This document shows positions 1 to 64,000 of a stretch of DNA of 64,000 nucleotides, one piece after another. Location of the stretch: assembly GCF_005222755.1 (NCBI RefSeq), contig NZ_STGD01000012.1, positions 124,001 through 188,000 of the forward strand, in the 5' to 3' direction. Origin of the DNA: Roseomonas sp. HF4 (GTDB taxonomy: Bacteria > Pseudomonadota > Alphaproteobacteria > Acetobacterales > Acetobacteraceae). Position numbers and translations under genes: made by a program. Positions within the stretch are counted from its first letter, which is position 1. Every line of letters begins with the position of its first letter. The notes under the pieces are model-generated. The model ran no database searches. It had not been told where the DNA came from and was given only the letters and a program-made list of their open reading frames with translations.

Positions 1-819
1 GTGCATGACGATCGCATCGGGGGCCGCGCGCTTCAGCAGCGCCGCGTTGAGCTGGTAGGGCGCCAGCAGGTTGTGCCGGCTGACCGTCGCCGCGTCCGGC
101 GTCTCGTCGGACATCGAGACCCAGGTGTCGGTGACGACGCAGCGCGCATCGGCCACTGCCGCGATCGGGTCGTTGGTGAGCTCGATCCGCGCCCCTTCGC
201 GGCGCGCCCAGGCGATCAGCTCGGCCGGCGGCGCGAGTTCGGGCGGCGTCGCGATGCGCAGCGTGAAGCCGAAGCGTGCCGCCGCCTGGATGAAGGACTG
301 CGCGACGTTGTTGCCATCCCCGGTCCAGGCCACGACCTGGCCGGCGATCGGGCCGCGATGTTCCTCGAAGGTCATCACGTCGGCCATGATCTGGCAGGGG
401 TGGGACACGTCGGTCAGGCCGTTGATGACCGGCACCGTGGCGTGTTCGGCGAGTTCGCGGATCTTCTGCACGTTGTCGGTGCGCAGCATGATGGCGTCCA
501 CGTAGCGCGACAGCACGCGCGCCGTGTCGGCCGGCGTCTCGCCGCGGCCGAGCTGCATGTCCTTCGACGACAGCACGACCACGTCGCCGCCAAGCTGGCG
601 GATGCCGACCTCGAAGGACACGCGCGTGCGCGTGGACGGCTTCTCGAAGATCAGCGCGACTGTCTTGCCGGCAAGCGGGCGGCCGGACAGCTCGCCGCGC
701 TTGGCCCGGGCGCCGAGGTCGAGCATGCGCCGCAGCGCGCCCGCGTCGATATCCATGATCTCAAGGAAGTGGCGGGGGGCTTCGGGCCCCCCGCCGACAG
801 GCTTGAGCACCGCGCTCAC
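1..819 (-). CDS. argF: Ornithine carbamoyltransferase, 3' end outside the window
   Basis: Catalyses carbamoyl phosphate + ornithine to citrulline in arginine synthesis. Reading from a GTG at 819 gives 273 residues without a stop up to the window edge. The carbamoyl-phosphate site STRTR is at residues 62-66, HPCQ begins at H140, and DGNN is near 168-171. The reading ends at AIVMH, so the cut falls in the conserved HCLP ornithine-site motif and roughly 30 residues lie outside. The GTG overlaps the argD stop (GTGA), so the two genes are translationally coupled in one arginine operon. The family assignment is secure; the exact start is inferred from the overlap. Confidence 0.95.
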
Positions 820-2018
820 TGCGCCGCCGCCTGGGCGGCTCCGGGCGTCAGGCGGCGGCAGGCGCGGTCGAGCAGGTCGACCGCCTCGTCCGCCTCGGCC
901 TCGGTGATGATGAGCGGCGGCGCGACGCGCAGCACGTTCATCCCCGCCGCCACCGTCAGCAGGCCTTCCTGCACCGCGGCGGCCTGCATGTCGCCGTTGG
1001 AGACCTCGGGCTTCAGTTGCAGGCCGAGCAGCAGGCCGGCGCCGCGCACGCCCTCGACGACCGAGGGGTGACGATCCGCCAGGCCGAGCATGCCGCGCCA
1101 GAGATGCCGCGCGACGCGGTCGACGCCGTCCAGGAACCCCGGCGCCATCACCACGTCCATGACGGCGAGGCCGGCCGCGCAGGCCAGCGGATTGCCGCCA
1201 TAGGTCGTGCCGTGGGTGCCGGGCTTGAGGTGCTTCGCCACCTTCTCCTTCGCCAGGATCGCGCCGAGCGGGAAGCCGCCGCCGATGCCCTTGGCGCTCG
1301 ACATGACGTCGGGCTCGATCCCCGCCCACTGGTGCGCCCAGAGCTTGCCGGAACGCCCCATGCCGGTCTGCACCTCATCGAGCGCCAGCAGCAGGCCGTA
1401 TTCGTCGCAGACCTGTCGCAGTTCGCGCAGGAAGCGCAGCGGCGCGGGACGCACGCCGCCCTCGCCCTGGATCGGCTCGATCATGATGCCCGCGGTCTGC
1501 GGCGTGATGGCCGCGCGGACCGCGTTCATGTTGTCGAAGGGCACATGGGTAAAGCCCTCGACCACCGGGCCGAAGCCGGCCAGGTACTTCTCGTTGCCCG
1601 TGGCCGCCAGCATGGCCAGGGTGCGGCCGTGGAAGGCGCCGTCGAAGCAGATCATCCCGAAGCGCTCGGGGTGGCCGTTCTCGGCATGGTACTTCCGCAC
1701 CGCCTTCACCATGCCCTCGTTCGCCTCGGCGCCCGAATTGCAGAAGAAGACGCTGTCCGCGAAGGACGCCGCCACGTGGCGCGCGGCCAGTTCCTCGGCC
1801 TGCGGCACGCGATAGAGGTTCGAGACGTGCATGACGCGCGCCGCCTGCTCGGCGATGGCGCGCGTCAGGTGCGGGTGGCCGTGGCCGAGCGAGGAGGTCG
1901 CGATGCCCGCGCCGAAATCCAGGAATCGTCGCCCGTCCACCGTCCACAGGCGCGCCCCTTCGCCCTTCTCGAAGGCGAGGTCGGCACGGTTGTAGGTCGG
2001 CATCAGGGCGGGAATCAC
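816..2018 (-). CDS. argD: Acetylornithine/succinyldiaminopimelate aminotransferase
   Basis: PLP-dependent class-III aminotransferase making N-acetylornithine from N-acetylglutamate semialdehyde, and possibly acting in lysine synthesis too. The PLP lysine is K243 in SSAKGIGGG, preceded by the cofactor-binding aspartate in LALDEVQTG. About 400 residues is normal for the family. The GTG at 2018 was chosen because a GGAGA sequence lies about 9 bases upstream; an in-frame ATG at 2003 has no ribosome binding site, and a longer reading to 2054 adds an unlikely arginine-rich leader. It is the upstream gene of the argD-argF pair. Confidence 0.94.
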
Positions 2019-2142
2019 GGAACACGGTCTCCGCAGCCTTCGGCACGGGCGCACGCGACAATCGCGGCGCTGGCGCGAAAGGAAGCAGACAACCTAGACC
2101 GAAGGCGCAGTCCCGCGAAAGACCGCGGGTGCGGGCCGGGCG

Positions 2143-2610
2143 TCAGGCCGGGTCGCCGGTATCCACGACGAGCCCCGCCGCCTCGATTCCCGCGATGCAG
2201 CATTCCTCGTCCTTCGGGGAGGCGTCGCCGCTGATCCCGACGGCGCCGAGCAGGACGTTGTTCGCATCGCGCACCAGCACGCCGCCCGGCACCGGCACGG
2301 CGCGCCCGCCCGTCAGGTCGGACAGCGCGTTGGTGAAGCCGGGCACCGCCTGCGCGCGGCGCGCCAGTTCGCGCGTGCCGAAGCCCATCGCCAGCGCGCC
2401 GAAGGCCTTGCCGGTCGCGATCTCGGGCCGGAGGATCGAGGCGCCGTCCTCGCGCTTCGCCGCCTTCAGCTGCCCGCCGGCGTCGAGCACCACGACGCAG
2501 AGCGGCAGCAGGCCGAGGGCGCGGCCCTTGGCAAGCGCGGCATCCACGATCCGCTCGGACTGCGCAAGGGTCAGGCCGTTGATCGCGGCGGGGTGGGCGG
2601 GCTGGGGCAT
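2143..2610 (-). CDS. GlcG/HbpS family (DUF336) protein
   Basis: 155 residues matching the compact GlcG/HbpS fold throughout. It starts with the typical LTLAQSERIVDAAL helix, continues with LCVVVLDAGG, and ends with a glycine-rich GGVLVRD...GAVGISGD segment. Family members bind haem or small ligands (HbpS of Streptomyces) or sit beside glycolate and other small-molecule catabolic genes without known activity. No signal peptide is visible, so it is probably cytosolic. It stands alone between argD and the Excalibur gene, so context does not suggest a substrate. Confidence 0.85.
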   Translation of the reverse strand: MPQPAHPAAINGLTLAQSERIVDAALAKGRALGLLPLCVVVLDAGGQLKAAKREDGASILRPEIATGKAFGALAMGFGTRELARRAQAVPGFTNALSDLTGGRAVPVPGGVLVRDANNVLLGAVGISGDASPKDEECCIAGIEAAGLVVDTGDPA

Positions 2611-2647
2611 CGTCGGTCCTCCGTGGGCGTCGCGCGGCGATAGGCGC

Positions 2648-2914
2648 TCAGCGTCGCCGTGTCGAGCGGCCCTGGCCGCAGAGCCGCTCGCAGGGCACGC
2701 CGTCGCTGTCGCCGTCGAGACGCCGCAATCCGCAGACCTGGAAGTGGAACATCGCCTCGGCGCAGCTCGTCATCTGCGTGCAGTATCGCTTGGTGCCGCA
2801 GGCGAAGGCGCCCTGCGGCGGCGGTTCGCGCCGCGACGTGCCCTGCGCCGCGGCGTCGCCGGCGAGTGCCGCCGCCGCGATGAAGGCCAGGCCGAGCGCC
2901 GCGATCCGTCGCAT
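2648..2914 (-). CDS. Small secreted protein with Excalibur calcium-binding domain
   Basis: 88 residues: an N-terminal signal peptide (MRRIAALGLAFIAAAALA, likely cleaved after AAAQ), a short linker, then an Excalibur domain at about 38-80. The domain carries the hallmark acidic loop DGDSDGVPCE (67-76) and six cysteines (39, 45, 51, 61, 75, 79) that could form three disulfides. The ATG at 2914 puts the signal peptide exactly at the N terminus; a longer in-frame reading upstream is arginine-rich shadow. It probably acts in the periplasm or outside the cell. Its function is unknown, and the calcium binding is inferred from the loop. Confidence 0.85.
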   Translation of the reverse strand: MRRIAALGLAFIAAAALAGDAAAQGTSRREPPPQGAFACGTKRYCTQMTSCAEAMFHFQVCGLRRLDGDSDGVPCERLCGQGRSTRRR

Positions 2915-3069
2915 GGTGAGGACGCTACGCCACGCGCGCGGTGGGGCGCGACCGTTTCGCCGGCCGGCGCTTCGCCCGCGAGGCCTGACGGTTCCGCCAT
3001 GCTGCCCATCGGGCGGCTTCGTGACGCTGCGGTGTTGGGTGGCTTCGCCGCCCGTGCGACAACGGCGCC

Positions 3070-3681
3070 GTGCAACCGACCGACACCCCACGCCGCAGGG
3101 CGCCGCGCCCGGCCGGGCCGGCGCCGAGCGCGGCACGGCTGCGCGAAGCCGCGCTCGCCCACCTCGCCCGCTTCGCCGCGACCGAGGCCGGGCTCTGCCA
3201 CGTCCTGCAGCGCCGCGTCGACCGCTGGGCCCGCGCCGCCGAGGCCGAGGGCCAGCCGCGCGAGGCGACCGCCGCCGCCGCCGCCCGCGCCCGCGCGCTC
3301 GCCGCCGAGGTCGCCGCCGCCATGGTCGAGGCCGGCGCGGTCGACGACGCCGCCTTCGCCGAGAGCCGCGCGCGCCGCCTCGCACGCGCCGGGCGGTCGC
3401 GGCGCGCGATCTCGGCGCACCTCTCGGCCAAGGGTGTCGCCGCCGAGGTCACCGCCGCCGCCCTGCCGGACGGCGAGGACGCGGAACTGTCCGCCGCCCT
3501 CGCCTATTGCCGCCGTCGTCGCATCGGCCCCTTCGCCCGTGCGCCCGAGGACGCGGATGCGCGCCGCAAGGCGCTGGCCGCGCTGGCTCGCGGCGGCTTC
3601 CCGCAGGGCCTCGCGCGCCGGGCGCTGGCGATGCCGCCGGCCGAGGCCGAGGACCGTCTGCTCGCGGCGCGGCGCCCATGA
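3070..3681 (+). CDS. recX: Regulatory protein RecX
   Basis: 203 residues with the all-helical three-repeat RecX architecture, including AGAVDDAAFAESRARRLARAG, which matches the family core DD..FA......R...G. RecX binds RecA filaments and limits recombinase activity. It is not beside recA, as is common in alphaproteobacteria. The stop overlaps the azlC start (ATGA), so it heads a three-gene coupled unit. Low sequence conservation is normal in RecX, so the call rests on the helix pattern and the DD..FA motif. Confidence 0.82.
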   Translation: MQPTDTPRRRAPRPAGPAPSAARLREAALAHLARFAATEAGLCHVLQRRVDRWARAAEAEGQPREATAAAAARARALAAEVAAAMVEAGAVDDAAFAESRARRLARAGRSRRAISAHLSAKGVAAEVTAAALPDGEDAELSAALAYCRRRRIGPFARAPEDADARRKALAALARGGFPQGLARRALAMPPAEAEDRLLAARRP

Positions 3682-4385
3682 GCGGCACCGGCATCGCCTT
3701 CACGCGCGCCGGCGTGCTGCGGGGCGCGCGCGCCGCCGCGCCGCTCGTGATCGGCACCTTCCCCTTCGGCCTGGTGGTCGGCGTGATCTCCGACGCCAAG
3801 GGGCTGTCGCTGCTCGAGACCTGGGTGATGTCGGGCCTGGTCTTCGCCGGATCGTCGCAGTTGCTGGCGCTGGAGCTCTGGACCGAGCCGGCGCCGATCG
3901 CAGCGGCGACGCTCGCGGCCTTCGTCGTGAACATCCGAATGGCGCCGATGGGTGCCGCGCTGGCGCCTTGGTTCGACCGGCTGCGCGGCATCCGGCTCTG
4001 GGGGACGCTCGCGACGCTGGTCGACCATTCCTACGCCATGTCGGCGGCCGAGATGCGGCGCGGCGGGCGCGACGCTGGCTACCTGCTGGGCGTCGGGCTG
4101 GCGCTCTGGTGCTTCTGGATGCTGGCGGTGGGTATCGGCCACGTGTTCGGCTCGGCGGTCAGGCTGCCGCCGGGACACCCGGTCTTCTTCGCGGCCATCG
4201 CGACCTTCTGCGCCATCCTGGTGCCGGTCTGGCAGGGGGTGCGGCGGGACCTGCTGCCCTGGACGCTGGCCGCCGCCGTCGCGCTGGCCGCGTGGGGCGC
4301 GGGGCTCGGCGCGCCCTGGCCGCTGCTGGCGGGCGCGCTGTCCGGCGCCGCGCTCGGCGCCTGGCTGGAGTTGCGGCGGGCATGA
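3678..4385 (+). CDS. azlC: AzlC family branched-chain amino acid exporter, large subunit
   Basis: 235 residues with the AzlC pattern: an N-terminal GARAAAPLVIGTFPFGLVVG helix, the FAGSSQLLAL motif near residue 55, NIRMAPMGAAL, and several hydrophobic helices. AzlC and AzlD form a two-subunit inner-membrane exporter of branched-chain amino acids and analogues. The start ATG overlaps the recX stop, and its own stop overlaps the azlD start (ATGA), so the subunits should be made together. Confidence 0.92.
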   Translation: MSGTGIAFTRAGVLRGARAAAPLVIGTFPFGLVVGVISDAKGLSLLETWVMSGLVFAGSSQLLALELWTEPAPIAAATLAAFVVNIRMAPMGAALAPWFDRLRGIRLWGTLATLVDHSYAMSAAEMRRGGRDAGYLLGVGLALWCFWMLAVGIGHVFGSAVRLPPGHPVFFAAIATFCAILVPVWQGVRRDLLPWTLAAAVALAAWGAGLGAPWPLLAGALSGAALGAWLELRRA

Positions 4386-4684
4386 CGCTTCGCCTCGACG
4401 TGCTGCTCGCCATCCTCGGCATGGCGCTCGCGACCTACCTCTGCCGCGCGGCGGGCTATGCGCTGTTCCGCGCGCTGCGCCCACCGCGCTACGTGGAGGT
4501 GACGCTGCAGCACCTGCCCGGGCCGATCTTCATGGCCTATGTGGCGCCGGCGCTCGCCATGCAGGGGGCGAAGGGCTTCGTCGCGGCGGCGCTTGTGGTG
4601 GCGGTGCAGGCGGCGACGCGCAACCTGGCCGCGGCGATCGGCGCCGGCGTGGGGGCGATGTGGGTCCTCGGGCTGGTGGCCTGA
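4382..4684 (+). CDS. azlD: AzlD family branched-chain amino acid exporter, small subunit
   Basis: 100 residues with about four membrane helices, including LAILGMALATYLCRAAGYAL and the conserved PGPIFMAYVAPAL stretch. It is the small partner of AzlC. The start lies inside the azlC stop (ATGA). The gene ends just before a hairpin repeat that separates it from the convergent CoA-transferase. Confidence 0.92.
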   Translation: MTLRLDVLLAILGMALATYLCRAAGYALFRALRPPRYVEVTLQHLPGPIFMAYVAPALAMQGAKGFVAAALVVAVQAATRNLAAAIGAGVGAMWVLGLVA

Positions 4685-4764
4685 ACGCGACGCCCTCCGA
4701 ACCATCTTGGCCGACAGGGGTCCGGCCACCGACAATCGACGCAGGAGCGCGAGACGGAAACTCC

Positions 4765-4859
4765 CCGCACTTCCTCGGCACCTGGCGCCGGGTCTGGGAG
4801 GCCGGGCGCCAGGTGCCAAAGAAGGGAGGGGGATCTGGGGAGGTTCACCTCCCCCGACC
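4765..4859. repeat. Intergenic hairpin repeat, family A copy 1
   Basis: Two inverted repeats fill the gap between convergent azlD and the CoA-transferase. The first pairs GGCACCTGGCGCC (4777-4789) with GGCGCCAGGTGCC (4805-4817), a perfect 13-base match. The second is GGGGAGGT/ACCTCCCC at 4837-4854. The AAGAAGGGAGGGGG string between them recurs near 22030 and 37070. The convergent position suggests a two-way transcription stop, but there is no T-run. Confidence 0.7.
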
Positions 4860-6056
4860 TCACTTGATGGCTCCCGCCGCCCGCAGCGCCGCGATCCGCG
4901 CCTCGTCGAGCCCCGCCCGCCGCAGCATCTCCTCCGTCGCCTCGCCCATCGCGGGCGCCGCGACGGCCGGCGGCAGGGCGCCGTCCACCCGCACCGGGCC
5001 GCGCAGCATGCGAACGGGCTCGCCGCCCTCGCGCCGCGCGAAATCCGCGACCGCCCCGCGTTCCGCCACGAAGGGGTTGTCCAGCGCCTCGCCCACGTCG
5101 AGCACGGGTGCCGCCGGCACCACGCCCTGCAGCATCGTCAGCCATTCCGCCGTGTCGCGGGCCGAGAAGGCCTCGTCCATCAGGGTCGTCAGTTCGTCGC
5201 GGTTCGCGAGCCGCGCCGCGAAATCCGCGAAGCGCGGGTCGGTCGCCCAGCCCGGGCGGCCGATGCGCTCGGCCAGCAGCGGCCAGAACTTCTCCTTGTT
5301 GCACATGATGAAGATCCAGCCGTCCCGCGTGCGGTAGAGCTGCGTCGGCCCAAGCGAGGGATGCGCGCCGCGCCGCTCCCGCCCCTGGACGACGCCGGCA
5401 TTCTCGCGCCAGGCGGCCAGGTAGGTGAGGTTGTGCAGCGCCGTGTCGAACAGGCTCACGTCCATGTCGGCGCCACGCCCGGTCGCGCGCGCGCCCAGCA
5501 CGCCCGAGACCAGCGCGAAGGCCGCCATCAGCCCGGTCATCATGTCCACCACTGACAGGCCGAAGCGCGTCGGCGGCCCGTCCGGCTCCCCGGTCACCGC
5601 GAGGTAGCCGGCCTCCGCCTGCATCAGGTAGTCGTAGCCCGGCCAGGCGCGGCGCGATCCTTCCCGCCCATAGGCCGACAGATGCGCGCAGACGATCGCC
5701 GGGTTCACGTCGGCCAGCGCATTGTAGGTCACGCCGAGCCGCTCCGCCTGGTCGCCGCGCAGGTTGTCGAGCACCGCATCCGCGCCGCGCGCCAGTTCGC
5801 GGAAGGTGGCGAGCCCGTCCGGGTGCTTGAGGTCCAGCGCGACGCTGCGCTTGTTGCGGTTGAAGGCGTGGAAGAAATGGGAATCGCCGGGCGCGAAGAA
5901 ATGCGGCCCGACATGGCGGCCGACATCGCCGCCGTCGCGCGGGTTCTCGATCTTCACGATCTCGGCGCCGAGGTCGGCGAGCAGCATCGAGCCGAAGGGC
6001 CCGGCGCCGTACTGCTCGACGGCCAGCACCGTCACGCCTGCGAGCGGCCCGGCCAT
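4860..6056 (-). CDS. CaiB/BaiF-type (family III) CoA-transferase
   Basis: 398 residues, a typical length for family III. It opens with PLAGVTVLAVEQYGAGPFG, then has LADLGAEIVKIENP and the NRNKRSVALDLK segment characteristic of the family. The aspartate in LSVVDMMTG, near residue 175, fits the catalytic Asp position. These enzymes move CoA between carboxylic acids in catabolic pathways; the substrate cannot be read. It stands alone, downstream of the SYLF gene on the same strand. A second, only distantly similar family member lies at 56080-57195. Confidence 0.92.
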   Translation of the reverse strand: MAGPLAGVTVLAVEQYGAGPFGSMLLADLGAEIVKIENPRDGGDVGRHVGPHFFAPGDSHFFHAFNRNKRSVALDLKHPDGLATFRELARGADAVLDNLRGDQAERLGVTYNALADVNPAIVCAHLSAYGREGSRRAWPGYDYLMQAEAGYLAVTGEPDGPPTRFGLSVVDMMTGLMAAFALVSGVLGARATGRGADMDVSLFDTALHNLTYLAAWRENAGVVQGRERRGAHPSLGPTQLYRTRDGWIFIMCNKEKFWPLLAERIGRPGWATDPRFADFAARLANRDELTTLMDEAFSARDTAEWLTMLQGVVPAAPVLDVGEALDNPFVAERGAVADFARREGGEPVRMLRGPVRVDGALPPAVAAPAMGEATEEMLRRAGLDEARIAALRAAGAIK

Positions 6057-6160
6057 CTCAGCGGGGCCCGGCGCTCATGCGACCCGGCGTGCAGCCCACC
6101 ATGGCGTTCCGTTCCCTCGCGTTGCGCGGGGCGGATGATGCGGGGCGGCTTCGCCGGGCG

Positions 6161-6982
6161 TCAATTCCGCGGCGGCGCGGGCAGGCTCTCGCGCCCGACG
6201 GCGCCCGTGGTCGGCCCCGGCCCCGGCGTGATGACCGCCTGCGGCGCGGCCGGGCCGGCCGGCGGGGCCGAGCCCTGCTGCGCCGGCCGCGCCGCGGTGG
6301 CGGGGCCCGAGGCCTGCATCAGCGCCGCGCGCAGCGGGTCCGATCCCGGATTGTGGGCTTCCATCCCGACCACGACCTGGCGCGGCGAGACGTCGCGGCC
6401 GAAATAGGCGCGCATGCTCTGGCTGCGCACCGAGAGCAGGCTGCCGTCGAGCGAGACGCCCGCGAACAGCCCCCGCGCGCGCGCGATGGTCACGATGTCG
6501 GCGCCCACCGCCGCCGTGGTGGACCCCGAGATGCCGCGGCCGAGCGTGCCGAGTGCCACGCCCGCATCGGCGCCGAACTTGAACTGGCTGTCGAGCACCG
6601 CGTTCAGCGCGCGGTCGTTCATGATCAGCATGACCACCTGCGCGTCCTGCACGCCGGCCTGGAAGCCGATCGAGCCGCCACCCATGGTCATGAAGGCGGG
6701 CGAGGACCATGACCCGCCGCCGTCGCGCGCCGAGAGCACGCAGTCGCCCCCCTGGCCGCCGATGACGAAGCCGGCGCGGAAGATGCGCGGGCAGACCATG
6801 ACGGCGCGCGCGTCCCGCAGCAGGGACCGCGCGTCGTCGCTCATGTCCCCGAGGTCGAGCACCTCGCGCAGCGACAGCGTGGCGCGGTCCACGAGGTTCT
6901 GTTCCTCGGCCTGTGCACGGGCCTGCTGCGGCGCAAGGGCGACGGCCAGGGCAAACAGGGCGGAAATCCCGATACGGCGCAT
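6161..6982 (-). CDS. SYLF (Ysc84-like) lipid-binding domain protein, secreted
   Basis: 273 residues. A signal peptide (MRRIGISALFALAVALA, cut near QARA-QA) precedes a SYLF domain at about 30-215, recognised from ARAVMVCPRIFRAGFVIGGQGG and MTMGGGSIGFQAGVQ. The Ala/Pro/Gly-rich tail (about 215-273) looks disordered. SYLF domains bind phosphoinositides in eukaryotes; in bacteria they are periplasmic with unclear roles. GGGAGATCC upstream of the ATG is a fair ribosome binding site, and a sigma70-type promoter is readable at 7016-7044. Confidence 0.88.
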   Translation of the reverse strand: MRRIGISALFALAVALAPQQARAQAEEQNLVDRATLSLREVLDLGDMSDDARSLLRDARAVMVCPRIFRAGFVIGGQGGDCVLSARDGGGSWSSPAFMTMGGGSIGFQAGVQDAQVVMLIMNDRALNAVLDSQFKFGADAGVALGTLGRGISGSTTAAVGADIVTIARARGLFAGVSLDGSLLSVRSQSMRAYFGRDVSPRQVVVGMEAHNPGSDPLRAALMQASGPATAARPAQQGSAPPAGPAAPQAVITPGPGPTTGAVGRESLPAPPRN

Positions 6983-7015
6983 GAAGCGGATCTCCCAAGC
7001 CTTTGTCGGAGCGCT

Positions 7016-7044
7016 ATTCTAGCCTGCCGGGCAAGGCAAGACAA
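7016..7044 (-). promoter_or_regulatory. Sigma70-type promoter for the SYLF gene
   Basis: On the minus strand TTGTCT (7044-7039) is separated by exactly 17 bases from TAGAAT (7021-7016), a good housekeeping-type pair. The predicted start of transcription near 7009 leaves a leader of about 27 bases to the ATG at 6982. Confidence 0.6.
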
Positions 7045-7088
7045 AGGTTTCGCCATGGCGAAATCGTGAGGCCGCCCCGGTGCGGGGT

Positions 7089-7727
7089 TCAGCCTTCGGC
7101 CGGCGGCGGCGTCCAGGGCTCCTCGTTCACCGCGGCGACGCGCCAGTCCGGCCCGTGCTTCTCGATGCGCGTGAGGGAAAGGTTCTTGATCGAGAAGACC
7201 AGCGCCTGGTCCGGCGCCAGCCCCATCGCATGGGCCAGCGCCGCGCGGATCGACCCGCCATGCGCCACGATCACCACGTCCTGGCCTTCCAGCAGCGTCG
7301 CCATGCGTTCCAGGACCGCCGCGACGCGCGCCTGCACCTGGCGGAAGCTCTCGCCGCCCGGTGGATGCTCCTCCCCGCCATGCGGCCAGAAGGGGTGCGC
7401 GGGCCGCGTCAGCAGCGCCGGCAGCGCCTCGTGCGGGATGCCCTGCCAGTCGCCCAGGTGTTGCTCGGCCAGGTCTGGCTCGGGTTCCAGCGCGGCTGCG
7501 GGATAGCCCGCGGCGAAGATCGCCGCGGCGGTGAAGCGCGTGCGCGAGAGGTTGGTGACGAACCAGCGCGCCGGCTGCGGCAGCCGCTGCGCGAGCCAGC
7601 GATAGGCGGCCGCCTCCTGCCGCAGCGCGAGGTCGCAGAGGGCCACGTCCATCGACCCGTAGAGCACGGCCCGGGCGGAGGGTTCCACCAGCGCGTGGCG
7701 GACCAGGAAGAAGCGTGTCGGGGTCAC
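7089..7727 (-). CDS. Histidine phosphatase superfamily protein
   Basis: 212 residues of the phosphoglycerate mutase/acid phosphatase fold. The phosphohistidine motif is FLVRHALVE near residue 10 (RHA instead of the usual RHG), and the second catalytic histidine is in VVIVAHGGSIRA near 165. Most likely a small-molecule phosphatase of the CobC/GpmB type. The GTG at 7727 places the RH motif at the usual distance from the N terminus; a longer frame reaching 7895 adds only low-complexity sequence. It is divergent from the hotdog gene at 7842. Confidence 0.88.
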   Translation of the reverse strand: MTPTRFFLVRHALVEPSARAVLYGSMDVALCDLALRQEAAAYRWLAQRLPQPARWFVTNLSRTRFTAAAIFAAGYPAAALEPEPDLAEQHLGDWQGIPHEALPALLTRPAHPFWPHGGEEHPPGGESFRQVQARVAAVLERMATLLEGQDVVIVAHGGSIRAALAHAMGLAPDQALVFSIKNLSLTRIEKHGPDWRVAAVNEEPWTPPPAEG

Positions 7728-7841
7728 GGGCCCCGTGTAGCAGGGCGACGCGCCGGCAGGAATGCGGGGGCGCGCGGTTTCCCGGGTCGCGCGATCTGCT
7801 CTATTGCGGCAGCCTTGTCTTCTACCGGTCCGCCCCGCCGC

Positions 7842-8135
7842 ATGACCCGCTTCGCCTTCGTCGTTCCAGCCGGGCATCCGGCGATTCCCGGCCATTTCCC
7901 CGGCCGCCCGGTCGTGCCGGGCGTGGTGCTGCTCGACGAAGTGGCGCGGGCGGCGCGCGGCGCGCTGGCGCTCGGCCCCCTCAGCGCCGTGTCGCGCGTG
8001 AAATTCGCCGCCCCCGTGTCGCCGGGGCAGGAGGTCGCCGTCGAGATCGAGCCCCGCGCGCCGGGGCGGATCGGCTTCGTCTGCCGCGTCGGCGCGGAGG
8101 TGGTCGCCGCGGGCGAGATGGTCTTCGCGCCGTGA
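7842..8135 (+). CDS. FabZ/ApeI-like hotdog dehydratase, short form
   Basis: 97 residues forming one hotdog domain. The FabZ-type active-site signature is HFPGRPVVPGVVLLDEV with catalytic H18. At 97 residues it is much shorter than FabZ (about 150) and closer to the short 3-hydroxyacyl-thioester dehydratases (ApeI type) of aryl-polyene loci. Its stop overlaps the start of the acyltransferase gene (GTGA). That pairing supports a role in making or attaching a polyene or fatty acyl chain. The enzyme class is visible; membership of the pathway is inference. Confidence 0.75.
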   Translation: MTRFAFVVPAGHPAIPGHFPGRPVVPGVVLLDEVARAARGALALGPLSAVSRVKFAAPVSPGQEVAVEIEPRAPGRIGFVCRVGAEVVAAGEMVFAP

Positions 8136-9031
8136 CGGCCGGCTGGGCGGCCACGCGCCCGCGCGGCGCCGGGGGGCCGCTGCGGCTGATGGCGCGCATC
8201 GCCCTCGGGCTCGGCTGGCCGGTCGCGCAGGCGCTGCTGCATCCCATCACGCTGTTCTACCTCGCGACCTCCCCCGCGGCGCAGAAGCGCGCGGCGCGGC
8301 GCTACCTGGCGCGGGCGCTCGGGCGGAAGGCCGGGCGCCGCGACCTCTGGCGGCTCTATTTCTGCTTCGCGTCCACCATGCTCGACCGCGTGTTCCTGCT
8401 GACGGGGCGGAGCGCGGGCTACGAGGTCGCGATCGAGGGGCTCGACCTGCTGCGCGCCGCGGCCGAACGCGGGCAGGGGGTGGTGCTGCTCGGCGCACAC
8501 ATGGGGTCCTTCGAGGCGCTGCGGGCGGTGGGCGGCGCGGGCGCGCCGGTCGAGGTTCGGATGCTGATGCACACCGACAACGCCGGCGCGGCCGATGCGC
8601 TGTTCGACAGCCTGGATCCGGGGCGCGCCGCCGCGATCATCCCGCTCGGCCGGCCCGAGGCGATGCTGGCCGCGAGCGAGGTGATCGAGCGCGGCGGCGT
8701 CATCGGCCTGCTGGCCGACCGCGCGCCGCGCGGCGACCGGATGATGACGGTGCCCTTCCTCGGTGCCGAGGCGCCCTTCCCGGTCGGCCCCATCGCCGTC
8801 GCCGCGCTGCTGAAGGCGCCGGTGGTGCTGGGCTTCGGCCTCTGGCTCGGGCCGCGGCGCTACCTGCTGCGCTTCGAGCCCTTCGCCGCGCGGATCGATC
8901 TGCCGCGCGCCACGCGGCAGGCGGCGCTGCACGAGGCGCTGCTGCGCTACACCGACCGCGTCGCCGCGGTCTGCCGCGCGCACCCCTACAACTGGTTCAA
9001 CTTCTACGACTTCTGGCAGGAGGAGGAATGA
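8132..9031 (+). CDS. LpxL/HtrB-type lysophospholipid acyltransferase
   Basis: 299 residues. The acyltransferase HX4E motif is visible as GAHMGSFEAL, with a hydrophobic N-terminal anchor near residues 15-45 and the family C-terminal HPYNWFNFYDFW. Such enzymes transfer acyl chains from ACP to lipid A precursors, or to the lipid anchor in aryl-polyene pathways (ApeD-like). Translationally coupled to the preceding dehydratase by GTGA, which favours a specialised pathway rather than bulk lipid A assembly. A 16-base palindrome (9032-9047) follows the stop. Confidence 0.85.
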   Translation: MTAGWAATRPRGAGGPLRLMARIALGLGWPVAQALLHPITLFYLATSPAAQKRAARRYLARALGRKAGRRDLWRLYFCFASTMLDRVFLLTGRSAGYEVAIEGLDLLRAAAERGQGVVLLGAHMGSFEALRAVGGAGAPVEVRMLMHTDNAGAADALFDSLDPGRAAAIIPLGRPEAMLAASEVIERGGVIGLLADRAPRGDRMMTVPFLGAEAPFPVGPIAVAALLKAPVVLGFGLWLGPRRYLLRFEPFAARIDLPRATRQAALHEALLRYTDRVAAVCRAHPYNWFNFYDFWQEEE

Positions 9032-9182
9032 CGCCCGGTACCGGGCGGCGGGCGCCATTCGACGCCTCGGCCCTGCGGGCCGCAGGGCGGATCTTCGGCC
9101 GACGGGCATGGCATTCGTGCGCCGCGCATGACGGTGCTGGCCGGGCCTTACCGCCGCGCTTCCATCGCCCTACATCCCAGGC

Positions 9183-9584
9183 ATGGATGACGTGTTCGAC
9201 CGTCGCGGCGGCCGCGGCCAGGCGCGCAACGTGCTCGGCGGCACGCTGCTGCCCTGCTCGGTGGCACCGCTGACCGGCTTCTTCCGCGACGGCTGCTGCA
9301 ACACCGGGCCCGGCGATGGCGGGCTGCACGTGGTCTGCGCCGAGGTGACGGCCGAATTCCTGGCGTTCAGCAGGGCTGCCGGCAACGACCTATCGACGCC
9401 ACGGCCGGAATACGGCTTCGCGGGGCTGCAGCCGGGCGACCGCTGGTGCCTCTGCGCCGCGCGGTGGGAGGAGGCGCGCAGGGCCGGCGTCGCGCCGCCG
9501 GTGCTGCTGGAGGCGACACACGAGGCCGCGCTGCAGGTTGTCGGCGCCGACGACCTCGCCGCGCATGCGATCGACGCGGGCTGA
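9183..9584 (+). CDS. DUF2237 family protein
   Basis: 133 residues matching the DUF2237 pattern almost end to end: RNVLGGTLLPCS, GFFRDGCCNTG, VCAEVTAEFLAFS, GDRWCLCAARW and a final ATHEAALQVV. Several conserved cysteines are present (CS, CC, CLC). The biochemical role is unknown. It is monocistronic and convergent with the sensor kinase gene. A second ATG at 9187 is out of frame, so 9183 is kept. Confidence 0.9.
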   Translation: MDDVFDRRGGRGQARNVLGGTLLPCSVAPLTGFFRDGCCNTGPGDGGLHVVCAEVTAEFLAFSRAAGNDLSTPRPEYGFAGLQPGDRWCLCAARWEEARRAGVAPPVLLEATHEAALQVVGADDLAAHAIDAG

Positions 9585-9600
9585 CGGGTCTCGGGTCGCG

Positions 9601-11796
9601 CTAGGCCGCGGAGGCCGGCCGCGGCGGCCGTGACCGCTGCGCGGCCAGCCGCGTCAGCACGCCCTCCGAATCATAGGGCTTGCCGATCAGCTCGAACTCC
9701 TCCGCGCCGCCATGCTGCGCGAGCGCCTCGGCCGCATAGCCCGAGGCGAGCAGCACGCCGATCGAGGGCCGGAGCCGCCGTGCCTCCCGCGCCAGGTCGA
9801 ACCCGGTCATGCCGCCCGGCATCACCACGTCGCTGAACAGGATGTCGGCCTGTGCCCCTTCGCGCAGCAGTGCCAGCGCGGTCGGCCCGTCCGGCGCGGC
9901 CAACACGGCGTAGCCGGCATCCTGGAGCATGTCGACCGCGACCGCGCGCACGGCGGGCTCGTCCTCGACCACCAGCACGGTGCAGCCGACGCCCGCGTGC
10001 GGCGAAGCGGCGGGCGCCGGCGGCAGCGTGCCCGAGACCGGCGGCTCGACCGCCGAGCCGAGCGGCAGGTAGAGCGTGACCGTGGTGCCGCGCTTCTCGG
10101 CCGACTGGATCGCGACATGCCCGCCGATCTGGCGCACGAAGCCGAACACCTGCGACAGGCCGAGACCGGTGCCCTGGCCGCGCGCCTTGGTGGTGAAGAA
10201 AGGCTCGAAGGCGCGTTCGCGCACGGTGGGCGACATGCCTTCCCCGGTGTCGCGCATCTCGACCGCGACATAGGGGCCGGGCTGCGCCTCCGGGTTGCCG
10301 GCCAGCGCCTGTTCCTGCAGCCAGGCGCGGCGCGTGGCGATGCGCAGCACGCCGCCGCGCGGCATCGCGTCGCGCGCATTGACGGCAAGGTTGAGCAGCG
10401 CCGCCTCGAGCTGCACCGCATCCGCCCGGCAGGTCGGCAGCTTCTCGTCGAGCGCGAGCTCGACCTTCATCGTCTCGTCGAGTGCGCGGCGCAGCAGGGG
10501 CAGGAAGTCCCGCAGCAGCGCATTGGCGTCGAGGTTGGCGAGCGTCAGCGGCTGGCGCCGCGCGAAGGCGAGCAGGCTCGCGTTCAGACGGGCGCCGCGG
10601 TCGACCGCGGCCACCGCGGCGGCCAGCAGCCGCTTGGTCCGGTCATCGGCCTGCGGTCCGAGATGCCTCTCGAGAGAGCGGGCGGTGCCGAGAATGGCGG
10701 TCAGAAGGTTGTTGAAGTCGTGCGCGACGCCGCCGGTCAGGCGGCCGAGGCCTTCGAGCCGCTGCGCGTTGCGCAGGCTTTCCTCGGCGGCCTCACGGCG
10801 CGCGATCTCGGCACGGAGTTCCGCCGCATTGGCCTCGAGCCGCATGAGCGTCTCGGCGTCGCGGCGGTCGGACCGCCACACGCGCAGCGCGACCACCAGG
10901 ATGCCGACGCCGATCGGCAGCGTGAGGCCGAGGTTGAGCAGCATGCCGGGCAGCCATCCGGCATCGGCCAGCGACATCGGCGCGGCGACGACAAGATGGA
11001 CCGGATGCGCGCCGAGCCGCTGCCAGGCCACGATCTGCGGCGCGCCCCGGCGGAACGGGTCGGCAACCAGCGTCCCGCCCGCCGCGCCGGGCAGCGCGGC
11101 CATGAGCGGGCCGTCCGCCGGCAGCGTCGGGGCGACGCTCTCCCCCTCGCCGGCGTGCAGCAGCACGGCCCCGTCCTGGCGCAGCAGGGCGATGCGCGCG
11201 CCGTCCAGCGCATGACCGCGCGGCGTGGCGAGCATCGCCGCCGGGTCCAGTGCCGCGACCAGCGCGCCCTCGACCGGCCGGCCGGCCGCGGTTCGGCCGC
11301 GCAGCACCAGCAAGGCCGCTGAGGGACCGACCACATCGGCCGGGACGGCGTCGAAGGCGGCCTCATGCGCCCCCTCCCGCAGGGCCCTGAGGGCGCCGAG
11401 GCCGGCGAGGTCCTCCCCGCCCCCGGGCTCGGCCGGCGCGGCGAGGGCGACACGGCCGTCGGGCCGCAGCAGTAGGAGCGCGACGAGCCCCGGCGTTGCC
11501 TGCACGATGCGGCGGAATTCGCCCTGCAGCGCGCCCCGGCGTGCCTGGAGCTGCGCCCAGGACAACGGACCGGTCAGGTCCTCTGCGCGGTCGAGCGCGC
11601 CGAGCGCGGCCTGGATGGCGAGGCGCGCCGGCTCGGCCGCGCGTGCGGCGGCCAGTTCGGCCGCGCGCGACGCGCCTTCCCGCCGGTGGCCTCGGTCATG
11701 CAGGGTCAGGACAAGCAGGAGCAGTGCCGGCAGCAGCACCGCTGCTGCAAGCACCATGATCGTGACGATCCGGGCCGGGCCGGCGGCTCTTGTCAT
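9601..11796 (-). CDS. Hybrid sensor histidine kinase with C-terminal receiver
   Basis: About 731 residues: a membrane helix near residues 11-35, an extracytoplasmic sensor region of about 240 residues, a second helix near 282-306, a short coiled coil, the phosphoacceptor GGVAHDFNN (His about 359), an ATPase domain (NARDAMP, DTGEGM, GTGLGLS) and a receiver with LFSDVVMPGG. This is the typical layout of soluble-ligand sensing HWE-unlike hybrid kinases of alphaproteobacteria. No partner regulator is adjacent. ATG 11796 was chosen over a GTG six codons upstream; neither has a clear ribosome binding site. Confidence 0.9.
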   Translation of the reverse strand: MTRAAGPARIVTIMVLAAAVLLPALLLLVLTLHDRGHRREGASRAAELAAARAAEPARLAIQAALGALDRAEDLTGPLSWAQLQARRGALQGEFRRIVQATPGLVALLLLRPDGRVALAAPAEPGGGEDLAGLGALRALREGAHEAAFDAVPADVVGPSAALLVLRGRTAAGRPVEGALVAALDPAAMLATPRGHALDGARIALLRQDGAVLLHAGEGESVAPTLPADGPLMAALPGAAGGTLVADPFRRGAPQIVAWQRLGAHPVHLVVAAPMSLADAGWLPGMLLNLGLTLPIGVGILVVALRVWRSDRRDAETLMRLEANAAELRAEIARREAAEESLRNAQRLEGLGRLTGGVAHDFNNLLTAILGTARSLERHLGPQADDRTKRLLAAAVAAVDRGARLNASLLAFARRQPLTLANLDANALLRDFLPLLRRALDETMKVELALDEKLPTCRADAVQLEAALLNLAVNARDAMPRGGVLRIATRRAWLQEQALAGNPEAQPGPYVAVEMRDTGEGMSPTVRERAFEPFFTTKARGQGTGLGLSQVFGFVRQIGGHVAIQSAEKRGTTVTLYLPLGSAVEPPVSGTLPPAPAASPHAGVGCTVLVVEDEPAVRAVAVDMLQDAGYAVLAAPDGPTALALLREGAQADILFSDVVMPGGMTGFDLAREARRLRPSIGVLLASGYAAEALAQHGGAEEFELIGKPYDSEGVLTRLAAQRSRPPRPASAA

Positions 11797-11874
11797 CGGG
11801 TACCGGTGGTACACGGTCGGCGCGGCGAAGTCATGGCCGCGCGCGGAGGGGACGGGGCCGGCGCCCGCGCCACG

Positions 11875-13092
11875 CTATTCCGCCGGGGAGGCGGCTGCCA
11901 TCCGCCGCCGCCGCCCGAGCCGCCATTCCTGCGCCAGCGCCATCACCGCCGTCAGCAGCATGAAGGATGCGGCGGCGAAGAAGATCAGCCGCGGTTCCCC
12001 GGAATCGATCAGCCAGCCGAACAGCGGGGGCCCCACCATGCCGCCGAGGTTGAAGCCGGTCGAGACGATGCCGAACACGGCCCCCGCCTGGCCCGGCGGT
12101 GCCGCGGCACGCACCAGCATGTCGCGCGACGGCATGATCATGCCCGACAGGAACCCCGCCGCGGCCATGACGGGCGCCAGCAGCAGCCCGCCCACCGCGC
12201 CGCTGCCCACCAGCAGCACCAGCCCGGCGGCCGAGCCGAACCCGAAGGCGGCAACCAGGCCGTGGTGCTTCGTCCGGTCGGCGACGATGCCGCCGAACAG
12301 GACGCCACCGGCCGAGGCGAACAGGAAGGCGGTCAGCGCCACGTTCGCCATGGTCAGGCTGAGCCCCTGCCCATCGACCCAGGCGGCGACCGAGAAATTC
12401 TGGATGCCGCCATTCGACAGCGCGAGCGTCACGAAGAACAGCGTCATCGCCAGCACGGCTGGGGAGAGCACGCGCGCAGGCGCGGCGCCCGCGGCCGCCT
12501 TGGCGCTGGTCGGCTTCGGCACCGCCTCCGGCGCGCGGGCCAGCAGCAGCGGGATGGCGGCGATCGGCCCGATGGCACCGGCCGCGACCAGCGCCGCCGA
12601 CATCCCGAAGGCCGCCGCCATGCCGAGCACGAAGGCCGGCGCGATCGCACCCCCGAGGAAGCCCGCGAAGGTGTGGATCGAGAAGGCACGGCCCACGCGC
12701 TGCTCCCCGATCGAGGCGCCGAGGATGGCGTAGTCCGCCGGGTGGTAGACGCTGTTCGCGAGCCCTGCGAGCGCCGCCGCCGCCAGCAGCCAGGTGTAGC
12801 CACCCGTGAGGCCGAGCAGGATGAAGGCCGAGCCGCCCAGCGTCAGCGCCGCCGCCAGCATCCGCCGCGGCCCCATCCGGTCGACCACGAAGCCCATCGG
12901 CGCCTGGGTGAAGAAGGAGACGACGTTGAACACCGTCAGCGCGAGCGCGAGCTCGACATAGGACACGCCCAGTTCCTCGCGCAGCAGCGGGAACAGCGGC
13001 GGCAGAACCAGGTAGTGGACGTGGCTGACGAAATGCGCGGCGCAGACCTGCGCCAGGGTGCGCTTCTCCGAGGGGGTCCAGCCGGCGGCCAT
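11875..13092 (-). CDS. MFS transporter
   Basis: 405 residues with about 12 hydrophobic segments. The MFS loop signature is visible as [13 protein letters not shown] after helix 2, and a long internal loop near 195-215 splits the two halves. It resembles sugar/drug-type carriers with no recognisable substrate. A large frame running on to 14358 is only a shadow of polA. The ATG lies 2 bases after the polA stop, so it is probably translated from the same transcript. Confidence 0.85.
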
Positions 13093-13094
13093 GG

Positions 13095-15980
13095 TCAGTG
13101 CGCCTCCGCCCAGGAATGGCCGGTGCCGACCTCGACCGACAGCGGCACGCGCAGCGTCGCGACCGATTCCATGATGTCCTTCACGAGCGCGGCGGTGGGC
13201 TCGACCTCGGCCTCGGGCACCTCGAACACCAGTTCGTCGTGCACCTGCAGCAGCATGCGCGCCTTGAGCCCGGCCTGCTCCAGCGCGCGCGGCAGGCGCA
13301 CCATGGCGCGCTTGATGATCTCGGCCGCGCCGCCCTGGAAGGGGGCGTTGATGGCCGCGCGTTCCGCACCCGCGCGGCGCACCGGGTCCTTGGTCGCGAT
13401 GTCGGGGATCCAGAGCTTGCGGCCGAAGGGCGTGCGGACGAAGCCGTGCATCCGCGCTTCCTCCTTCAGCCGCTCCATCTCCTGCCGGATGCCGGGGTAT
13501 TGCGCGAAATAGGCGTCGATGATGGCGCGCCCCTCGGCCGGCGGGATGCCGAGGCGCGAGGCGAGCCCGAAGGCCGACATGCCGTAGATGATGCCGAAGT
13601 TGATCGTCTTGGCGCGGCGGCGCGCCTCCTTGTCCACCTTGCCCTTCTCCAGGTGGAAGATTTCCGCCGCAGTGCGCGCGTGGATGTCCTCGCCCTGCTC
13701 GAAGGCCTCGCGCAGCGTCGGCACCTCGGCCAGGTGCGCGAGCAGGCGCAGCTCGATCTGCGAATAGTCGGCGGCGAGCAGCACGTGCCCTGGCTCGGCC
13801 ACGAAGGCGCGGCGGATGCGCAGCCCTTCTTCCGTCCGGATCGGGATGTTCTGGAGGTTCGGGTCGTTGGAGGACAGACGCCCCGTGCTGGTCCCGGCCA
13901 TGCCGTAGGAGGTGTGCACGCGCCGGTCCACGGGGTCGATCTGCGCCGCCAGCGCCTCGACATAGGTGGATTTCAGCTTGGCGAGCTGCCGCCAGTCGAG
14001 CACGCGTGCGGCGAGCTCCACGCCCTGCGCGGACAGGTCCTCGAGCACCGCGGCGTCGGTCGAATAGGCGCCGGTCTTGCCCTTGCGCCCACCGGAGAGC
14101 TTCATCTCGTCGAACAGGATCTCGCCCAGCTGCTTGGGCGAGCCGACGTTGAACTCGCGCCCTGCCAGCTTGTGGATCGCCTTCTCCAGCACCGCCAGGC
14201 GCTGGGCGAAATCCTCGCCGATGCGGGCGAGCTCGGCGCCGTCCACCTTGATGCCGGCGGCCTCCATGTCGCGCAGGACGGCGATCATGCGGCGCTCGAC
14301 CTGTTCGTAGAGCGCGAGCGCGCCGTCCTCCCGCAGCCGCGGCCGCAGCAGCAGCCACAGGCGCAGCGTCACGTCGGCATCCTCGGCGGCGTAGGCGGTG
14401 GCCTTGTCGAGCGCGACCTGGCCGAAGGGGATGCGCGCGCGGCCGGTGCCGGTCACCTCGTCGAACTTGATCGGCGCGTGGTTGAGATGGAGGACGCTGA
14501 GCTCGTCCATCCCCTGCCCGTGCTTCCCCGCCGCCATGGCGTAGGAGATCATCATGGTGTCGTCGACCGGGGCGATGGTGGCGAAGCCGCCATTCTCATC
14601 GCGCGCCAGCACCTCGAGATCGTATTTCGCGTGCTGGAACACCTTCAGCACCGTGGGGTCTTCCAGCAGCGGGCGCAGCAGGGCGAAGGCGCGCTCGGCG
14701 GCGATCTGCGCCGGCGCCGGCTCGGACAGCATGTCGCCGTCGCGGCCGTGGCGGATCGGCACGTAGCAGGCGCGCCCCGGCGCGGTGGCGAGGGAAAAGC
14801 CGACCATCCGCGCGCGCCGCGCATCGAGGCTGTCGGTCTCGGTGTCCAGGCCGACGACGCCGGCCTCCTGCGCCGCGGCGACCCAGCGCGCCAGCGCGTC
14901 CTCCGTCGTGACGCAGTCGTAGCCGGCGAAGGGCGCGGAGAGGTCCGGCGCCGCGGGCCCCGCGGTCGGCGCGTGCTTCAGCGCGACGGGCGGCGCGCCG
15001 CGGCGGGGCGGCTCGTGGCCCTCCCCCAGCTTGCCCATGCGCGCGAGGATGGAGCGGAAGCCCATGGCGCGCAGGAAGCCTTCGAGCTTGTGGTCGCCGG
15101 GCGGCTTCGCCTGCATGTCCTCGATCGGGCAGGGCATCGGCGCGTTCTCGTCGAGCTGCACGAGGCGCTTCGAGATGCGCGCCTTCCCGGCGTTCTCGAT
15201 CAGCGCCTCCCGCCGCTTGGGCTGCTTGATCTTCTCCGCATTGGCCAGCAGCGTCTCGAGGTCGCCGTATTCGTTGATCAGCTGCGCCGCGGTCTTGATG
15301 CCGATGCCTGGCACGCCCGGCACGTTGTCGGTGGAATCGCCCGCCAGGGCCTGCACCTCGACCACCTTGTCGGGCGGCACGCCGAACTTCTCCAGCACCT
15401 CCGCCTCACGGATCGGTTTCTGCTTGATCGGGTCGAGCAGCTGCACGCCCGGCCGCACCAGCTGCATCAGGTCCTTGTCGGACGAGACGATGGTGACATG
15501 CCCGCCATCGGCCACGAACGCCTTGGCATAGGCGGCGATCAGGTCGTCCGCCTCGAAGCCTTCCTGCTCGACATGGCAGACGCCGAGCGCATCCGTCGCA
15601 TCGCGGATCAGCGCGAATTGCGGGACGAGGTCCTCGGGTGGATCGGGGCGGTGCGCCTTGTAGTCGGGGTAGATGTCGTTGCGGAAGTTGATGCGCGCGG
15701 CGTCGAACACCACGGCGATATGCGTCCCGGCATGGCGCGTGAGGAACTGCGCCAGCAGGTTGGTGAAGCCGAACACCGCGTTGACCGGCACGCCTTCCGG
15801 GTTGGTCATCGGCGGCAGGGCATGGAAGGCGCGGAAGATGTAGCCGGAGCCGTCCACCAGGATCAGGTGGCGCTCGCCGGGCTTCACCGCGGGCAGGGCT
15901 TCCGATGCGGCGGCGGCCTCCGCCATCGCGCTGCCCCGTGGCCGGCCGGCCTCCGGGGCCTTCGCGTCGTCAGTGTCCAT
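13095..15980 (-). CDS. polA: DNA polymerase I
   Basis: 961 residues with all three domains. The 5' nuclease (about 35-320) begins [14 protein letters not shown]. The 3'-5' proofreading domain keeps its acidic residues in [14 protein letters not shown] and AEDADVT, so it should be active, unlike in many bacterial polA genes. The polymerase domain has motif A DYSQIELR, motif [15 protein letters not shown] and motif C VHDELVFE. It functions in Okazaki fragment maturation and repair. It overlaps the upstream zinc-finger gene by 11 bases and is followed after 2 bases by an MFS gene. Confidence 0.98.
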
Positions 15981-16197
15981 GGTCCTCGCCTGCGCCCTCG
16001 GCGAGGACGTAGGTGATGGAGCAATAGGGGCAAGTGACCTCGCGGTCCTCGATGTGCAGCCAGATGCGCGGATGGCCGAGGCCGGACGCCGCCTCCCCGT
16101 CGCAGGGGATGTTGCGGGCCGTGGCCTCGATCCGCTGGTCCGGCGTCACGCCGTCCACTGGCTTCGGGGCGTATCCGGTCATCTGGGGGTCGCGCAT
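15970..16197 (-). CDS. Zinc-finger (zf-CHCC) domain protein
   Basis: 75 residues with a single CHCC zinc-finger domain: IPCDGE, then GHPRIWLHI, then CPYC near the C terminus, giving the C-H-C-C ligand set. The domain is shared with the NDUFS6 subunit of complex I, but free-standing bacterial copies are common and uncharacterised. A GAGGAG sequence lies upstream of the ATG at 16197. It is the first gene of the minus-strand group leading into polA. Confidence 0.88.
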   Translation of the reverse strand: MRDPQMTGYAPKPVDGVTPDQRIEATARNIPCDGEAASGLGHPRIWLHIEDREVTCPYCSITYVLAEGAGEDHGH

Positions 16198-16400
16198 CGA
16201 GTCTTCGCTCCTCAGGCTGCAGCATAGTCGCGGCCGGCGTGGCGGGCCAGTGCGGGGGCGGGTACCATATTCGCGCATGATGGACAGGAATGCGCGCTGC
16301 AGGCAGGTCGAAGGCCGGGGGGATGGAAACGACCCTGCGCGGCGCATCGCCGCCAGCGATGCGCCGCGCCGTCCACCGGAGGGCCAGCCCGCACCCTTGT

Positions 16401-16480
16401 CCGGCACCAGGCGCCCCACCCCCCCGGACCTGCGCCCGGTGCGAGGGGGATCGGGGGAGGTTCTCCTCCCCCGCCGTTTC
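16401..16480. repeat. Intergenic hairpin repeat, family A copy 2
   Basis: GGGGGAGG and CCTCCCCC form a perfect 8-base stem at 16453-16472 with a TTCT loop, preceded by a GGCACCAGGCGCC-like string as in the copy at 4777. It overlaps the assumed 5' end of the following hydrolase gene, making that start uncertain. Confidence 0.6.
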
Positions 16481-17440
16481 TTCCTGCCGGCGCTCGCGCT
16501 CTCCGCCTGCGCTCCCGCCCGTGCGCCGATGGGCCCGCCCGTCACCGCGCCCATCGTCACGGACGATGCCCTCGTGATGGCGGATGGCATGCGCCTGCCG
16601 CTTCATGGCTGGCTGCCGCCGAGCCCGCCGCGCGCCGTCGTGCTCGGCCTGCACGGCATGAACGAGCACGCCCGCGCCTTCGCGGAGGACGCCGCGCCCT
16701 GGTTCACGCGCGACGGCGTTGCCCTTTACGCCTACGACCAGCGCGGCTTCGGCGCGACGGCGAACCGCGGCATCTGGGCGGGCCACGAGACGCTGGCCGC
16801 CGACGCGGCCGAGGCCGCGCGCCTGGTGCGCGCGCGCCACCCCGGCCTGCCGCTGGTCATGATGGGGGAAAGCATGGGCGGTGCCGTGCTGCTGGTGGCC
16901 GGCGCCTCGGCCGGCCCGCCGCCGGCGGATGGCTACGTGCTGCTGGCGCCGGCGGTGGTCGGGCGCGCGGCCCTCGGCTGGCTCGCGCGCAACATGCTCG
17001 ACGCGCTGGTGGCGGTGGTGCCGATGATGGGCTTCGAGAACACCGGACCGGGCTTCCAGCCGACCGACAATATCGTGGCGTGGCGGCGCTGGTCGCGCGA
17101 CCCGCTGCTGATCCGCAACACGCGCATCGATGCGCTGGCCGGGCTGGTGGACCTGATGGACGCGGCGGTGGCGGCGGCGCCGCGCTTCCGCGCGCCGGCA
17201 CTGCTGCTCTATGGCGGGCAGGACCGGCTGGTGCCGCCCCGGCCGACGCGCGCGCTGCTGGCATCCTTGCCCGACCCCGCGCGGCAGCGCGCCGGGTATT
17301 ACGAACAGGGCTGGCACATGCTGCTGCGCGACCGGCAGGGGGAGGTGGTGGCGCGCGACGTCGCCGCCTGGGCGCTGGACCCCGGCGCGCCGCTGCCCTC
17401 CGGCGCCGAGGCCGCGGCGCGCGCCTGGCTCGTGGCGTGA
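16439..17440 (+). CDS. Alpha/beta hydrolase (monoacylglycerol lipase/lysophospholipase type), probable lipoprotein
   Basis: About 333 residues. The hydrolase core shows the oxyanion region LGLHGMNEH, YDQRGFG, the nucleophile elbow MGESMGG and the late acid/His segments YGGQDRLVPP and EQGWHML, as in monoacylglycerol lipases (serine hydrolase_4). Near the N terminus RRFFLPALALSAC reads as a lipoprotein signal with its lipobox cysteine. The start is unclear: GTG 16439 is the nearest upstream in-frame codon, but it lies in a repeat. An ATG at 16277 would make the whole repeat coding. Coupled to the next gene by GTGA. Confidence 0.8.
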   Translation: MRGGSGEVLLPRRFFLPALALSACAPARAPMGPPVTAPIVTDDALVMADGMRLPLHGWLPPSPPRAVVLGLHGMNEHARAFAEDAAPWFTRDGVALYAYDQRGFGATANRGIWAGHETLAADAAEAARLVRARHPGLPLVMMGESMGGAVLLVAGASAGPPPADGYVLLAPAVVGRAALGWLARNMLDALVAVVPMMGFENTGPGFQPTDNIVAWRRWSRDPLLIRNTRIDALAGLVDLMDAAVAAAPRFRAPALLLYGGQDRLVPPRPTRALLASLPDPARQRAGYYEQGWHMLLRDRQGEVVARDVAAWALDPGAPLPSGAEAAARAWLVA

Positions 17441-18096
17441 CGGGGCGGCTCCCGCCCTTCCTCGGCCATGACGGCGCGATCACCCTGGTGGCGGCGCTGT
17501 TCGCGGCGGCGTTGTCGCTCGGCCTCGCGCCGCTCGTGGCCGCGGTGGCGGTGCGGCGGATGGCGGCGGGCGCGGCGACGCTGCCGGCGCGCCCGCCGGC
17601 GCGCATCCTGGTGCTGGGGCACAGGCTGGACGGCCGGGCGCCCTCGGCCGCCTTCGTCGCGCGGCTGGCGCGGGCGAAGGCGCTCGCCGGCGGTTTCCCG
17701 GCCGCACGGATCGTCCTGCTGGGCGGTGCCGCGCGGCCGGGCGCGCCGGTGGAGGCCGAGATCGGCCGCGCCTGGCTCGCCGCGCGCGGCATCGACCCTG
17801 CACGGATCGAGGCCGAGACGCGCTCCCGCCACACGCTCGAGAACCTGGCCAACCACCGCGGCATCGGCCATCCGCCGGGCCCGGAGGCGCTCGTGACGAG
17901 CCGCCTGCACCTGCACCGCGCGCTGCTGATGGCGCGCGGCCTCGGCCTCTCGCCGGACCCCGTCGCGGCCGAGGACGCGCTGCGGCCGGACCTGCCGCGC
18001 CTCGTCCTCGAGGGGTTCCTGGTGCACTGGTACCTGACCGGAAGGTTCCTTGCGCGCATCCTTCGCCGCCGTCCCTGGCTCGCGCGGATCGGTTGA
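17437..18096 (+). CDS. YdcF/DUF218 family protein
   Basis: 219 residues. A membrane helix at about 12-38 is followed by a DUF218 domain: ILVLGHRL, ARIVLLGGAA, a conserved ETRSRHTLENL segment and LVTSRLHLHRAL. DUF218 proteins (SanA, YdcF, ElyC) are linked to envelope functions. The GTG start overlaps the hydrolase stop, so both are probably made together at the inner membrane or periplasm. Confidence 0.85.
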   Translation: MTGRLPPFLGHDGAITLVAALFAAALSLGLAPLVAAVAVRRMAAGAATLPARPPARILVLGHRLDGRAPSAAFVARLARAKALAGGFPAARIVLLGGAARPGAPVEAEIGRAWLAARGIDPARIEAETRSRHTLENLANHRGIGHPPGPEALVTSRLHLHRALLMARGLGLSPDPVAAEDALRPDLPRLVLEGFLVHWYLTGRFLARILRRRPWLARIG

Positions 18097-18211
18097 CCTT
18101 CCGCAAGATGCGCCGGTGCGCGTGCGGCTAGATGCTTTGCTGCCCGGCGATCCGCGAAGGCGGCATGCGGGGCGCGAGCCGCCGCCCGCGGCGTGAGGGA
18201 GAGAGACCTCG

Positions 18212-18592
18212 ATGAACAGACGATCGCTTCTCGGCGCGGCGCCGCTCGCACTCGTGGCGCTTGGCCTCGGCGCCTGCACGCGCCCTATCTACAACGTCGA
18301 GCGGCGCAACTTCATGAACTCCGGCACTCTCGCGCAGAGGACCGAGCAGATCCGCCGGGCCGGCGGCGGCCTCGGCTGGCAGATGGACCCGATGCGTCCC
18401 GGCCTCATGCGCGCCACGCTCAACCTGCGCAGCCATGTCGCGGTGACCGAGATCGCCTACGACGAGCAGGGCTTCTCGATCCGCTACGTGGACAGCGTGA
18501 ACCTCGACTACGACGGGACCAGCATCCACAAGAACTACAACAGCTGGATCGAGAACCTCGAGCGCGCGATCAGCCAGCAGCCGGTGCCGTGA
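18212..18592 (+). CDS. Small lipoprotein, paralogue 1 of 2
   Basis: 126 residues. The signal peptide (MNRRSLLGAAPLALVALGL) ends in a lipobox with C22. The mature domain has the conserved words MRPGLMRAT, SIRYVDSVNLDYDG and IHKNYNSW. Its function is unknown. The gene at 20776-21171 encodes a clear paralogue sharing these three words. A GGGAGAGAG ribosome site precedes the ATG. The 3' end overlaps the convergent FAD enzyme gene by 23 bases. Proximity to the aryl-polyene-like genes suggests, but does not prove, an envelope role in that pathway. Confidence 0.85.
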   Translation: MNRRSLLGAAPLALVALGLGACTRPIYNVERRNFMNSGTLAQRTEQIRRAGGGLGWQMDPMRPGLMRATLNLRSHVAVTEIAYDEQGFSIRYVDSVNLDYDGTSIHKNYNSWIENLERAISQQPVP

Positions 18593-19913
18593 CGCGCTCC
18601 GGCACGGGGGGGCGGACCCTGACCAGCCCCTCCGCCCGCAGGCGATAGCCGCAGCGGTGCGCCAGGCTCAGCATGTAGTAGGCCGCCTTGAAGGCGAGCA
18701 CGGGCGGCTGGCGGTTGAGCCTGGCGTGGACGTCGCCGGCGAGCAGGCTGACCAGCCCGTCGCGCATGCGGAAGGTATTGTTGGGCGCCATGAACATGTC
18801 GCGCAGCACGGGCCGGTTGATGCGGTAGATCAGCCAGGACAGCGCATCGATCGCGCCCTTCACCTTGCGTTCGAAGGCGCGCGCCAGCGGCGCCGCGCCC
18901 GCCGGGTCGTCGAGCCAGGCATCGGCGACGTCCGCGCCCATCTCCGCGCTCGTCATCGCGAGCAGTACGCCCGACGAGAAGACCGGGTCGAGGAAGGCAT
19001 AGGCGTCGCCCGCCATCAGCCATCCGTCCCCGTGCATGACCGAGGAGGCGTAGGAGTAGTTGCCCGTGAAGGTGGCCGCGCCGAGCGGCACCGCGTGCTC
19101 CATCCGGCGCGCCACCGAGGGCACGGCGGCCAGCGCGGCGTGGAGGAACGCATCCACGCTGCCCTGGCGCCGCTTGAAGAAGCCGGCATTGGAGACGAGG
19201 CCTATGCTGGTCACGCCGTCCGGCAGCGGGATCATCCAGATCCAGCCTTCGTCGAACAGGTGGACGGTGATGTTGCCGTCGGGTTCGTCCGCGAAGGGAA
19301 GCACGCCGCGGAAATGGCCGTAGATCGCGGCGGTGTTGTTGTGCGGGTTGCGCGCCTTGCTGCCCATGGCGCCGGCCAGGAAGGTGTCGCGGCCCGAGGC
19401 GTCGATCACGTAGCGCGCGCGGAAGGCGTGCGGCGCGCCGCCATCCTCCCGCGCCACGACGCGGTGCCCGGCGCGGGCGTCGAGCGCCACATCCAGCACG
19501 CGCATCCCGTCCCGGGCATCGGCGCCGGCGCGGCGCGCGCGGTCGAACAGCAGCGCGTCGAACCCGGCGCGGGGCACCTGGTACGAATGGGTGTAGGCTT
19601 GGTTCAGCCCGGCGGCGAAGGAGAAGGCGGTGTGCCCCCCGTGCTCGTCCGACACGAAGCGGGCGCCCGGCTTGAACACGCCAAGCGCCGCGACCTCCTC
19701 CCGTACGCCGAGGCGCTCGAAGATGCGGAGGTTGAGCGGCAGCAGGCTCTCCCCGATATGGAAGCGCGGGTGGCGGTCCTTCTCGAGCAGCACGACGCGG
19801 CGGCCCTTTTCCGCCAGCAGCGTCGCGGCAGTGGAGCCAGCCGGCCCGCCGCCGATCACGAGCACGTCGCAGGCGGTCTCGGGCAGGGGCTCGGCAGCGT
19901 GATCGAACGGCAT
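18570..19913 (-). CDS. FAD-dependent oxidoreductase, tryptophan-halogenase-like
   Basis: 447 residues. FAD-binding GGGPAGS at 21-27, GESLLPL at 54-60, DASGR at 171-175 and the GDAYAFLDPVFSSG block place it in the flavin halogenase/geranylgeranyl-reductase-like family. Two features of true flavin halogenases are kept: a lysine in VFKPGARF (K81, at the position of the catalytic Lys79 of PrnA) and WIWMIP (224-229), which fits WxWxIP. Related enzymes occur in aryl-polyene and flexirubin loci, often without shown halogenation. An alternative start is GTG 19919. Confidence 0.82.
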   Translation of the reverse strand: MPFDHAAEPLPETACDVLVIGGGPAGSTAATLLAEKGRRVVLLEKDRHPRFHIGESLLPLNLRIFERLGVREEVAALGVFKPGARFVSDEHGGHTAFSFAAGLNQAYTHSYQVPRAGFDALLFDRARRAGADARDGMRVLDVALDARAGHRVVAREDGGAPHAFRARYVIDASGRDTFLAGAMGSKARNPHNNTAAIYGHFRGVLPFADEPDGNITVHLFDEGWIWMIPLPDGVTSIGLVSNAGFFKRRQGSVDAFLHAALAAVPSVARRMEHAVPLGAATFTGNYSYASSVMHGDGWLMAGDAYAFLDPVFSSGVLLAMTSAEMGADVADAWLDDPAGAAPLARAFERKVKGAIDALSWLIYRINRPVLRDMFMAPNNTFRMRDGLVSLLAGDVHARLNRQPPVLAFKAAYYMLSLAHRCGYRLRAEGLVRVRPPVPERVTAPAAG

Positions 19914-19973
19914 GTCCACTAGGTCCGGTCCGGTTTCGTCGCTACAAGCCGGAACGATACCATCCGGAAGGCC

Positions 19974-20792
19974 GTGACCGAAGCAACCATCGCGATGTCG
20001 GTGCCCGCCCCCCCTCCTGCGGCCGACCCGCACGGAGTCGCGGTGGTCGTGCCCGCCTTCCAGGAAGGCGCGACGATCGCCGCGGTGGTCGAGCGCATCC
20101 GCCGCGTCCTGCCCGGCGCGCCGCTGCTCGTGGTGGATGACGGCTCGACCGACGGCACGGCGGCGGCGGCCGCCGCGGCGGGGGCCGAAGTGCTGGCCCT
20201 GCCCGCGAACCAGGGCAAGGGCGCGGCGCTGCGCCACGGCATGCGCGCGGCGCTGGCGCGGGGCGCGGCCTACGTGGCGACACTGGACGGCGACGGCCAG
20301 CACCGGCCGGAGGACCTGCCGCGCCTCGTCACGCTGGCGCGACCGGACCGCATCGTCATCGGGTCGCGCCGCGGGGCACCCGGCCAGCCTGCGGCCCGGC
20401 GCCGCGCCAACCGGGTGGCGGATTTCTGGGTCTCCTGGGCCGCGGGCCATGCGGTGGCGGACAGCCAGTCCGGCTTCCGCATCTACCCGATGGCCGCGCT
20501 CGCCGCGCTCGACGACTACGAAGGCCGCGCGCGGCGCTTCTCCTTCGAGAGCGAGATCCTGATCGACGCCGCGCGCGCCGGCATCACGACCGTCGCGGCC
20601 GATATCCCGGCCCTGTACGCGGGCACGCTGCGCCGACCGAGCCACTTCAGACCCGTTGCGGATATCGCGGGCATCGTGATGATGGTCGCGGGCAAGTTGC
20701 TCGCGCGCGGGATGGACCCGGCCGGGCTGCGCCGCAGCCTGGCTGGCCGACGGCGCCTGGGACAGGAGGGACGGGATGATCCACCGACGTGA
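19974..20792 (+). CDS. Family 2 glycosyltransferase (DPM1-like)
   Basis: 272 residues of GT-A fold: VAVVVPAFQEG, then DDGSTDGT and the metal-binding DGDGQH, then SGFRIYP. It resembles polyprenyl-phosphate hexosyltransferases (dolichol-phosphate-mannose synthase type) but lacks C-terminal membrane helices. It is divergent from the FAD enzyme, with about 60 bases between starts, and overlaps the following lipoprotein gene by 17 bases. A GT2 enzyme is a frequent member of aryl-polyene loci, where it is thought to modify the head group or anchor. A second in-frame start is ATG 19995. Confidence 0.88.
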   Translation: MTEATIAMSVPAPPPAADPHGVAVVVPAFQEGATIAAVVERIRRVLPGAPLLVVDDGSTDGTAAAAAAAGAEVLALPANQGKGAALRHGMRAALARGAAYVATLDGDGQHRPEDLPRLVTLARPDRIVIGSRRGAPGQPAARRRANRVADFWVSWAAGHAVADSQSGFRIYPMAALAALDDYEGRARRFSFESEILIDAARAGITTVAADIPALYAGTLRRPSHFRPVADIAGIVMMVAGKLLARGMDPAGLRRSLAGRRRLGQEGRDDPPT

Positions 20793-21171
20793 CGCGCTGC
20801 GCCGCAGCATGCCGGTCCTGGTCGCCGTGGGGGCGGGCCTCGGCCTCGGCGCCTGCCGCGCGGAGCCGCTCTACCAGAGCACGAATGGCCAGTTCCAGGG
20901 CCGCGGCAGCCTTGCCGAGCGCGAGGCGCTCATCCGTCGCGCCGCGGCGTCCCAGGGCGGCTGGTCGGTGCAGTCCATGCGCCCGGGGCTGCTGCGCGCC
21001 ACCAACACCTGGCGCAGCCACCAGATGACGGTGGACATCGCCTTCGACGTCCGCACCTTCACCATCCGCTATGTGAACAGCGTCAACCTCGACTACGACG
21101 GCACCCGCATCCACCAGGCCTACAATGGCCGCGTGCAGGGACTGGAACGCGCCATCCTGCAGGGCGGCTAG
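20776..21171 (+). CDS. Small lipoprotein, paralogue 2 of 2
   Basis: 131 residues. The N-terminal signal has lipobox LGLGAC with C27. The mature part repeats the words of the 18212 protein (MRPGLLRAT, TIRYVNSVNLDYDG, IHQAYNG). A strong AGGAGGG site sits 5 bases before the ATG, inside the end of the glycosyltransferase gene. The two copies bracket the FAD enzyme and glycosyltransferase genes, so they probably arose by duplication around this locus. Function unknown. Confidence 0.85.
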   Translation: MIHRRDALRRSMPVLVAVGAGLGLGACRAEPLYQSTNGQFQGRGSLAEREALIRRAAASQGGWSVQSMRPGLLRATNTWRSHQMTVDIAFDVRTFTIRYVNSVNLDYDGTRIHQAYNGRVQGLERAILQGG

Positions 21172-21218
21172 GCCATTCTTCGCCTGACCGGCACCGGCCC
21201 GGCGGGCAGGACGCCGCC

Positions 21219-21920
21219 CTACGCCATCCCGCCGTTGATCGAGACGGTCTGCCCCGTGATGTAGCCGGCGCGGTCCGAACAGAGGAAGGCGACCAGGTCC
21301 GCCACTTCCTCGGGCCGGCCGAGCCGCCGCGCGGGCACCATTTGCCGCACCGTCTCGGGCGGCACGGCGGCGGCGATGGCCGGGCTCTCGATCAGCCCGG
21401 GCGCGACCGCGTTGACCGTCACGCCGCGCGGCGCGCATTCCAGCGAGAGCGCCCGCACCGCCCCGATCAGCCCCGCCTTGGCCGCCGCGTAGTTCGCCTG
21501 GCCGCGGTTGCCCATGATGGCCGAGACCGAGGACATCGCCACGATCCGCCCGTGCCGCGTGCCCATCATCGGCAGCAGCAGCGGCCGCGCCACATGGAAG
21601 AACCCGTCGAGCGAGACCGCCATGACGCGGCGCCACTGCGCCTCGGTCATGGCGGCCATCGGCACGTCCTCATGCGCACCGGCATTGTGGACCAGCACCT
21701 GGATGGGACCGGCCTCGAGCAGCGCCTCGCAGGCCACGCGGGCGGCGTCGTGGTCGGTGATGTCGAAGGCGAGGCTCCCGCCGTCGATCTCGGTTGCCAG
21801 CGCGGCGGCGCGCCCGGCGTTGGCATGGGCATGGACGACCACGCGGAAGCCGTCGCGCGCGAGCGCCCGGCATATCGCCTGGCCGAGCGGGCTCGTCCCG
21901 CCGGTGACGAGGGCGCGCAT
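21219..21920 (-). CDS. 3-ketoacyl-ACP reductase (FabG/ApeQ-like)
   Basis: 233-residue short-chain dehydrogenase: NADPH loop TGGTSPLG (6-13), VHNAG (78-82), catalytic S131, Y144 and K148 (YAAAK), and the FabG-type C terminus GYITGQTVSINGG. It reduces 3-ketoacyl-ACP. It is the last gene of the ketosynthase/dehydratase operon, so it fits ApeQ of aryl-polyene pathways rather than housekeeping FabG. Unlike the other joints of this operon, it is separated from the upstream gene by 157 bases of hairpin repeat and has no clear ribosome binding site. Confidence 0.87.
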   Translation of the reverse strand: MRALVTGGTSPLGQAICRALARDGFRVVVHAHANAGRAAALATEIDGGSLAFDITDHDAARVACEALLEAGPIQVLVHNAGAHEDVPMAAMTEAQWRRVMAVSLDGFFHVARPLLLPMMGTRHGRIVAMSSVSAIMGNRGQANYAAAKAGLIGAVRALSLECAPRGVTVNAVAPGLIESPAIAAAVPPETVRQMVPARRLGRPEEVADLVAFLCSDRAGYITGQTVSINGGMA

Positions 21921-21935
21921 CACCGCGGGACGAAT

Positions 21936-22060
21936 GGGGGGGAAGGGAACTTCCCCCCCATGCCCCCCCAACCTTCTTTGGCATTTGGCACCTGACGCCG
22001 GGGACGGGTGCCAGGAAACCAAGAAAGGGAGGGGGTGCGGGGGAGGTTCACCCTCCCCCG
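21936..22060. repeat. Intergenic hairpin repeat, family A copy 3 (three dyads)
   Basis: Three dyads lie between the dehydratase and ketoreductase genes. A perfect 10-base stem (GGGGGGGAAG/CTTCCCCCCC, loop GGAA) occupies 21936-21959. An imperfect dyad of about 20 bases pairs TTCTTTGG...GGCACC with GGTGCC...CCAAGAAA around 21972-22026. An 8-base stem GGGGGAGG/CCTCCCCC occupies 22039-22059. The first lies directly upstream of the ketoreductase start. Confidence 0.7.
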
Positions 22061-22077
22061 CCGCTTGTCCTGTGCGA

Positions 22078-22503
22078 TCATGCCAGCACCACCGTCGCGC
22101 GCCCGGCCAGCACCACCCGCCCGCCGCCGCGCACCTCGAAGCCGTAGATGAAGCCGCGGCTCTCCCGCGCCAGCGCCGTTGCCTCGACCGCGAGCGCACC
22201 CGGGATGTCGTCGAGCCGCTCAACGGCCAGGGTGACGCCGGACAGGGCCGCGACGAAACCCTCGCCCTGCGGCGCCCCGGCCGTGATGGCGCCGTGCAGC
22301 GCCATCGCCTGCAGCCCGTACTCGAGGCCCGAGACGGCCGGCAACGCGCCATCCCGCCGCAGCGGGTTGGCCGCGTCGTGATGCGTCCCGGTCTCGCAGG
22401 CGATGCGCCCGGCGTCGCAGGCCACCACGCGCTCGAGCAGGCACATCGCCCCCTGGTGCGGGATGAGGCGCGCGATCGCCTCCCGCGTCGCGGGCAGCGT
22501 CAT
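22078..22503 (-). CDS. 3-hydroxyacyl-ACP dehydratase (ApeP-like hotdog)
   Basis: 141 residues. The N-terminal LIPHQGAMCLLERV carries the hotdog active-site histidine (H16), followed by the central helix SGLEYGLQAMALHGAI. This PHxGxMxLLDRV type is typical of ApeP and other polyene dehydratases and distinct from FabZ's HFPGxP. Its start overlaps the stop of the upstream gene (ATGA). Role inferred: removing water in each elongation cycle to give the conjugated double bonds. Confidence 0.85.
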   Translation of the reverse strand: MTLPATREAIARLIPHQGAMCLLERVVACDAGRIACETGTHHDAANPLRRDGALPAVSGLEYGLQAMALHGAITAGAPQGEGFVAALSGVTLAVERLDDIPGALAVEATALARESRGFIYGFEVRGGGRVVLAGRATVVLA

Positions 22504-23288
22504 GGCGCCACGGTCACGCGCAGGCACGCGTCCTCCAGCATCGGCAGCCGCACCTCCGCGCGGCTGCCGACCGCCAACGCCGCGAGCAGCGGCAGCGCCC
22601 GCGCGACCGGATTGGCATCGTGCAACGCCGCCAGCGTGGCGGGCAGCGCCGGCGGCGGCGCGGCGCCGTCCTCCGGAGCCAGCGTGAACCGACCGCGCCC
22701 GCCGCCCGCGGGTGCCAGCACCATCGCCACCGCGAACATCTCCGAGGTCGGCCGCAGCGCATCCAGCGGCGGCGGCATCGGCACGTCATGCGCCACGAAC
22801 AGGATGGGCCGGCCGAGTGCCGCCGCCTGCGCCGCAGCATGCAGCAGCCCCGTGGCGAACACGCCGTCATGTCCGCCGAGGCTGACCGAAGGCCGCGACG
22901 AGCCGACGGCGATACCCCAGTACCCCGCCGCCGCGTTGTGCACCGAATTGTGGAACTGCGTCGGCGAGATCGCGCCGTCCGGCGTGTGCAGCGCCTCGAG
23001 AATGGAGGTGATGACCAGGCCCTCGCCGTTCGAACTGGCGAAGACCGTGTCGAGTTCCTCCGGCGGCAGGCCGCTGTCCTGAACCGCCTCGGCCGCCACG
23101 GCCAGGGCGAGGCGCACCGAGGGGCCCGTGCGCCGCCGCTCGGTCGCCGGCAGCAGGCTCGGCGCAGGGGGCGTCAATGGTACCGGCTCGTGCGCGACGC
23201 GGCCGGCGAGCACCGCCGCCGCCGCCGACCAGCCCGGCAGGCCGGGGCCGAGCAGGCCGATCCCCAGGATTCCGGCGGCGAGCGTCAC
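22500..23288 (-). CDS. Cys-less ketosynthase-like protein (chain-length-factor/ApeC-like)
   Basis: 262 residues matching the N-terminal ketosynthase-like family found beside ApeO (FASSNGEG, SPTQFHNSVHNAAAGYWGI). Where a ketosynthase has TACSSG it has SLGGHDGVF (137-144), so it has no active-site cysteine. Its position directly after the active ketosynthase, joined by GTGA, suggests the non-catalytic half of a heterodimer that sets chain length. The length is about two thirds of a full ketosynthase, normal for this family. Confidence 0.85.
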   Translation of the reverse strand: MTLAAGILGIGLLGPGLPGWSAAAAVLAGRVAHEPVPLTPPAPSLLPATERRRTGPSVRLALAVAAEAVQDSGLPPEELDTVFASSNGEGLVITSILEALHTPDGAISPTQFHNSVHNAAAGYWGIAVGSSRPSVSLGGHDGVFATGLLHAAAQAAALGRPILFVAHDVPMPPPLDALRPTSEMFAVAMVLAPAGGGRGRFTLAPEDGAAPPPALPATLAALHDANPVARALPLLAALAVGSRAEVRLPMLEDACLRVTVAP

Positions 23289-24469
23289 GGCAGCCGCCCG
23301 ATCACCAGCGCGCAGTTGCTGCCACCGAAGCCGAAGGAATTGGACAGCACGCGCGCAACCGGCGCCGCCTGGTTCGCGACCGCGATGCGCGCGCCGAAGG
23401 CCGGGTCCGGCCGCGCGAGGCCGAGGCAGCCCGGCACCAGCCCGTCCTCGACGCAGATCGCCGCGATCGCCGCCTCCAGCGCGCCGGAGGCGCCGAGCGT
23501 GTGGCCGGTCCAGCCCTTGGTGGACGAACAGGGCACGCCATCGCCGAAGACATGCGCGATGGCGCGGTCCTCCATGGCGTCGTTCGCGCGCGTGCCGGTG
23601 CCGTGCATGTTGACGTAGTCGATCGCCGCCGGCGCGAGCCCGGCGCTGTCCAGCGCCGCGCGCATCGCCGCCACCGCGCCGAGCCCGTCCGGATGCGGGG
23701 AGGACATGTGGTGCCCGTCCGACGACGCACCCGCGCCGAGCAGCCCGATTGCCCCGGCATCGCCCGGCCCCGTGCGTTCCAGCAGCGCGAAGGCCGCCGC
23801 TTCGCCGATGCTGATGCCGTCGCGGTCCTCGGCGCAGGGGCGCGTCGGGCCCTTCGCGAGCAGTTCCAGCGAGCCGAAGCCATTCAGCGTCAGGCGGCAG
23901 AGCGTGTCCGCGCCGCCTACCACCGCGGCGTCCGCAAGCCCCACCGCGATCAGCATCGCCGCATCGAGGAAGGCGCGCGCGCCCGAGGTGCAGGCGGTCG
24001 AGATCGACACGCAGGGCCCCTTCAGCCCGAGCCGCGCGCGCACGTAGCGCGGCAGCGCGTGCAGGTCGTGCGTGCACGCGAAGTCGTAGCCCGTGAGCGC
24101 ACCGTCCGGCCCGCGCCGCGCCCAGGCGCGCTCGGTTTCCTCGATGCCGGAGGTGGAGGTGCCGAGCACGACCGCGACGCGCGCCGCGCCGTGCCGCGCG
24201 GCAGCCGCTTCGACCGCCGTCATGAAGCCGTCCTGCCGCAGCGCGAGTTCCGCGAGGCGCGTGTTGCGGCAGCCGAAGGCGCCGAGCGGCGCGGGCGGAT
24301 CGATCGCCTCGGCCTCGCGCACCCGGCCGATCCAGATGCCGCCCGGCATCGCCGGCAGGTCGCAGGGCGTCAGGCCCGTGCGACGGTCGAGCAGCGCGGC
24401 GCGCGTCGCCCGGAGCCCGACGCCCATGGCGCTGGTCGCGGTGATGGCAGCGATGCGAAGCGGGAGCAT
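23285..24469 (-). CDS. 3-ketoacyl-ACP synthase (FabF/ApeO-like)
   Basis: 394 residues with the full Cys-His-His triad: C160 in STACTSGA, H289 in MHGTGT and H323 in GWTGHTLGASG, plus the C-terminal SNSFGFGGSN. It performs decarboxylative elongation of an acyl-ACP chain. Chemistry is certain; assignment to an aryl-polyene-type pathway comes from the neighbours (Cys-less partner, PHxG dehydratase, MMPL exporter, LolA-like protein). The start ATG 24469 lies 5 bases after the exporter stop. Confidence 0.92.
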   Translation of the reverse strand: MLPLRIAAITATSAMGVGLRATRAALLDRRTGLTPCDLPAMPGGIWIGRVREAEAIDPPAPLGAFGCRNTRLAELALRQDGFMTAVEAAAARHGAARVAVVLGTSTSGIEETERAWARRGPDGALTGYDFACTHDLHALPRYVRARLGLKGPCVSISTACTSGARAFLDAAMLIAVGLADAAVVGGADTLCRLTLNGFGSLELLAKGPTRPCAEDRDGISIGEAAAFALLERTGPGDAGAIGLLGAGASSDGHHMSSPHPDGLGAVAAMRAALDSAGLAPAAIDYVNMHGTGTRANDAMEDRAIAHVFGDGVPCSSTKGWTGHTLGASGALEAAIAAICVEDGLVPGCLGLARPDPAFGARIAVANQAAPVARVLSNSFGFGGSNCALVIGRLP

Positions 24470-24474
24470 GCCCC

Positions 24475-26784
24475 TCAAGTCGTGGCGTCCCGCCGAGGCG
24501 CCAGGGTGCAGGCGAGCAGGAAGGCGGCCACGACACCGACCGCGACGGTCAGCCCCGTCGCGTGCAGCACCGGCGTGGCGCAGAGCGCGAGCAGGCCGAA
24601 GGTCAGCAGCGTCGTGATCATGCAGGTGATGACGGAACCGAGCGCGCGCGCGGCCTCCTCGTTGCCATCCCGGCCCGAATTCGGCTCGGAACGTGACATG
24701 AACAAGGCATAGTCCATCCCGACGCCGGCCAACAAGAGCGCCGCGGTCAGGTGAAAGACCGTGATCCGCTCGCCCAGCACGGCCAGCGCGGCGAAGGTCA
24801 CGAGTAGCGCGCCCGCCAGCACGCCCGCCACGCGCAGCCCGCCGGCCAGGCCCCGCCCGGCGCCCAGCAGCAGCAGGACCATCACGCCGCCCGCGGCACT
24901 CCAGCGCAGCGCCGTGCCGACCCCGGCGTCGAGCAGCGCCTCGGTCTCCGCCTTGATGTCCACCACCAGCAGGCCGGGCACCGCGGCGGCGGCGCGGCGC
25001 AGCGCCGCCATGTCCTCGATGCCGGAGGGCAGCAGCAGCGCACGCCAGCGCGCGCCCTCCGGCCGCAGCAGCGGCGCGAGGCGCGCCGCGAGGACGGGCG
25101 AAGCGGCCAGGTGGGGCGGCGTCAGCGGCGGCTGCGCGCGCGCCTCGGCCACGGCCGCGAGGAAGGGCGCGAAGGCGCCAGGGCGGAAGGGCAGCCCGGC
25201 CTGCGCGGCCTCGAGCCGCGCCGCCAGCACCTCGGCCGCCGGCAGGGCATCGAGGCGCGCGCGCTGCGTGGCCGCGCTCGGCAGGATGCGGCCCGGGTGG
25301 TCGATGGCGCCGGCCGCGCCCGCGGCCAGCAGCGCGGCGGCGGCGCGCTCGGCGGCCTGCAGCGCCGCCTCGGCATCCGGCGCCGTCAGCGTCAGCACGA
25401 CACGCACGTCGGGCGCGCCGACCTGGCGGCGCAACTCGCCGTCCAGGGCCTGCACCGCGGCCGGCACCGGGCTGAGCGCGGCGAGGTCGCGCTCCAGTCG
25501 CGGCCCGCCCGCCAGCGCCAGCGCCACGGCCACGGCGCCGAGCCCGCCCAGCACCGCACCCCGGCGCGCCGGCAGCCGCAGCAACGCGCGCGAGAGGGCG
25601 TCCGGCAGCGGCCGCACCGGAAGCCCCTCGGGCGGCAGCAGTGCCGGCACCAGCCAGCGCGCCGCCAGCACGGCCGCGATCAACCCGCTCGCGGCGAACA
25701 GCCCGAACTGCGCGAGCCCCGGGAACCCCGCCGCCAGCATCGGTACGAGCCCCGCGACCGAGGTCGCGGCCGCCAGGCGCAGCGTCGGCCAGATGCGTCG
25801 CGCGGCCGTGCGCAGCGCCTCCCCCGGCGCGCGGCCGGTGACGACCAGCAGCGGATAATCCGCCGCGATGCCGAGCGTCGTGATGCCGAAGCCGAGCGCC
25901 GCGCCATGCACGTGCCCGAACACGGCAGCGACGACGAGCGTGCCGGCCAGCGCGCCCGCCGCCAACGCCACGGCCACCACGGCGAGCATGACGGGCGACC
26001 GGTAGCGCCACAGCAGGAAGGCGCCCACCAGCAGCAGCGACAGGATGGAGACGAGCCGCACATCCGCCTGCACCGTCGCCGCCGCCTCCGCCGCGAAGAC
26101 GCCGGGGCCCGAGAGCAGCAGCCGCGCGCCCGGGGGCGGCGCCGCGGCGGCGAAGGCGGCGTGGAAGGCGGCGACGGCCTCGGCCTGCGCATCCGTGTCG
26201 AGGCCGGCCGCGCGGGACTGCGCCAGCAGCAGCGCGCGCGGCCCCTCGGCCATCCAGACGCCATGCGACGTCGCCACGCGCGCCTCCCCCGCCCAGCCGC
26301 GCAACAGGCCGAGGAAGGCGCCGGTCGGGTCGGCGAAGGCGGTGCGGCGCACGAGCGGCGCGGCGGAGGAGCGGAGCCCGTCCAGCACGCCCTCGAGCGC
26401 CGCGCGCAGCGCAGGTTCCGTGAAGGCGTCCGGCCCGGCGGCGGAGAGCGCGTAACGGTGGGCGAACAGCAGCGCCGCCTCCGCCTCCCCCACCAGCAGC
26501 GCGCCGTTCGCGACCATGGCGAAGCGCCCATCCGCCGCCAGCCGCGCGGCCATGGCCTGGGAGATGCGCGCAAGATCGGCTGCTGGCGCGCCCTCGATGC
26601 CCGCCAGCAGCAGCGTCGTGGCCGTGCCGCCGCGCAGTTCCTGCAGCAGGAAGGCGCCCTCGGCGCTCTGCGGCGCGGGTAGGAAGTCGGCGATGTCGCC
26701 ACGGATCTCGACCAGGCGCAGCGTGAGCGCCAGCGCACCGGCCAGCAGCGCGAGCGTGCCGAGCAGCGCGGCCAGCCGCCTCAT
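24475..26784 (-). CDS. MMPL/RND-type exporter (ApeM-like)
   Basis: 769 residues. It has a first helix near residues 5-25, a large periplasmic loop, then five helices around 240-390 and a matching second half with five helices near 630-760, the two-fold RND/MMPL layout. The FHLTAALLLAGVGMDYALF segment near the end is the conserved proton-relay region (GxGxDY). MMPL exporters in aryl-polyene loci move the lipid-linked pigment towards the outer membrane. It is coupled to the LolA-like gene by ATGA. Confidence 0.9.
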   Translation of the reverse strand: MRRLAALLGTLALLAGALALTLRLVEIRGDIADFLPAPQSAEGAFLLQELRGGTATTLLLAGIEGAPAADLARISQAMAARLAADGRFAMVANGALLVGEAEAALLFAHRYALSAAGPDAFTEPALRAALEGVLDGLRSSAAPLVRRTAFADPTGAFLGLLRGWAGEARVATSHGVWMAEGPRALLLAQSRAAGLDTDAQAEAVAAFHAAFAAAAPPPGARLLLSGPGVFAAEAAATVQADVRLVSILSLLLVGAFLLWRYRSPVMLAVVAVALAAGALAGTLVVAAVFGHVHGAALGFGITTLGIAADYPLLVVTGRAPGEALRTAARRIWPTLRLAAATSVAGLVPMLAAGFPGLAQFGLFAASGLIAAVLAARWLVPALLPPEGLPVRPLPDALSRALLRLPARRGAVLGGLGAVAVALALAGGPRLERDLAALSPVPAAVQALDGELRRQVGAPDVRVVLTLTAPDAEAALQAAERAAAALLAAGAAGAIDHPGRILPSAATQRARLDALPAAEVLAARLEAAQAGLPFRPGAFAPFLAAVAEARAQPPLTPPHLAASPVLAARLAPLLRPEGARWRALLLPSGIEDMAALRRAAAAVPGLLVVDIKAETEALLDAGVGTALRWSAAGGVMVLLLLGAGRGLAGGLRVAGVLAGALLVTFAALAVLGERITVFHLTAALLLAGVGMDYALFMSRSEPNSGRDGNEEAARALGSVITCMITTLLTFGLLALCATPVLHATGLTVAVGVVAAFLLACTLAPRRDATT

Positions 26785-27362
26785 GGCAGCGGCGTCGCCA
26801 TCATCCGGCTGCGGCCCTCGTTGCCCTGCGTCTCCACCAGGCGGAGGAAGGCGCCCTCGCCCTCGAGCACGATGCGCTGCACGGCGGCGCGCACGCGGGG
26901 CGAGCGCGGCACCAGTCGGAGGCGCCAGGCGCGCGCATCGCCCGTGAAGGCGACCTCGTGATGCGCCCGCAGGGTCGCGAGATCCCCGGCCAGCGTCGCG
27001 CGGATGGCTTCCACCAGCGGGCGGATCTCGGGCGAAGCGTCGAGGTCGATCGTCTCCCGCACCCCGCGCTGCGGGCGTTCCAGCGTCACGCGGTCGCCCT
27101 CGACCAGGAAGGTCTCGGGCACGGGTTCCAGCGTGCGCTTCTCGAGCCGGTCGGGGGCGCGCCAGAGCAACACGCCGCGGGAGACGAGCGGCCGGTCGAG
27201 CTCCGGCATCTCCTTCTCCTCGACGAAGGCGGCGCGGCTTTCGCGCACGGCGGCCAGGCCCGCCATGACGGCGGCGAGCGGGTCCGGCGCCTGCGCCGCG
27301 AGCGGGAGCGGGAGAGCTAGCGCCAGGAGCGCGCGGCGCGCCACCGCCCCGCGCCGCGCCAT
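26781..27362 (-). CDS. LolA-like periplasmic carrier (ApeL-like)
   Basis: 193 residues. A signal peptide (about 1-24, ending PLAAQA) precedes a LolA-like beta-barrel recognised from RGVLLWRAPDRLEKRTLEP, ETFLVEGDRVTLE and a final WRLRLVPRSP segment. LolA-type carriers shuttle lipid-anchored cargo across the periplasm. Here it is first in the operon and coupled to an MMPL exporter, as in aryl-polyene loci, so the cargo is probably a lipid rather than ordinary lipoproteins. It starts 2 bases after the pckA stop, so it may also be reached by pckA transcripts. Confidence 0.85.
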   Translation of the reverse strand: MARRGAVARRALLALALPLPLAAQAPDPLAAVMAGLAAVRESRAAFVEEKEMPELDRPLVSRGVLLWRAPDRLEKRTLEPVPETFLVEGDRVTLERPQRGVRETIDLDASPEIRPLVEAIRATLAGDLATLRAHHEVAFTGDARAWRLRLVPRSPRVRAAVQRIVLEGEGAFLRLVETQGNEGRSRMMATPLP

Positions 27363-27364
27363 GC

Positions 27365-28960
<1,596 letters not shown>

Positions 28961-29059
28961 GCGGTGCTGCTCTCCTGGACGTCTCGGGTCGAGCCGATGA
29001 CGGCGCCATGTCCGCGACGCGAAGGGCAGAATTGCGGCGGTGCCGGGCCGCCCGCGGGG

Positions 29060-29794
29060 TCACCCCGCCGGCGTCGGCCTCGCCCGTCCCTCCCGCGCCG
29101 CACGGATCAGCGCCGCGCGAACGTCGTCCGCATCGCTTACCGGCGCTAAGAACGCAAGACGAACCGTTCGGTTACCTTCGGACAGGTCGCAGCCATCGAC
29201 ATCGACCGCGACCAGCCGCCAGGCGCCGGGTCCGGCACCGAGCAGGCCCTCGGCGATGGCCGCCACGGCATCAGAATGATCCTCGTTCACGTGCTGAATG
29301 ATCTCGGCTTCCGCGGCCTGCACGGCCTCCGCCGCGGCCGGGTCGGGCGCCAATTCGCCGGGCCTGATCCGTTCGGCCCTGGCGAAGCCGCCAACGCGCA
29401 GCGCGCCGCCGATCCGCAACCGCCACAGCCCGAAATCCGCGAAGTCGGCATAGAGCGCCGCATAGGGGTGGCGCGCCAGCCAGCGCGCCTTGAGTGCCGG
29501 CACCTCGGCCTCGGGCACCGGTTCCGCGAGGCCCGTGACGGTCACGCGCGGCGCGGTCTGCGGGTTCGGCCCGTCTGGAGCGCCCATGAAGATCAGGGCG
29601 CAGCGCGGTTCGGCCGCGAGGTGCCGCGTGTGCTCCGACAGCGTCGAGAGCCAGAGCAGCGGCGAGAGGTCCGGCGCCGGCGCCGGTGTCACGAGGCTCG
29701 CGAAGGGCTGCCCCGACACGGCCGTCGCGAGCGTCGCCCACGCCGTGCCCCGGATCAGCGCCCGGGCCTCCGCGATCCCTTCCTCCGATGCCAT
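29060..29794 (-). CDS. HugZ-type haem-binding/pyridoxamine-phosphate-oxidase-fold protein
   Basis: 244 residues. An N-terminal split-barrel flavin/haem-binding domain (about 10-150; [19 protein letters not shown]) is joined to a C-terminal DUF2470 domain (about 160-240; [12 protein letters not shown], with the histidines that ligand haem in family members). HugZ proteins degrade or bind haem. The ATG at 29794 was chosen over a 17-residue extension lacking conservation. It lies between pckA and chvI, interrupting the usual divergent pair. Confidence 0.87.
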
Positions 29795-29898
29795 TGCCGC
29801 CTCCGGCCCGTCTCGTGCCACAATCGGGGCCGAAGGTGGGCCCACCCCCGGCGCGGCGCAACCGCGGCCGGCCGCCCCGCCCGGAGCCCCGGAGAGAC

Positions 29899-30600
29899 AT
29901 GCCGCAGACCATCGCCCTCGTGGACGACGACCGCAACATCCTCACCAGCGTGCAGATGACGCTGGAGGCCGAGGGCTACACGGTCCGCACCTACACCGAC
30001 GGGGAAAGCGCGCTGCAGGGCCTGATGGCCAAGCCCGCCGACCTCGCCATCCTCGACATCAAGATGCCGCGCATGGACGGGATGGAGCTGCTGCAGCGGC
30101 TGCGCCAGCGGTCCAACATGCCGGTCGTCTTCCTCACCAGCAAGGATGAGGAGGTGGACGAGCTGATGGGGCTGCGCCTCGGCGCGGACGACTACATCAC
30201 GAAGCCCTTCAGCCAGCGCCTGCTGATCGAGCGCATCCGCGCGCTGCTCCGTCGCAACGAGGCGAGCCGCGCCGAGGGGTCCGGCGCGCCACCGGGCGGC
30301 GTGATCGCGCGCGGCGACCTCGTGCTCGATGAGACGAAGCACACCTGCGTCTGGAAGGGCGGGCAGGTGCAGCTGACGGTCACGGAATTCCTGCTGGTCA
30401 AGGCGCTCGCGATCCGCCCCGGCATGGTCAAGAACCGCGACCAGCTGATCGACGCGGCCTATGGGGAGAACATCTACGTCGACGACCGCACCATCGACAG
30501 CCACGTCAAGCGCATCCGCAAGAAGTTCCGCCAGGTGGACGGCGAGTTCGACCAGATCGAGACGCTCTACGGCATCGGCTATCGCTACAAGGAAGCCTGA
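29899..30600 (+). CDS. chvI: Response regulator ChvI
   Basis: 233 residues: receiver domain (about 1-120, phosphoacceptor D53 in [12 protein letters not shown], lysine in FLTSKDEE) and OmpR-type winged-helix DNA-binding domain (about 135-230, ending YGIGYRY). ChvI of rhizobia controls envelope, acid and host responses. GGAGAG lies 2-8 bases before the ATG, a strong ribosome site. It is followed after 23 bases by its kinase gene. Confidence 0.95.
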
Positions 30601-30623
30601 CATGACCGGCGCGGCCGCCCCGC

Positions 30624-32324
30624 ATGCCTGACGGGTCCGCGCAGGGCCGGGCCGGCGCCGCGCAGCGGAGCGAGGCCGCCGCGGCCCCGCGCCGCGCGCG
30701 CCGCTTCTCGCCGCTGCTGCGCCGCATCCTGCTGGTCAACGCGGTGCCGCCGGCGCTGCTCGCCGCCTCGCTACTCTATCTCGACCAGTACCAGAACGGG
30801 CTGCTCGCCGCCGAGGTCGAGGGCCTGCGCACCCAGGCCCGCATCTATGCCGGCGGCATCGCCGAGGCCGCCGTGCGCATCGACGGCGAACGCGCCTTCC
30901 TGGTGCCCGAGGCCGCGCGCCCACTGCTGCGCCGCCTGGTCGAGCCTTCCCCCAACACCCAGGCGCGGCTGTTCGACAATACCGGGCTCATGATCGCTGA
31001 CAGCCGCGTGCGCGAAGGCCCGGGCGGCGCCGTGGTGACCGAGCCGCTGCCGCCGCCCGAACCCCGCGGCGCGCTGACCGCGACCGTCGCCGGCGTCTAT
31101 GACCGGCTGGTCGGCGTGCTGCCCCAGGGACTGCGCGGCGGCGGGACCAGCGGCGCGGTCGCGGTCGATATCGGCCCCGATGCGCCCGACTTCGACTGGC
31201 AGCCCGACCTCGGCCCCGACCGGCGGGAGGAACTGCGCCTGGCGCTCGAAGGCGGCGTGCGGCCCTATATCCGGCGCACCGGGGATGGCCGCCTGCTGGT
31301 CAGCGTCGCCGAGCCCGCGCGGCGCGGCGCGCAGAGCGTGGGCATCGTGCTGCTGACGCGCGAAGCGCGCGAGGTGGACCAGCGGCTGTTCCAGATCCGC
31401 GCCTCGGTGCTGCTGCTGTTCGGCACGGCGCTGATGCTGACCGTGCTGCTGTCCTTCTACCTGGCGCGCACCATCGCGACGCCGATGCTCGACCTCGCGC
31501 GCGCGACGCAGCGCATCCGCGAGGGCGAGGGCCGGGCGGATTCCGTGCCCGAGCCGCTGCTCGCCCGCAACGACGAGATCGGCGTGCTGGCGCGCGACCT
31601 GCAGAACTCCGCCCGCGCGCTCTGGGCGCGGATCGACGCGAATGAACGTTTCGCCGCCGACGTCGCGCATGAACTGCGCAACCCGCTGACCAGCGTGCGC
31701 AGCGCGCTCGAGACGCTGAAGCGCGTCGAGAACCCCGAGAGCCGCAGCCGGCTACTCGCTATCATCGCGGAGGACGCGGTCCGGATGGACCGGCTGATCG
31801 GCGACATCTCGGACAGTTCGCGCGTGGACGCGGAGCTGTCGCGCACCGTCTCGACGCCGGTCGACATCGCGCCGATCCTGGCCGCGCTGTCGGACCTGCA
31901 CGAGGCGACGCGCAAGGAGGACGACCCCGTCGTCCTGCTTGACGCGCCGCCCGGGCCGCTGGTCGTGCGCGGCGTCGAGGGGCGAATCGTGCAGGTTTTC
32001 CGCAACCTGCTCGGCAATGCGTTGTCCTTCAGCCCGGCGCGCGGGAAGGTGCTGGTGAAGGCGCGCGCGACCGGCGGGACGGTCGAGGTCGCGATCGAGG
32101 ATGAAGGCCCCGGCATCCCCGAGCAGAAGCTCGAGAGCATCTTCGAACGGTTCTATTCCGAACGCCCGAGCGGCGAGCGCTTCGGCCAGCATTCCGGCCT
32201 TGGCCTGTCGATCAGCCGGCAGATCGTGGAAGGGCTGCGCGGCACGATCGCGGCCGAGAACCAGCGCGGCGCGGACGGCGCGGTGGCCGGCGCCCGCTTC
32301 GTCGTCCGCCTGCCGGCCGCGTGA
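30624..32324 (+). CDS. chvG: Sensor histidine kinase ChvG
   Basis: 566 residues: N-terminal helix near 33-52, a periplasmic sensor domain of about 210 residues, second helix near 255-280, HAMP linker, phosphoacceptor H349 in VAHELRNP, and ATPase motifs DEGPGIP and GLGLSISRQI. It pairs with ChvI. In the usual alphaproteobacterial order hprK and PTS genes follow chvG; here a GMC oxidoreductase gene follows instead. Confidence 0.95.
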   Translation: MPDGSAQGRAGAAQRSEAAAAPRRARRFSPLLRRILLVNAVPPALLAASLLYLDQYQNGLLAAEVEGLRTQARIYAGGIAEAAVRIDGERAFLVPEAARPLLRRLVEPSPNTQARLFDNTGLMIADSRVREGPGGAVVTEPLPPPEPRGALTATVAGVYDRLVGVLPQGLRGGGTSGAVAVDIGPDAPDFDWQPDLGPDRREELRLALEGGVRPYIRRTGDGRLLVSVAEPARRGAQSVGIVLLTREAREVDQRLFQIRASVLLLFGTALMLTVLLSFYLARTIATPMLDLARATQRIREGEGRADSVPEPLLARNDEIGVLARDLQNSARALWARIDANERFAADVAHELRNPLTSVRSALETLKRVENPESRSRLLAIIAEDAVRMDRLIGDISDSSRVDAELSRTVSTPVDIAPILAALSDLHEATRKEDDPVVLLDAPPGPLVVRGVEGRIVQVFRNLLGNALSFSPARGKVLVKARATGGTVEVAIEDEGPGIPEQKLESIFERFYSERPSGERFGQHSGLGLSISRQIVEGLRGTIAAENQRGADGAVAGARFVVRLPAA

Positions 32325-32329
32325 CGTCG

Positions 32330-32355
32330 CCGGGCCTGTCCGCCCGCGGGCCCGG
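32330..32355 (+). terminator. Possible terminator hairpin after chvG
   Basis: CCGGGCC (32330-32336) pairs with GGCCCGG (32349-32355) around a 12-base loop, shortly after the chvG stop. There is no T-run, so intrinsic termination is uncertain. Confidence 0.3.
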
Positions 32356-32393
32356 CCGGTATCCTGCCCCGATGACGCATCCGGGGACCGGCC

Positions 32394-33956
32394 ATGCATG
32401 ACGTGATCGTGGTAGGCGCAGGCTCGGCCGGGGCGGCGCTGGCCGCGCGGCTGTCGGAGGACCCGCGCCGGCGCGTGCTCCTGCTCGAGGCCGGCCGCGA
32501 CTGGCGCGCGCAGGACGCGCCGGCGGCGCTGCGCAGCCCGAACATCGTCCCCTTCATGCACGACCCGGCGCACCAGGCCGCCTGGCAATGGCCTGGCCTC
32601 ATGACGCGGCGCACGAAGGCGCAGGCCCCGAAATTCTACTGGCGCGGCAAGGCGCTTGGCGGGTCGTCGGCCGTCAATGCGCAGATCGCGATCCGCGGCG
32701 TGCCGGCGGCCTTCGACGCCTGGGCCGAGGCCGGCTGCGAGGGCTGGTCGGCGGCCGATGTCCTGCCGCTCTATGACATCATCGAGGACGACGCGCAGTT
32801 CGGCGCGCCCGGACGCCGCCAGGGCGGGCCGCTGCCGGTCTGGCGCATGCCGGAGGACCGCTGGGGCGCGGTGGACCGCGCGCTGCGCGACGCCGCGCGC
32901 ATGGCGGGCCATCCCTGGAAGCCCGACCTGAACGCACCGGAGGGGGAGGGCGTATCCTGCAACCCGATCAACCTGCGCGACGGGCAGCGCGTCACGACGA
33001 ACGACGGGTACCTGGAACCGGCGCGCGGGCGGGCGAACCTCGCGATCCGTGGCGACGCGCTGGTCGACCGCGTGCTGTTCGACGGCCGCCGCGCGCGCGG
33101 CGTGCGCCTGCGCTTCGGGAACGGTCCGTGGGAGGAGGTCGCGGCGCGGGAGGTCGTGCTCTCGGCCGGCGCGATCCACAGCCCCGGCATCCTGATGCGC
33201 AGCGGCATCGGGCCGGCGGAGGACCTCCGCGCGCTCGGCGTCGACGTGCTGCACGACCTGCCCGCGGTCGGCCGGCACTTCATGGACCACCCGATCCTGC
33301 GCGCGAGCCTGGCGCTGAAGCCGGGCCACCGCGCGGCCGGCGCCGATGCACGCCACACCAATTGCTGCGTTACCTACAGCAGCGGCCATGGCGGCGAGCG
33401 CGACATGATCCTGATCGCCTACAACCATCGCGGCTTGGCGCCGGAAGGCGAGGTTGCGCCGGTCGGCGCCATCGGGGTCGCGCTCTACGATGCGCTGTCG
33501 CGGGGCGAGGTGCGGCTCGTCTCCGCCGATCCGGACGCGCAGCCGGTGGTCGAGGAGAACATGCTCGACCATCCGCAGGACCGGCTGCGGATGCGCGACG
33601 GCGTGCGGCGGCTCGCGCGGCTCTGTGCCCTGGAGCCCGTGGCGGGGATCGCGGAAGCGATCACCTTCGGCGAGACGGCGCATACGATCGCCGAGGCCGC
33701 CGCGCTGCCCGACGATGCGCTGGACGCGCTGATGCTGCAGGAGGCGAGCGACATCCAGCACGCCGCCGGCACCTGCCGGATGACGGCGCACGAGGATCCG
33801 CGCGGCGTGGTGGACCCGGACCTCCGCGTGCGCGGCGTGCAGGGACTGCGCGTCGCGGATGCCTCGGTCATGCCCGCCGATTGCCGTGCCAACCTGCACT
33901 TCACCTGCGTCATGATCGGCGAGATGGCGGCGCGGCGGATCAGGGCCGCGCGCTGA
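32394..33956 (+). CDS. GMC-family FAD oxidoreductase (choline-dehydrogenase-like)
   Basis: 520 residues. The FAD-binding GAGSAGAALAARL is at the N terminus, GGSSAVNAQIAIRG matches GMC signature 1 and GAIHSPGILMRSGIG matches signature 2. The C-terminal HAAGTCRM and CRANLHFTC segments hold the catalytic His region. It oxidises an alcohol of unknown identity. The gene overlaps the convergent glycosyltransferase gene by 17 bases. Confidence 0.92.
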   Translation: MHDVIVVGAGSAGAALAARLSEDPRRRVLLLEAGRDWRAQDAPAALRSPNIVPFMHDPAHQAAWQWPGLMTRRTKAQAPKFYWRGKALGGSSAVNAQIAIRGVPAAFDAWAEAGCEGWSAADVLPLYDIIEDDAQFGAPGRRQGGPLPVWRMPEDRWGAVDRALRDAARMAGHPWKPDLNAPEGEGVSCNPINLRDGQRVTTNDGYLEPARGRANLAIRGDALVDRVLFDGRRARGVRLRFGNGPWEEVAAREVVLSAGAIHSPGILMRSGIGPAEDLRALGVDVLHDLPAVGRHFMDHPILRASLALKPGHRAAGADARHTNCCVTYSSGHGGERDMILIAYNHRGLAPEGEVAPVGAIGVALYDALSRGEVRLVSADPDAQPVVEENMLDHPQDRLRMRDGVRRLARLCALEPVAGIAEAITFGETAHTIAEAAALPDDALDALMLQEASDIQHAAGTCRMTAHEDPRGVVDPDLRVRGVQGLRVADASVMPADCRANLHFTCVMIGEMAARRIRAAR

Positions 33957-35016
33957 CGGCGCCGATCGGCACCAATGCGGCGCGGAACTGCGCGGCGCAG
34001 GCCTCCCAGGACCAGGCCTCGGCATGGGCGCGGCAGGCGCCCCGGTCGCAGTCCAGCGCGCGCAGGCAGGCCGCCCGCAGATCCTCGTCAAGCGCGCCGA
34101 TGCGCGCGTCGGTCACGACGTCGCGCGGCCCGGTCACGGGGAAGGCCGCGACCGGCGTGCCGGCGGCCAGCGCCTCCAGCAGCACGAGCCCGAAGGTGTC
34201 GGTGCGCGACGGGAAGACGAAGACATCCGCCCCCGCATAGGACCGTGCGAGCAACCCATTGTCCCGATAGCCTGTGAAATGCGCGCCGGGGAACCGCGCC
34301 TGCAGTCCCGGGCGCGCCGGCCCGTCGCCCACCACCACCTTGGACCCCGGCAGGTCAAGCGCGAGGAAGGCCGCGATGTTCTTCTCGACCGCGACGCGCC
34401 CGGCATAGAGGAAGACCGGGCGGAGCAGGCCCTCCCACGGATCGCGCGGCTCGGGGCGGAAGCGCGCGAGGTCCACGCCGCGCGTCCAGGCGCGAAGCTT
34501 CGTGAAGCCGCGCGACGCGAGTTCCTCGCGCAGCGACCGCGTGGCGGCGAAGGTGCCGGCGCCGGCCTCGTGGAAGCGGCGCATCACTGCCCAGGACCAG
34601 GCGCGCGGGATGCGCGTGCGCGCGTGCAGGTAGTCCGGGAAGCGAGTGTGGAAGGCGGTGGTGAAAGGCCAGCCCCGCCGTCGGCAGAGGGCGCGCATCG
34701 CCCAGCCGAGCGGGCCCTCGGTCGCGATGTGCACGACATCCGGCGCGAAGGCTTCGACCAGCGCTCGCAGGCGCCGCGCGGGCGCGACCGCGAGCCGGAT
34801 CTCGGCATAGCCCGGCATGGGCAGGTTGACGAAGCGGTCGGGGCCGATCACCTCGACCGTGTCGCCGGCCGCGCGCAGGTGCTCGGCCACGATCGAGAGG
34901 GTGCGCACCACCCCGTTCACCTGCGGCAACCAGGCGTCGGAGACGATGAGGATGCGGAGCGGCGCGCCCCGCGTGCCGATGCTGTCGGCGGCGGGCGCCA
35001 TGGCGGCGTCGTCCAT
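33940..35016 (-). CDS. GT4-family glycosyltransferase (MgtA/SqdX-like)
   Basis: 358 residues of GT-B fold. The N-terminal RILIVSDAWLPQVNGVVRT and the IATEGPLGWAMR and FTTAFHTRFPDY segments match the alphaproteobacterial group of lipid glycosyltransferases related to SqdX and mannosyltransferase MgtA. The nucleotide-sugar site is SRTDTFGLVLLEALAAGTP. It lies 6 bases after the LpxH-like gene on the same strand, a pairing frequent in alphaproteobacteria, so it probably glycosylates a membrane lipid; sugar and acceptor are unknown. Confidence 0.9.
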   Translation of the reverse strand: MDDAAMAPAADSIGTRGAPLRILIVSDAWLPQVNGVVRTLSIVAEHLRAAGDTVEVIGPDRFVNLPMPGYAEIRLAVAPARRLRALVEAFAPDVVHIATEGPLGWAMRALCRRRGWPFTTAFHTRFPDYLHARTRIPRAWSWAVMRRFHEAGAGTFAATRSLREELASRGFTKLRAWTRGVDLARFRPEPRDPWEGLLRPVFLYAGRVAVEKNIAAFLALDLPGSKVVVGDGPARPGLQARFPGAHFTGYRDNGLLARSYAGADVFVFPSRTDTFGLVLLEALAAGTPVAAFPVTGPRDVVTDARIGALDEDLRAACLRALDCDRGACRAHAEAWSWEACAAQFRAALVPIGAVSARP

Positions 35017-35022
35017 CCGGCG

Positions 35023-35835
35023 TCAGGCGGCCGGCAGCGCGGCGGCGACGGCACGGCGCGACGCCCGCGCGAGGGACAGCCGGCTCTCGCGCACCCAGTC
35101 CACCAGCTCGAAGCGGCCGTCGGCGTGCTCGACCAGCGCGGTGCAGCTCTCCACCCAGTCGCCGTCGTTCATGTAGAGCACGCCCTGGACGTCGCGCATC
35201 TCCGCATGGTGGATGTGGCCGCAGATGACGCCGTCGAGGCCGCGTCGCTTCGCCTCGGTCGCGAGCGCGGTCTCGAAGCGGTCGATCGCCTTCACCGCTT
35301 CCTTGACCTGGCGCTTCAGCCACTGGGACAGCGACCAGTAGGGATAGCCGAGCCGCCGGCGCGCGCCATTGAACCAGCGGTTCAGCGTCAGCGCCCAGTC
35401 GTAGGCCCAGTCGCCCAGATGCGCGAGCACCTTGGCGTAGCGGATGACGCCGTCGAACTCGTCGCCATGGATCACCAGGAAGCGGCGGCCGTCGGCGGCC
35501 TCGTGCACCGCTTCGCGTTGCAGGCTGATGCCGGCGATCTCGAGCCCGAGCCAGTCGCGGAAGATCTCGTCGTGGTTGCCGGGGATGTAGACCACCTCGG
35601 TGCCGTGCCGCGCCATGCGCAGGACCAGGCGGATCGCCTCGTCGTGGTCGGCGTCCCAGTACCAGGACTTGCGCAGCCGCCAGCCATCCACGATGTCGCC
35701 CACCAGGTAGAGCCGCTCGCACTCCACCCGCTTCAGGAAATCCACCAGGAAGTCGCTCCGGCAGCCCCTGGTGCCGAGATGGACGTCCGAGAGGAAGATG
35801 CTGCGGTAGCGGCGACGCGCATTCGACTCGTGCAT
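35023..35835 (-). CDS. LpxH-like metallophosphoesterase
   Basis: 270 residues of calcineurin-like fold with all metal ligands visible: FLSDVHLG, VGDIVDGW, PGNHDE, VIHGDEFD and CGHIHHAE. It resembles UDP-2,3-diacylglucosamine pyrophosphatase, but belongs to the longer alphaproteobacterial group found beside GT4 lipid glycosyltransferases rather than in lipid A operons. The ATG at 35835 was chosen because the upstream extension is arginine-rich and unlike the family. It is divergent from the lipid kinase gene at 36074 across a 238-base gap in which no repeat or clear promoter was seen. Confidence 0.9.
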   Translation of the reverse strand: MHESNARRRYRSIFLSDVHLGTRGCRSDFLVDFLKRVECERLYLVGDIVDGWRLRKSWYWDADHDEAIRLVLRMARHGTEVVYIPGNHDEIFRDWLGLEIAGISLQREAVHEAADGRRFLVIHGDEFDGVIRYAKVLAHLGDWAYDWALTLNRWFNGARRRLGYPYWSLSQWLKRQVKEAVKAIDRFETALATEAKRRGLDGVICGHIHHAEMRDVQGVLYMNDGDWVESCTALVEHADGRFELVDWVRESRLSLARASRRAVAAALPAA

Positions 35836-36073
35836 CCGGCGGGCACTCCGTGCGGCGCTGGCCTCGGCGGGGCGCCCCCCGCGCGACTCGGCGCCGTGCT
35901 GCAGGTGGGCGGGGCGATAGCGCGGCGCCGCGACACGGCGCGTGAAACTTGCATGACGCGCTGCGCATCGTCGCGCGACGTGGCGCGCGGGCATCTAACG
36001 CGGCACCTTGTCACGTGATCGACGCGCGACCGTCGTCGAACCGCCACGGTCGCGCTGCCAGAAGGCGTGCCCC

Positions 36074-36955
36074 ATGCCTCCGCGGATGCTCATCGTGTTC
36101 AACCCCGCCGCCGGCGCGCGCCGGCGGCGTACGCTGCTGGTCGCGCTCGACCTGCTGCGCGGCCTCGGCCTGCGGCCGGACGTGGCCGAGACGACGCGCC
36201 GTGGCGACGCGGCCGACCTCGCGCGCGGCGCAGCGCGGGAGGGCGTGCGAATCGTGGTCGCGGCCGGCGGCGACGGCACCATCGCCGAGGTCGCCTCAGG
36301 CCTGTCGGGGTCGGACAGCGCGCTCGGCGTGCTGCCGCTCGGCACAGCGAATGTCCTGGCGCTGGAACTCGGCCTGCCGCGCGCGCCGGATCGCGCCGCC
36401 GCGGTCCTGGCGATGGGGCGCACGGCGCCGCTGCATCCCGGGCTGGCGCGCGACGCGGCGGGGCGGGAGACGCTGTTCGTGCAGATGTTCGGCGCCGGCT
36501 TCGACGCTGCGGTGGTGCATGCCCTGCCACCCGGTCTGAAGCGCGCCCTCGGCAAGGGGGCCTATGTGCTGCAGACGCTGCGCGAGATGCCGCGCCATCC
36601 CTTCGCGCCGATCGAGGTGACGGCGGATGGCCGCATGCAGACGGCGTCGAGCGCCATCGTCACCAAGGGGCGCCTCTATGCCGGGCGCTTCCTTCTGGCA
36701 CCCGGTGCCGATCCGCGCGCCGAGGGCTTCCATGTGGTGCTGTTCCGCGACCGCGGCGCGCTGGCGGCGCTACGGTATGGCGCGGCGCTGCCGCTCGGCC
36801 TTCTGCCGCGGATGCGCGGCGTCGAGATCCTGCGCGCGGAGCAGGTGCGCCTGTCGGGTGCGGGCGTGCCGGCGCAGGCTGATGGCGACGCGGCGGGATG
36901 CCTGCCGGTGGACATCCTCCCCGCGCCGAAGCCGATGCGGATTGTCGTGCCCTGA
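36074..36955 (+). CDS. Diacylglycerol-kinase-like lipid kinase (LCB5/YegS family)
   Basis: 293 residues. The N-terminal LIVFNPAAGARRRR and AAGGDGTIAEVASGL, followed by LGVLPLGTANVLALEL, are the nucleotide-binding hallmarks of the diacylglycerol/sphingosine kinase family. It phosphorylates a lipid hydroxyl. With the divergent LpxH-like and GT4 genes it probably forms a membrane-lipid module. ATG 36074 was chosen (another is at 36086); the longer frame from 36008 adds a non-conserved leader. Confidence 0.9.
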   Translation: MPPRMLIVFNPAAGARRRRTLLVALDLLRGLGLRPDVAETTRRGDAADLARGAAREGVRIVVAAGGDGTIAEVASGLSGSDSALGVLPLGTANVLALELGLPRAPDRAAAVLAMGRTAPLHPGLARDAAGRETLFVQMFGAGFDAAVVHALPPGLKRALGKGAYVLQTLREMPRHPFAPIEVTADGRMQTASSAIVTKGRLYAGRFLLAPGADPRAEGFHVVLFRDRGALAALRYGAALPLGLLPRMRGVEILRAEQVRLSGAGVPAQADGDAAGCLPVDILPAPKPMRIVVP

Positions 36956-37029
36956 TGCCGGCCGGCCGAGGCGGCGGCCCCTGGCAGGCACTGCCTCGAA
37001 GCCCGGAGGACAAGGGAACCCGCCCCCTG

Positions 37030-37110
37030 ATCGCGCCACCTCCCGGTGCCGGTGCCAAAGTCTCGAAGAAGGGAGGGGGTCTCGGGGGAGATTCTCCTCC
37101 CCGACCTTTC
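37030..37110. repeat. Intergenic hairpin repeat, family A copy 4
   Basis: GGTGCCGGTGCCAAAG, then GAAGAAGGGAGGGGG, then an imperfect GGGGGAGA/TCCTCCCC hairpin at about 37084-37102. The order of words is the same as at 4805-4854. It lies between convergent lipid-kinase and oxidoreductase genes. Confidence 0.6.
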
Positions 37111-37179
37111 GACCACCGTTCCCGCCCGGGACATGCGCCGGGCATGGCGAGACCCCTGCCCTGACGGCGTCCGGGTCGT

Positions 37180-38508
37180 TCAGAGCGCCCCGGCCGGCGC
37201 CAGCCGGTCGCCCGCGAAGAGCCGCGCGTAGCGGTAGGGGTGCGGGTCGACCACCGGCGCGTCGCCACAGACCAGGTCGGCCGCCAGCCGCCCCGCGCCC
37301 GGCCCGATGCCGAAGCCGTGGCCGCTGAAGCCGGCCGCGAGCACGAGCCCCGCCATCTGCGGCACGGCCGAGATGACCGGCACGGCGTCGGGCGTGGAAT
37401 CGATGCTGCCGCCCCAGGCGTGCGCGACCTCCGCCTCGGCCAGGTTCGGCCAGGCGGCGCGCAGCTCCGCCAGGCCCCGGGCCACGAGGTCCGGATCCGG
37501 GGCGGGGTCCAGCACGCGCATCTCCTCGAAGGGGGTCACCGCGTCGAAGGACCAGCCACGCGACCAGCGCAGCCCGTCCAGGAAGGGCTTGCCGATGCGC
37601 ATCTTCAGGCCGCGCCGGCGCTGCTTCCAGGTCGGCCAGAAGGCGCGCGCGAAGCGCAGGTCCTGCGGCGTCAGGTCCACCGTGCCCTGGCCGCGCAGCG
37701 CGACGGTGTAGCCGCCATCCTCGCGTCGCCGGATGCAGGTGCCGGGCGTACCCAGCGCGCCGGCCCAGACCTCCGGTGCCGGCGCGGTCGCGAAGGCCGT
37801 CGCCTTCACCATGGCCAGCGGCAGCGGGATGCCGTGCCGGCCGCAGAACAGCGACGACCAGGCGCCGCCGGCGAGCACGACCGCCTGGGTGCGGATGCGT
37901 CCCTTCTCGGTCACGACCGCGTCGACACGCCCGGCCTTCGTCTCGATGCCGCGCGCCGCGCAGCCCTGGTGCAGCGTGACGCCGAGGCGCCGCGCCGCCG
38001 CCGCGATGGCCGGCGCCGCCATCGAGGGTTCCGCCCGCCCGTCCGAGGGCGTGTGGAGCCCGCCGATCCAGGCCTCGGTGGTGCCCGGGATCAGCGCCCG
38101 GACCTCGGTGGCCGAGAGCACCTGCGAATGGACCTGGATGCCGCGCGCGAACTCCGCCCAGCGTGTCCAGGTCGCGAGTTCCGCGGAATCCTTCGTTACC
38201 CAGAGCACGCCGGTGCGCCGGAAGCCGAGGTCGGAGCCGGTCTCGGCCTGCAACTCCTCCCAGCGTTGCAGGCTGGCGCGGGCGAGGGGGATCTCGTGCC
38301 TGTCGCGCCCCTGCTGGCGGCACCAGCCCCAGTTGCGGGAGGATTGCTCGGCGCCGACCAGCCCCTTTTCGAGCAGCGCGACCGAGCGCCCCTTGCATGC
38401 GAGCTCGTAGGCCGCGCAAACGCCGACGATCCCGGCGCCGATGACGACGACGTCCGCGGCCTCGGGCAGCCTGTCGTCGCTGCTGATGCGGTCGAGTGGC
38501 GGCGACAT
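37180..38508 (-). CDS. DAO-family FAD-dependent oxidoreductase
   Basis: 442 residues. FAD-binding VVVIGAGIVGVCAAYELA near residues 20-37, the SSRNWGWCRQQGRD motif near 57-70, and a C-terminal FSGHGFGIGPGAGRLAADL block are typical of the D-amino-acid-oxidase/glycine-oxidase-like group. It probably oxidises an amine or amino acid; the substrate is not readable. It is divergent from the RraA-like gene. Confidence 0.9.
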   Translation of the reverse strand: MSPPLDRISSDDRLPEAADVVVIGAGIVGVCAAYELACKGRSVALLEKGLVGAEQSSRNWGWCRQQGRDRHEIPLARASLQRWEELQAETGSDLGFRRTGVLWVTKDSAELATWTRWAEFARGIQVHSQVLSATEVRALIPGTTEAWIGGLHTPSDGRAEPSMAAPAIAAAARRLGVTLHQGCAARGIETKAGRVDAVVTEKGRIRTQAVVLAGGAWSSLFCGRHGIPLPLAMVKATAFATAPAPEVWAGALGTPGTCIRRREDGGYTVALRGQGTVDLTPQDLRFARAFWPTWKQRRRGLKMRIGKPFLDGLRWSRGWSFDAVTPFEEMRVLDPAPDPDLVARGLAELRAAWPNLAEAEVAHAWGGSIDSTPDAVPVISAVPQMAGLVLAAGFSGHGFGIGPGAGRLAADLVCGDAPVVDPHPYRYARLFAGDRLAPAGAL

Positions 38509-38570
38509 GGCGTGTCCTGTGCTGTGCGCAGCGACCCTAGGTCCGCGCCGGCCCCGCGCCAATCGCCCGA

Positions 38571-38630
38571 AGGTCCGGGAAACCGGGTTTCCTGGCAGGG
38601 GGTCCAGGGGGGCGGCGGCGCCCTGCCTTT
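38571..38630. repeat. Intergenic hairpin repeat, family B copy 4 (degenerate)
   Basis: GGAAACC/GGTTTCC is a 7-base stem with one-base loop at 38578-38592, followed by a G-run and a CAGGG/CCCTG dyad ending near 38626. The word order resembles the family B element at 48313 in the same orientation. It lies in the divergent gap between the DAO oxidoreductase and RraA-like genes. Confidence 0.45.
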
Positions 38631-38685
38631 CCCGATGACCCGTCCCGTGCTGTCTTGCCCGCGCTTCCCTGAAGGACCTTTCGTC

Positions 38686-39360
38686 ATGCCCATCGGCTTT
38701 CGCATCGCCCCCGTCACCGAGCGCGTGGACCCCGCCCTGATCGCCCGCGCGGCGAAGCTGCCCGCGGCCAATATCGGCGACGTGATGAGCCGGCTGCAGA
38801 CCATGCGCGGCGGCTTCCGGCCCTTCGGCGGCCGGAAGGTCATCGCCGGACCCGCGTTCACGGTCCGGGCCCGTGCGGGGGACAACCTGCTGCTGCACCG
38901 CGCCTGCGACATGGCCGCCCCCGGCGACATCATCGTGGGCGACGGCGCGGGCGACCTGTCCATCGCGCTGATGGGGGAACTCATGATCGGCCATGCGAAG
39001 ACGCGCGGCGTGCAGGGCATCGTGCTCGACGGCGCGGTGCGCGACGTGGAGGCGCTGGCCGAGATGGACATCGGCGTCTGGGCCTGCGGCGCGACGCCGT
39101 CCGGCCCCTACAAGGACGGGCCGGGGGAGATCGGCCACCCGATCTCCTGCGGCGGCCAGGTGGTGATGCCGGGCGACCTGATCGTGGCGGACGCGGACGG
39201 CGTGGTCGTGGTGCCGCGCGCGCTGGCCGCCGAGGTCATCGCCGCCGCCGAGGCGCACAACGCGAAGGAGCAGCGCGCCCAGGCCGCGATCGACGCCGGC
39301 ACCTACGACCGCGCCTGGGTGGTCGAGGCGCTGCGCGCCAAGGGCTGCGAGGGCGCCTGA
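38686..39360 (+). CDS. RraA-like/HMG-aldolase-type family protein
   Basis: 224 residues of the RraA/4-hydroxy-4-methyl-2-oxoglutarate aldolase fold: ANIGDVMSRL, GPAFTVRA, GDIIVGDGAGD and the active-site GIVLDGAVRDVE, then PGDLIVADADGVVVVP. Most members that keep the G-x-x-D-G-x-x-R-D core are aldolases or oxaloacetate decarboxylases rather than RNase E inhibitors. Its stop shares a base with the next start (TGATG), so the two genes are coupled. Confidence 0.9.
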   Translation: MPIGFRIAPVTERVDPALIARAAKLPAANIGDVMSRLQTMRGGFRPFGGRKVIAGPAFTVRARAGDNLLLHRACDMAAPGDIIVGDGAGDLSIALMGELMIGHAKTRGVQGIVLDGAVRDVEALAEMDIGVWACGATPSGPYKDGPGEIGHPISCGGQVVMPGDLIVADADGVVVVPRALAAEVIAAAEAHNAKEQRAQAAIDAGTYDRAWVVEALRAKGCEGA

Positions 39361-40295
39361 TGGGGGTGGCGCGGCGGGTGGTCCTCTGGCTCTCCGCCGC
39401 GCTGCTGGTGGGCTTCGCGGGGGCGGTGGCGTGGTTCTTCACGCCCGACCTCGACCGCGCGACGCTGGAGGCGCGGCACGCCGGACCGCCGTCCCGCTTC
39501 GAGGAAGTGCTGGGCCTGCGGGTCCACCTCCGCGACACCGGCCCGCGAGACGGCCCGGCCGTGCTGATGCTGCACGGCTTCGGCGCCAGCCTGCACACCT
39601 GGGACGACTGGGCGGCGGGGCTCGAGGATCGCTTCCGCGTCATCCGGCTCGACCTGCCGGGCTTTGCGCTGACGGGGCCTGATCCGTCCGGCGACTACAC
39701 GGACGCGCGCGGCGTCGCGGTGCTGGCGGCGCTGCTCAATGCGCTCGGCGTCGAAGGTGCGGCGGTCGTCGGCAATTCGCTCGGCGGGCGGCTGGCGTGG
39801 CGGCTGGCGCTGGCCCATCCCGAGCGCGTCACGCGGCTCGTGCTGGTGGCGCCGGATGGCTTCGCGCCGCCGGGCCGCGCGTATGGGCAGGCCGAGGGCG
39901 CGCCGCCGCTGATGCGCCTGCTGCCCTTCGCCCTGCCGCGGGCGATGCTGCGCGACACCATGGCGGCGTCCTACGGCGACCCTTCGCGCCTGCCGGCGGA
40001 CGAACTGGACCGCGCGCACGACCTGATGCGCGCGCCGGGCGTGCGCCACGCCATGCTCGCGCGGATGGAGCAGCGGGTGATCGACGATCCACGCCCGCTG
40101 CTGGACCGGCTTGAGATGCCGGTCCTGCTGCTCTGGGGGGAGCGCGACCGCATGATCCCGGCCAGCCATGCACGGGACTGGCTCGCAGTGCTGCCGCGGG
40201 CCGCGCATGTGGAACTTCCCGGGCTCGGGCATGTGCCGCAGGAGGAAGCGCCGGCAGCGTCGCTGGCGCCGGTCAGGGCCTTTCTGGAACGGTGA
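39360..40295 (+). CDS. Membrane-anchored alpha/beta hydrolase
   Basis: 311 residues. An N-terminal helix (about 7-27) anchors an alpha/beta hydrolase domain with oxyanion MLHGFGASLHTWDDW, nucleophile VVGNSLGG, acid WGERDRMIP and histidine GLGHVPQEE. It resembles meta-cleavage-product hydrolases and esterases; the substrate is unknown. Coupled to the RraA-like gene by TGATG. Confidence 0.9.
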   Translation: MGVARRVVLWLSAALLVGFAGAVAWFFTPDLDRATLEARHAGPPSRFEEVLGLRVHLRDTGPRDGPAVLMLHGFGASLHTWDDWAAGLEDRFRVIRLDLPGFALTGPDPSGDYTDARGVAVLAALLNALGVEGAAVVGNSLGGRLAWRLALAHPERVTRLVLVAPDGFAPPGRAYGQAEGAPPLMRLLPFALPRAMLRDTMAASYGDPSRLPADELDRAHDLMRAPGVRHAMLARMEQRVIDDPRPLLDRLEMPVLLLWGERDRMIPASHARDWLAVLPRAAHVELPGLGHVPQEEAPAASLAPVRAFLER

Positions 40296-40303
40296 CGACG
40301 CAT

Positions 40304-40357
40304 CGAGGGGGCGCAGCCCCCTCGAACTCCCCCGCCGAGGGCCGAAAGGCCCTCGGA
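40304..40357. repeat. Intergenic hairpin repeat, family B copy 1 with GAAA tetraloop
   Basis: CGAGGGGG/CCCCCTCG forms the first stem (40304-40325). CCGAGGGCC/GGCCCTCGG with a GAAA loop forms a perfect 9-base second stem (40336-40357). It lies between convergent hydrolase and Tim44-like genes, so it could stop transcription from both sides. Confidence 0.7.
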
Positions 40358-40367
40358 ACCCGTGACG

Positions 40368-41318
40368 TCAGGCCGTCTGCTGGATCGCGGAGAGCATCCA
40401 GCGGCCGCCGGGACCCTTGCGCACGAAAGTCCAGAGCTCGGTCGCCTCCTGCCGGTCGGTGGTGCTGCCCTCGACGACCTTGCCGGTCGCGTTGTCAAAG
40501 GTCGCATCCAGCAGGGAGAAGCGCATGGCGACCGTCGCGTAGTCCTCCTCGCCCTCGTTCCAGGCCTCGGAGAGGTCGCCCTGCTCGAGCCGCACGTCCC
40601 GCGTCTCGTTGCGCCAGTTGCGGGCTTCCAGGTCGCGCAGGTCCTGCGCGAAATAAGCCACCATCTCGGGCGTCGAGATCGCGCGCAGCGCGGCCAGGTC
40701 GCGCTTCGACCAGGCGGCGTTCATCTCGGCCAGCAGTGCCTCGAAGGCCTGGAAGTCGGCGGGGCCGACCGTGATCGCCGCGTCGCCCGGCGTCGCGCCC
40801 TTGAGGCCGCCGCCCAGGCCGCCCATCGGCTTCGGCCCGGCGGCCGGTGCCTCGAAGGCCTGGCCCTGCGGCCCGCCGGCCACGGCCGGACGGCGGCCGC
40901 GCACGAGCCGCAGCACGAACATCACGACCAACCCGATCAGCGCGATCTGGAGCAGCAGGCCGAGCATGGCGCCGATGCCGGCACCCCCGCCGAACAGCCC
41001 GTAGCCGAGCAGCGCGCCGATCAGCCCGCCCGCCAGCAGCGCACCGCCGAACGACCCCATGAAGGACCGCTGCGGCGCGGCGCCGGGCGCCATGCCGGGC
41101 CGCGCGGTGGCGGCCGTGCCGGGCTGCGATGCGGTGCGGTCGAAGCGCTGCGCCGTGCTGGGCGCCGTGTTGGTCGGCGGCGGCGCCTGGTAGGTCCGCA
41201 CCCCACGGCTGCCGGAGGAGCCGCGCCCACCGGGGCGCGCCTCGGCCAGCGCGGGCGCGAGGGCAAGCAGCACCACCGCGAGCGCGGCGAGGAAGGTGGC
41301 AGGGCGTCGCATGGACAT
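40368..41318 (-). CDS. Tim44-like domain membrane protein
   Basis: 316 residues: signal or first helix (7-25), a low-complexity Ser/Thr/Pro stretch, two glycine-rich helices near 90-140 (GGALLAGGLIGALLGYGLFGG), then a Tim44-like domain at about 185-316 with DLRDLEARNWRNETRDV and a final ELWTFVRKGPGGRWMLSAIQ. Tim44-like bacterial proteins are membrane-bound with unknown function. GGAGACG lies before the ATG, and a second in-frame ATG follows two codons later. Confidence 0.88.
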   Translation of the reverse strand: MSMRRPATFLAALAVVLLALAPALAEARPGGRGSSGSRGVRTYQAPPPTNTAPSTAQRFDRTASQPGTAATARPGMAPGAAPQRSFMGSFGGALLAGGLIGALLGYGLFGGGAGIGAMLGLLLQIALIGLVVMFVLRLVRGRRPAVAGGPQGQAFEAPAAGPKPMGGLGGGLKGATPGDAAITVGPADFQAFEALLAEMNAAWSKRDLAALRAISTPEMVAYFAQDLRDLEARNWRNETRDVRLEQGDLSEAWNEGEEDYATVAMRFSLLDATFDNATGKVVEGSTTDRQEATELWTFVRKGPGGRWMLSAIQQTA

Positions 41319-41464
41319 GGTCGTCTCCGGCAGAACGTTGCCCCAGATATACGATCGTTCTGCGTGGTTTTCGATGGGTCGTCGCGCATACGCTTCCTTC
41401 ACCCCGCCGCGGCATCCTCCGGCGGCGGGCCGGCTGCCCGGCCGCAGCTCCGCAGGATGCAGGG

Positions 41465-42667
41465 ATGCCATCGCTCGACCTTCCGCCCGGCGATGCCGCG
41501 GCGCTTCCGGCCGGCCCGGGCCCCGAGGCCATTCGCCGCGCGCTGCGCGGCCCGACCGGGCGCGTCGCGCTGCGGATGCCCGCGCCGGCGGGGCCCGCGC
41601 GCCGCCGGGTCGCTCTCGCCCTGCTCGGGGAGGCGGGTGCGTCGCGCGGCGGCGCCGTCCTCGAGACCGCCACTGGCGAATGGCTGCTGACCGAGGCCGC
41701 GCCGGCCGACGCGGCGCGCGCGGGGGCGCTGCTCGGGCGGCTGCTCGGAACTGCGCCGGCCTCCCTCGCGTTGCCGGAGGACGGCGCGGCGCTGCTCGAC
41801 CTGCCCGCGCCCGCGCCCGTGCCGCCGCCCCCCGGCCCGCCTGGCGCCGCCGGGATCGAGGCGCTGGCCGATGCAGCGCCCTTGCCGGCGCTGCTGCGGC
41901 GGGACGGCGTGCTCCACATCGCCGCCGGCGCGCCGCGGCGCATCGACCTGCTGCGCCTGCGGCTGCCCCCGGCGGCGCTGGCGCCGCATCTCGGCGCCGC
42001 GGCGCAGGACCCCGACCTCGCTCGCCATGCGCGGGACAGGTTGCGTGCGCGGCTGCTCGGGCTGCTGGCCGACCCGGCGCATCGCGGCGGGCTGCTCGGC
42101 GCCGCGCCGCCGGTGCCCTTGCTGCTCGACCTGCCGGCATCGCTGCTGCCGGACCCGCCCACGCCCCCGGTCGATGATGCGGCCACGCCGGAGCCCGCGA
42201 TCTTCGCCGCCCTTACGGCGGCGGAGGCGCTGGACGACCGGCTCGCGGCACGCCGGGTCGCGCTGCGCCACGCCGGCTGGGGGCTCGCGGTCCGGGGGCT
42301 CGATGCCGCGGCGCTTGCGCTGCTGGCGCCGGAAGCGCTGCCGGCGGACCTGCTGCTGCTCCGCTGGTCGCCCGCCCTGGCCGGGCGCAGCGCGACCGCG
42401 GCCCTGCGCCGGACCGACCCCGCCCGCCTGGTCCTGACCGGCTGCGACGGGCAGGACGCGCTGGAATGGGGCCTCGCCGCCGGCATCGCGCGCTATGCCG
42501 GGCCCTGGATCGCCGCGCTCATGGCTGCAACCCGCATGGCCGCCTGCCGGCATGCCGCCGCCTGCATGCGCGGGGACTGCGCCCTGCGTGGCAGCGCGGC
42601 CGAGCCGGCGGGCCGCGTCGGCTGCGCCGAACCCACGCTGCTCGGCGCCCTGGTGCCGCCGCCATGA
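41465..42667 (+). CDS. Unrecognised protein, EAL-like, with C-terminal cysteine cluster
   Basis: 400 residues, Ala/Leu/Pro-rich, no signal or membrane helix. I do not recognise it with certainty. The second half resembles the end of EAL domains in layout: GWGLAVRGLDAAALALL, then DLLLLRWSPAL, then LVLTGCDGQDALEWGLAAGIARYAGPWI, but the catalytic E-x-L and metal ligands are not evident. The tail has cysteines at 361, 367, 372 and 387 (CX5CX4CX14C), which could bind metal or form disulfides. It is coupled by ATGA to a second protein with a similar ending. The fold assignment is inference. Confidence 0.6.
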   Translation: MPSLDLPPGDAAALPAGPGPEAIRRALRGPTGRVALRMPAPAGPARRRVALALLGEAGASRGGAVLETATGEWLLTEAAPADAARAGALLGRLLGTAPASLALPEDGAALLDLPAPAPVPPPPGPPGAAGIEALADAAPLPALLRRDGVLHIAAGAPRRIDLLRLRLPPAALAPHLGAAAQDPDLARHARDRLRARLLGLLADPAHRGGLLGAAPPVPLLLDLPASLLPDPPTPPVDDAATPEPAIFAALTAAEALDDRLAARRVALRHAGWGLAVRGLDAAALALLAPEALPADLLLLRWSPALAGRSATAALRRTDPARLVLTGCDGQDALEWGLAAGIARYAGPWIAALMAATRMAACRHAAACMRGDCALRGSAAEPAGRVGCAEPTLLGALVPPP

Positions 42668-43842
42668 TGCTGGCCGAACTACCGGTCATCGGCGCGCTCG
42701 GCGCGGGCCCGGGGGCCGCGGGCGCCGTCGGGCTCGCTGCCCTGGTGCGGGAGACGGTTGCCGCCGGGGTGGACCGCCGGATGCTGATCTTCCGACCCGG
42801 CCGCCTCGAGCCGGCGCGCCGCCGCCAGGGCCAGGTCGCGCTGCTGCGCGAAGGCTGGGACGGGCTGCGCCGGACCTCCCGCACGCGCTGCTTCGACCTG
42901 CCGCGCGGCGGCCTGGCCGCCGTCGAGGCGCCGCCCGGCCACCACCTGGCGGAGGCGCATGCCGCCATCGCCGCCATGCTCGAACCTGCCGAGGCGGCCG
43001 CCGCCCTCCTCATGCTGCGCCTGCCGGAGGAGGCGGCTGCGGTGCTCGACGCGATCGAGGAGTCGCTCGGCCTCGCCGCCGCGGTCGAGGCCGCGGCGCC
43101 GCGCCCCGGCCGCGCGCCGGATGGCGTCGCCATAGCGCAGGCCGAACGGGCCTTGCTCAGCGCCGACCTCACCGCCTTCCTGCGGCGCCGGCGCGTCTGC
43201 CGGCTGCTGCCATCCGGCGGCGCGCCGGAACCGCTGTGGGAGGACCGCCGCGTCGCGGTCGACGACCTGCGCGATGCGCTGCTGCCCGGCACCGACCTCG
43301 CGCTCGCGCCCGGGTTGGCGCGGCGCTTCCGGCGCAGCCTGGATGCGCGGCTGCTGGCCGGGCTCAGCCGGGCGGAGGACCTGCGCGATATCGGCCCGCT
43401 CAGCCTGGCGCTGGGCCTCCCGGCCGCGACCTCGGCCGAGTTCCTGCGTCTCGACACGCTCTGGCCCGCGGCGCTGCGTGGCGCGCTGACCGTGGTTCTG
43501 GCGGCCGAGGACGCGGCGGGCGACCCCGCGGGCTTCGCCTTCGCGCGGGATTTCCTCCTGGCCCGCGGGCATCGCGTGATGCTGGATGCGGCAGGGCCGG
43601 CCGCGGTGCTGGCGCTGCCGCCGGCCCGCGCCGGGGCGGGGCTGCTGCGGCTGCGCCATTCCGCGGCCTTGCCGCCGCTCGGCAGCCCGGCGGCCGAGGC
43701 GCTGCGCGCCCTGCTGCCGGCCGAGCCGGAATCGGTGGTGCTGGCTGGCGTGGACCGCCCCGCCGCCATCGCCTGGGGGTGGGAGATGGGCATCACCCTG
43801 TTCCAGGGCCGCCTGATCGAGAGCCGCCGCCCCGCCGCGTGA
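42664..43842 (+). CDS. Unrecognised protein, EAL-like, partner of the preceding gene
   Basis: 392 residues, no signal or membrane segment. The end, VVLAGVDRPAAIAWGWEMGITLFQGRLI, fits the EAL-domain ending (I..GVE....W....GI..FQG..I), and the residues before it (FARDFLLARGHRVMLDAAGP) fit the preceding strand-helix unit, but the catalytic glutamate and lysine positions are not recognisable. The first half has GVDRRMLIFRPGRL and is otherwise unfamiliar. It starts within the stop of the preceding gene (ATGA), so both products are probably made in equal amounts. A scaffold or c-di-GMP-related sensor role is possible but unproven. Confidence 0.6.
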   Translation: MMLAELPVIGALGAGPGAAGAVGLAALVRETVAAGVDRRMLIFRPGRLEPARRRQGQVALLREGWDGLRRTSRTRCFDLPRGGLAAVEAPPGHHLAEAHAAIAAMLEPAEAAAALLMLRLPEEAAAVLDAIEESLGLAAAVEAAAPRPGRAPDGVAIAQAERALLSADLTAFLRRRRVCRLLPSGGAPEPLWEDRRVAVDDLRDALLPGTDLALAPGLARRFRRSLDARLLAGLSRAEDLRDIGPLSLALGLPAATSAEFLRLDTLWPAALRGALTVVLAAEDAAGDPAGFAFARDFLLARGHRVMLDAAGPAAVLALPPARAGAGLLRLRHSAALPPLGSPAAEALRALLPAEPESVVLAGVDRPAAIAWGWEMGITLFQGRLIESRRPAA

Positions 43843-43880
43843 ACAGATGCCCGCTTGGCGGCGGGTGCGCGGGCGCCGAT

Positions 43881-44645
43881 ATGGGCGGCATGGAAACGCC
43901 GGCACTGCTCGTCGAGGGCCTGACCAAGACCTACCGCCCCGGCGACCGGCCGGCTGTGGACGGCCTGTCCTTCACGCTGCCCATGGGCGCGACCTGGGGG
44001 CTGCTCGGCGGCAACGGCGCGGGCAAATCCACCACCATCGCCATGCTGCTCGGCCTGCTGGTGCCGACATCCGGGCGCGTGCTGGCGCTCGGCCACGACA
44101 TGGCGACCGACCGCTTCGCGGCGCTCGCGCGCATGAACTTCTCCTCCCCCTACATCGCGTTGCCGCATCGGTTGACGGTCGAGGAGAACCTGCGCGTCTA
44201 CGCGCATCTTTATGACGTGCCGCGGATGGAGCGGCGCATCGCCGAGCTGGTCGCGGACTTCGACCTCGGCGCGTTCGCGCAGCGCCCGGCGGGCGAACTG
44301 AGCGCCGGGCAGAAGACGCGTGTCGCGCTCGCGAAGGCGCTGATCAATCGCCCGGCGTTGCTGCTGCTGGACGAGCCGACCGCGAGCCTCGACCCCGACA
44401 CCGGGGACTGGGTGCGCGCAACGCTGGAGCGCTACCGCGCCGACAGCGGCGCCGCCATCCTGCTCGCCAGCCACAACATGGCCGAGGTCGAGCGGCTGTG
44501 TTCCAACGTGCTGATGCTGAAGGGCGGGCGCGTCGTGGATGCGGGCAGCCCGCCCGCGCTGCTCACGAAATACGGCCGCGACGACCTGGAGGAGGTCTTC
44601 CTCGACATCGCGCGCGACCGCCGGCGCGCGGAGGCGCCGGCATGA
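43881..44645 (+). CDS. ABC exporter ATP-binding protein
   Basis: 254 residues: Walker A GGNGAGKS (43-50), signature LSAGQ (normally LSGGQ), Walker B LLLLDEP and the switch histidine in LASHNMAE. It most resembles the ABC-2 (CcmA/NodI-like) exporter ATPases. It starts 38 bases after the second EAL-like gene; ATG 43890 is a possible alternative. Coupled to the permease by ATGA. Confidence 0.93.
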   Translation: MGGMETPALLVEGLTKTYRPGDRPAVDGLSFTLPMGATWGLLGGNGAGKSTTIAMLLGLLVPTSGRVLALGHDMATDRFAALARMNFSSPYIALPHRLTVEENLRVYAHLYDVPRMERRIAELVADFDLGAFAQRPAGELSAGQKTRVALAKALINRPALLLLDEPTASLDPDTGDWVRATLERYRADSGAAILLASHNMAEVERLCSNVLMLKGGRVVDAGSPPALLTKYGRDDLEEVFLDIARDRRRAEAPA

Positions 44646-45445
44646 CCGGTTCCGCCACGCGCCGCGTCTGGGGGCTGATGTACAGGCATCTGGCGCTCTA
44701 TCGCCGGTCCTGGCCGCGCGTGCTGGAGCTCATGTACTGGCCGGTGCTTCAGATGGTCGTCTGGGGGTTCGTGACCGCCTACACGATCCGGCTTGCGGCC
44801 GACCCGGCGGTCTTCGCCGCCGGCGTGCTGATCGGCGGCGTGCTGCTGTGGGAGATCACGCTGCGCAGCCAGATGGGCTTCGCCATCTCCTTCCTCGAGG
44901 AGGTGTGGTCGAGGAACCTCGGCCACCTGTTCGTCTCGCCGCTGCGGCCGCGGGAACTGGTGGCCGGGCTCGCGGCCATGAGCCTGCTGCGCACCGCGGC
45001 CGGCGTCGGCCCGGCGCTGCTGCTGGCCTGGGGGCTCTATGGCTTCGGCGTCTGGAACCTCGGGCCGGTGCTGGTGCTTTACCTGGCGGCGCTGATGGCG
45101 ATGGGCTGGGCGGTGGCGCTGGCGGTGACGGCGCTGATCCTGCGCCACGGCGCGGGCGCCGAGGCGCTGGCCTGGGGCGTGATGTTCGGCATCGCGCCCT
45201 TCGCGGCGGTGTTCTACCCCGTGTCCGTGCTGCCCGCCTGGCTGCAGCCGGTCTCGCTCGCCATTCCCGCCGCGCATGTGTTCGAAGGGATGCGCGCGGT
45301 GCTGCTCGAAGGGCGGATCGCCTGGGACCACCTGGCCTGGGCCTTCATGCTCGACGGCGTGTGGCTGGCGGTGGCGGCGTGGATCTTCCTGGCGCAATTC
45401 CATGCGGCGCGGGTGCGGGGCGCGCTGCTGAACATCGGAGAGTGA
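44642..45445 (+). CDS. ABC-2 type exporter permease
   Basis: 267 residues with six predicted helices (about 25-50, 60-82, 105-130, 140-165, 175-195, 235-257), matching ABC-2 permeases of the NodJ/KpsM type: LMYWPVLQMVVWGF, then SFLEEVWSRNLGHLFVSPL. It exports an unknown substrate together with the preceding ATPase; no periplasmic partner is adjacent. Confidence 0.92.
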   Translation: MTGSATRRVWGLMYRHLALYRRSWPRVLELMYWPVLQMVVWGFVTAYTIRLAADPAVFAAGVLIGGVLLWEITLRSQMGFAISFLEEVWSRNLGHLFVSPLRPRELVAGLAAMSLLRTAAGVGPALLLAWGLYGFGVWNLGPVLVLYLAALMAMGWAVALAVTALILRHGAGAEALAWGVMFGIAPFAAVFYPVSVLPAWLQPVSLAIPAAHVFEGMRAVLLEGRIAWDHLAWAFMLDGVWLAVAAWIFLAQFHAARVRGALLNIGE

Positions 45446-45482
45446 GGCCGGCCGGCCGCGGTTCTCGCGACGACGGCATCAA

Positions 45483-45515
45483 GGGCGGGAAGAGAAGGCG
45501 ACTTCTCCCCCGCCC
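45483..45515. repeat. Intergenic hairpin repeat, family A copy 5
   Basis: GGGCGGG (45483-45489) pairs with CCCGCCC (45509-45515), and inside it GAGAAG/CTTCTC pairs around a GCGA loop (45492-45507). The rest of the 274-base convergent gap (45446-45719) holds a CCAGCC/GGCTGG dyad near 45540-45564 and more C-rich runs, but no gene or tRNA that I could see. Confidence 0.55.
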
Positions 45516-45719
45516 CCTCCTGGACTTCTCCCTGACCTTCCAGCCTTGATCCGACGAGGCTGGCGTCGGGCGGGAGCCTGTGTCCCCCTGGGGCTTACGC
45601 GCCCATGGTCGAGTTCCGGGCCCGCCCGCCTTCTCCCCCGCCGCTTCAAGGCCTTTCCGGACCAAGACATCGGCCGCTCGTCACCATGAACGCGGGCCAG
45701 CAGACGCGTGCCGGACGGC

Positions 45720-46064
45720 TCATCCGATCGGCGGCGGGTGGCGCGCCGGCCAGGGCTGGCGCGGCGGGGTTACGTCTGGCTGCCAGGCCAGGGCCTCGGT
45801 CGCGCCGAGGATCTCGACCGTCACCGCGCCGCCGGGCAGCGCCAGCACCGCGCGCACGTCCCGCCCGCCGAGATGCGCCTCGGCCGCGACCCGGTCCACC
45901 CAGCGTTCCATCAGCAGCAGGGCCGCGGGATCGGCGGCAGCGAGGTAGGCATCGCAACCGCGGCACCCGGCCTCCTGGCGCGTCGCCGCGACATAGGCGG
46001 CGATCGCCTCCGCCAGCCCGGCGCGCGCCGGTCCCCGCAGCCGCGCCAGCAGCAGTACCCGCAC
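45720..46064 (-). CDS. Antibiotic-biosynthesis-monooxygenase-like small protein
   Basis: 114 residues. The order LAEAIAAYVAATRQEAGCRGCDAY, then LLLMERWVDRVAAEAHL, then a closing beta strand matches the ABM ferredoxin-like fold, as in small quinol monooxygenases such as YgiN. The usual F/W in the ExW motif appears as MERW. No partner gene is nearby. It is a short, GC-rich frame, so some doubt remains. Confidence 0.6.
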   Translation of the reverse strand: MRVLLLARLRGPARAGLAEAIAAYVAATRQEAGCRGCDAYLAAADPAALLLMERWVDRVAAEAHLGGRDVRAVLALPGGAVTVEILGATEALAWQPDVTPPRQPWPARHPPPIG

Positions 46065-46119
46065 GCCCGCATCCTACTCACTCCACGCCATCCCTCGCCC
46101 TCCCCGGGTCACGGGGGCG

Positions 46120-48144
46120 CTACGGGCGGGGGGCGCCTTCGGATGCGGGCACGAGGCGAATCAGCGTCGGGCCCGTGGGCGGCGTCTCGGCGGCGCGCAC
46201 GCGGATCGCAGCCGAGACCGCCGCGCCTTCCGCGTCCAGCACCGTGATGCGGTAGAAGCCCGGCCCCGGCGGTTCCCAGGCCGCTTCCCGCCGCGCGGCC
46301 TCGTGGCCGATCGGCGCGCCGTCCACCAGGAAGGCGAGGGGTCGGCGCCCGCCGGCGGCGCGCAGCGTGACCGGCCCGGCGCCATCCGCCAGCGCCGCGC
46401 CGGGTGGCGGGAACAGCAGCCGCAGGCGATCGGCGGGCGCCGCCTCGCGCGGAGCCTCGGCGATCACGCGCATTCCCTCCCGCGGGGCCTCGGGCAGCAG
46501 GCCGAAGGCGCGCGCCAGCACCGGCAGGGCCAGGCGCCGGCCGGTCGCGCCGGGAATCGCGGTGCCGTCCGGCCGCCCGATCCAGACGCCCACCACATGG
46601 CGCGCGTCGAAGCCCATGGCCCAGGCGTCGCGCCCGCCCCAGGACGTGCCGGTCTTCCATGCCACGCCGCGCGGCCCGCCGCCCGGGAAGGGCTGCACCA
46701 GGATGGCGGCGACGGCATCGGCCGCGCGGCGATCCACGGCCTGCTCCGCCGCCCCGGCCTCCCCCGGCGTCACGCGAAGCGGCAGTGCGCGCCCGCCATC
46801 GGCCAGCGTGGCATAGAGCGCGACCATCTCCCGCAGCGTGGTCCCCGCGCCGCCCAGCGCCAGCGGCAGGGAGGCATCGGCACCGCGCGGCAGCCGGGGC
46901 GCCGCGCCCGCCACCTTGAGCCCCGAGGCGAAGCGCAGCGCGCCGATCCGGTCGAGCAGCGCCACCGCCGGCAGGTTCAGCGACATCCGCAGCGCATCGG
47001 CGGCCGTGACGCGCCCCATGAAGCCGCGGTCGATGTTCTCCGGCGCATAGGCGCCGTAGTGCCGCGGCAGGTCCGCGATCAGCGTGCCGGGCGCCACGAT
47101 CCCGCGCTCGAAGGCCATGGCATAGAGGAAGGGCTTCAGCGCCGAGCCCGGCGAGCGCACGGCGCGCGTCAGGTCGAGATGGCCCGCGCGCGCTTCCTCC
47201 CCCCAGGCGCCGGCGACCAGGGCACGCACTTCCCGCGTTCCGGCATCCGCCACCATGACCGCAAGCGTGGTGCGCTCGGGCAGGGTGGCCAGCACATCGG
47301 CCGCCAGGCGTTCCGCCGCGCGCTGCAGCGCCGCGTCCAGCGTGACCGGCACGACGCCCGTGGCGCCCGCCGCCACCTGCCGCGCGAGGTGCGGCGCGAG
47401 CCGCGGCATCGGGCGGCGCCGCGCGGGCATGTCGGCCGCCAGCGCCAGGGCGCGGTCGGCCGCCGACAGCCCGGCCGCCGGGCCGCCGCGCCGTGCCAGC
47501 ACCGCATCCCGCGCCGCGCGCGCCGCCGCCGGGTGGCGGTCCGGCCGGAGGCTGGCGGGACGGCGCGCGAGGGCGATCAGCAGCGCGCCTTCCGCCGCGT
47601 CGAGCTGCGCCGCCGGCCGTCCGAACCAGGCGAGCGCGCCCGCGCGCAGCCCCTCGATGTTGCCGCCCTGCGGTGCCAGCGTCAGCCAGATGCCGAGGAT
47701 CTCGTCCTTGCCGAAGCGCGCTTCGAGTTGCAGGGCACGGAAGATCTCGATCGCCTTGGACCGCAGCGTGCGCGGCCGCGGCTCCAGCAGCCGCGCCGCC
47801 TGCATGGTCAGGGTCGAGCCGCCCGAGACCACGCGCCCCGCCCGCGCCCATTGCGCCGCCGCGCGCGCCAGCGAGATGGGGTCCACGCCCGGATGGTGGC
47901 GGAAGCGCCGGTCCTCGGCCGCGACCAGCAGGTCGACCAGCGCGGGCGGCACGTCGGCGACCGCGGTGCGCAGCCGCCAGGTGCCGCCCGGCACCGGCAG
48001 GACCGACAATGTGCGGCCGTCGCGGTCCACCACTTCGGCGCCAGTGGCGTGCAGGCGCGTGAGGTCGGGCGGAAAAAGGCGATCCAGCGCGAGCGCAGAC
48101 CCGCCAAGGAGCACGGCGGCGGCGAGGAGGACGCGCAGGATCAT
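46120..48144 (-). CDS. pbpC: Penicillin-binding protein 1C
   Basis: 674 residues: N-terminal helix (1-20), GT51 glycosyltransferase domain with the catalytic glutamate in AAEDRRFRHHPGVD (E77) and GGSTLTMQ, then the transpeptidase domain with SPGSALKP (S334-K337), SLN (388-390) and KTGT (497-500), and a C-terminal beta domain (BiPBP_C) at about 585-674. It makes peptidoglycan in the periplasm. It lies 248 bases downstream of the alpha-2-macroglobulin gene on the same strand, the classic pairing. Confidence 0.96.
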   Translation of the reverse strand: MILRVLLAAAVLLGGSALALDRLFPPDLTRLHATGAEVVDRDGRTLSVLPVPGGTWRLRTAVADVPPALVDLLVAAEDRRFRHHPGVDPISLARAAAQWARAGRVVSGGSTLTMQAARLLEPRPRTLRSKAIEIFRALQLEARFGKDEILGIWLTLAPQGGNIEGLRAGALAWFGRPAAQLDAAEGALLIALARRPASLRPDRHPAAARAARDAVLARRGGPAAGLSAADRALALAADMPARRRPMPRLAPHLARQVAAGATGVVPVTLDAALQRAAERLAADVLATLPERTTLAVMVADAGTREVRALVAGAWGEEARAGHLDLTRAVRSPGSALKPFLYAMAFERGIVAPGTLIADLPRHYGAYAPENIDRGFMGRVTAADALRMSLNLPAVALLDRIGALRFASGLKVAGAAPRLPRGADASLPLALGGAGTTLREMVALYATLADGGRALPLRVTPGEAGAAEQAVDRRAADAVAAILVQPFPGGGPRGVAWKTGTSWGGRDAWAMGFDARHVVGVWIGRPDGTAIPGATGRRLALPVLARAFGLLPEAPREGMRVIAEAPREAAPADRLRLLFPPPGAALADGAGPVTLRAAGGRRPLAFLVDGAPIGHEAARREAAWEPPGPGFYRITVLDAEGAAVSAAIRVRAAETPPTGPTLIRLVPASEGAPRP

Positions 48145-48156
48145 GCGGACAGCAAA

Positions 48157-48214
48157 CGGAGAGGGGCTGTGCCCCCCTCCGGACCTCCCCCCACCAAGGG
48201 CTTGAGGCCCTTGG
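48157..48214. repeat. Family B hairpin repeat, copy 2 (forward)
   Basis: A G-run/C-run dyad (AGAGGGG...CCCCCCTC) near 48157-48179 is followed by CCAAGGGC/GCCCTTGG, an 8-base stem at 48194-48214 ending in GGAACC. It has the same word order as the copy at 40304. Confidence 0.6.
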
Positions 48215-48312
48215 AACCCTCGACCTGATCAAGCAACTCCGGGAGGGGGCTTGCCGGCACGTCCATGGCCACCCGTACCCACGCTCCCTCCCCGCATTCC
48301 CCCATCGAATAT

Positions 48313-48377
48313 CGGTTTCCAAAGGCCCTTCGGCCTTTGGTGGGTGGGGAGTTCGGGGGAGGGCAAGGCCCTCCCCC
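48313..48377. repeat. Family B hairpin repeat, copy 3 (inverted)
   Basis: CCAAAGGCC/GGCCTTTGG (48319-48340, loop CTTC) is followed by GGGGGAGGGC/GCCCTCCCCC (48355-48377, loop of three). This is the same two-hairpin unit as at 48157 in opposite orientation, about 100 bases away; together they fill the 247-base gap between pbpC and the alpha-2-macroglobulin gene. Confidence 0.65.
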
Positions 48378-48391
48378 GACTCGCCGCCGCG

Positions 48392-51300
48392 TCACGGCAG
48401 CACCGTGATCCTGGCCGCGTTCTGCCGCGCGAAGATGCCGGGCCGGTACATGTCCTGCGCCTCGCCGCCCGGCAGTTCGAAGCTGCCCGGCGTGACCGCG
48501 CGCAGCCGCACCGCGAGCCGCGCGAAGGGCCGCTGCGGCGTCAGGGTCACCGCGGCCGCGAAGCGGTCGTCCAGCGCCGGCTGGCTGTCGGCTTCCGTCA
48601 GCGTGCCGAGCCAGGCCATGCCCTGGATGTCGCCGGCCGGCAGGCGGGACGCGATCTCCCAGCCCGCGGGCAGGCCGTGGATGATCATCGCCTCGTGCCG
48701 TTCGTTGGTCTCGGCGCGCAGTTCGATCAGCAGGATGAAGGACGTGTTCTGCCGCAGCGTGTCGAGGTTCAGCGCCTCCCCGTTCGTCGCGTAGAAGCGG
48801 CGCGTGACGCGGAAGCCCTCGCGTGCGGCGGGCAGCGCCTCGCGCGGGATGCCGGTGATCGAGACCGACTGCCAGACCGGCGCCGTGCCGAGGTTGCGCG
48901 CGACGCCCGGGCCCGTGAGCGGCACCGACACGATAGGGCGCGCCCGCAGGGCCGAGCCGTTCACCGCGACCGTCGCGGCGCGCGTGCCCTGGCCCAGCAC
49001 CTGCGCCGCCAGCACCGCCCAGGCCTGGACCTGGGTGCTGGTGTTGGCCGGCGTGATCTCGCCGCCCGGCAGCGTGGTCAGCATGGCCGAGAGCCGGTCC
49101 GCCATCAGCCCGGATTCGCGCAGCAGCGTCGCGGTGGCGAGCGCGTCGCGCGCCGCCGAGCCGTAGTCGGCCGACCAGAACTGCCGCCCCGTGGCCGCCA
49201 GCGCGGCCGCGAAGGCGCGTTCCGCCCGCGCCGTGTCGCCGCCGCGCGCGAAGGTGGCGGCGAGCTGCGCGCGGGAGATCTGCGTCGGCATCTGGTCCAG
49301 CGCCTCGATCAGCCGGCGCGCGGCGCCGAGGCGCGGCTGGCCGGCCAGCGCCATGGCGTGCAGCCGGTAGGCCTGGGCCGCGCGGTCCTGCGGGCTGTCG
49401 CCGTCGGCATCCTCGATCGCCTCGTCGAGGAAGCGCAGCGCCTCCCGCATCGCGCCCTCGGGCACGGTCGCACCCGCCGTGCGGGCGCGCAGCAGCGCCT
49501 CCACGGCATAGGGCGTGAGCCAGGGCTCGCCCGCGCCGCTCGCGCTCCACATGGCGAAGGAGCCGTCGTAGCGCTGGCGGTCCAGGATGGAATCCACCGC
49601 GCGCTGCAGGCGCTGCGCGCGGTCGGCGTCGCCTTCCTCGGTGACGCCGGCCGAAAGCGCCAGCGCGCGCGAGGCCGATTGCTCGAGGCAGGCGAGCGGG
49701 AAGTCCTCCACCGCGCGCAGCATGGCGCCCGCGTCGAACCGCACGGCGGCGCCGAAGGACGCGCTCGCGCGCCAGGAGGCCGGCACGAAGCGCTCGATCG
49801 GCGGCGTCAGCGGCAGTTCGGCGCCGGGGCGGAGTTCCACGCCGGCCACCTCCGTCACGCGCGGGCGGGAGGATCGGATGGTGATGCGGCTCTCGCGCTC
49901 CACGCGGAACCCGTTAGGGCCGGTGACGGCCAGGCGCAGCACGCCTTCCCCGCCTTCCACGGCGCGGAGCGTCGTGAAAGGCTGCGCGCGGGCGCCGGTC
50001 GCGAGCGTCTCGGCCAGCCGGGTCGGCCCCTCGATGACCAGGCCGCCGGTGGCGGTGAGCGTGGCCGCGACCTCGCCCGCCGGCAGCTCGATGTTGTGCA
50101 GCAGGACGGACAACCGCGCCTCGTCCCCCGGCGCCAGGAAGCGCGGCAGCAGGGCTTCGGCCACGATGGCGTCGCGCACGGTGAGCGGCTTCGAGGCCTG
50201 GCCGACGCGGTTGCCCTCCCACGCCACGGCCATGAGGCGGAGTTCGCCCGCGAAGTCGGGAATGTCGAGCGGCACCATCGCGACGCCGTCCGGCCCCGCC
50301 CGCACGATGCCCGAGAACAGCGAGACGACGCGCTGCGGCGGCTGCAGCGCATCCGCGCCCTCGCCCTCGTCGCCGCCCTGGCGGAGCAGCGCGAGTTCGC
50401 CCTCGGCGGGCGCGATCAGCCGGCCGTAATCGTCGCGGATATCGACGCCGAGCCGCCGCTGGCCGAGGAAATGCCCGGCCGGGTCGGGGGAGCGGAAATT
50501 CGTCAGGCGCAGGATGCCCTCGTCCACCGCGGCCAGCGTCAGCATCACCTGGCCCTGGCCGCCAGCGACGCGCACCGGCACCTCGATGCGCTGGCGCGGG
50601 CGCACGCGGTCCGGCGTGTCGAGCGTGACGGCCAGCGTGCGCGGGCCGGGGTCGATGCCGACCCAGGCGAGGCCCAGGCCACGGCCGGGCTGGCCGTTGC
50701 GCGCCTCGCCGGGGCGGAAGACGGTGACGGCCACGTAGGCGCCGGGGCCCCAGGCGGCGTCCACCGGCACGCTGACCTCGGCGCCGGCCTCGGGCAGGTC
50801 GACCTCCTGCGTCGAGACCAGGCGGTCGGTCAGCACGGCGACCAGCGCGCGGCCGGCGAAGGGCGGCGTGATGCGGATGCGCGCCGTCTCGCCCGGCGCA
50901 TAGGCGCGGCGGTCGGCGGCAACATCCACGCGGTCAGGGATCTCGGCGCTCTCGCTCCCCGCCCAGCCGGCACGGAAGCGGATGGAGGTGACGCCGAGCC
51001 CGTTCGCGTCGGCCACTTCCAGCCGGTAGCGGCCGAAGCGGAGCGTGCGGGCGAAGCGCGCGGGCCGATCCGCCGCGACGCGGATCTCCTGCGCGTCCAC
51101 GGGTTCGTCCCGCCACACCGTCTCCCAGCGCGCGATGGAGCCGCGCACGACGATCCGCCAGTTCGGGCGTTCGCGCACCAGGCGCACGCGCAGCGTGGCG
51201 GGGACGGCGCGGCCGTCGGGCGAGACGGCGGCGATGTCGAATGCGGCCTCGGCACCGGCGTCGATCGCGTCGTGTTCGAAGGCGGGCCTGACGGCGACCA

Positions 51301-53497
51301 TGGTGCCGCGCGCGCGGATCGGCAGGATGAAGCGCGTGCGCGTCTCCCGCCCGCCGGGCTCGCTCATGGAGACGGTGACCTCGCCGCGGAGCGGCCGCGT
51401 TGTGTCGGGCGCCTGCGGCAGGTCGAGCGTGAGCGTCGTACGGCCCTGGTCGTCCGTCTCCGGGATCTGGAAGGTGAGCAGGTCGGGGGCGAATTGTTCC
51501 TGCGCCAGGCCGAAGCGCCAGCCGCGCCAGGCCTCGAAGGGCTCGGGGTCGTGCAGCAGGCGCATCTCGGCGCTGCCGGACAGGCCCGCGCCTGGCGCGC
51601 CATAGAGGAAGCGCGCTGTGACGGGAACGTTCAGCGCCTGCGGTCCAGGCACCAGCGGGCCGGGCACGGGGCCAGCCTCGACCGCGAGCCGTTCGGGTAC
51701 GAAGGCCTCGACGCGGAAGGTGGCGCGGCCGATCGGCGGGGCGTTCGGGTCGGTCAGCGCCTCGATGGTCCAGAGGCCGTAGGCCGCGCCGGCGGACAGG
51801 CGCAGCGGCCAGTGCAGCGCGGCGCCGTCCTGGCGGTCGGGCACGTGCTCGGCGGCGACCTGGCCGTTCGGGCGGCGCAGCCGCAGGCGCACCGGCAGGT
51901 CGAGCGGCCGGCCGGCGGCATCGCGCAGCATGGCGGCGAGGTTCACGGTCTCGCCCGGCCGATAGATGCCGCGGTCGAGCCAGAGGAAGGCGTCGACCGG
52001 CCCGGGATGGTCGCGCCCGGCCACGCCGCGGTCCGACAGGTCGAAGGACGCGGCCTCGAGCGACAGCACGGCGATGTCGTCCGGCGTCTCGGCATGGACG
52101 GCGACGGGCGCGAGCGGGCCGGTACCGCGCAGGATGGCGGCGGGGAAGCGCGCGAGCCCGTCGGCGCCCGTGCGGGCCTCGGCCAGGATCTCGTTGTTGC
52201 GCGCCATCAGCATCAGGCGCATCGCGGACGTCGGCGTCGCCGCCTGCAGGCTGCGCGCCTGCACCGCGAGCCCATCCGCGCCGCGCCAGGCGGTGAGCCC
52301 GATGTCGGAGACGAAGAAGGGCAGCGCCGAGGTCTCCCGCTGGCCGCGCCGCGCATCGGCGTTCTGCAGCAGCAGCACGTAGGCACCGGGTCCGGCGGCG
52401 CGCAGCACGTCGGGCAGCGGCAGCATGGCGCGGTGGGTGCGGTTGGGCTCGACGCGCTGCAATTCGGCGCGGCCTTCCCAGAGGATGCGGCCCATCTCCT
52501 CGGCGATGCGGTCGGCCATCCAGGCATCGAGGCCCTCGCCCGGCGTCCAGTCGCGGCGGAGCGGCACGAGGTTGCGCTCCGCCACGCGCACCAGCCGCAT
52601 CGTCAGGTTCGTGACGTTGACGGTCGCGACCGAGATGCGCGGCTCCTGGCCGCGCGGCAGGATGAAGGATGCGGTGTCGAAGGCGATGCGGGCCTCGCGG
52701 TTCGGCATGGCGACGGCGACCGTCGTTTCCTGTCGCAGGTTCTGCCGATCCTCGCCGGGCAGGCCGGCGCGCAGGATCAGCCGCGTGCTCGTGCCCCAGG
52801 GCAGGCCGGCGACGCAGAGCAGGTCGCCTTCCCGCTCCACCGCCATGTTCGGGATGGGCGGGTCGGCGCGGATCCAGTCCCCCGGCACCCAATCCGTGCG
52901 GCGGGCGGGCGCGTTGGTGAAGGACAGGCAGGCGCGCGCGGGCTCGGCCTCGGGCTCGGTCGCGACGCGGCGGACCAGCATGCCGGCGGCGCGGCGCGCG
53001 GCTTCCAGGCGCTGGCGGTGCTCGGGGCTGTCGACGCGCTCCAGGATCGCTTCCAGCGCCTCGATCTGCTGCACTGGGCGGTCGAGCCGGCGCAACGCCT
53101 CGGCCACGGCATAGAGGGGCGCCACTTCCGGCAGGCCGTAGGGGGCGAGCTGGAAGGCGCGCCAGGCGGCCTGCAGCGCGCGCTGGTTCTCTGGCGGCGT
53201 GCGCGAGAGCTGCGCATTGGCGAGCGCGAGCCAGTGGTCCGGCGTCCACTGGCCCATGGCGATTCGCTGTTCCCAGGCATCGGCGGCGGCGGAGAAGTCG
53301 CGCCGCGCCTCGGCCTCCCGCGCGCGCTGCTCGGCGGCGGTGCGCTGCTGCGGCGTGCCGCCGGCAGGGAAGCGCTGGCGCATCTGCTGCTGGTAGGCGC
53401 CCGCGTCGCGGTTCAGCCCCGGCAGGTCGAATTGCTGCGCGGCGGCGAGGCCCGGCAGGCCGAGCACAAGGACGAGCAGCAGGCGGATCAGACGCAT
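48392..53497 (-). CDS. Bacterial alpha-2-macroglobulin (YfhM-like)
   Basis: 1701 residues, normal for the family. The signal peptide (about 1-21, cut near LAAA-QQF) has no lipobox cysteine, unlike E. coli YfhM, so it should be a soluble periplasmic protein. The MG domains extend to about residue 1100; the thioester C1270-LEQ is intact, so it can trap proteases covalently, and a helical thioester domain follows to about 1550. It works with PBP1C to protect and repair the envelope, and its gene precedes pbpC. Confidence 0.95.
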   Translation of the reverse strand: MRLIRLLLVLVLGLPGLAAAQQFDLPGLNRDAGAYQQQMRQRFPAGGTPQQRTAAEQRAREAEARRDFSAAADAWEQRIAMGQWTPDHWLALANAQLSRTPPENQRALQAAWRAFQLAPYGLPEVAPLYAVAEALRRLDRPVQQIEALEAILERVDSPEHRQRLEAARRAAGMLVRRVATEPEAEPARACLSFTNAPARRTDWVPGDWIRADPPIPNMAVEREGDLLCVAGLPWGTSTRLILRAGLPGEDRQNLRQETTVAVAMPNREARIAFDTASFILPRGQEPRISVATVNVTNLTMRLVRVAERNLVPLRRDWTPGEGLDAWMADRIAEEMGRILWEGRAELQRVEPNRTHRAMLPLPDVLRAAGPGAYVLLLQNADARRGQRETSALPFFVSDIGLTAWRGADGLAVQARSLQAATPTSAMRLMLMARNNEILAEARTGADGLARFPAAILRGTGPLAPVAVHAETPDDIAVLSLEAASFDLSDRGVAGRDHPGPVDAFLWLDRGIYRPGETVNLAAMLRDAAGRPLDLPVRLRLRRPNGQVAAEHVPDRQDGAALHWPLRLSAGAAYGLWTIEALTDPNAPPIGRATFRVEAFVPERLAVEAGPVPGPLVPGPQALNVPVTARFLYGAPGAGLSGSAEMRLLHDPEPFEAWRGWRFGLAQEQFAPDLLTFQIPETDDQGRTTLTLDLPQAPDTTRPLRGEVTVSMSEPGGRETRTRFILPIRARGTMVAVRPAFEHDAIDAGAEAAFDIAAVSPDGRAVPATLRVRLVRERPNWRIVVRGSIARWETVWRDEPVDAQEIRVAADRPARFARTLRFGRYRLEVADANGLGVTSIRFRAGWAGSESAEIPDRVDVAADRRAYAPGETARIRITPPFAGRALVAVLTDRLVSTQEVDLPEAGAEVSVPVDAAWGPGAYVAVTVFRPGEARNGQPGRGLGLAWVGIDPGPRTLAVTLDTPDRVRPRQRIEVPVRVAGGQGQVMLTLAAVDEGILRLTNFRSPDPAGHFLGQRRLGVDIRDDYGRLIAPAEGELALLRQGGDEGEGADALQPPQRVVSLFSGIVRAGPDGVAMVPLDIPDFAGELRLMAVAWEGNRVGQASKPLTVRDAIVAEALLPRFLAPGDEARLSVLLHNIELPAGEVAATLTATGGLVIEGPTRLAETLATGARAQPFTTLRAVEGGEGVLRLAVTGPNGFRVERESRITIRSSRPRVTEVAGVELRPGAELPLTPPIERFVPASWRASASFGAAVRFDAGAMLRAVEDFPLACLEQSASRALALSAGVTEEGDADRAQRLQRAVDSILDRQRYDGSFAMWSASGAGEPWLTPYAVEALLRARTAGATVPEGAMREALRFLDEAIEDADGDSPQDRAAQAYRLHAMALAGQPRLGAARRLIEALDQMPTQISRAQLAATFARGGDTARAERAFAAALAATGRQFWSADYGSAARDALATATLLRESGLMADRLSAMLTTLPGGEITPANTSTQVQAWAVLAAQVLGQGTRAATVAVNGSALRARPIVSVPLTGPGVARNLGTAPVWQSVSITGIPREALPAAREGFRVTRRFYATNGEALNLDTLRQNTSFILLIELRAETNERHEAMIIHGLPAGWEIASRLPAGDIQGMAWLGTLTEADSQPALDDRFAAAVTLTPQRPFARLAVRLRAVTPGSFELPGGEAQDMYRPGIFARQNAARITVLP

Positions 53498-53694
53498 GGC
53501 GGGCGTTTCCGTTCGCGCGGTTCGGGAGAGAGCATGGCATGGCGAACCTGGTCCTGCACGCCACGCATGGGTGAGGCGGCTGCCCGCGCCGTGATCTTCT
53601 TCACAGTGTCTTCGCCGCTGGTCCTCCGGCGCGGCGCGGGCCTAGCATCGCGGCAACCGGCAGCAGGCCGGACACGACAAGGGAGGAGACCGCG

Positions 53695-54666
53695 ATGCCG
53701 ACATTGCCCCGTCGCCGCGCGCTGCTGCTCGCGGCCGCGGCGCCACTGGCCGCGCCGCGCATGGCTGCCGCGCAGGGCGCCTGGCCGAACCGGCCGGTCA
53801 CCATGGTGGTGCCCTATCCGCCCGGCGGCACCACGGACCTGTCGATCCGCCCGCTGCAGGAACCGCTCTCGCGGCTGCTCGGCCAGCCGGTGGTGATCGA
53901 GAACCGTGCCGGGGCGGGCGGCACGATCGGCGCCGCGGCGGTGGCGCAGGCACGGGACGGGCACACCTTCCTGGCCTTTCCCGTGGCGGTGATGACGGTC
54001 GCGCAACACGTCATGCGCCTGCCCTTCGACCCCGCGACGGCGCTGCTGCCGGTGGCGATGACCTCCATCGCGTACAACGTGGTGGCCGCGCATCCGGACG
54101 TGCCGTTCCGGGATGTGGCGGGGCTGATCGCGCATGCCAGGGCCAATCCCGGGCAGCTCCGCTTCGGATCGGCGGGGAACGGGACGATCACGCAGCTTTC
54201 GGGCGAGGTCTTCGCCGAAGCCGTCGGCATCCGGATCGAGCACGTGCCCTATCGCGGCTCCGCGCCTTCGCTGACCGACCTGCTCGGCGGGCGGGTGCAG
54301 CTGCTGTTCGACCCCGTGGCCATTCCTGCGGTGAAGGACGGGCGGCTGCGCGGGCTCGCGACCATCGCGGACCAGCGCAACCCCGACCTTCCCGACGTGC
54401 CGACGCTGGCGGAACTCGGCCATCCCGACGCGGTGGTGGTGCCCTGGTACGGCGTCGCCGCGCCGGCCGGCACGCCGCCGGCGGTGGTGGACCGGCTCGC
54501 ATCCGCGATCACCGCATCGCTGGGCGAGGCGGCGGTGGCGCGCGGCATGGCGCCCATGGGCATGTCGCCCTTCGCCGAGACGGGCGAGGCCTTCGCGAGC
54601 CGCGTGACGCGGGAACGCGAGCGGTTCGGGGCGCTGGTCAGGCGGCTGGGCGTGCAGCCGTCCTGA
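53695..54666 (+). CDS. Bug-family (TctC) tricarboxylate transporter receptor
   Basis: 323 residues. A Tat/Sec-like signal (PRRRALLLAAAAPLAAPRMAAA) precedes the periplasmic binding fold: VTMVVPYPPGGTTD, IENRAGAGGTIGA, HVPYRGSAPSLTDLLGG and VPTLAELG are all Bug signatures. It binds a small carboxylate or similar ligand. No tctA/tctB membrane genes are in the window. GGGAGGAGACC gives a strong ribosome site. A terminator-like hairpin follows. Confidence 0.93.
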   Translation: MPTLPRRRALLLAAAAPLAAPRMAAAQGAWPNRPVTMVVPYPPGGTTDLSIRPLQEPLSRLLGQPVVIENRAGAGGTIGAAAVAQARDGHTFLAFPVAVMTVAQHVMRLPFDPATALLPVAMTSIAYNVVAAHPDVPFRDVAGLIAHARANPGQLRFGSAGNGTITQLSGEVFAEAVGIRIEHVPYRGSAPSLTDLLGGRVQLLFDPVAIPAVKDGRLRGLATIADQRNPDLPDVPTLAELGHPDAVVVPWYGVAAPAGTPPAVVDRLASAITASLGEAAVARGMAPMGMSPFAETGEAFASRVTRERERFGALVRRLGVQPS

Positions 54667-54673
54667 GGCAGTC

Positions 54674-54820
54674 TCAGAGACCGTTTGAGAATGCGCCTTC
54701 GGGCGCATTCTGTTGTCCGCCACCGGCCCGCTCCCCCACCCGGCCACCAAGCGACAGTATCCTGGATGGGTGGCCGGGTGGGGGAGCGGGCCGGTGGCGG
54801 CATGCTCAAAGGGTCTCTCA
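54674..54820. repeat. 147-base palindromic element (MITE-like)
   Basis: A perfect 32-base inverted repeat (54717-54748 and 54769-54800) surrounds a 20-base loop. Outside it, 54674-54694 and 54800-54820 are a second inverted pair with 18 of 21 matches. The left arm carries an extra 22 bases forming a local hairpin. The element fills the convergent gap and includes the stop codon of the M20 gene. The structure resembles a non-autonomous palindromic element. Confidence 0.75.
54689..54710 (+). terminator. UUCG-loop hairpin after the Bug gene
   Basis: GAATGCGCC/GGCGCATTC, a perfect 9-base stem closed by a very stable C(TTCG)G loop, followed by TGTTGT. The best intrinsic-terminator candidate of the window, 22 bases after the Bug stop. 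Confidence 0.6.
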
Positions 54821-56083
54821 GGCCTCGGCGCGGAGCCACTCCGCGAAGGTCGCGGCGGCGGCCATCAGGTCCGCGGTGTCCATCGCCTCGCGCGGGTTGT
54901 GGCTGCCGTTCGCGTTGCGGATGAGCAGCAGCCCGGTCGGAATGCCGGTGGCGGCGAAATTGGCCGCGTCGTGGCTCGCCGGCGAACCGAGCGGCAGCGT
55001 CGCGACCCCCATCCGCGCCGCCGCCGTGGCGAGCGAGGCCCGCAGCGCCGCGTCGCAGGGCCCGACCGGCGCGGCATTGCGCGGCCCCGGGTCGATGGCG
55101 ACGCCGCGGCGGGCGGCGACCTCGTCCAGGACTTCGTGGAAGCGGCGCTCCAGCCACGCCAGGTGCGGGGCATCGTAGGCGCGCAGGTCGATCGAGAAGG
55201 TGAAGTCGCCGGCCACCACTGTGATCTCGTGCCGCGCCGGATCGGTATGGAAGCGGCCGATGGTGACGGCCATGGCGCGGCCGGCGGCATCTTCCTCCGC
55301 CCACATCGCATCGAGGGCCGTGAAGATCTCCGCCCCCGCCAGCGCGGCGTCGCGCCGGAAGCGGCGCGGCAGGCCGACATGTGCGTCCTCCCCCGCGATG
55401 CGGATCGCGGCGTGGCGGATGTTGCCCGGGATGCCGGTGGCGACCGCCAGCGGCACGCCGGCCTCGATCAGGCTCGGCGCCTGCTCGATATGGGCTTCGA
55501 GGAAGCAGCGGACGGGACCTGGTGGCAGCAGGCGCGCCCCGGGTCGGATGGCGCCGGGGTCGCCGCCGCAGCCGGCGATATGCTCGGCCAGCGTCAGGCC
55601 GGTGTCGGCACGGCGCCGGTCCAGCGCATCGGGCGGCAGGATGCCGAGCGCCGCGCGGCTGCCGATCAGGCCGAGGCCGAACCAGACCGCTTCCTCGCAG
55701 CGGAAGGCCGCGACCGTGATGTCCGCGCGCGGGACGAAACCGACGGCGCGCAGCGCCGCGACGGCGGCCAGCGCGGCCACCACGCCCGCCGCGCCGTCGA
55801 AATTCCCGCCATGCCGCACGCTGTCGAAATGGGAGCCGAGCAGGGTGCGCGGCGCCGCGCGGTCCGCGCCCGGCCAGGTGAGGTAGAGGTTGCAAGCGGC
55901 ATCGCGCGCGACCTCGAGGCCGAGGCGCGCCGCCTCCGACGCGGCAAGCGCGTGGGCGGCGTTCTCACGCGCGTCGAAGGCATGGCGCGTGATGCCGGGC
56001 GGATCGGCGCCGATCGCGGCCAGGCGGTCGAGCAGCGCCTGCACCCGCAGCGCCTCGGCCGCGAGCGCGGCGGCCAGGCTCAC
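54818..56083 (-). CDS. M20-family Zn-dependent hydrolase (N-carbamoyl-amino-acid/allantoate amidohydrolase type)
   Basis: 421 residues. LGSHFDSVRHGGNFDGAAGV holds the first metal ligands, the catalytic pair is in FRCEEAVWFG (EE), LEAHIEQ carries another metal ligand, and PASHDAANFA is near the end. The dimerisation domain lies in the middle (about 215-330). This is the hydantoinase/allantoate group that splits carbamoyl-type amides. The GTG overlaps the CoA-transferase stop (GTGA). The last codon lies in a palindromic repeat. Confidence 0.92.
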   Translation of the reverse strand: MSLAAALAAEALRVQALLDRLAAIGADPPGITRHAFDARENAAHALAASEAARLGLEVARDAACNLYLTWPGADRAAPRTLLGSHFDSVRHGGNFDGAAGVVAALAAVAALRAVGFVPRADITVAAFRCEEAVWFGLGLIGSRAALGILPPDALDRRRADTGLTLAEHIAGCGGDPGAIRPGARLLPPGPVRCFLEAHIEQAPSLIEAGVPLAVATGIPGNIRHAAIRIAGEDAHVGLPRRFRRDAALAGAEIFTALDAMWAEEDAAGRAMAVTIGRFHTDPARHEITVVAGDFTFSIDLRAYDAPHLAWLERRFHEVLDEVAARRGVAIDPGPRNAAPVGPCDAALRASLATAAARMGVATLPLGSPASHDAANFAATGIPTGLLLIRNANGSHNPREAMDTADLMAAAATFAEWLRAEA

Positions 56084-57195
56084 GCGCCGAGCTCCGCCAG
56101 CACCTCCGCGGTGTGCTCGCCGAGCGCCGGCGCCGGCGCGCCCCAGTGGCCGAGGCCGGGCAAAGCGGGCAGCGGCACCTCGCCGAGCTGCGGCTGCGCG
56201 ACGCGCGATGCCGCGCCATAGGCGACCACGTGCTCGTTCGCCAGCCAGTCGAGCGGCGTGTTGACGCGGTCCGCCAGCAGCCGCGCCCCCTGCAGCCGCG
56301 CGATCCACTCCGCCGAGGGCCGCTTCGCGAAGGCGGCGCGCACGATGGCGTAGAGCTCATCCCGGTGCTCCCAGCGCAGCGGGAAGGTGGCAAAGCGTGG
56401 TTCCGCCTTGGCGTCCGGGATCTCGAGCGCGTCGCAGATCGCGAGCCACTCCGCCTCCCGCACCAGGGTCACCATGACCCAGGCGCCGTCCGCGGCCTGG
56501 TAGGCGCCGGCCGGTGCGTTGGGCGGGGCGGCGGACTTCCCCTGGTAGCCCCATTCGCCGATCTGGTGCGTCAGCAGGTTCGAGGTCGCGGCCATCAGCG
56601 ACATGTCGATGACGCGCCGGCGCGGCGCGCTGTCCTGCAGGCGGGCGGCCAGCGCGGTCTGCACGGCGGAAAACGCCCAGATGCCGGTCGCCATGTCGGC
56701 GATGAAGGGGCCGGCCTTGTGCGGCGCCCCGTCGGCCCCCGAATTCAGCGCGACGAAGCCCGAGAAGGCCTGCGCGACGGAATCCGTGCAGGGCCGTTCC
56801 CGATACGGCCCGGACTGCCCGAAGCCCGAGATCGACAGGCAGACCGCATCCGCCTTCGCGTTCTCCGGCCCCAAACCGATGCGCGCGGCGACACCGGGGC
56901 GGAAGGCCTCGATCAGAACGTCGGCCCGGGCTGCCAGCCTGGCCGCCGCGGCGCGTCCGTCCTCCGACTTCAGATCGAGCACGACGCTGCGCTTGCCGCG
57001 GTTGAAGCAGACCGTCATGACCGAGACGCCGTCCTGCGCCGAGCCGAGGCCGCGGGACCAGTCGCCCTCGGCGGGTTCGAGCTTGATGACGTCCGCGCCG
57101 CAGGCGGCCAGCATCATGCCGCAATAGGGCCCGGCGATGCCCTGCCCGGCATCCAGCACGCGCAGGCCCCGGTAGGGGCGCATCGCTTCGTCCAT
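56080..57195 (-). CDS. CaiB/BaiF-type (family III) CoA-transferase, second copy
   Basis: 371 residues with family marks YRGLRVLDAGQGIAGPYCGMML, GADVIKLEP, CFNRGKRSVVLDLK and the DMATG segment containing the likely catalytic Asp. GGAGGAAACGCG directly before ATG 57195 is the best ribosome site in the region, deciding against a longer frame to 57297. Coupled to the M20 hydrolase by GTGA, and divergent from the second Bug gene, so they may act on one amide/carboxylate substrate. Confidence 0.93.
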   Translation of the reverse strand: MDEAMRPYRGLRVLDAGQGIAGPYCGMMLAACGADVIKLEPAEGDWSRGLGSAQDGVSVMTVCFNRGKRSVVLDLKSEDGRAAAARLAARADVLIEAFRPGVAARIGLGPENAKADAVCLSISGFGQSGPYRERPCTDSVAQAFSGFVALNSGADGAPHKAGPFIADMATGIWAFSAVQTALAARLQDSAPRRRVIDMSLMAATSNLLTHQIGEWGYQGKSAAPPNAPAGAYQAADGAWVMVTLVREAEWLAICDALEIPDAKAEPRFATFPLRWEHRDELYAIVRAAFAKRPSAEWIARLQGARLLADRVNTPLDWLANEHVVAYGAASRVAQPQLGEVPLPALPGLGHWGAPAPALGEHTAEVLAELGA

Positions 57196-57260
57196 CGCGT
57201 TTCCTCCGTCCCGGTTCGCGCCTATCCTGCCGTGATCGGCCGAATAGGGAAGGGGATGCC

Positions 57261-58217
57261 ATGAGAACCACGCGACGGGCGCTGCTGGGCGCGGCACTGG
57301 CCACGCCGGCCCTGGCCCAGGACTGGCCGACGCGGCCGGTGCGCATCGTCATCCCCTATCCGCCGGGCGGACCCACCGACCTGATCGGGCGCGTCGTGGC
57401 GCAGCGCGCGCAGCGCGAACTCGGACAGCCGCTGGTCATCGAGAACAAGCCCGGCGCGTCGGGCACCATCGGCGCGGCCGAGGTCTCGCGCGCCGCGCCG
57501 GACGGCCAGACCTTCCTGATGAACGCGTCCATCCACGTCATCATCCCGCATCTCAACCGTAACCTGCCCTTCGATGCGCTCAACGACTTCGCGCCGGTGA
57601 CGAACATGGCCCTGGTGCCGCTGGTGGGCCTGGTCAATCCGCGCCTGCCGGTGCGCACGCTGCGCGAACTCGCCGACCACGTGAAGGCGAATCCGGGGCG
57701 CATCTCCTATGCCTCCTCCGGCATCGGCGCGGCGCAGCACCTGGCGGGGGAGATGTTCAAGCAGGTCGCGGGGCTCGACATGGTGCACGTGCCCTATCGC
57801 GGCGCCGCGCCCGCCATCCAGGACCTGATCGCAGGCAACGTGCAGGTGATGTTCGACAGCGTGCCCGCGGGCGCCGGCGCCGTGCGGGAGGGGCTGCTGC
57901 GCCCGCTCGCGGTCACCACGGACCGCCGCATCGCCGCCTATCCCGACCTGCCGACGACGGCGGAGGCCGGGTTCCCGGGCCTCGTCATCTCGACCTGGTA
58001 CGGCATCTGGGCACCGCCGCGCACGCCCGCGCCGATCGTGGACCGCCTGCAGCGCGCGGTCGCGGTGGCCGTGCAGGACGATGAGGTGAAGGCGCGCATG
58101 GCGACGCTCGGCGCTGACCCCGTGGCCGACCGGCCCGACGCCTTCGCCGCCTTCTGCCGCAGCGAATACGAGAAGTTCGGCGCCATCGTGCGCAGCGCCA
58201 ACATCACGCTGAACTGA
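57261..58217 (+). CDS. Bug-family (TctC) tricarboxylate transporter receptor, second copy
   Basis: 318 residues: signal peptide (about 1-20, ending TPALA), then VRIVIPYPPGGPTDLIG, IENKPGASGTIGA, HVPYRGAAPAIQDLIAG and LPTTAEAGFPG, all Bug signatures. It is only moderately similar to the copy at 53695. It is followed after 6 bases by a quinone-oxidoreductase-like gene and is divergent from the CoA-transferase, suggesting a shared catabolic role. Confidence 0.93.
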   Translation: MRTTRRALLGAALATPALAQDWPTRPVRIVIPYPPGGPTDLIGRVVAQRAQRELGQPLVIENKPGASGTIGAAEVSRAAPDGQTFLMNASIHVIIPHLNRNLPFDALNDFAPVTNMALVPLVGLVNPRLPVRTLRELADHVKANPGRISYASSGIGAAQHLAGEMFKQVAGLDMVHVPYRGAAPAIQDLIAGNVQVMFDSVPAGAGAVREGLLRPLAVTTDRRIAAYPDLPTTAEAGFPGLVISTWYGIWAPPRTPAPIVDRLQRAVAVAVQDDEVKARMATLGADPVADRPDAFAAFCRSEYEKFGAIVRSANITLN

Positions 58218-58223
58218 GGCGGC

Positions 58224-59216
58224 ATGCGCGCGATCCTGTGCGAATCCTGGCGCGACTTCGACGCGCTGGACCTGCGCGACATCGCGCCGCCGCGGATGCG
58301 CCCGCGCGGCGTGCGCATCCGCGTCGAGGCCGCCGGCGTTTCCTTCGCGACGCAGCTTGTCGTCGCCGGCAAGTACCAGCGCCGGCCGCCGCTGCCCTTC
58401 GTGCCGGGCACCGAGGTGGTCGGCACCGTGCTGGATGCCGCGCCTGACGCCGAGGCGCCGCCGCCCGGCACGCGCGTCTTCGCCGTGCTGGACTGGGGCG
58501 GCTACGCCGAGGAAGCCGTCGCGGACGACATCCATGTCGTCGCGATCCCCGACGGCCTGCCGTCGGAGCCCGCGGTGGCCTTCCCGATTTCCTACCCGAC
58601 CGCGGGCGCCGGGCTGCTGTGGCGCGGGCGGATCGCGGCCGGGGACTGGGTGCTGGTGCATGGCGCGACCGGCGGCGTCGGGCTCGCGGCGGTCGAGATC
58701 GCGAAAGCCGTGGGCGCGCGCGTCATCGCCCGCGCCGGCACCGCGAAGCACGCCCTGCTGCGCGCGCGCGGCGCCGACCTCGTGCTCGACAGCGCCGCGC
58801 CGTTCCGCGACGCGGTGCGGGACGCAACGGGCGGCGCGGGCGTCGCCTGCGTGCTCGACACCATCGGCGGCGACGCCTTCGACGATGGGCTCCGCTGCCT
58901 GGCCGATGGCGGCACGCTGGTGGTGGTGGGCTTCGCAGGCGGGGGCATCCCGACCGTCGGCGCGAACATCCTGCTGCTGAAGAACATTGCCGTCGCTGGT
59001 TTGAACTGGGGCACCTATGTCGGCTGGTCGCCGGGCGACAACCGGCGCGTCTTCGCCCCCCGCGCACGCGACATGTGGGAGCGGCTCATGGGCTGGTGGC
59101 AGGAAGGCGTACTGCGGCCGGAGGTCCATGCCGCGTTTCCGCTTACGCAGTTCCGAGAGGCGATGGCCGAGGTACGGGAACGGCGCAGCGCCGGGCGCGT
59201 GGTGCTGCGGCCGTGA
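58224..59216 (+). CDS. Zinc-less medium-chain NAD(P)H:quinone oxidoreductase-like protein
   Basis: 330 residues of the MDR superfamily. The N-terminal GroES-like domain (VRIRVEAAGVSFATQLVVAG, PFVPGTEVVG) lacks the structural-zinc cysteines. The Rossmann domain has VLVHGATGGVGLAAVEIAKA. Such enzymes reduce quinones or enoyl-CoA esters. Next to Bug, CoA-transferase and hydrolase genes, an enoyl-thioester or quinone substrate is equally possible. Confidence 0.9.
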   Translation: MRAILCESWRDFDALDLRDIAPPRMRPRGVRIRVEAAGVSFATQLVVAGKYQRRPPLPFVPGTEVVGTVLDAAPDAEAPPPGTRVFAVLDWGGYAEEAVADDIHVVAIPDGLPSEPAVAFPISYPTAGAGLLWRGRIAAGDWVLVHGATGGVGLAAVEIAKAVGARVIARAGTAKHALLRARGADLVLDSAAPFRDAVRDATGGAGVACVLDTIGGDAFDDGLRCLADGGTLVVVGFAGGGIPTVGANILLLKNIAVAGLNWGTYVGWSPGDNRRVFAPRARDMWERLMGWWQEGVLRPEVHAAFPLTQFREAMAEVRERRSAGRVVLRP

Positions 59217-59230
59217 TGCGCAGGGAAGGT

Positions 59231-59320
59231 CGGGGGAGGAGAACCTCCCCCGAGCCCCCTCCCTTCTTGGTCGGAAGGAAGGTTGAGGGGGATGTGGGGG
59301 GAGAAGTTCCCTTCTCCCCC
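59231..59320. repeat. Intergenic hairpin repeat, family A copy 6 (two hairpins)
   Basis: CGGGGGAGG/CCTCCCCCG with loop AGAA (59231-59252) and GGGGGAGAAG/CTTCTCCCCC with loop TTCC (59297-59320), joined by CCCTCCCTTCTTGG, which is the reverse of the AAGAAGGGAGGG word at other copies. The second hairpin ends 8 bases before the MFS start codon. Confidence 0.7.
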
Positions 59321-59328
59321 TGGTCTGC

Positions 59329-60714
59329 ATGAGCGACCATCGCGGCGTTGCGCTGATCGTCGCCTCCGCGCTGTTCATGCAGAACCTGGACAGCGCGGTG
59401 CTGGCCACGGCCCTGCCGGCCATGGCGCGCGACCTGGACGAGGACCCGGCGCGGCTCGGCGCCGCGATCACCTCCTACCTCGTGGCGCTGACGGTCTTCA
59501 TCCCCTTCTCCGCCTGGATCGCCGACCGCTTCGGGGCGAAGCGAGTCTTCATGCTGGCGATCGTGGTGTTCGTCTGTTCGTCGGTGCTGTGCGGCCGCGC
59601 GCAGGGGTTGGGCGAGCTCGTCGCCTTCCGCGTGCTGCAGGGCATCGGCGGCGCGATGATGGTGCCGGTCGGGCGGCTGCTGCTGCTGCGCGGCGTGGCC
59701 AAGAAGGACATGCTCTCGGCGATGGCCTGGCTGACCATGCCGGCGCTGCTCGGGCCCGTCACGGGGCCGCCGCTCGGCGGCGTGCTGACCGACCTGTTCT
59801 CCTGGCGCGCGGTGTTCTGGATCAACGTGCCGATCGGCGTCATCGGCTTCGCGCTGGTGGCGTGGAAGATCCCGGACATCGAACCCGGAAGGCCGGGGCC
59901 GCCGGACGTGGTGGGGCTGGCGCTGACCGGCTTCGCGCTCGCGCTCACGATGTTCGGGCTCGAAACCGTGGGGCGGCACGTCGTGCCGGGCTGGATGTCC
60001 TGGAGCGGGCTCGTGCTCGGGGTGTCGTCGGGCTGGCTCGCCGTGCGGCATTGCCGGCGCGTGCCGCAGCCGGCGGTCGACCTCTCGTTGTTCCGTATCG
60101 CGACCTTCCGCGACCCGGCGGTGGCGGGCAGCATCTTCCGCAGTGGCGCCGGCGCGGTGCCCTTCCTCATTCCCGTCATGCTGCAGATCGGCTTCGGCAT
60201 GACCGCCACGGAAAGCGGCCTCGTCTCCTTCGCCACCGCGCTCGGCGCCTTCGCGATGAAGCCGCTGGTGCGCCCGCTGCTGAAGCGCACGGGCTTCCGC
60301 CACGCGCTGCTGGCGAACGGCGTCGTGGCGGCGGGCGGGATCGCCGCGCTGGCGCTGCTGACGCCCGCCTGGCCGGCGGCCGCGATCTTCCTGCTGCTGG
60401 CGGCCGGCGGGCTCGCGCGCAGCCTGCAGTTCACGGCGCTGAACACGCTGGCCTTCGCTGACGTGCCGCCGGAACGGATGTCCCGCGCGACGGCGCTGTA
60501 CGGCACGCTGCAGCAATTGTCGCCCGCGCTCGGCGTCGTGCTGGCGACGACGACGCTGGAGGCCTCGCTTGCGCTGTCGGGGCGGGACGCGCTGGCGGTG
60601 GCGGATTTCTCGACCGGCTTCCTGGTGGCGGCGGCGGTGGCGCTGGCCGCCGTCCCGCTGCATGCGCGCCTGCCGGCGGATGCGGGGGCGGAGGTTTCGG
60701 GCCACCGGCGCTGA
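59329..60714 (+). CDS. DHA2-type MFS exporter (EmrB-like)
   Basis: 461 residues with about 14 hydrophobic segments. ADRFGAKRVF after helix 2 and GPVTGPPLGGVLTD (antiporter motif C) mark a DHA2 drug:proton antiporter, as does the early NLDSAVLATALPAMARDL. It is a single gene, no membrane-fusion partner adjacent. There is no evident ribosome site, because the preceding bases form a repeat hairpin. Confidence 0.92.
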   Translation: MSDHRGVALIVASALFMQNLDSAVLATALPAMARDLDEDPARLGAAITSYLVALTVFIPFSAWIADRFGAKRVFMLAIVVFVCSSVLCGRAQGLGELVAFRVLQGIGGAMMVPVGRLLLLRGVAKKDMLSAMAWLTMPALLGPVTGPPLGGVLTDLFSWRAVFWINVPIGVIGFALVAWKIPDIEPGRPGPPDVVGLALTGFALALTMFGLETVGRHVVPGWMSWSGLVLGVSSGWLAVRHCRRVPQPAVDLSLFRIATFRDPAVAGSIFRSGAGAVPFLIPVMLQIGFGMTATESGLVSFATALGAFAMKPLVRPLLKRTGFRHALLANGVVAAGGIAALALLTPAWPAAAIFLLLAAGGLARSLQFTALNTLAFADVPPERMSRATALYGTLQQLSPALGVVLATTTLEASLALSGRDALAVADFSTGFLVAAAVALAAVPLHARLPADAGAEVSGHRR

Positions 60715-60767
60715 GGCCGGGGACCCGGGGCACGCCGCTCCCGCGCCGATGCTTTCTCGGGCACGAC

Positions 60768-60797
60768 ATCCGACCGGATGAATCCACCTGGTCGGAT
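60768..60797. terminator. Dyad between convergent MFS and livF genes
   Basis: ATCCGACC (60768-60775) pairs with GGTCGGAT (60790-60797) across a 14-base spacer in an 89-base convergent gap. A short two-way terminator or an operator are both possible; no T-run. Confidence 0.35.
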
Positions 60798-60803
60798 ATC
60801 GCC

Positions 60804-61517
60804 CTAGAAAAGCTCCATCAGCCGCGCGTGGTCGTCGAGTTCGCCCGGCGCGCCCTCGAAGATGAACTTCCCCGAACGCATCACCACCACGCGGTCGGAG
60901 ACATCGAAGGCTTCGCGCACGTTCTGCTCGACCAGCAGGATCGACATGCCGCGGGACTGGCGCAGCGCCGCGATCGGCCGGATCAGGTCCTGGAACAGCT
61001 TGGGCGCCAGCCCGATGGACGGTTCGTCCAGCAGCAGCACGCGCGGGCGCGTCAGCAGCGCGCGCCCGATCGAGACCATCTGCTGCTGACCGCCCGACAG
61101 CGTGCCGGCGCGGCGCGTGCGGAAGTCCCGGATGCGCGGCAGCACCTCGAGCACCTCCTCGACCCGTTCGCGCTGGCCGGATTTCGGCACGCCGGCGGAC
61201 CACAGCGCCAGGCCGAAGATCTCCTCGACCGTCAGGTCGGGAAAGACGCCGCGTCCCTCGGGCACCAGCGCGACGCCGGCGGCGCCGAGCGCGGCCGGCG
61301 CGTGCTGCGCCGGCGCCGCGCCGAAGATCCGCATGCTGCCGGCCGAAGGCCGGTGCAGCCCGAACAGCACGCGCAGCAGCGTCGTCTTGCCGGCGCCGTT
61401 GTGCCCGATCAGGCACAGGATCTCGCCGTCCTTCAGCGTGAGCGAGACGTCCTGCAGCACCTCGCGCCCGCCATAGCCGGCCGACAGGCCCAGCGCCTGG
61501 ATCGCGGGCGCGCTCAT
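60804..61517 (-). CDS. livF: Branched-chain amino acid ABC transporter ATP-binding protein LivF
   Basis: 237 residues: Walker A GHNGAGKTT near 39-47, signature LSGGQQQM, Walker B LLLDEPSIGLAPKL and LVEQNV, the typical LivF wording. It powers the LivH/LivM channel. Its start overlaps the livG stop (ATGA). Confidence 0.95.
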   Translation of the reverse strand: MSAPAIQALGLSAGYGGREVLQDVSLTLKDGEILCLIGHNGAGKTTLLRVLFGLHRPSAGSMRIFGAAPAQHAPAALGAAGVALVPEGRGVFPDLTVEEIFGLALWSAGVPKSGQRERVEEVLEVLPRIRDFRTRRAGTLSGGQQQMVSIGRALLTRPRVLLLDEPSIGLAPKLFQDLIRPIAALRQSRGMSILLVEQNVREAFDVSDRVVVMRSGKFIFEGAPGELDDHARLMELF

Positions 61518-62269
61518 GCCGCGTCCTGCCGGTCGCCGAAATAGATCGCCGCCAGCGCGGGATCGCGCAGGATCGACTGCGGGTCGCCCTCCGCCAGCAC
61601 GCGGCCCTGGTCGAGGAAGGCGATGCGGTCCGACAGTTCCGCGACCACGTCCAGGTTGTGCTCTATCAGGCAGATCGCGACGCCGCGCGCGGTGGCGGCG
61701 CGCAGCAATTCCCCGAAGCGCAGGCGGGAGGCGAGGTCGAGCCCCGAGGCCGGTTCGTCGAGCAGCCAGATGTCGGCCTCGGCCGCCAGGATGCGCGCCA
61801 TCGAGAGGAACTTGCGCTCGGCATAGGCAAGGTCGACGGCGCGTGCATCGGCGAGGTCGGCGAGCCCGGTCGCCTCGAGCGCGGCGGCGGCGCGGTCCTG
61901 CCGCGCGGCACGCGCCCGCGCGCCGCCGGGCTGCCAGAACCAGGCCGCGGTCTCGGTGGCGGCCAGCACGTTCTCGCGCACCGTCATGTGGGTGAACAGG
62001 CGCAGGTCCTGGAACGACCGCGCGACGCCGAGCCGCGCCACCTGCCAGGGCTTCAGCCCCATGATCGGCCGCCCGCGGATGTGCGCCGTGCCGGAATCGG
62101 CGCGCAGGTTGCCGGTGATGAGGTTGAAGGTGGTGGTCTTGCCCGCGCCGTTCGGCCCGACCAGCGCCGTGACCTGCCCCGAGGGCAGCGAGAGCGACAC
62201 GCCCGCGACCGCCTGCACGCCGCCGAAGGCGCGCGCCAGGTTCTCGGATTTCAGCAGCACCTCGCTCAC
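61514..62269 (-). CDS. livG: Branched-chain amino acid ABC transporter ATP-binding protein LivG
   Basis: 251 residues: Walker A GPNGAGKTT near 41-49, the LivG-specific ARSFQDLRLFTHMTVRENV, Walker B WLLDEPASGLD and LIEHNLDVV. The signature is degenerate, LAYAERKFLSMAR rather than LSYGQQR, which is unusual but known in this branch. The GTG 62269 overlaps the livM stop. Confidence 0.93.
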   Translation of the reverse strand: MSEVLLKSENLARAFGGVQAVAGVSLSLPSGQVTALVGPNGAGKTTTFNLITGNLRADSGTAHIRGRPIMGLKPWQVARLGVARSFQDLRLFTHMTVRENVLAATETAAWFWQPGGARARAARQDRAAAALEATGLADLADARAVDLAYAERKFLSMARILAAEADIWLLDEPASGLDLASRLRFGELLRAATARGVAICLIEHNLDVVAELSDRIAFLDQGRVLAEGDPQSILRDPALAAIYFGDRQDAA

Positions 62270-63141
62270 GAGGTGGATCTCCCCTTCGTTAGGTCGCCGA
62301 CCAGCCCGGCGGGGCGGAAGATCATCAGCAGCGTCATCGCCAGGCCGTAGATGATCTGTTGCACGGCACCCACCTCGGTCGCCGGGATGAAGGGGATGAA
62401 GGACAGCACGGCCGGCAGGGACAGCAGCATCACCGCCCCCACCAGCGGTCCCCACAGCGTGCCGGTGCCGCCGATGATCACCATGGCCATGATCTGGATC
62501 GACTGGTCGAGGGTGAAGGATTCGACGTTGATGAAGGACAGGTGCAGCGCATAAAGCGCGCCCGCCACCCCCGCGCCCGCGCAGGCAAAGACGACGGCCA
62601 GCGTCTTGGCGGCATTGACGTTCTTGCCCAGCGCCTCGGCCGCGCTGTCGGCGTCGCGGATCGCCTGCAGCGTGCGGCCGAAGGCGCCCCGCTGCAGCCG
62701 TGCGGTCAGGAACAGGATCAGGGCCAGCGCGGCCAGCGCCAGCGGCAGCACCGGCACCACGGTGCCGAACACCTCCGGCTGCGGGATGCCGACGAGCCCG
62801 CCGATGCCCCCGGTCAGCGGCTTGAGTTCGGCGAACAGCGTCGCCGCGACCATCTGCAGCCCAAGCGAGGCAGCGACGAAGTATTCGCCCCGCACGCGCA
62901 ACGCCGGCAGCGCGAGGCAGAGCGACAGCCCCCCCGCGATCACCGCCGCCGCCAGGCAGGCCAGAAAGGGGTCCGGCACCAGCAGCAGCGCGACCTGCGC
63001 CCCGGCATAGGCGCCGAGCCCGAAGAACACCGCATGCGCGATCGAGAAGATGCCCGCATAGCCCACGATGAAGTTCAGCGTGGACGCCAGGATGCCCGAG
63101 ATCGCCGCGAGGGTGGCGAGGTTCAGCAGGAAGGCGGTCAT
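62266..63141 (-). CDS. livM: Branched-chain amino acid ABC transporter permease LivM
   Basis: 291 residues with about 9 helices. The LivM features GYAGIFSIAHAVFFGLGAYAGA, LRVRGEYFVAASLG and MVIIGGTGTLWGPLVGA are present. ATG 63141 overlaps the livH stop (ATGA); a longer frame to 63225 is not supported. With LivH it forms the membrane channel. Confidence 0.94.
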   Translation of the reverse strand: MTAFLLNLATLAAISGILASTLNFIVGYAGIFSIAHAVFFGLGAYAGAQVALLLVPDPFLACLAAAVIAGGLSLCLALPALRVRGEYFVAASLGLQMVAATLFAELKPLTGGIGGLVGIPQPEVFGTVVPVLPLALAALALILFLTARLQRGAFGRTLQAIRDADSAAEALGKNVNAAKTLAVVFACAGAGVAGALYALHLSFINVESFTLDQSIQIMAMVIIGGTGTLWGPLVGAVMLLSLPAVLSFIPFIPATEVGAVQQIIYGLAMTLLMIFRPAGLVGDLTKGRSTS

Positions 63142-64000
63142 CGCGTCTGCACCACGCCGAAGATGCCGCTCGGACGGAAGATGATGAAGCCGAACAGCAC
63201 CAGGAAGGACACCGCCTCCGCCCATTGCGTATCGACCACCTGCAGCGCGAGGCTTTCCGCGACGCCGAGCATCATGCCCGCCAGCGCCGCGCCGCGAAGC
63301 GACCCGATGCCGCCCACGATGGTCGCGGCGATGGAAATCAGCATGACCTGGTGGCCGATCGCCTCGTTCAGGCCGGTGGTCATCACGGTGACGATCGCGG
63401 CCGGCGCGGCGAGCGCGGAGCCGATCGCGAAGGCGAGCACCGACAGCCCGTTGGACGACAGCCCGTAGGTGCGGATCAGGTCAGGGTTCTGCGCCAGCGC
63501 ACGCAGCCCGACGCCCGCCGGGTGGCGCGTGAGGAACAGCGTGAGTGCCACGAACAGCACCGCCGCCGTGGCGAGCGCGATCCACAGCATGGGGGCCACG
63601 AAGACATCGGGCAGGATCTCGGCGGAGAAGGACAGCGGCGTGTCCACCGTGGCGAAGCCGCGCCCGGCGATCATGCCGATGATGTTCTGCACCACGATCC
63701 CCACGCCGAAGGCGGCGACGAAGACGGTGAAGAAGGACCCTTCATGCCGCTGGATCGGCCGGTAGACGAAGCGTTCCATCGCAACGCCGAAGGCCATCGC
63801 CGCCAGCACCGCCGCCGCCGCGCCCGCCCAGCCCGGCCAGCCGGCCCGCCAGGCGAACAGGAACACGTAGCCTGCGATGGTGAAGGCGGTGCCGTGCGCG
63901 ACATGGAAGATCTTGGTCGCGCCGAAGATGAGCGCGAAGCCGGCCGCGGTGAGCGCATAGATCGCGCCCACCTGCAGCCCGTTGAGCAGCAGTTGCAGGA
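63138..64000 (-). CDS. livH: Branched-chain amino acid ABC transporter permease LivH, 5' end outside the window
   Basis: At least 287 codons, open to the right edge. LLLNGLQVGAIYALTAAGFALIFG is the standard LivH beginning, so only about 5-10 residues are missing, and a GTG at 63971 is not the true start. The conserved ISIAATIVGGIGSLRGAALAGMMLG is near the end. The substrate-binding protein gene is presumably beyond the edge. Confidence 0.93.
   Translation of the reverse strand, partial: LQLLLNGLQVGAIYALTAAGFALIFGATKIFHVAHGTAFTIAGYVFLFAWRAGWPGWAGAAAAVLAAMAFGVAMERFVYRPIQRHEGSFFTVFVAAFGVGIVVQNIIGMIAGRGFATVDTPLSFSAEILPDVFVAPMLWIALATAAVLFVALTLFLTRHPAGVGLRALAQNPDLIRTYGLSSNGLSVLAFAIGSALAAPAAIVTVMTTGLNEAIGHQVMLISIAATIVGGIGSLRGAALAGMMLGVAESLALQVVDTQWAEAVSFLVLFGFIIFRPSGIFGVVQTR

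Follow-up and report, generated by a model that had tools for sequence, protein, structure and literature searches.

A probable xanthomonadin-type aryl-polyene pathway, apparently complete and split into three fragments, in a Neoroseomonas-like genome

Judged by its sequence, the locus described here forms the half of a xanthomonadin-type aryl-polyene (APE) pathway that serves elongation and export; the genome is Neoroseomonas-like (G000, a draft of 56 contigs). The locus lies in the window, the whole stretch of 64,000 nucleotides that was analysed. The pathway looks complete and very probably exists as three fragments, of which this locus is one; its predicted product is probably a yellow, light-protective pigment. 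Sequence comparison finds counterparts in G000 of E. coli ApeA, C, E, G, H, I, J (as two halves), L, M, O, P and Q, the matches to ApeL, ApeP and ApeG being weak. Presence of the genes, their homology, the gene order in relatives and low dN/dS are established at sequence level.

Table 1. Features of the locus, of its flank and of the detached gene pair (positions within the window)
Feature	Position	Strand	Basis or remark
Second dehydratase (ApeI-like, GHFPG), detached	7842..8135	+	33% over 66 aa to ApeI, E 3e-9
Acyltransferase (LPLAT), E. coli ApeJ C-terminal half, detached	8132..9031	+	30% over 318 aa
ApeA-family lipoprotein, copy 1	18212..18592	+	ApeA homologue
FAD enzyme, CndH/CmlS halogenase-like group, WIWMIP motif	18570..19919	-	Trp_halogenase/FAD
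GT2 glycosyltransferase, E. coli ApeJ N-terminal half	19974..20792	+	29% over 224 aa
ApeA-family lipoprotein, copy 2	20776..21171	+	family HMM
Ketoreductase (ApeQ-like)	21219..21920	-	FabG-type reductase; 43% to ApeQ, 186 bits
Palindromic intergenic repeat, three hairpins	21921..22077		between dehydratase and ketoreductase
PHxG dehydratase (ApeP-like), PHQG	22078..22503	-	weak similarity to ApeP, E 0.006
Chain-length-factor-like partner (ApeC / Lysobacter ORF16-like), Gln154	22500..23288	-	Ketoacyl-synt_2, PF13723 E 5.4e-27
Ketosynthase (ApeO-like), C160/H289/H323	23285..24469	-	NF006618/PRK09185, 488 bits, cut-off 407
MMPL/RND exporter (ApeM-like)	24475..26784	-	MMPL, PF03176 E 2.2e-19
LolA-like periplasmic carrier (ApeL-like)	26781..27362	-	LolA_3, PF19574 E 3.9e-16
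pckA	27365..28960	-	directly upstream of the operon's ketosynthase half

The ketosynthase half and its neighbours

All ten genes of the locus are open reading frames at the coordinates in Table 1, and for seven of the encoded proteins the Pfam or NCBIfam family agrees with the description in an earlier note on this DNA; the dehydratase and both lipoproteins have no match in these libraries. The gene identities proposed there for the minus-strand operon and its neighbours hold, the active ketosynthase residues are exactly those claimed, and the dehydratase carries its PHxG motif. The earlier note had also proposed an aryl-polyene type, to be given up if the ketosynthase fell with housekeeping FabF. 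In a tree of 32 rows it instead forms a group (100/97) that includes ApeO of E. coli and 23 cluster ketosynthases, with FabF separate, and a housekeeping fatty-acid synthesis or FabF identity of the locus is rejected. Similarity to ApeO (42%, 240 bits) and to the other E. coli Ape proteins bears out the assignment. The best PDB matches of the ketosynthase are 6qsp_A (262 bits) and 7f28_B (240 bits), the next reaching 166 bits.

The sole PDB matches of the adjoining chain-length-factor (CLF)-like protein are 7f28_A and 6qsp_B, the partners of these two ApeO-type chains. As had been claimed, it lacks the active-site Cys, its single Cys being C255; the locus thus has an ApeO-type ketosynthase adjoining a KS-N-terminal partner of this kind. 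Q154 of the partner does not vary among 15 close relatives; in a wider alignment of 85 rows, which was left unrefined, 43 rows have Gln in this column, where the residue of E. coli ApeC is Leu. By gene order, 79 of 80 related loci have the dehydratase next to the gene for the partner. Upstream, the exporter resembles E. coli ApeM (30% over 580 aa, 99 bits), and the LolA-like protein weakly resembles ApeL (24% over 101 aa, E 0.02).

The operon was said to be joined nearly throughout by ATGA or GTGA, which is correct for three of its five joints, where the genes overlap by 4 nt (LolA/MMPL, ATGA; ketosynthase/partner, GTGA; partner/dehydratase, ATGA). The other two are gapped: MMPL and ketosynthase are 5 nt apart if the latter starts at its ATG, a TTGA overlap arising only with an upstream TTG start, and the 157-nt gap between dehydratase and ketoreductase holds the palindromic repeat. 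At the other end, the ATG of the LolA-like gene lies 2 nt past the pckA stop codon. A promoter scan limited to sigma-70-like sites found none, and Rfam gave no match at the gathering score.

Homology to ApeJ and ApeA rules out the GT2 enzyme and the lipoproteins as unrelated neighbours: the former aligns to ApeJ residues 8-226 (E 6e-24), and an HMM of the lipoprotein family built without the E. coli sequence retrieves E. coli ApeA at 88.5 bits. The two best PDB chains for the FAD enzyme, 8zop_A and 3e1t_A, are halogenases, and the third, 3nix_A, is annotated as a 'flavoprotein/dehydrogenase'.

Detached genes and the source of the starter

Two further pathway genes, overlooked by the earlier note, lie in the same window about 12 kb from the ketosynthase operon (7842-9031). 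They encode the second dehydratase and an acyltransferase that aligns to ApeJ residues 247-553 (E 8e-32). The third fragment, on contig C26, encodes a dedicated carrier protein (ACP; 45% to ApeE), an ApeG-like protein, an ApeH-like ligase that is the putative aryl-ACP ligase, and a polysaccharide deacetylase. Together with the ketoreductase, two dehydratases, GT2 enzyme, acyltransferase, LolA-like carrier and exporter, all present in G000, these genes bear out the suggestion that the pathway is completed elsewhere in the genome; the ACP and ligase partners, whose absence would have counted against it, both exist.

The proposed genome-wide search thus recovered one Ape-type ACP and the ligase, and neither a second ACP nor an ApeR-like ketosynthase. 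On the window's own genome, PF00550 gave six matches with a single Ape-type ACP, and PF00109 gave nine without an ApeR-like locus: FabF, a type I PKS, an AcpXL-like locus, the ApeO- and ApeC-like proteins (KS_O and KS_C) and two thiolases, the last being the two weak ketosynthase matches considered as ApeR candidates. The AcpXL-like locus (C11) and the type I PKS (C9) were rejected by their neighbourhoods as suppliers of missing parts. Among 55 related loci of at least 20 kb, ApeR-like proteins occur in five, ApeF-like in three and ApeB-like in none, in searches each seeded by one E. coli sequence and hence less sensitive; thioesterase and methyltransferase are rare or unseen there. Second ACP, third ketosynthase, thioesterase and methyltransferase are therefore not core, and the earlier listing of the second ACP, third ketosynthase and methyltransferase as missing core parts is not supported. 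A single ACP is also on record for some xanthomonadin clusters (PMC8253772).

The starter is a different matter. No recognised aryl-acid source was found in G000, which was searched alone for ammonia lyase (PF00221) and also lacks a match to UbiC (PF04345) and to the FkbO/Hyg5-type family PF21168, of which we take XanB2 to be a member; this last is a weak test, its cut-off being reached in none of 14 control genomes. Since E. coli draws its supply from a UbiC that is not part of the cluster, a hydroxybenzoate source was not taken as a defining trait. Ubiquinone synthesis likewise needs hydroxybenzoate, and an absent UbiC does not prove absent hydroxybenzoate; its source is a separate, testable gap.

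The lack of UbiC, FkbO/Hyg5-type and ammonia-lyase families would fit a ligase that loads a fatty or other acid, yielding a plain polyene lipid, as would the distance of the ligase from ApeH (only 29% identical over 311 aa) and its PDB matches to generic AMP ligases. We consider such a non-aryl primer, akin to the other acyl primer that the earlier note had put forward, rather unlikely, since the carrier and ketosynthase resemble ApeE and ApeO, the halogenase-like enzyme and the neighbouring polysaccharide deacetylase fit the xanthomonadin/arcuflavin type, and the missing UbiC does not speak to hydroxybenzoate itself.

For the aryl-polyene pathway we infer the following route. The ApeH-like ligase would charge the one dedicated ACP with an aryl acid. 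Through repeated addition of malonyl units, the ketosynthase/CLF-like pair, the ketoreductase and the two dehydratases would then turn this starter into a conjugated polyene. Attachment to a lipid anchor may be carried out by the GT2 enzyme and the acyltransferase, and transfer to the outer membrane by the MMPL exporter with the LolA-like carrier and the ApeA-type lipoproteins; the FAD enzyme probably halogenates or oxidizes the ring.

Broken joints, repeats and selection

Gene order in relatives agrees with the earlier view that the locus is rearranged. Eleven core genes form a single run (ACP-G-H-I-LPLAT-LolA-MMPL-KS-CLF-DH-KR) in 4 of 16 genomes (G015, G003, G010 and G030); they lie in two pieces in G020 and G021 and in three in G000, and breaks at additional joints occur in other genomes. 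The genes for KS_C-like, ApeH-like, LPLAT, FAD enzyme, ApeA-like and ketoreductase proteins occur in the identical 16 of 35 genus genomes, the FAD enzyme frequently unlinked. All 16 carriers fall in one clade of a polA tree that covers 30 of the 35 genomes, and the presence of these genes in the 16 therefore counts as one evolutionary event, not 16. In the polA tree G015 and G020 pair on very long branches, for which a wrong reading frame seems to be responsible. In a concatenated tree of the 16, whose outgroups are long-branched and lack two of the eight proteins, G000, G020 and G021 form one branch (88/91), and the LPLAT|LolA break needs one change. The ancestral operon would have broken twice in the G000 lineage: once between acyltransferase and LolA, in common with G020 and G021, leaving the ketosynthase half 2 nt behind pckA in all three, and once between ligase and dehydratase.

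A strict core pattern of the palindromic repeat occurs in 22 copies over stretches of the 16 genomes. Eight of these copies sit at joints of the pathway, and only at the four that break: H|I (G020 and G021, and in G000 36 nt past the ligase gene H), LPLAT|LolA (G015, G003, G030), DH|KR (G000) and KR|lipoprotein (G028). A looser pattern with two mismatches also falls at the unbroken joints DH_I|LPLAT (two genomes) and MMPL|KS (one); it is uninformative, because shuffled sequence matches it more often (about 13 per 64 kb versus 9 in the window). The case for the repeats as cause of the breaks is weakened, and gap-tolerant joints may simply accept both.

A decaying remnant, whose scattered genes no longer cooperate and are heading for loss, seems improbable. 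Repeated breakage of joints within the clade, the lack of an ApeG-like match in the examined stretches of G001, G011, G013 and G032, and the absence of the sampled genes from 19 of the 35 genus genomes would suit it, but all six sampled genes are retained in 16 of 16 clade genomes, and in G000 the pathway frames are open and the checked motifs intact. Mean dN/dS of 13 pathway genes between G000 and the four contiguous-cluster genomes is well below 1 (0.08-0.46) and on average close to that among the four themselves (0.10-0.50), the controls being pairs of similar distance; polA gives 0.18 and 0.19 in the same comparisons, and for the FAD enzyme the G000 pairs point to somewhat faster evolution (0.34 versus 0.24). 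Misjoining of contigs at repeats, suggested by the draft assembly and the repeat just past the ligase, is a still poorer explanation of the three-piece layout, as the joints lie inside contigs, the repeat core is absent from the dehydratase side and the hemD|orf10162 side, and the G020 and G021 assemblies show a two-piece layout with the same pckA|LolA joint.

A more speculative reading is an operon dismantled while in use in this clade of 16, breaking only at joints where the repeat has settled, with capture by pckA tying the pigment to gluconeogenesis and a starter enzyme not yet recognised, a combination that is possible though doubtful as a whole. Biosynthetic clusters are generally expected either to remain intact or to disappear; if this reading is true, a single clade holds the same working pathway as one run and as two, three or more pieces that are not linked. 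With contiguous, two-piece and three-piece versions that retain the sampled genes, the causes and costs of operon breaking become testable on close relatives, and a complete pathway may appear incomplete when one locus alone is read.

Comparison with known systems

Available parts of antiSMASH surveys report aryl-polyene clusters in Acetobacteraceae (PMC8776678) and Neoroseomonas (PMC8414978), one with a probable halogenase, and do not describe cluster break-up; a limited literature search on unlinked or broken-up APE clusters gave nothing of use. Going by the texts cited in this section, both the occurrence of APE clusters in Neoroseomonas and the division of such a pathway between two loci in Azoarcus are already published.

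Compared with the ape cluster of E. coli CFT073 (PMC8253772), G000 offers nothing equivalent to ApeB, D, F, K, N and R among the 15 pathway proteins compared, and ApeJ corresponds to two genes; Table 1 of that paper is without a halogenase, whereas G000 has a halogenase-like enzyme. The xanthomonadin-like cluster of Lysobacter enzymogenes, as presented in sections of PMC3691225, pairs its ketosynthase with the CLF-like ORF16, whose essential Gln (Q166) we equate with Q154 by position as a guess, ORF16 being in none of our partner alignments. It shares with G000 an ACP, a ketoreductase, two dehydratases, a LolA-type carrier and, like the GT2 enzyme, a dolichyl-phosphate-mannose-synthase-like ORF15; unlike G000, it is one cluster, has no halogenase and encodes a XanB2 homologue (ORF5).

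The arcuflavin pathway of Azoarcus sp. BH72, also xanthomonadin-type, is likewise split, into two unlinked loci, in the account given by portions of PMC3949708. One carries ACP, ligase, dehydratase, acyltransferase, LolA, exporter and polysaccharide deacetylase, and the other ketosynthase, KS-N-terminal protein, dehydratase, reductase, glycosyltransferase and halogenase. BH72 encodes a XanB2-type chorismatase, not found in G000, and a methyltransferase; unlike BH72, G000 has three pieces, with LolA and the exporter on the ketosynthase side.

The ketosynthase operon and its E. coli counterparts

The earlier note had described a minus-strand operon with flanking genes in the window, and both gene content and coordinates are borne out here. 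Pfam and NCBIfam searches of ten proteins agree with its domain calls for seven; the small dehydratase and the two lipoproteins match neither database. In the ketosynthase, C160, H289 and H323 are all where the note placed them, and the dehydratase bears the PHxG motif it named, as PHQG. The joining of genes by ATGA/GTGA holds in part: three of the five operon joints are 4-nt overlaps, and the final joint is a 157-nt gap. Compared with the E. coli CFT073 ape cluster (E-values computed for a 17-protein set), the operon proteins correspond to ApeL (weak), ApeM, ApeO (42%), ApeC, ApeP (weak) and ApeQ (43%).

The ketosynthase best matches PDB chains 6qsp_A (262 bits) and 7f28_B (240 bits), every other match reaching at most 166 bits, and the sole matches of its CLF-like partner, 7f28_A and 6qsp_B, are chains of the same two entries. 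We take these entries to be the ApeO:ApeC complexes of Xenorhabdus and Acinetobacter, an identity with which a published abstract is consistent (PMC8358021). In a maximum-likelihood tree of 32 ketosynthases, some of whose branches are long (including that of E. coli ApeO), the window enzyme and ApeO share one 25-row group (100/97), separate from the two FabF proteins included, one from the same genome and one, partial, from E. coli K-12. Neither finding that would have spoken against the aryl polyene (APE) reading occurred: the ketosynthase does not group with housekeeping FabF, and ACP and ligase genes exist in the genome, both on contig C26.

Detached genes and the composition of the pathway

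Genes that had looked missing were found with a gene caller trained on these genomes (see table).

Features of Roseomonas sp. HF4 (G000) discussed in the text
Feature	Location	Remark
ApeI-like dehydratase and acyltransferase	window 7842-9031	~12 kb from ketoreductase; gene caller
GT2	window 19974-20792	
ACP	contig C26	45% to ApeE
ApeG-like membrane protein	contig C26	weak match
ApeH-like ligase	contig C26	29% to ApeH
Polysaccharide-deacetylase-like gene	contig C26	named by eye
G+C-rich palindromic intergenic repeats	window 4819-4860, 16443-16478, 21921-22077, 37066-37108, 59226-59268; fetched locus L028 13984-14154	
Large type I polyketide synthase gene	fetched locus L027 9680-16861 (contig C9)	ketosynthase and carrier-protein matches
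Small gene group	fetched locus L030 6824-9556 (contig C3)	epimerase-like and AMP-ligase-like (by eye), carrier-protein genes

E. coli ApeJ is a single two-half protein, whereas in G000 two separate genes cover it: residues 8-226 (first half) are matched by the GT2 and residues 247-553 (second half) by the acyltransferase. The two window lipoproteins are members of a single family, and an HMM made without E. coli recovers ApeA at 88.5 bits (E 1.5e-24, search space set at 100,000). ApeA-like lipoproteins adjoin a GT2 gene in similar clusters of distant bacteria (Nitrospira sp. UBA2082, locus L114; Ca. Thiodiazotropha, L143), an indication that the family is a genuine component of the pathway.

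None of the 15 G000 pathway proteins compared is a counterpart of ApeB, D, F, K, N or R; whole-genome searches in this comparison covered carrier proteins and ketosynthases. We kept 80 related loci from at least 584, and 55 of these span at least 20 kb. Of the 55, 5 have an ApeR-like gene, 3 an ApeF-like, 12 an ApeD-like and 1 an ApeK-like gene, and 25 have the FAD enzyme; ApeB-like and ApeN-like genes occur in none. Families seeded by one sequence are less sensitive in these counts. On these counts, lacking the six is normal for the subfamily.

G000 has no match to UbiC (PF04345), FkbO/Hyg5-type (PF21168) or aromatic ammonia-lyase (PF00221) families, whose cut-offs are reached by 1, 0 and 5 of 14 control genomes, respectively; the PF21168 negative is a weak test since no control reaches the cut-off. 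The aryl acid of the pathway, if one exists, has an unrecognised source. Elsewhere in the genome, the polyketide synthase gene on C9 has glycosyltransferase- and export-like neighbours (by eye) and belongs to a distinct pathway, and the group on C3 is apparently not APE-related.

Probable break-up of the cluster within Neoroseomonas

Six genes were traced through 35 genomes of the genus: those for the ketosynthase partner, ligase, acyltransferase, FAD enzyme, ApeA-like lipoprotein and ketoreductase. Every one of them is present in an identical set of 16 genomes, which form a single clade. The eleven core genes form a single run in four of these (G015, G003, G010, G030). G006 and G018, whose contigs stop within the exporter gene, are compatible with a single run (ACP and ApeG were not seen in G006). 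The core genes of G020 and G021 are divided into two pieces ~12 kb apart and those of G000 into three, of which two are in the window and the third is on C26. This agrees with the earlier note in calling the locus rearranged and with one of its two readings, completion elsewhere in the genome. Between ligase and dehydratase lie ABC-transporter-type genes (by eye; ~4.9 kb) in G028 and G016 and ~10 kb of other genes in G001 and G032; in G011 and G013 the two are on separate contigs. The ketoreductase is apart from the operon dehydratase in G001, G004, G011, G013, G028 and G032 (G016 is ambiguous). On the concatenated tree, with 3 of 16 inner forks open, the minimum is three changes at ligase|ApeI-like dehydratase, one at acyltransferase|LolA and, omitting G016, two each at dehydratase|ketoreductase and ketoreductase|lipoprotein. 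An ApeG-like match is absent from the fetched stretches of G001, G011, G013 and G032, a four-genome subclade, and from locus L082; in G001 the ACP directly adjoins the ligase.

We sampled 50 long related loci outside Neoroseomonas, in which a partner gene more than 10 kb off would escape detection. Distances of at most 400 nt separate ligase and dehydratase in 37 of 38 loci holding both, acyltransferase and LolA in 33 of 34, and dehydratase and ketoreductase in 38 of 45 (the remaining seven, 432-1169 nt); one gene of the pair was undetected in 8, 10 and 4 loci, respectively. Given this closeness, the contiguous cluster is most likely ancestral.

Five copies of a palindromic repeat, scored by its strict core pattern, lie in the window, where 100 dinucleotide shuffles average 0.01. 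Over ~223 kb of G000, 10 of 11 repeat copies lie outside called genes. The family, which recurs in G000 and relatives, has no Rfam match; the copy at window 21921-22077 has a predicted fold with three hairpins (-98 kcal/mol, z -5.76). Across the fetched stretches of the 16 genomes, strict-core copies at pathway joints (8 of 22) are confined to the four breaking joints; a looser pattern was uninformative. LolA starts 2 nt past the pckA stop in G000, G020 and G021, a spacing that would make read-through from pckA likely.

The G000 pathway frames are open and the checked motifs intact. Mean dN/dS over 13 pathway genes ranges from 0.08 (ACP) to 0.46 (ApeG) between G000 and the four contiguous-cluster genomes, and from 0.10 to 0.50 among those four (polA, 0.18 and 0.19). 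Gene by gene the two sets are close, except that G000 pairs are lower for LolA (0.39 vs 0.50) and higher for the FAD enzyme (0.34 vs 0.24). These observations are compatible with pathway function after the split, short of proof.

Likeness to xanthomonadin-type systems

In gene content the set is closer to xanthomonadin and arcuflavin clusters than to that of E. coli: it has a halogenase-like FAD enzyme and a polysaccharide deacetylase, together with a single ACP. The top PDB matches of the FAD enzyme, 8zop and 3e1t, are halogenases, and it carries WxWxIP, a motif linked to halogenases. One TGA lies within the FAD enzyme match in G011, G013 and G032 (contigs C102, C32 and C17) and may only be the C-terminal end inside the match. 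All 15 close relatives aligned share Gln154 of the ketosynthase partner; a wider alignment has Gln at this column in 43 of its 85 rows, and E. coli ApeC has Leu there. The residue may be equivalent to the Gln described as essential in Lysobacter ORF16 (PMC3691225), a protein outside the alignments.

One survey gives APE clusters for 19 of 43 acidophilic Acetobacteraceae and notes a probable halogenase (PMC8776678), and another places APE clusters, termed xanthomonadin, in five genomes of Group VI, equivalent to Neoroseomonas, with a group size of n = 12 and, in the same passage, of 17 (PMC8414978). Azoarcus BH72, whose pathway is likewise of xanthomonadin/arcuflavin type, carries it at two unlinked loci (PMC3949708). 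Polysaccharide deacetylase, LolA, acyltransferase, dehydratase, ligase and ACP are encoded at one of them, and the second encodes ketosynthase, reductase, GT and halogenase.
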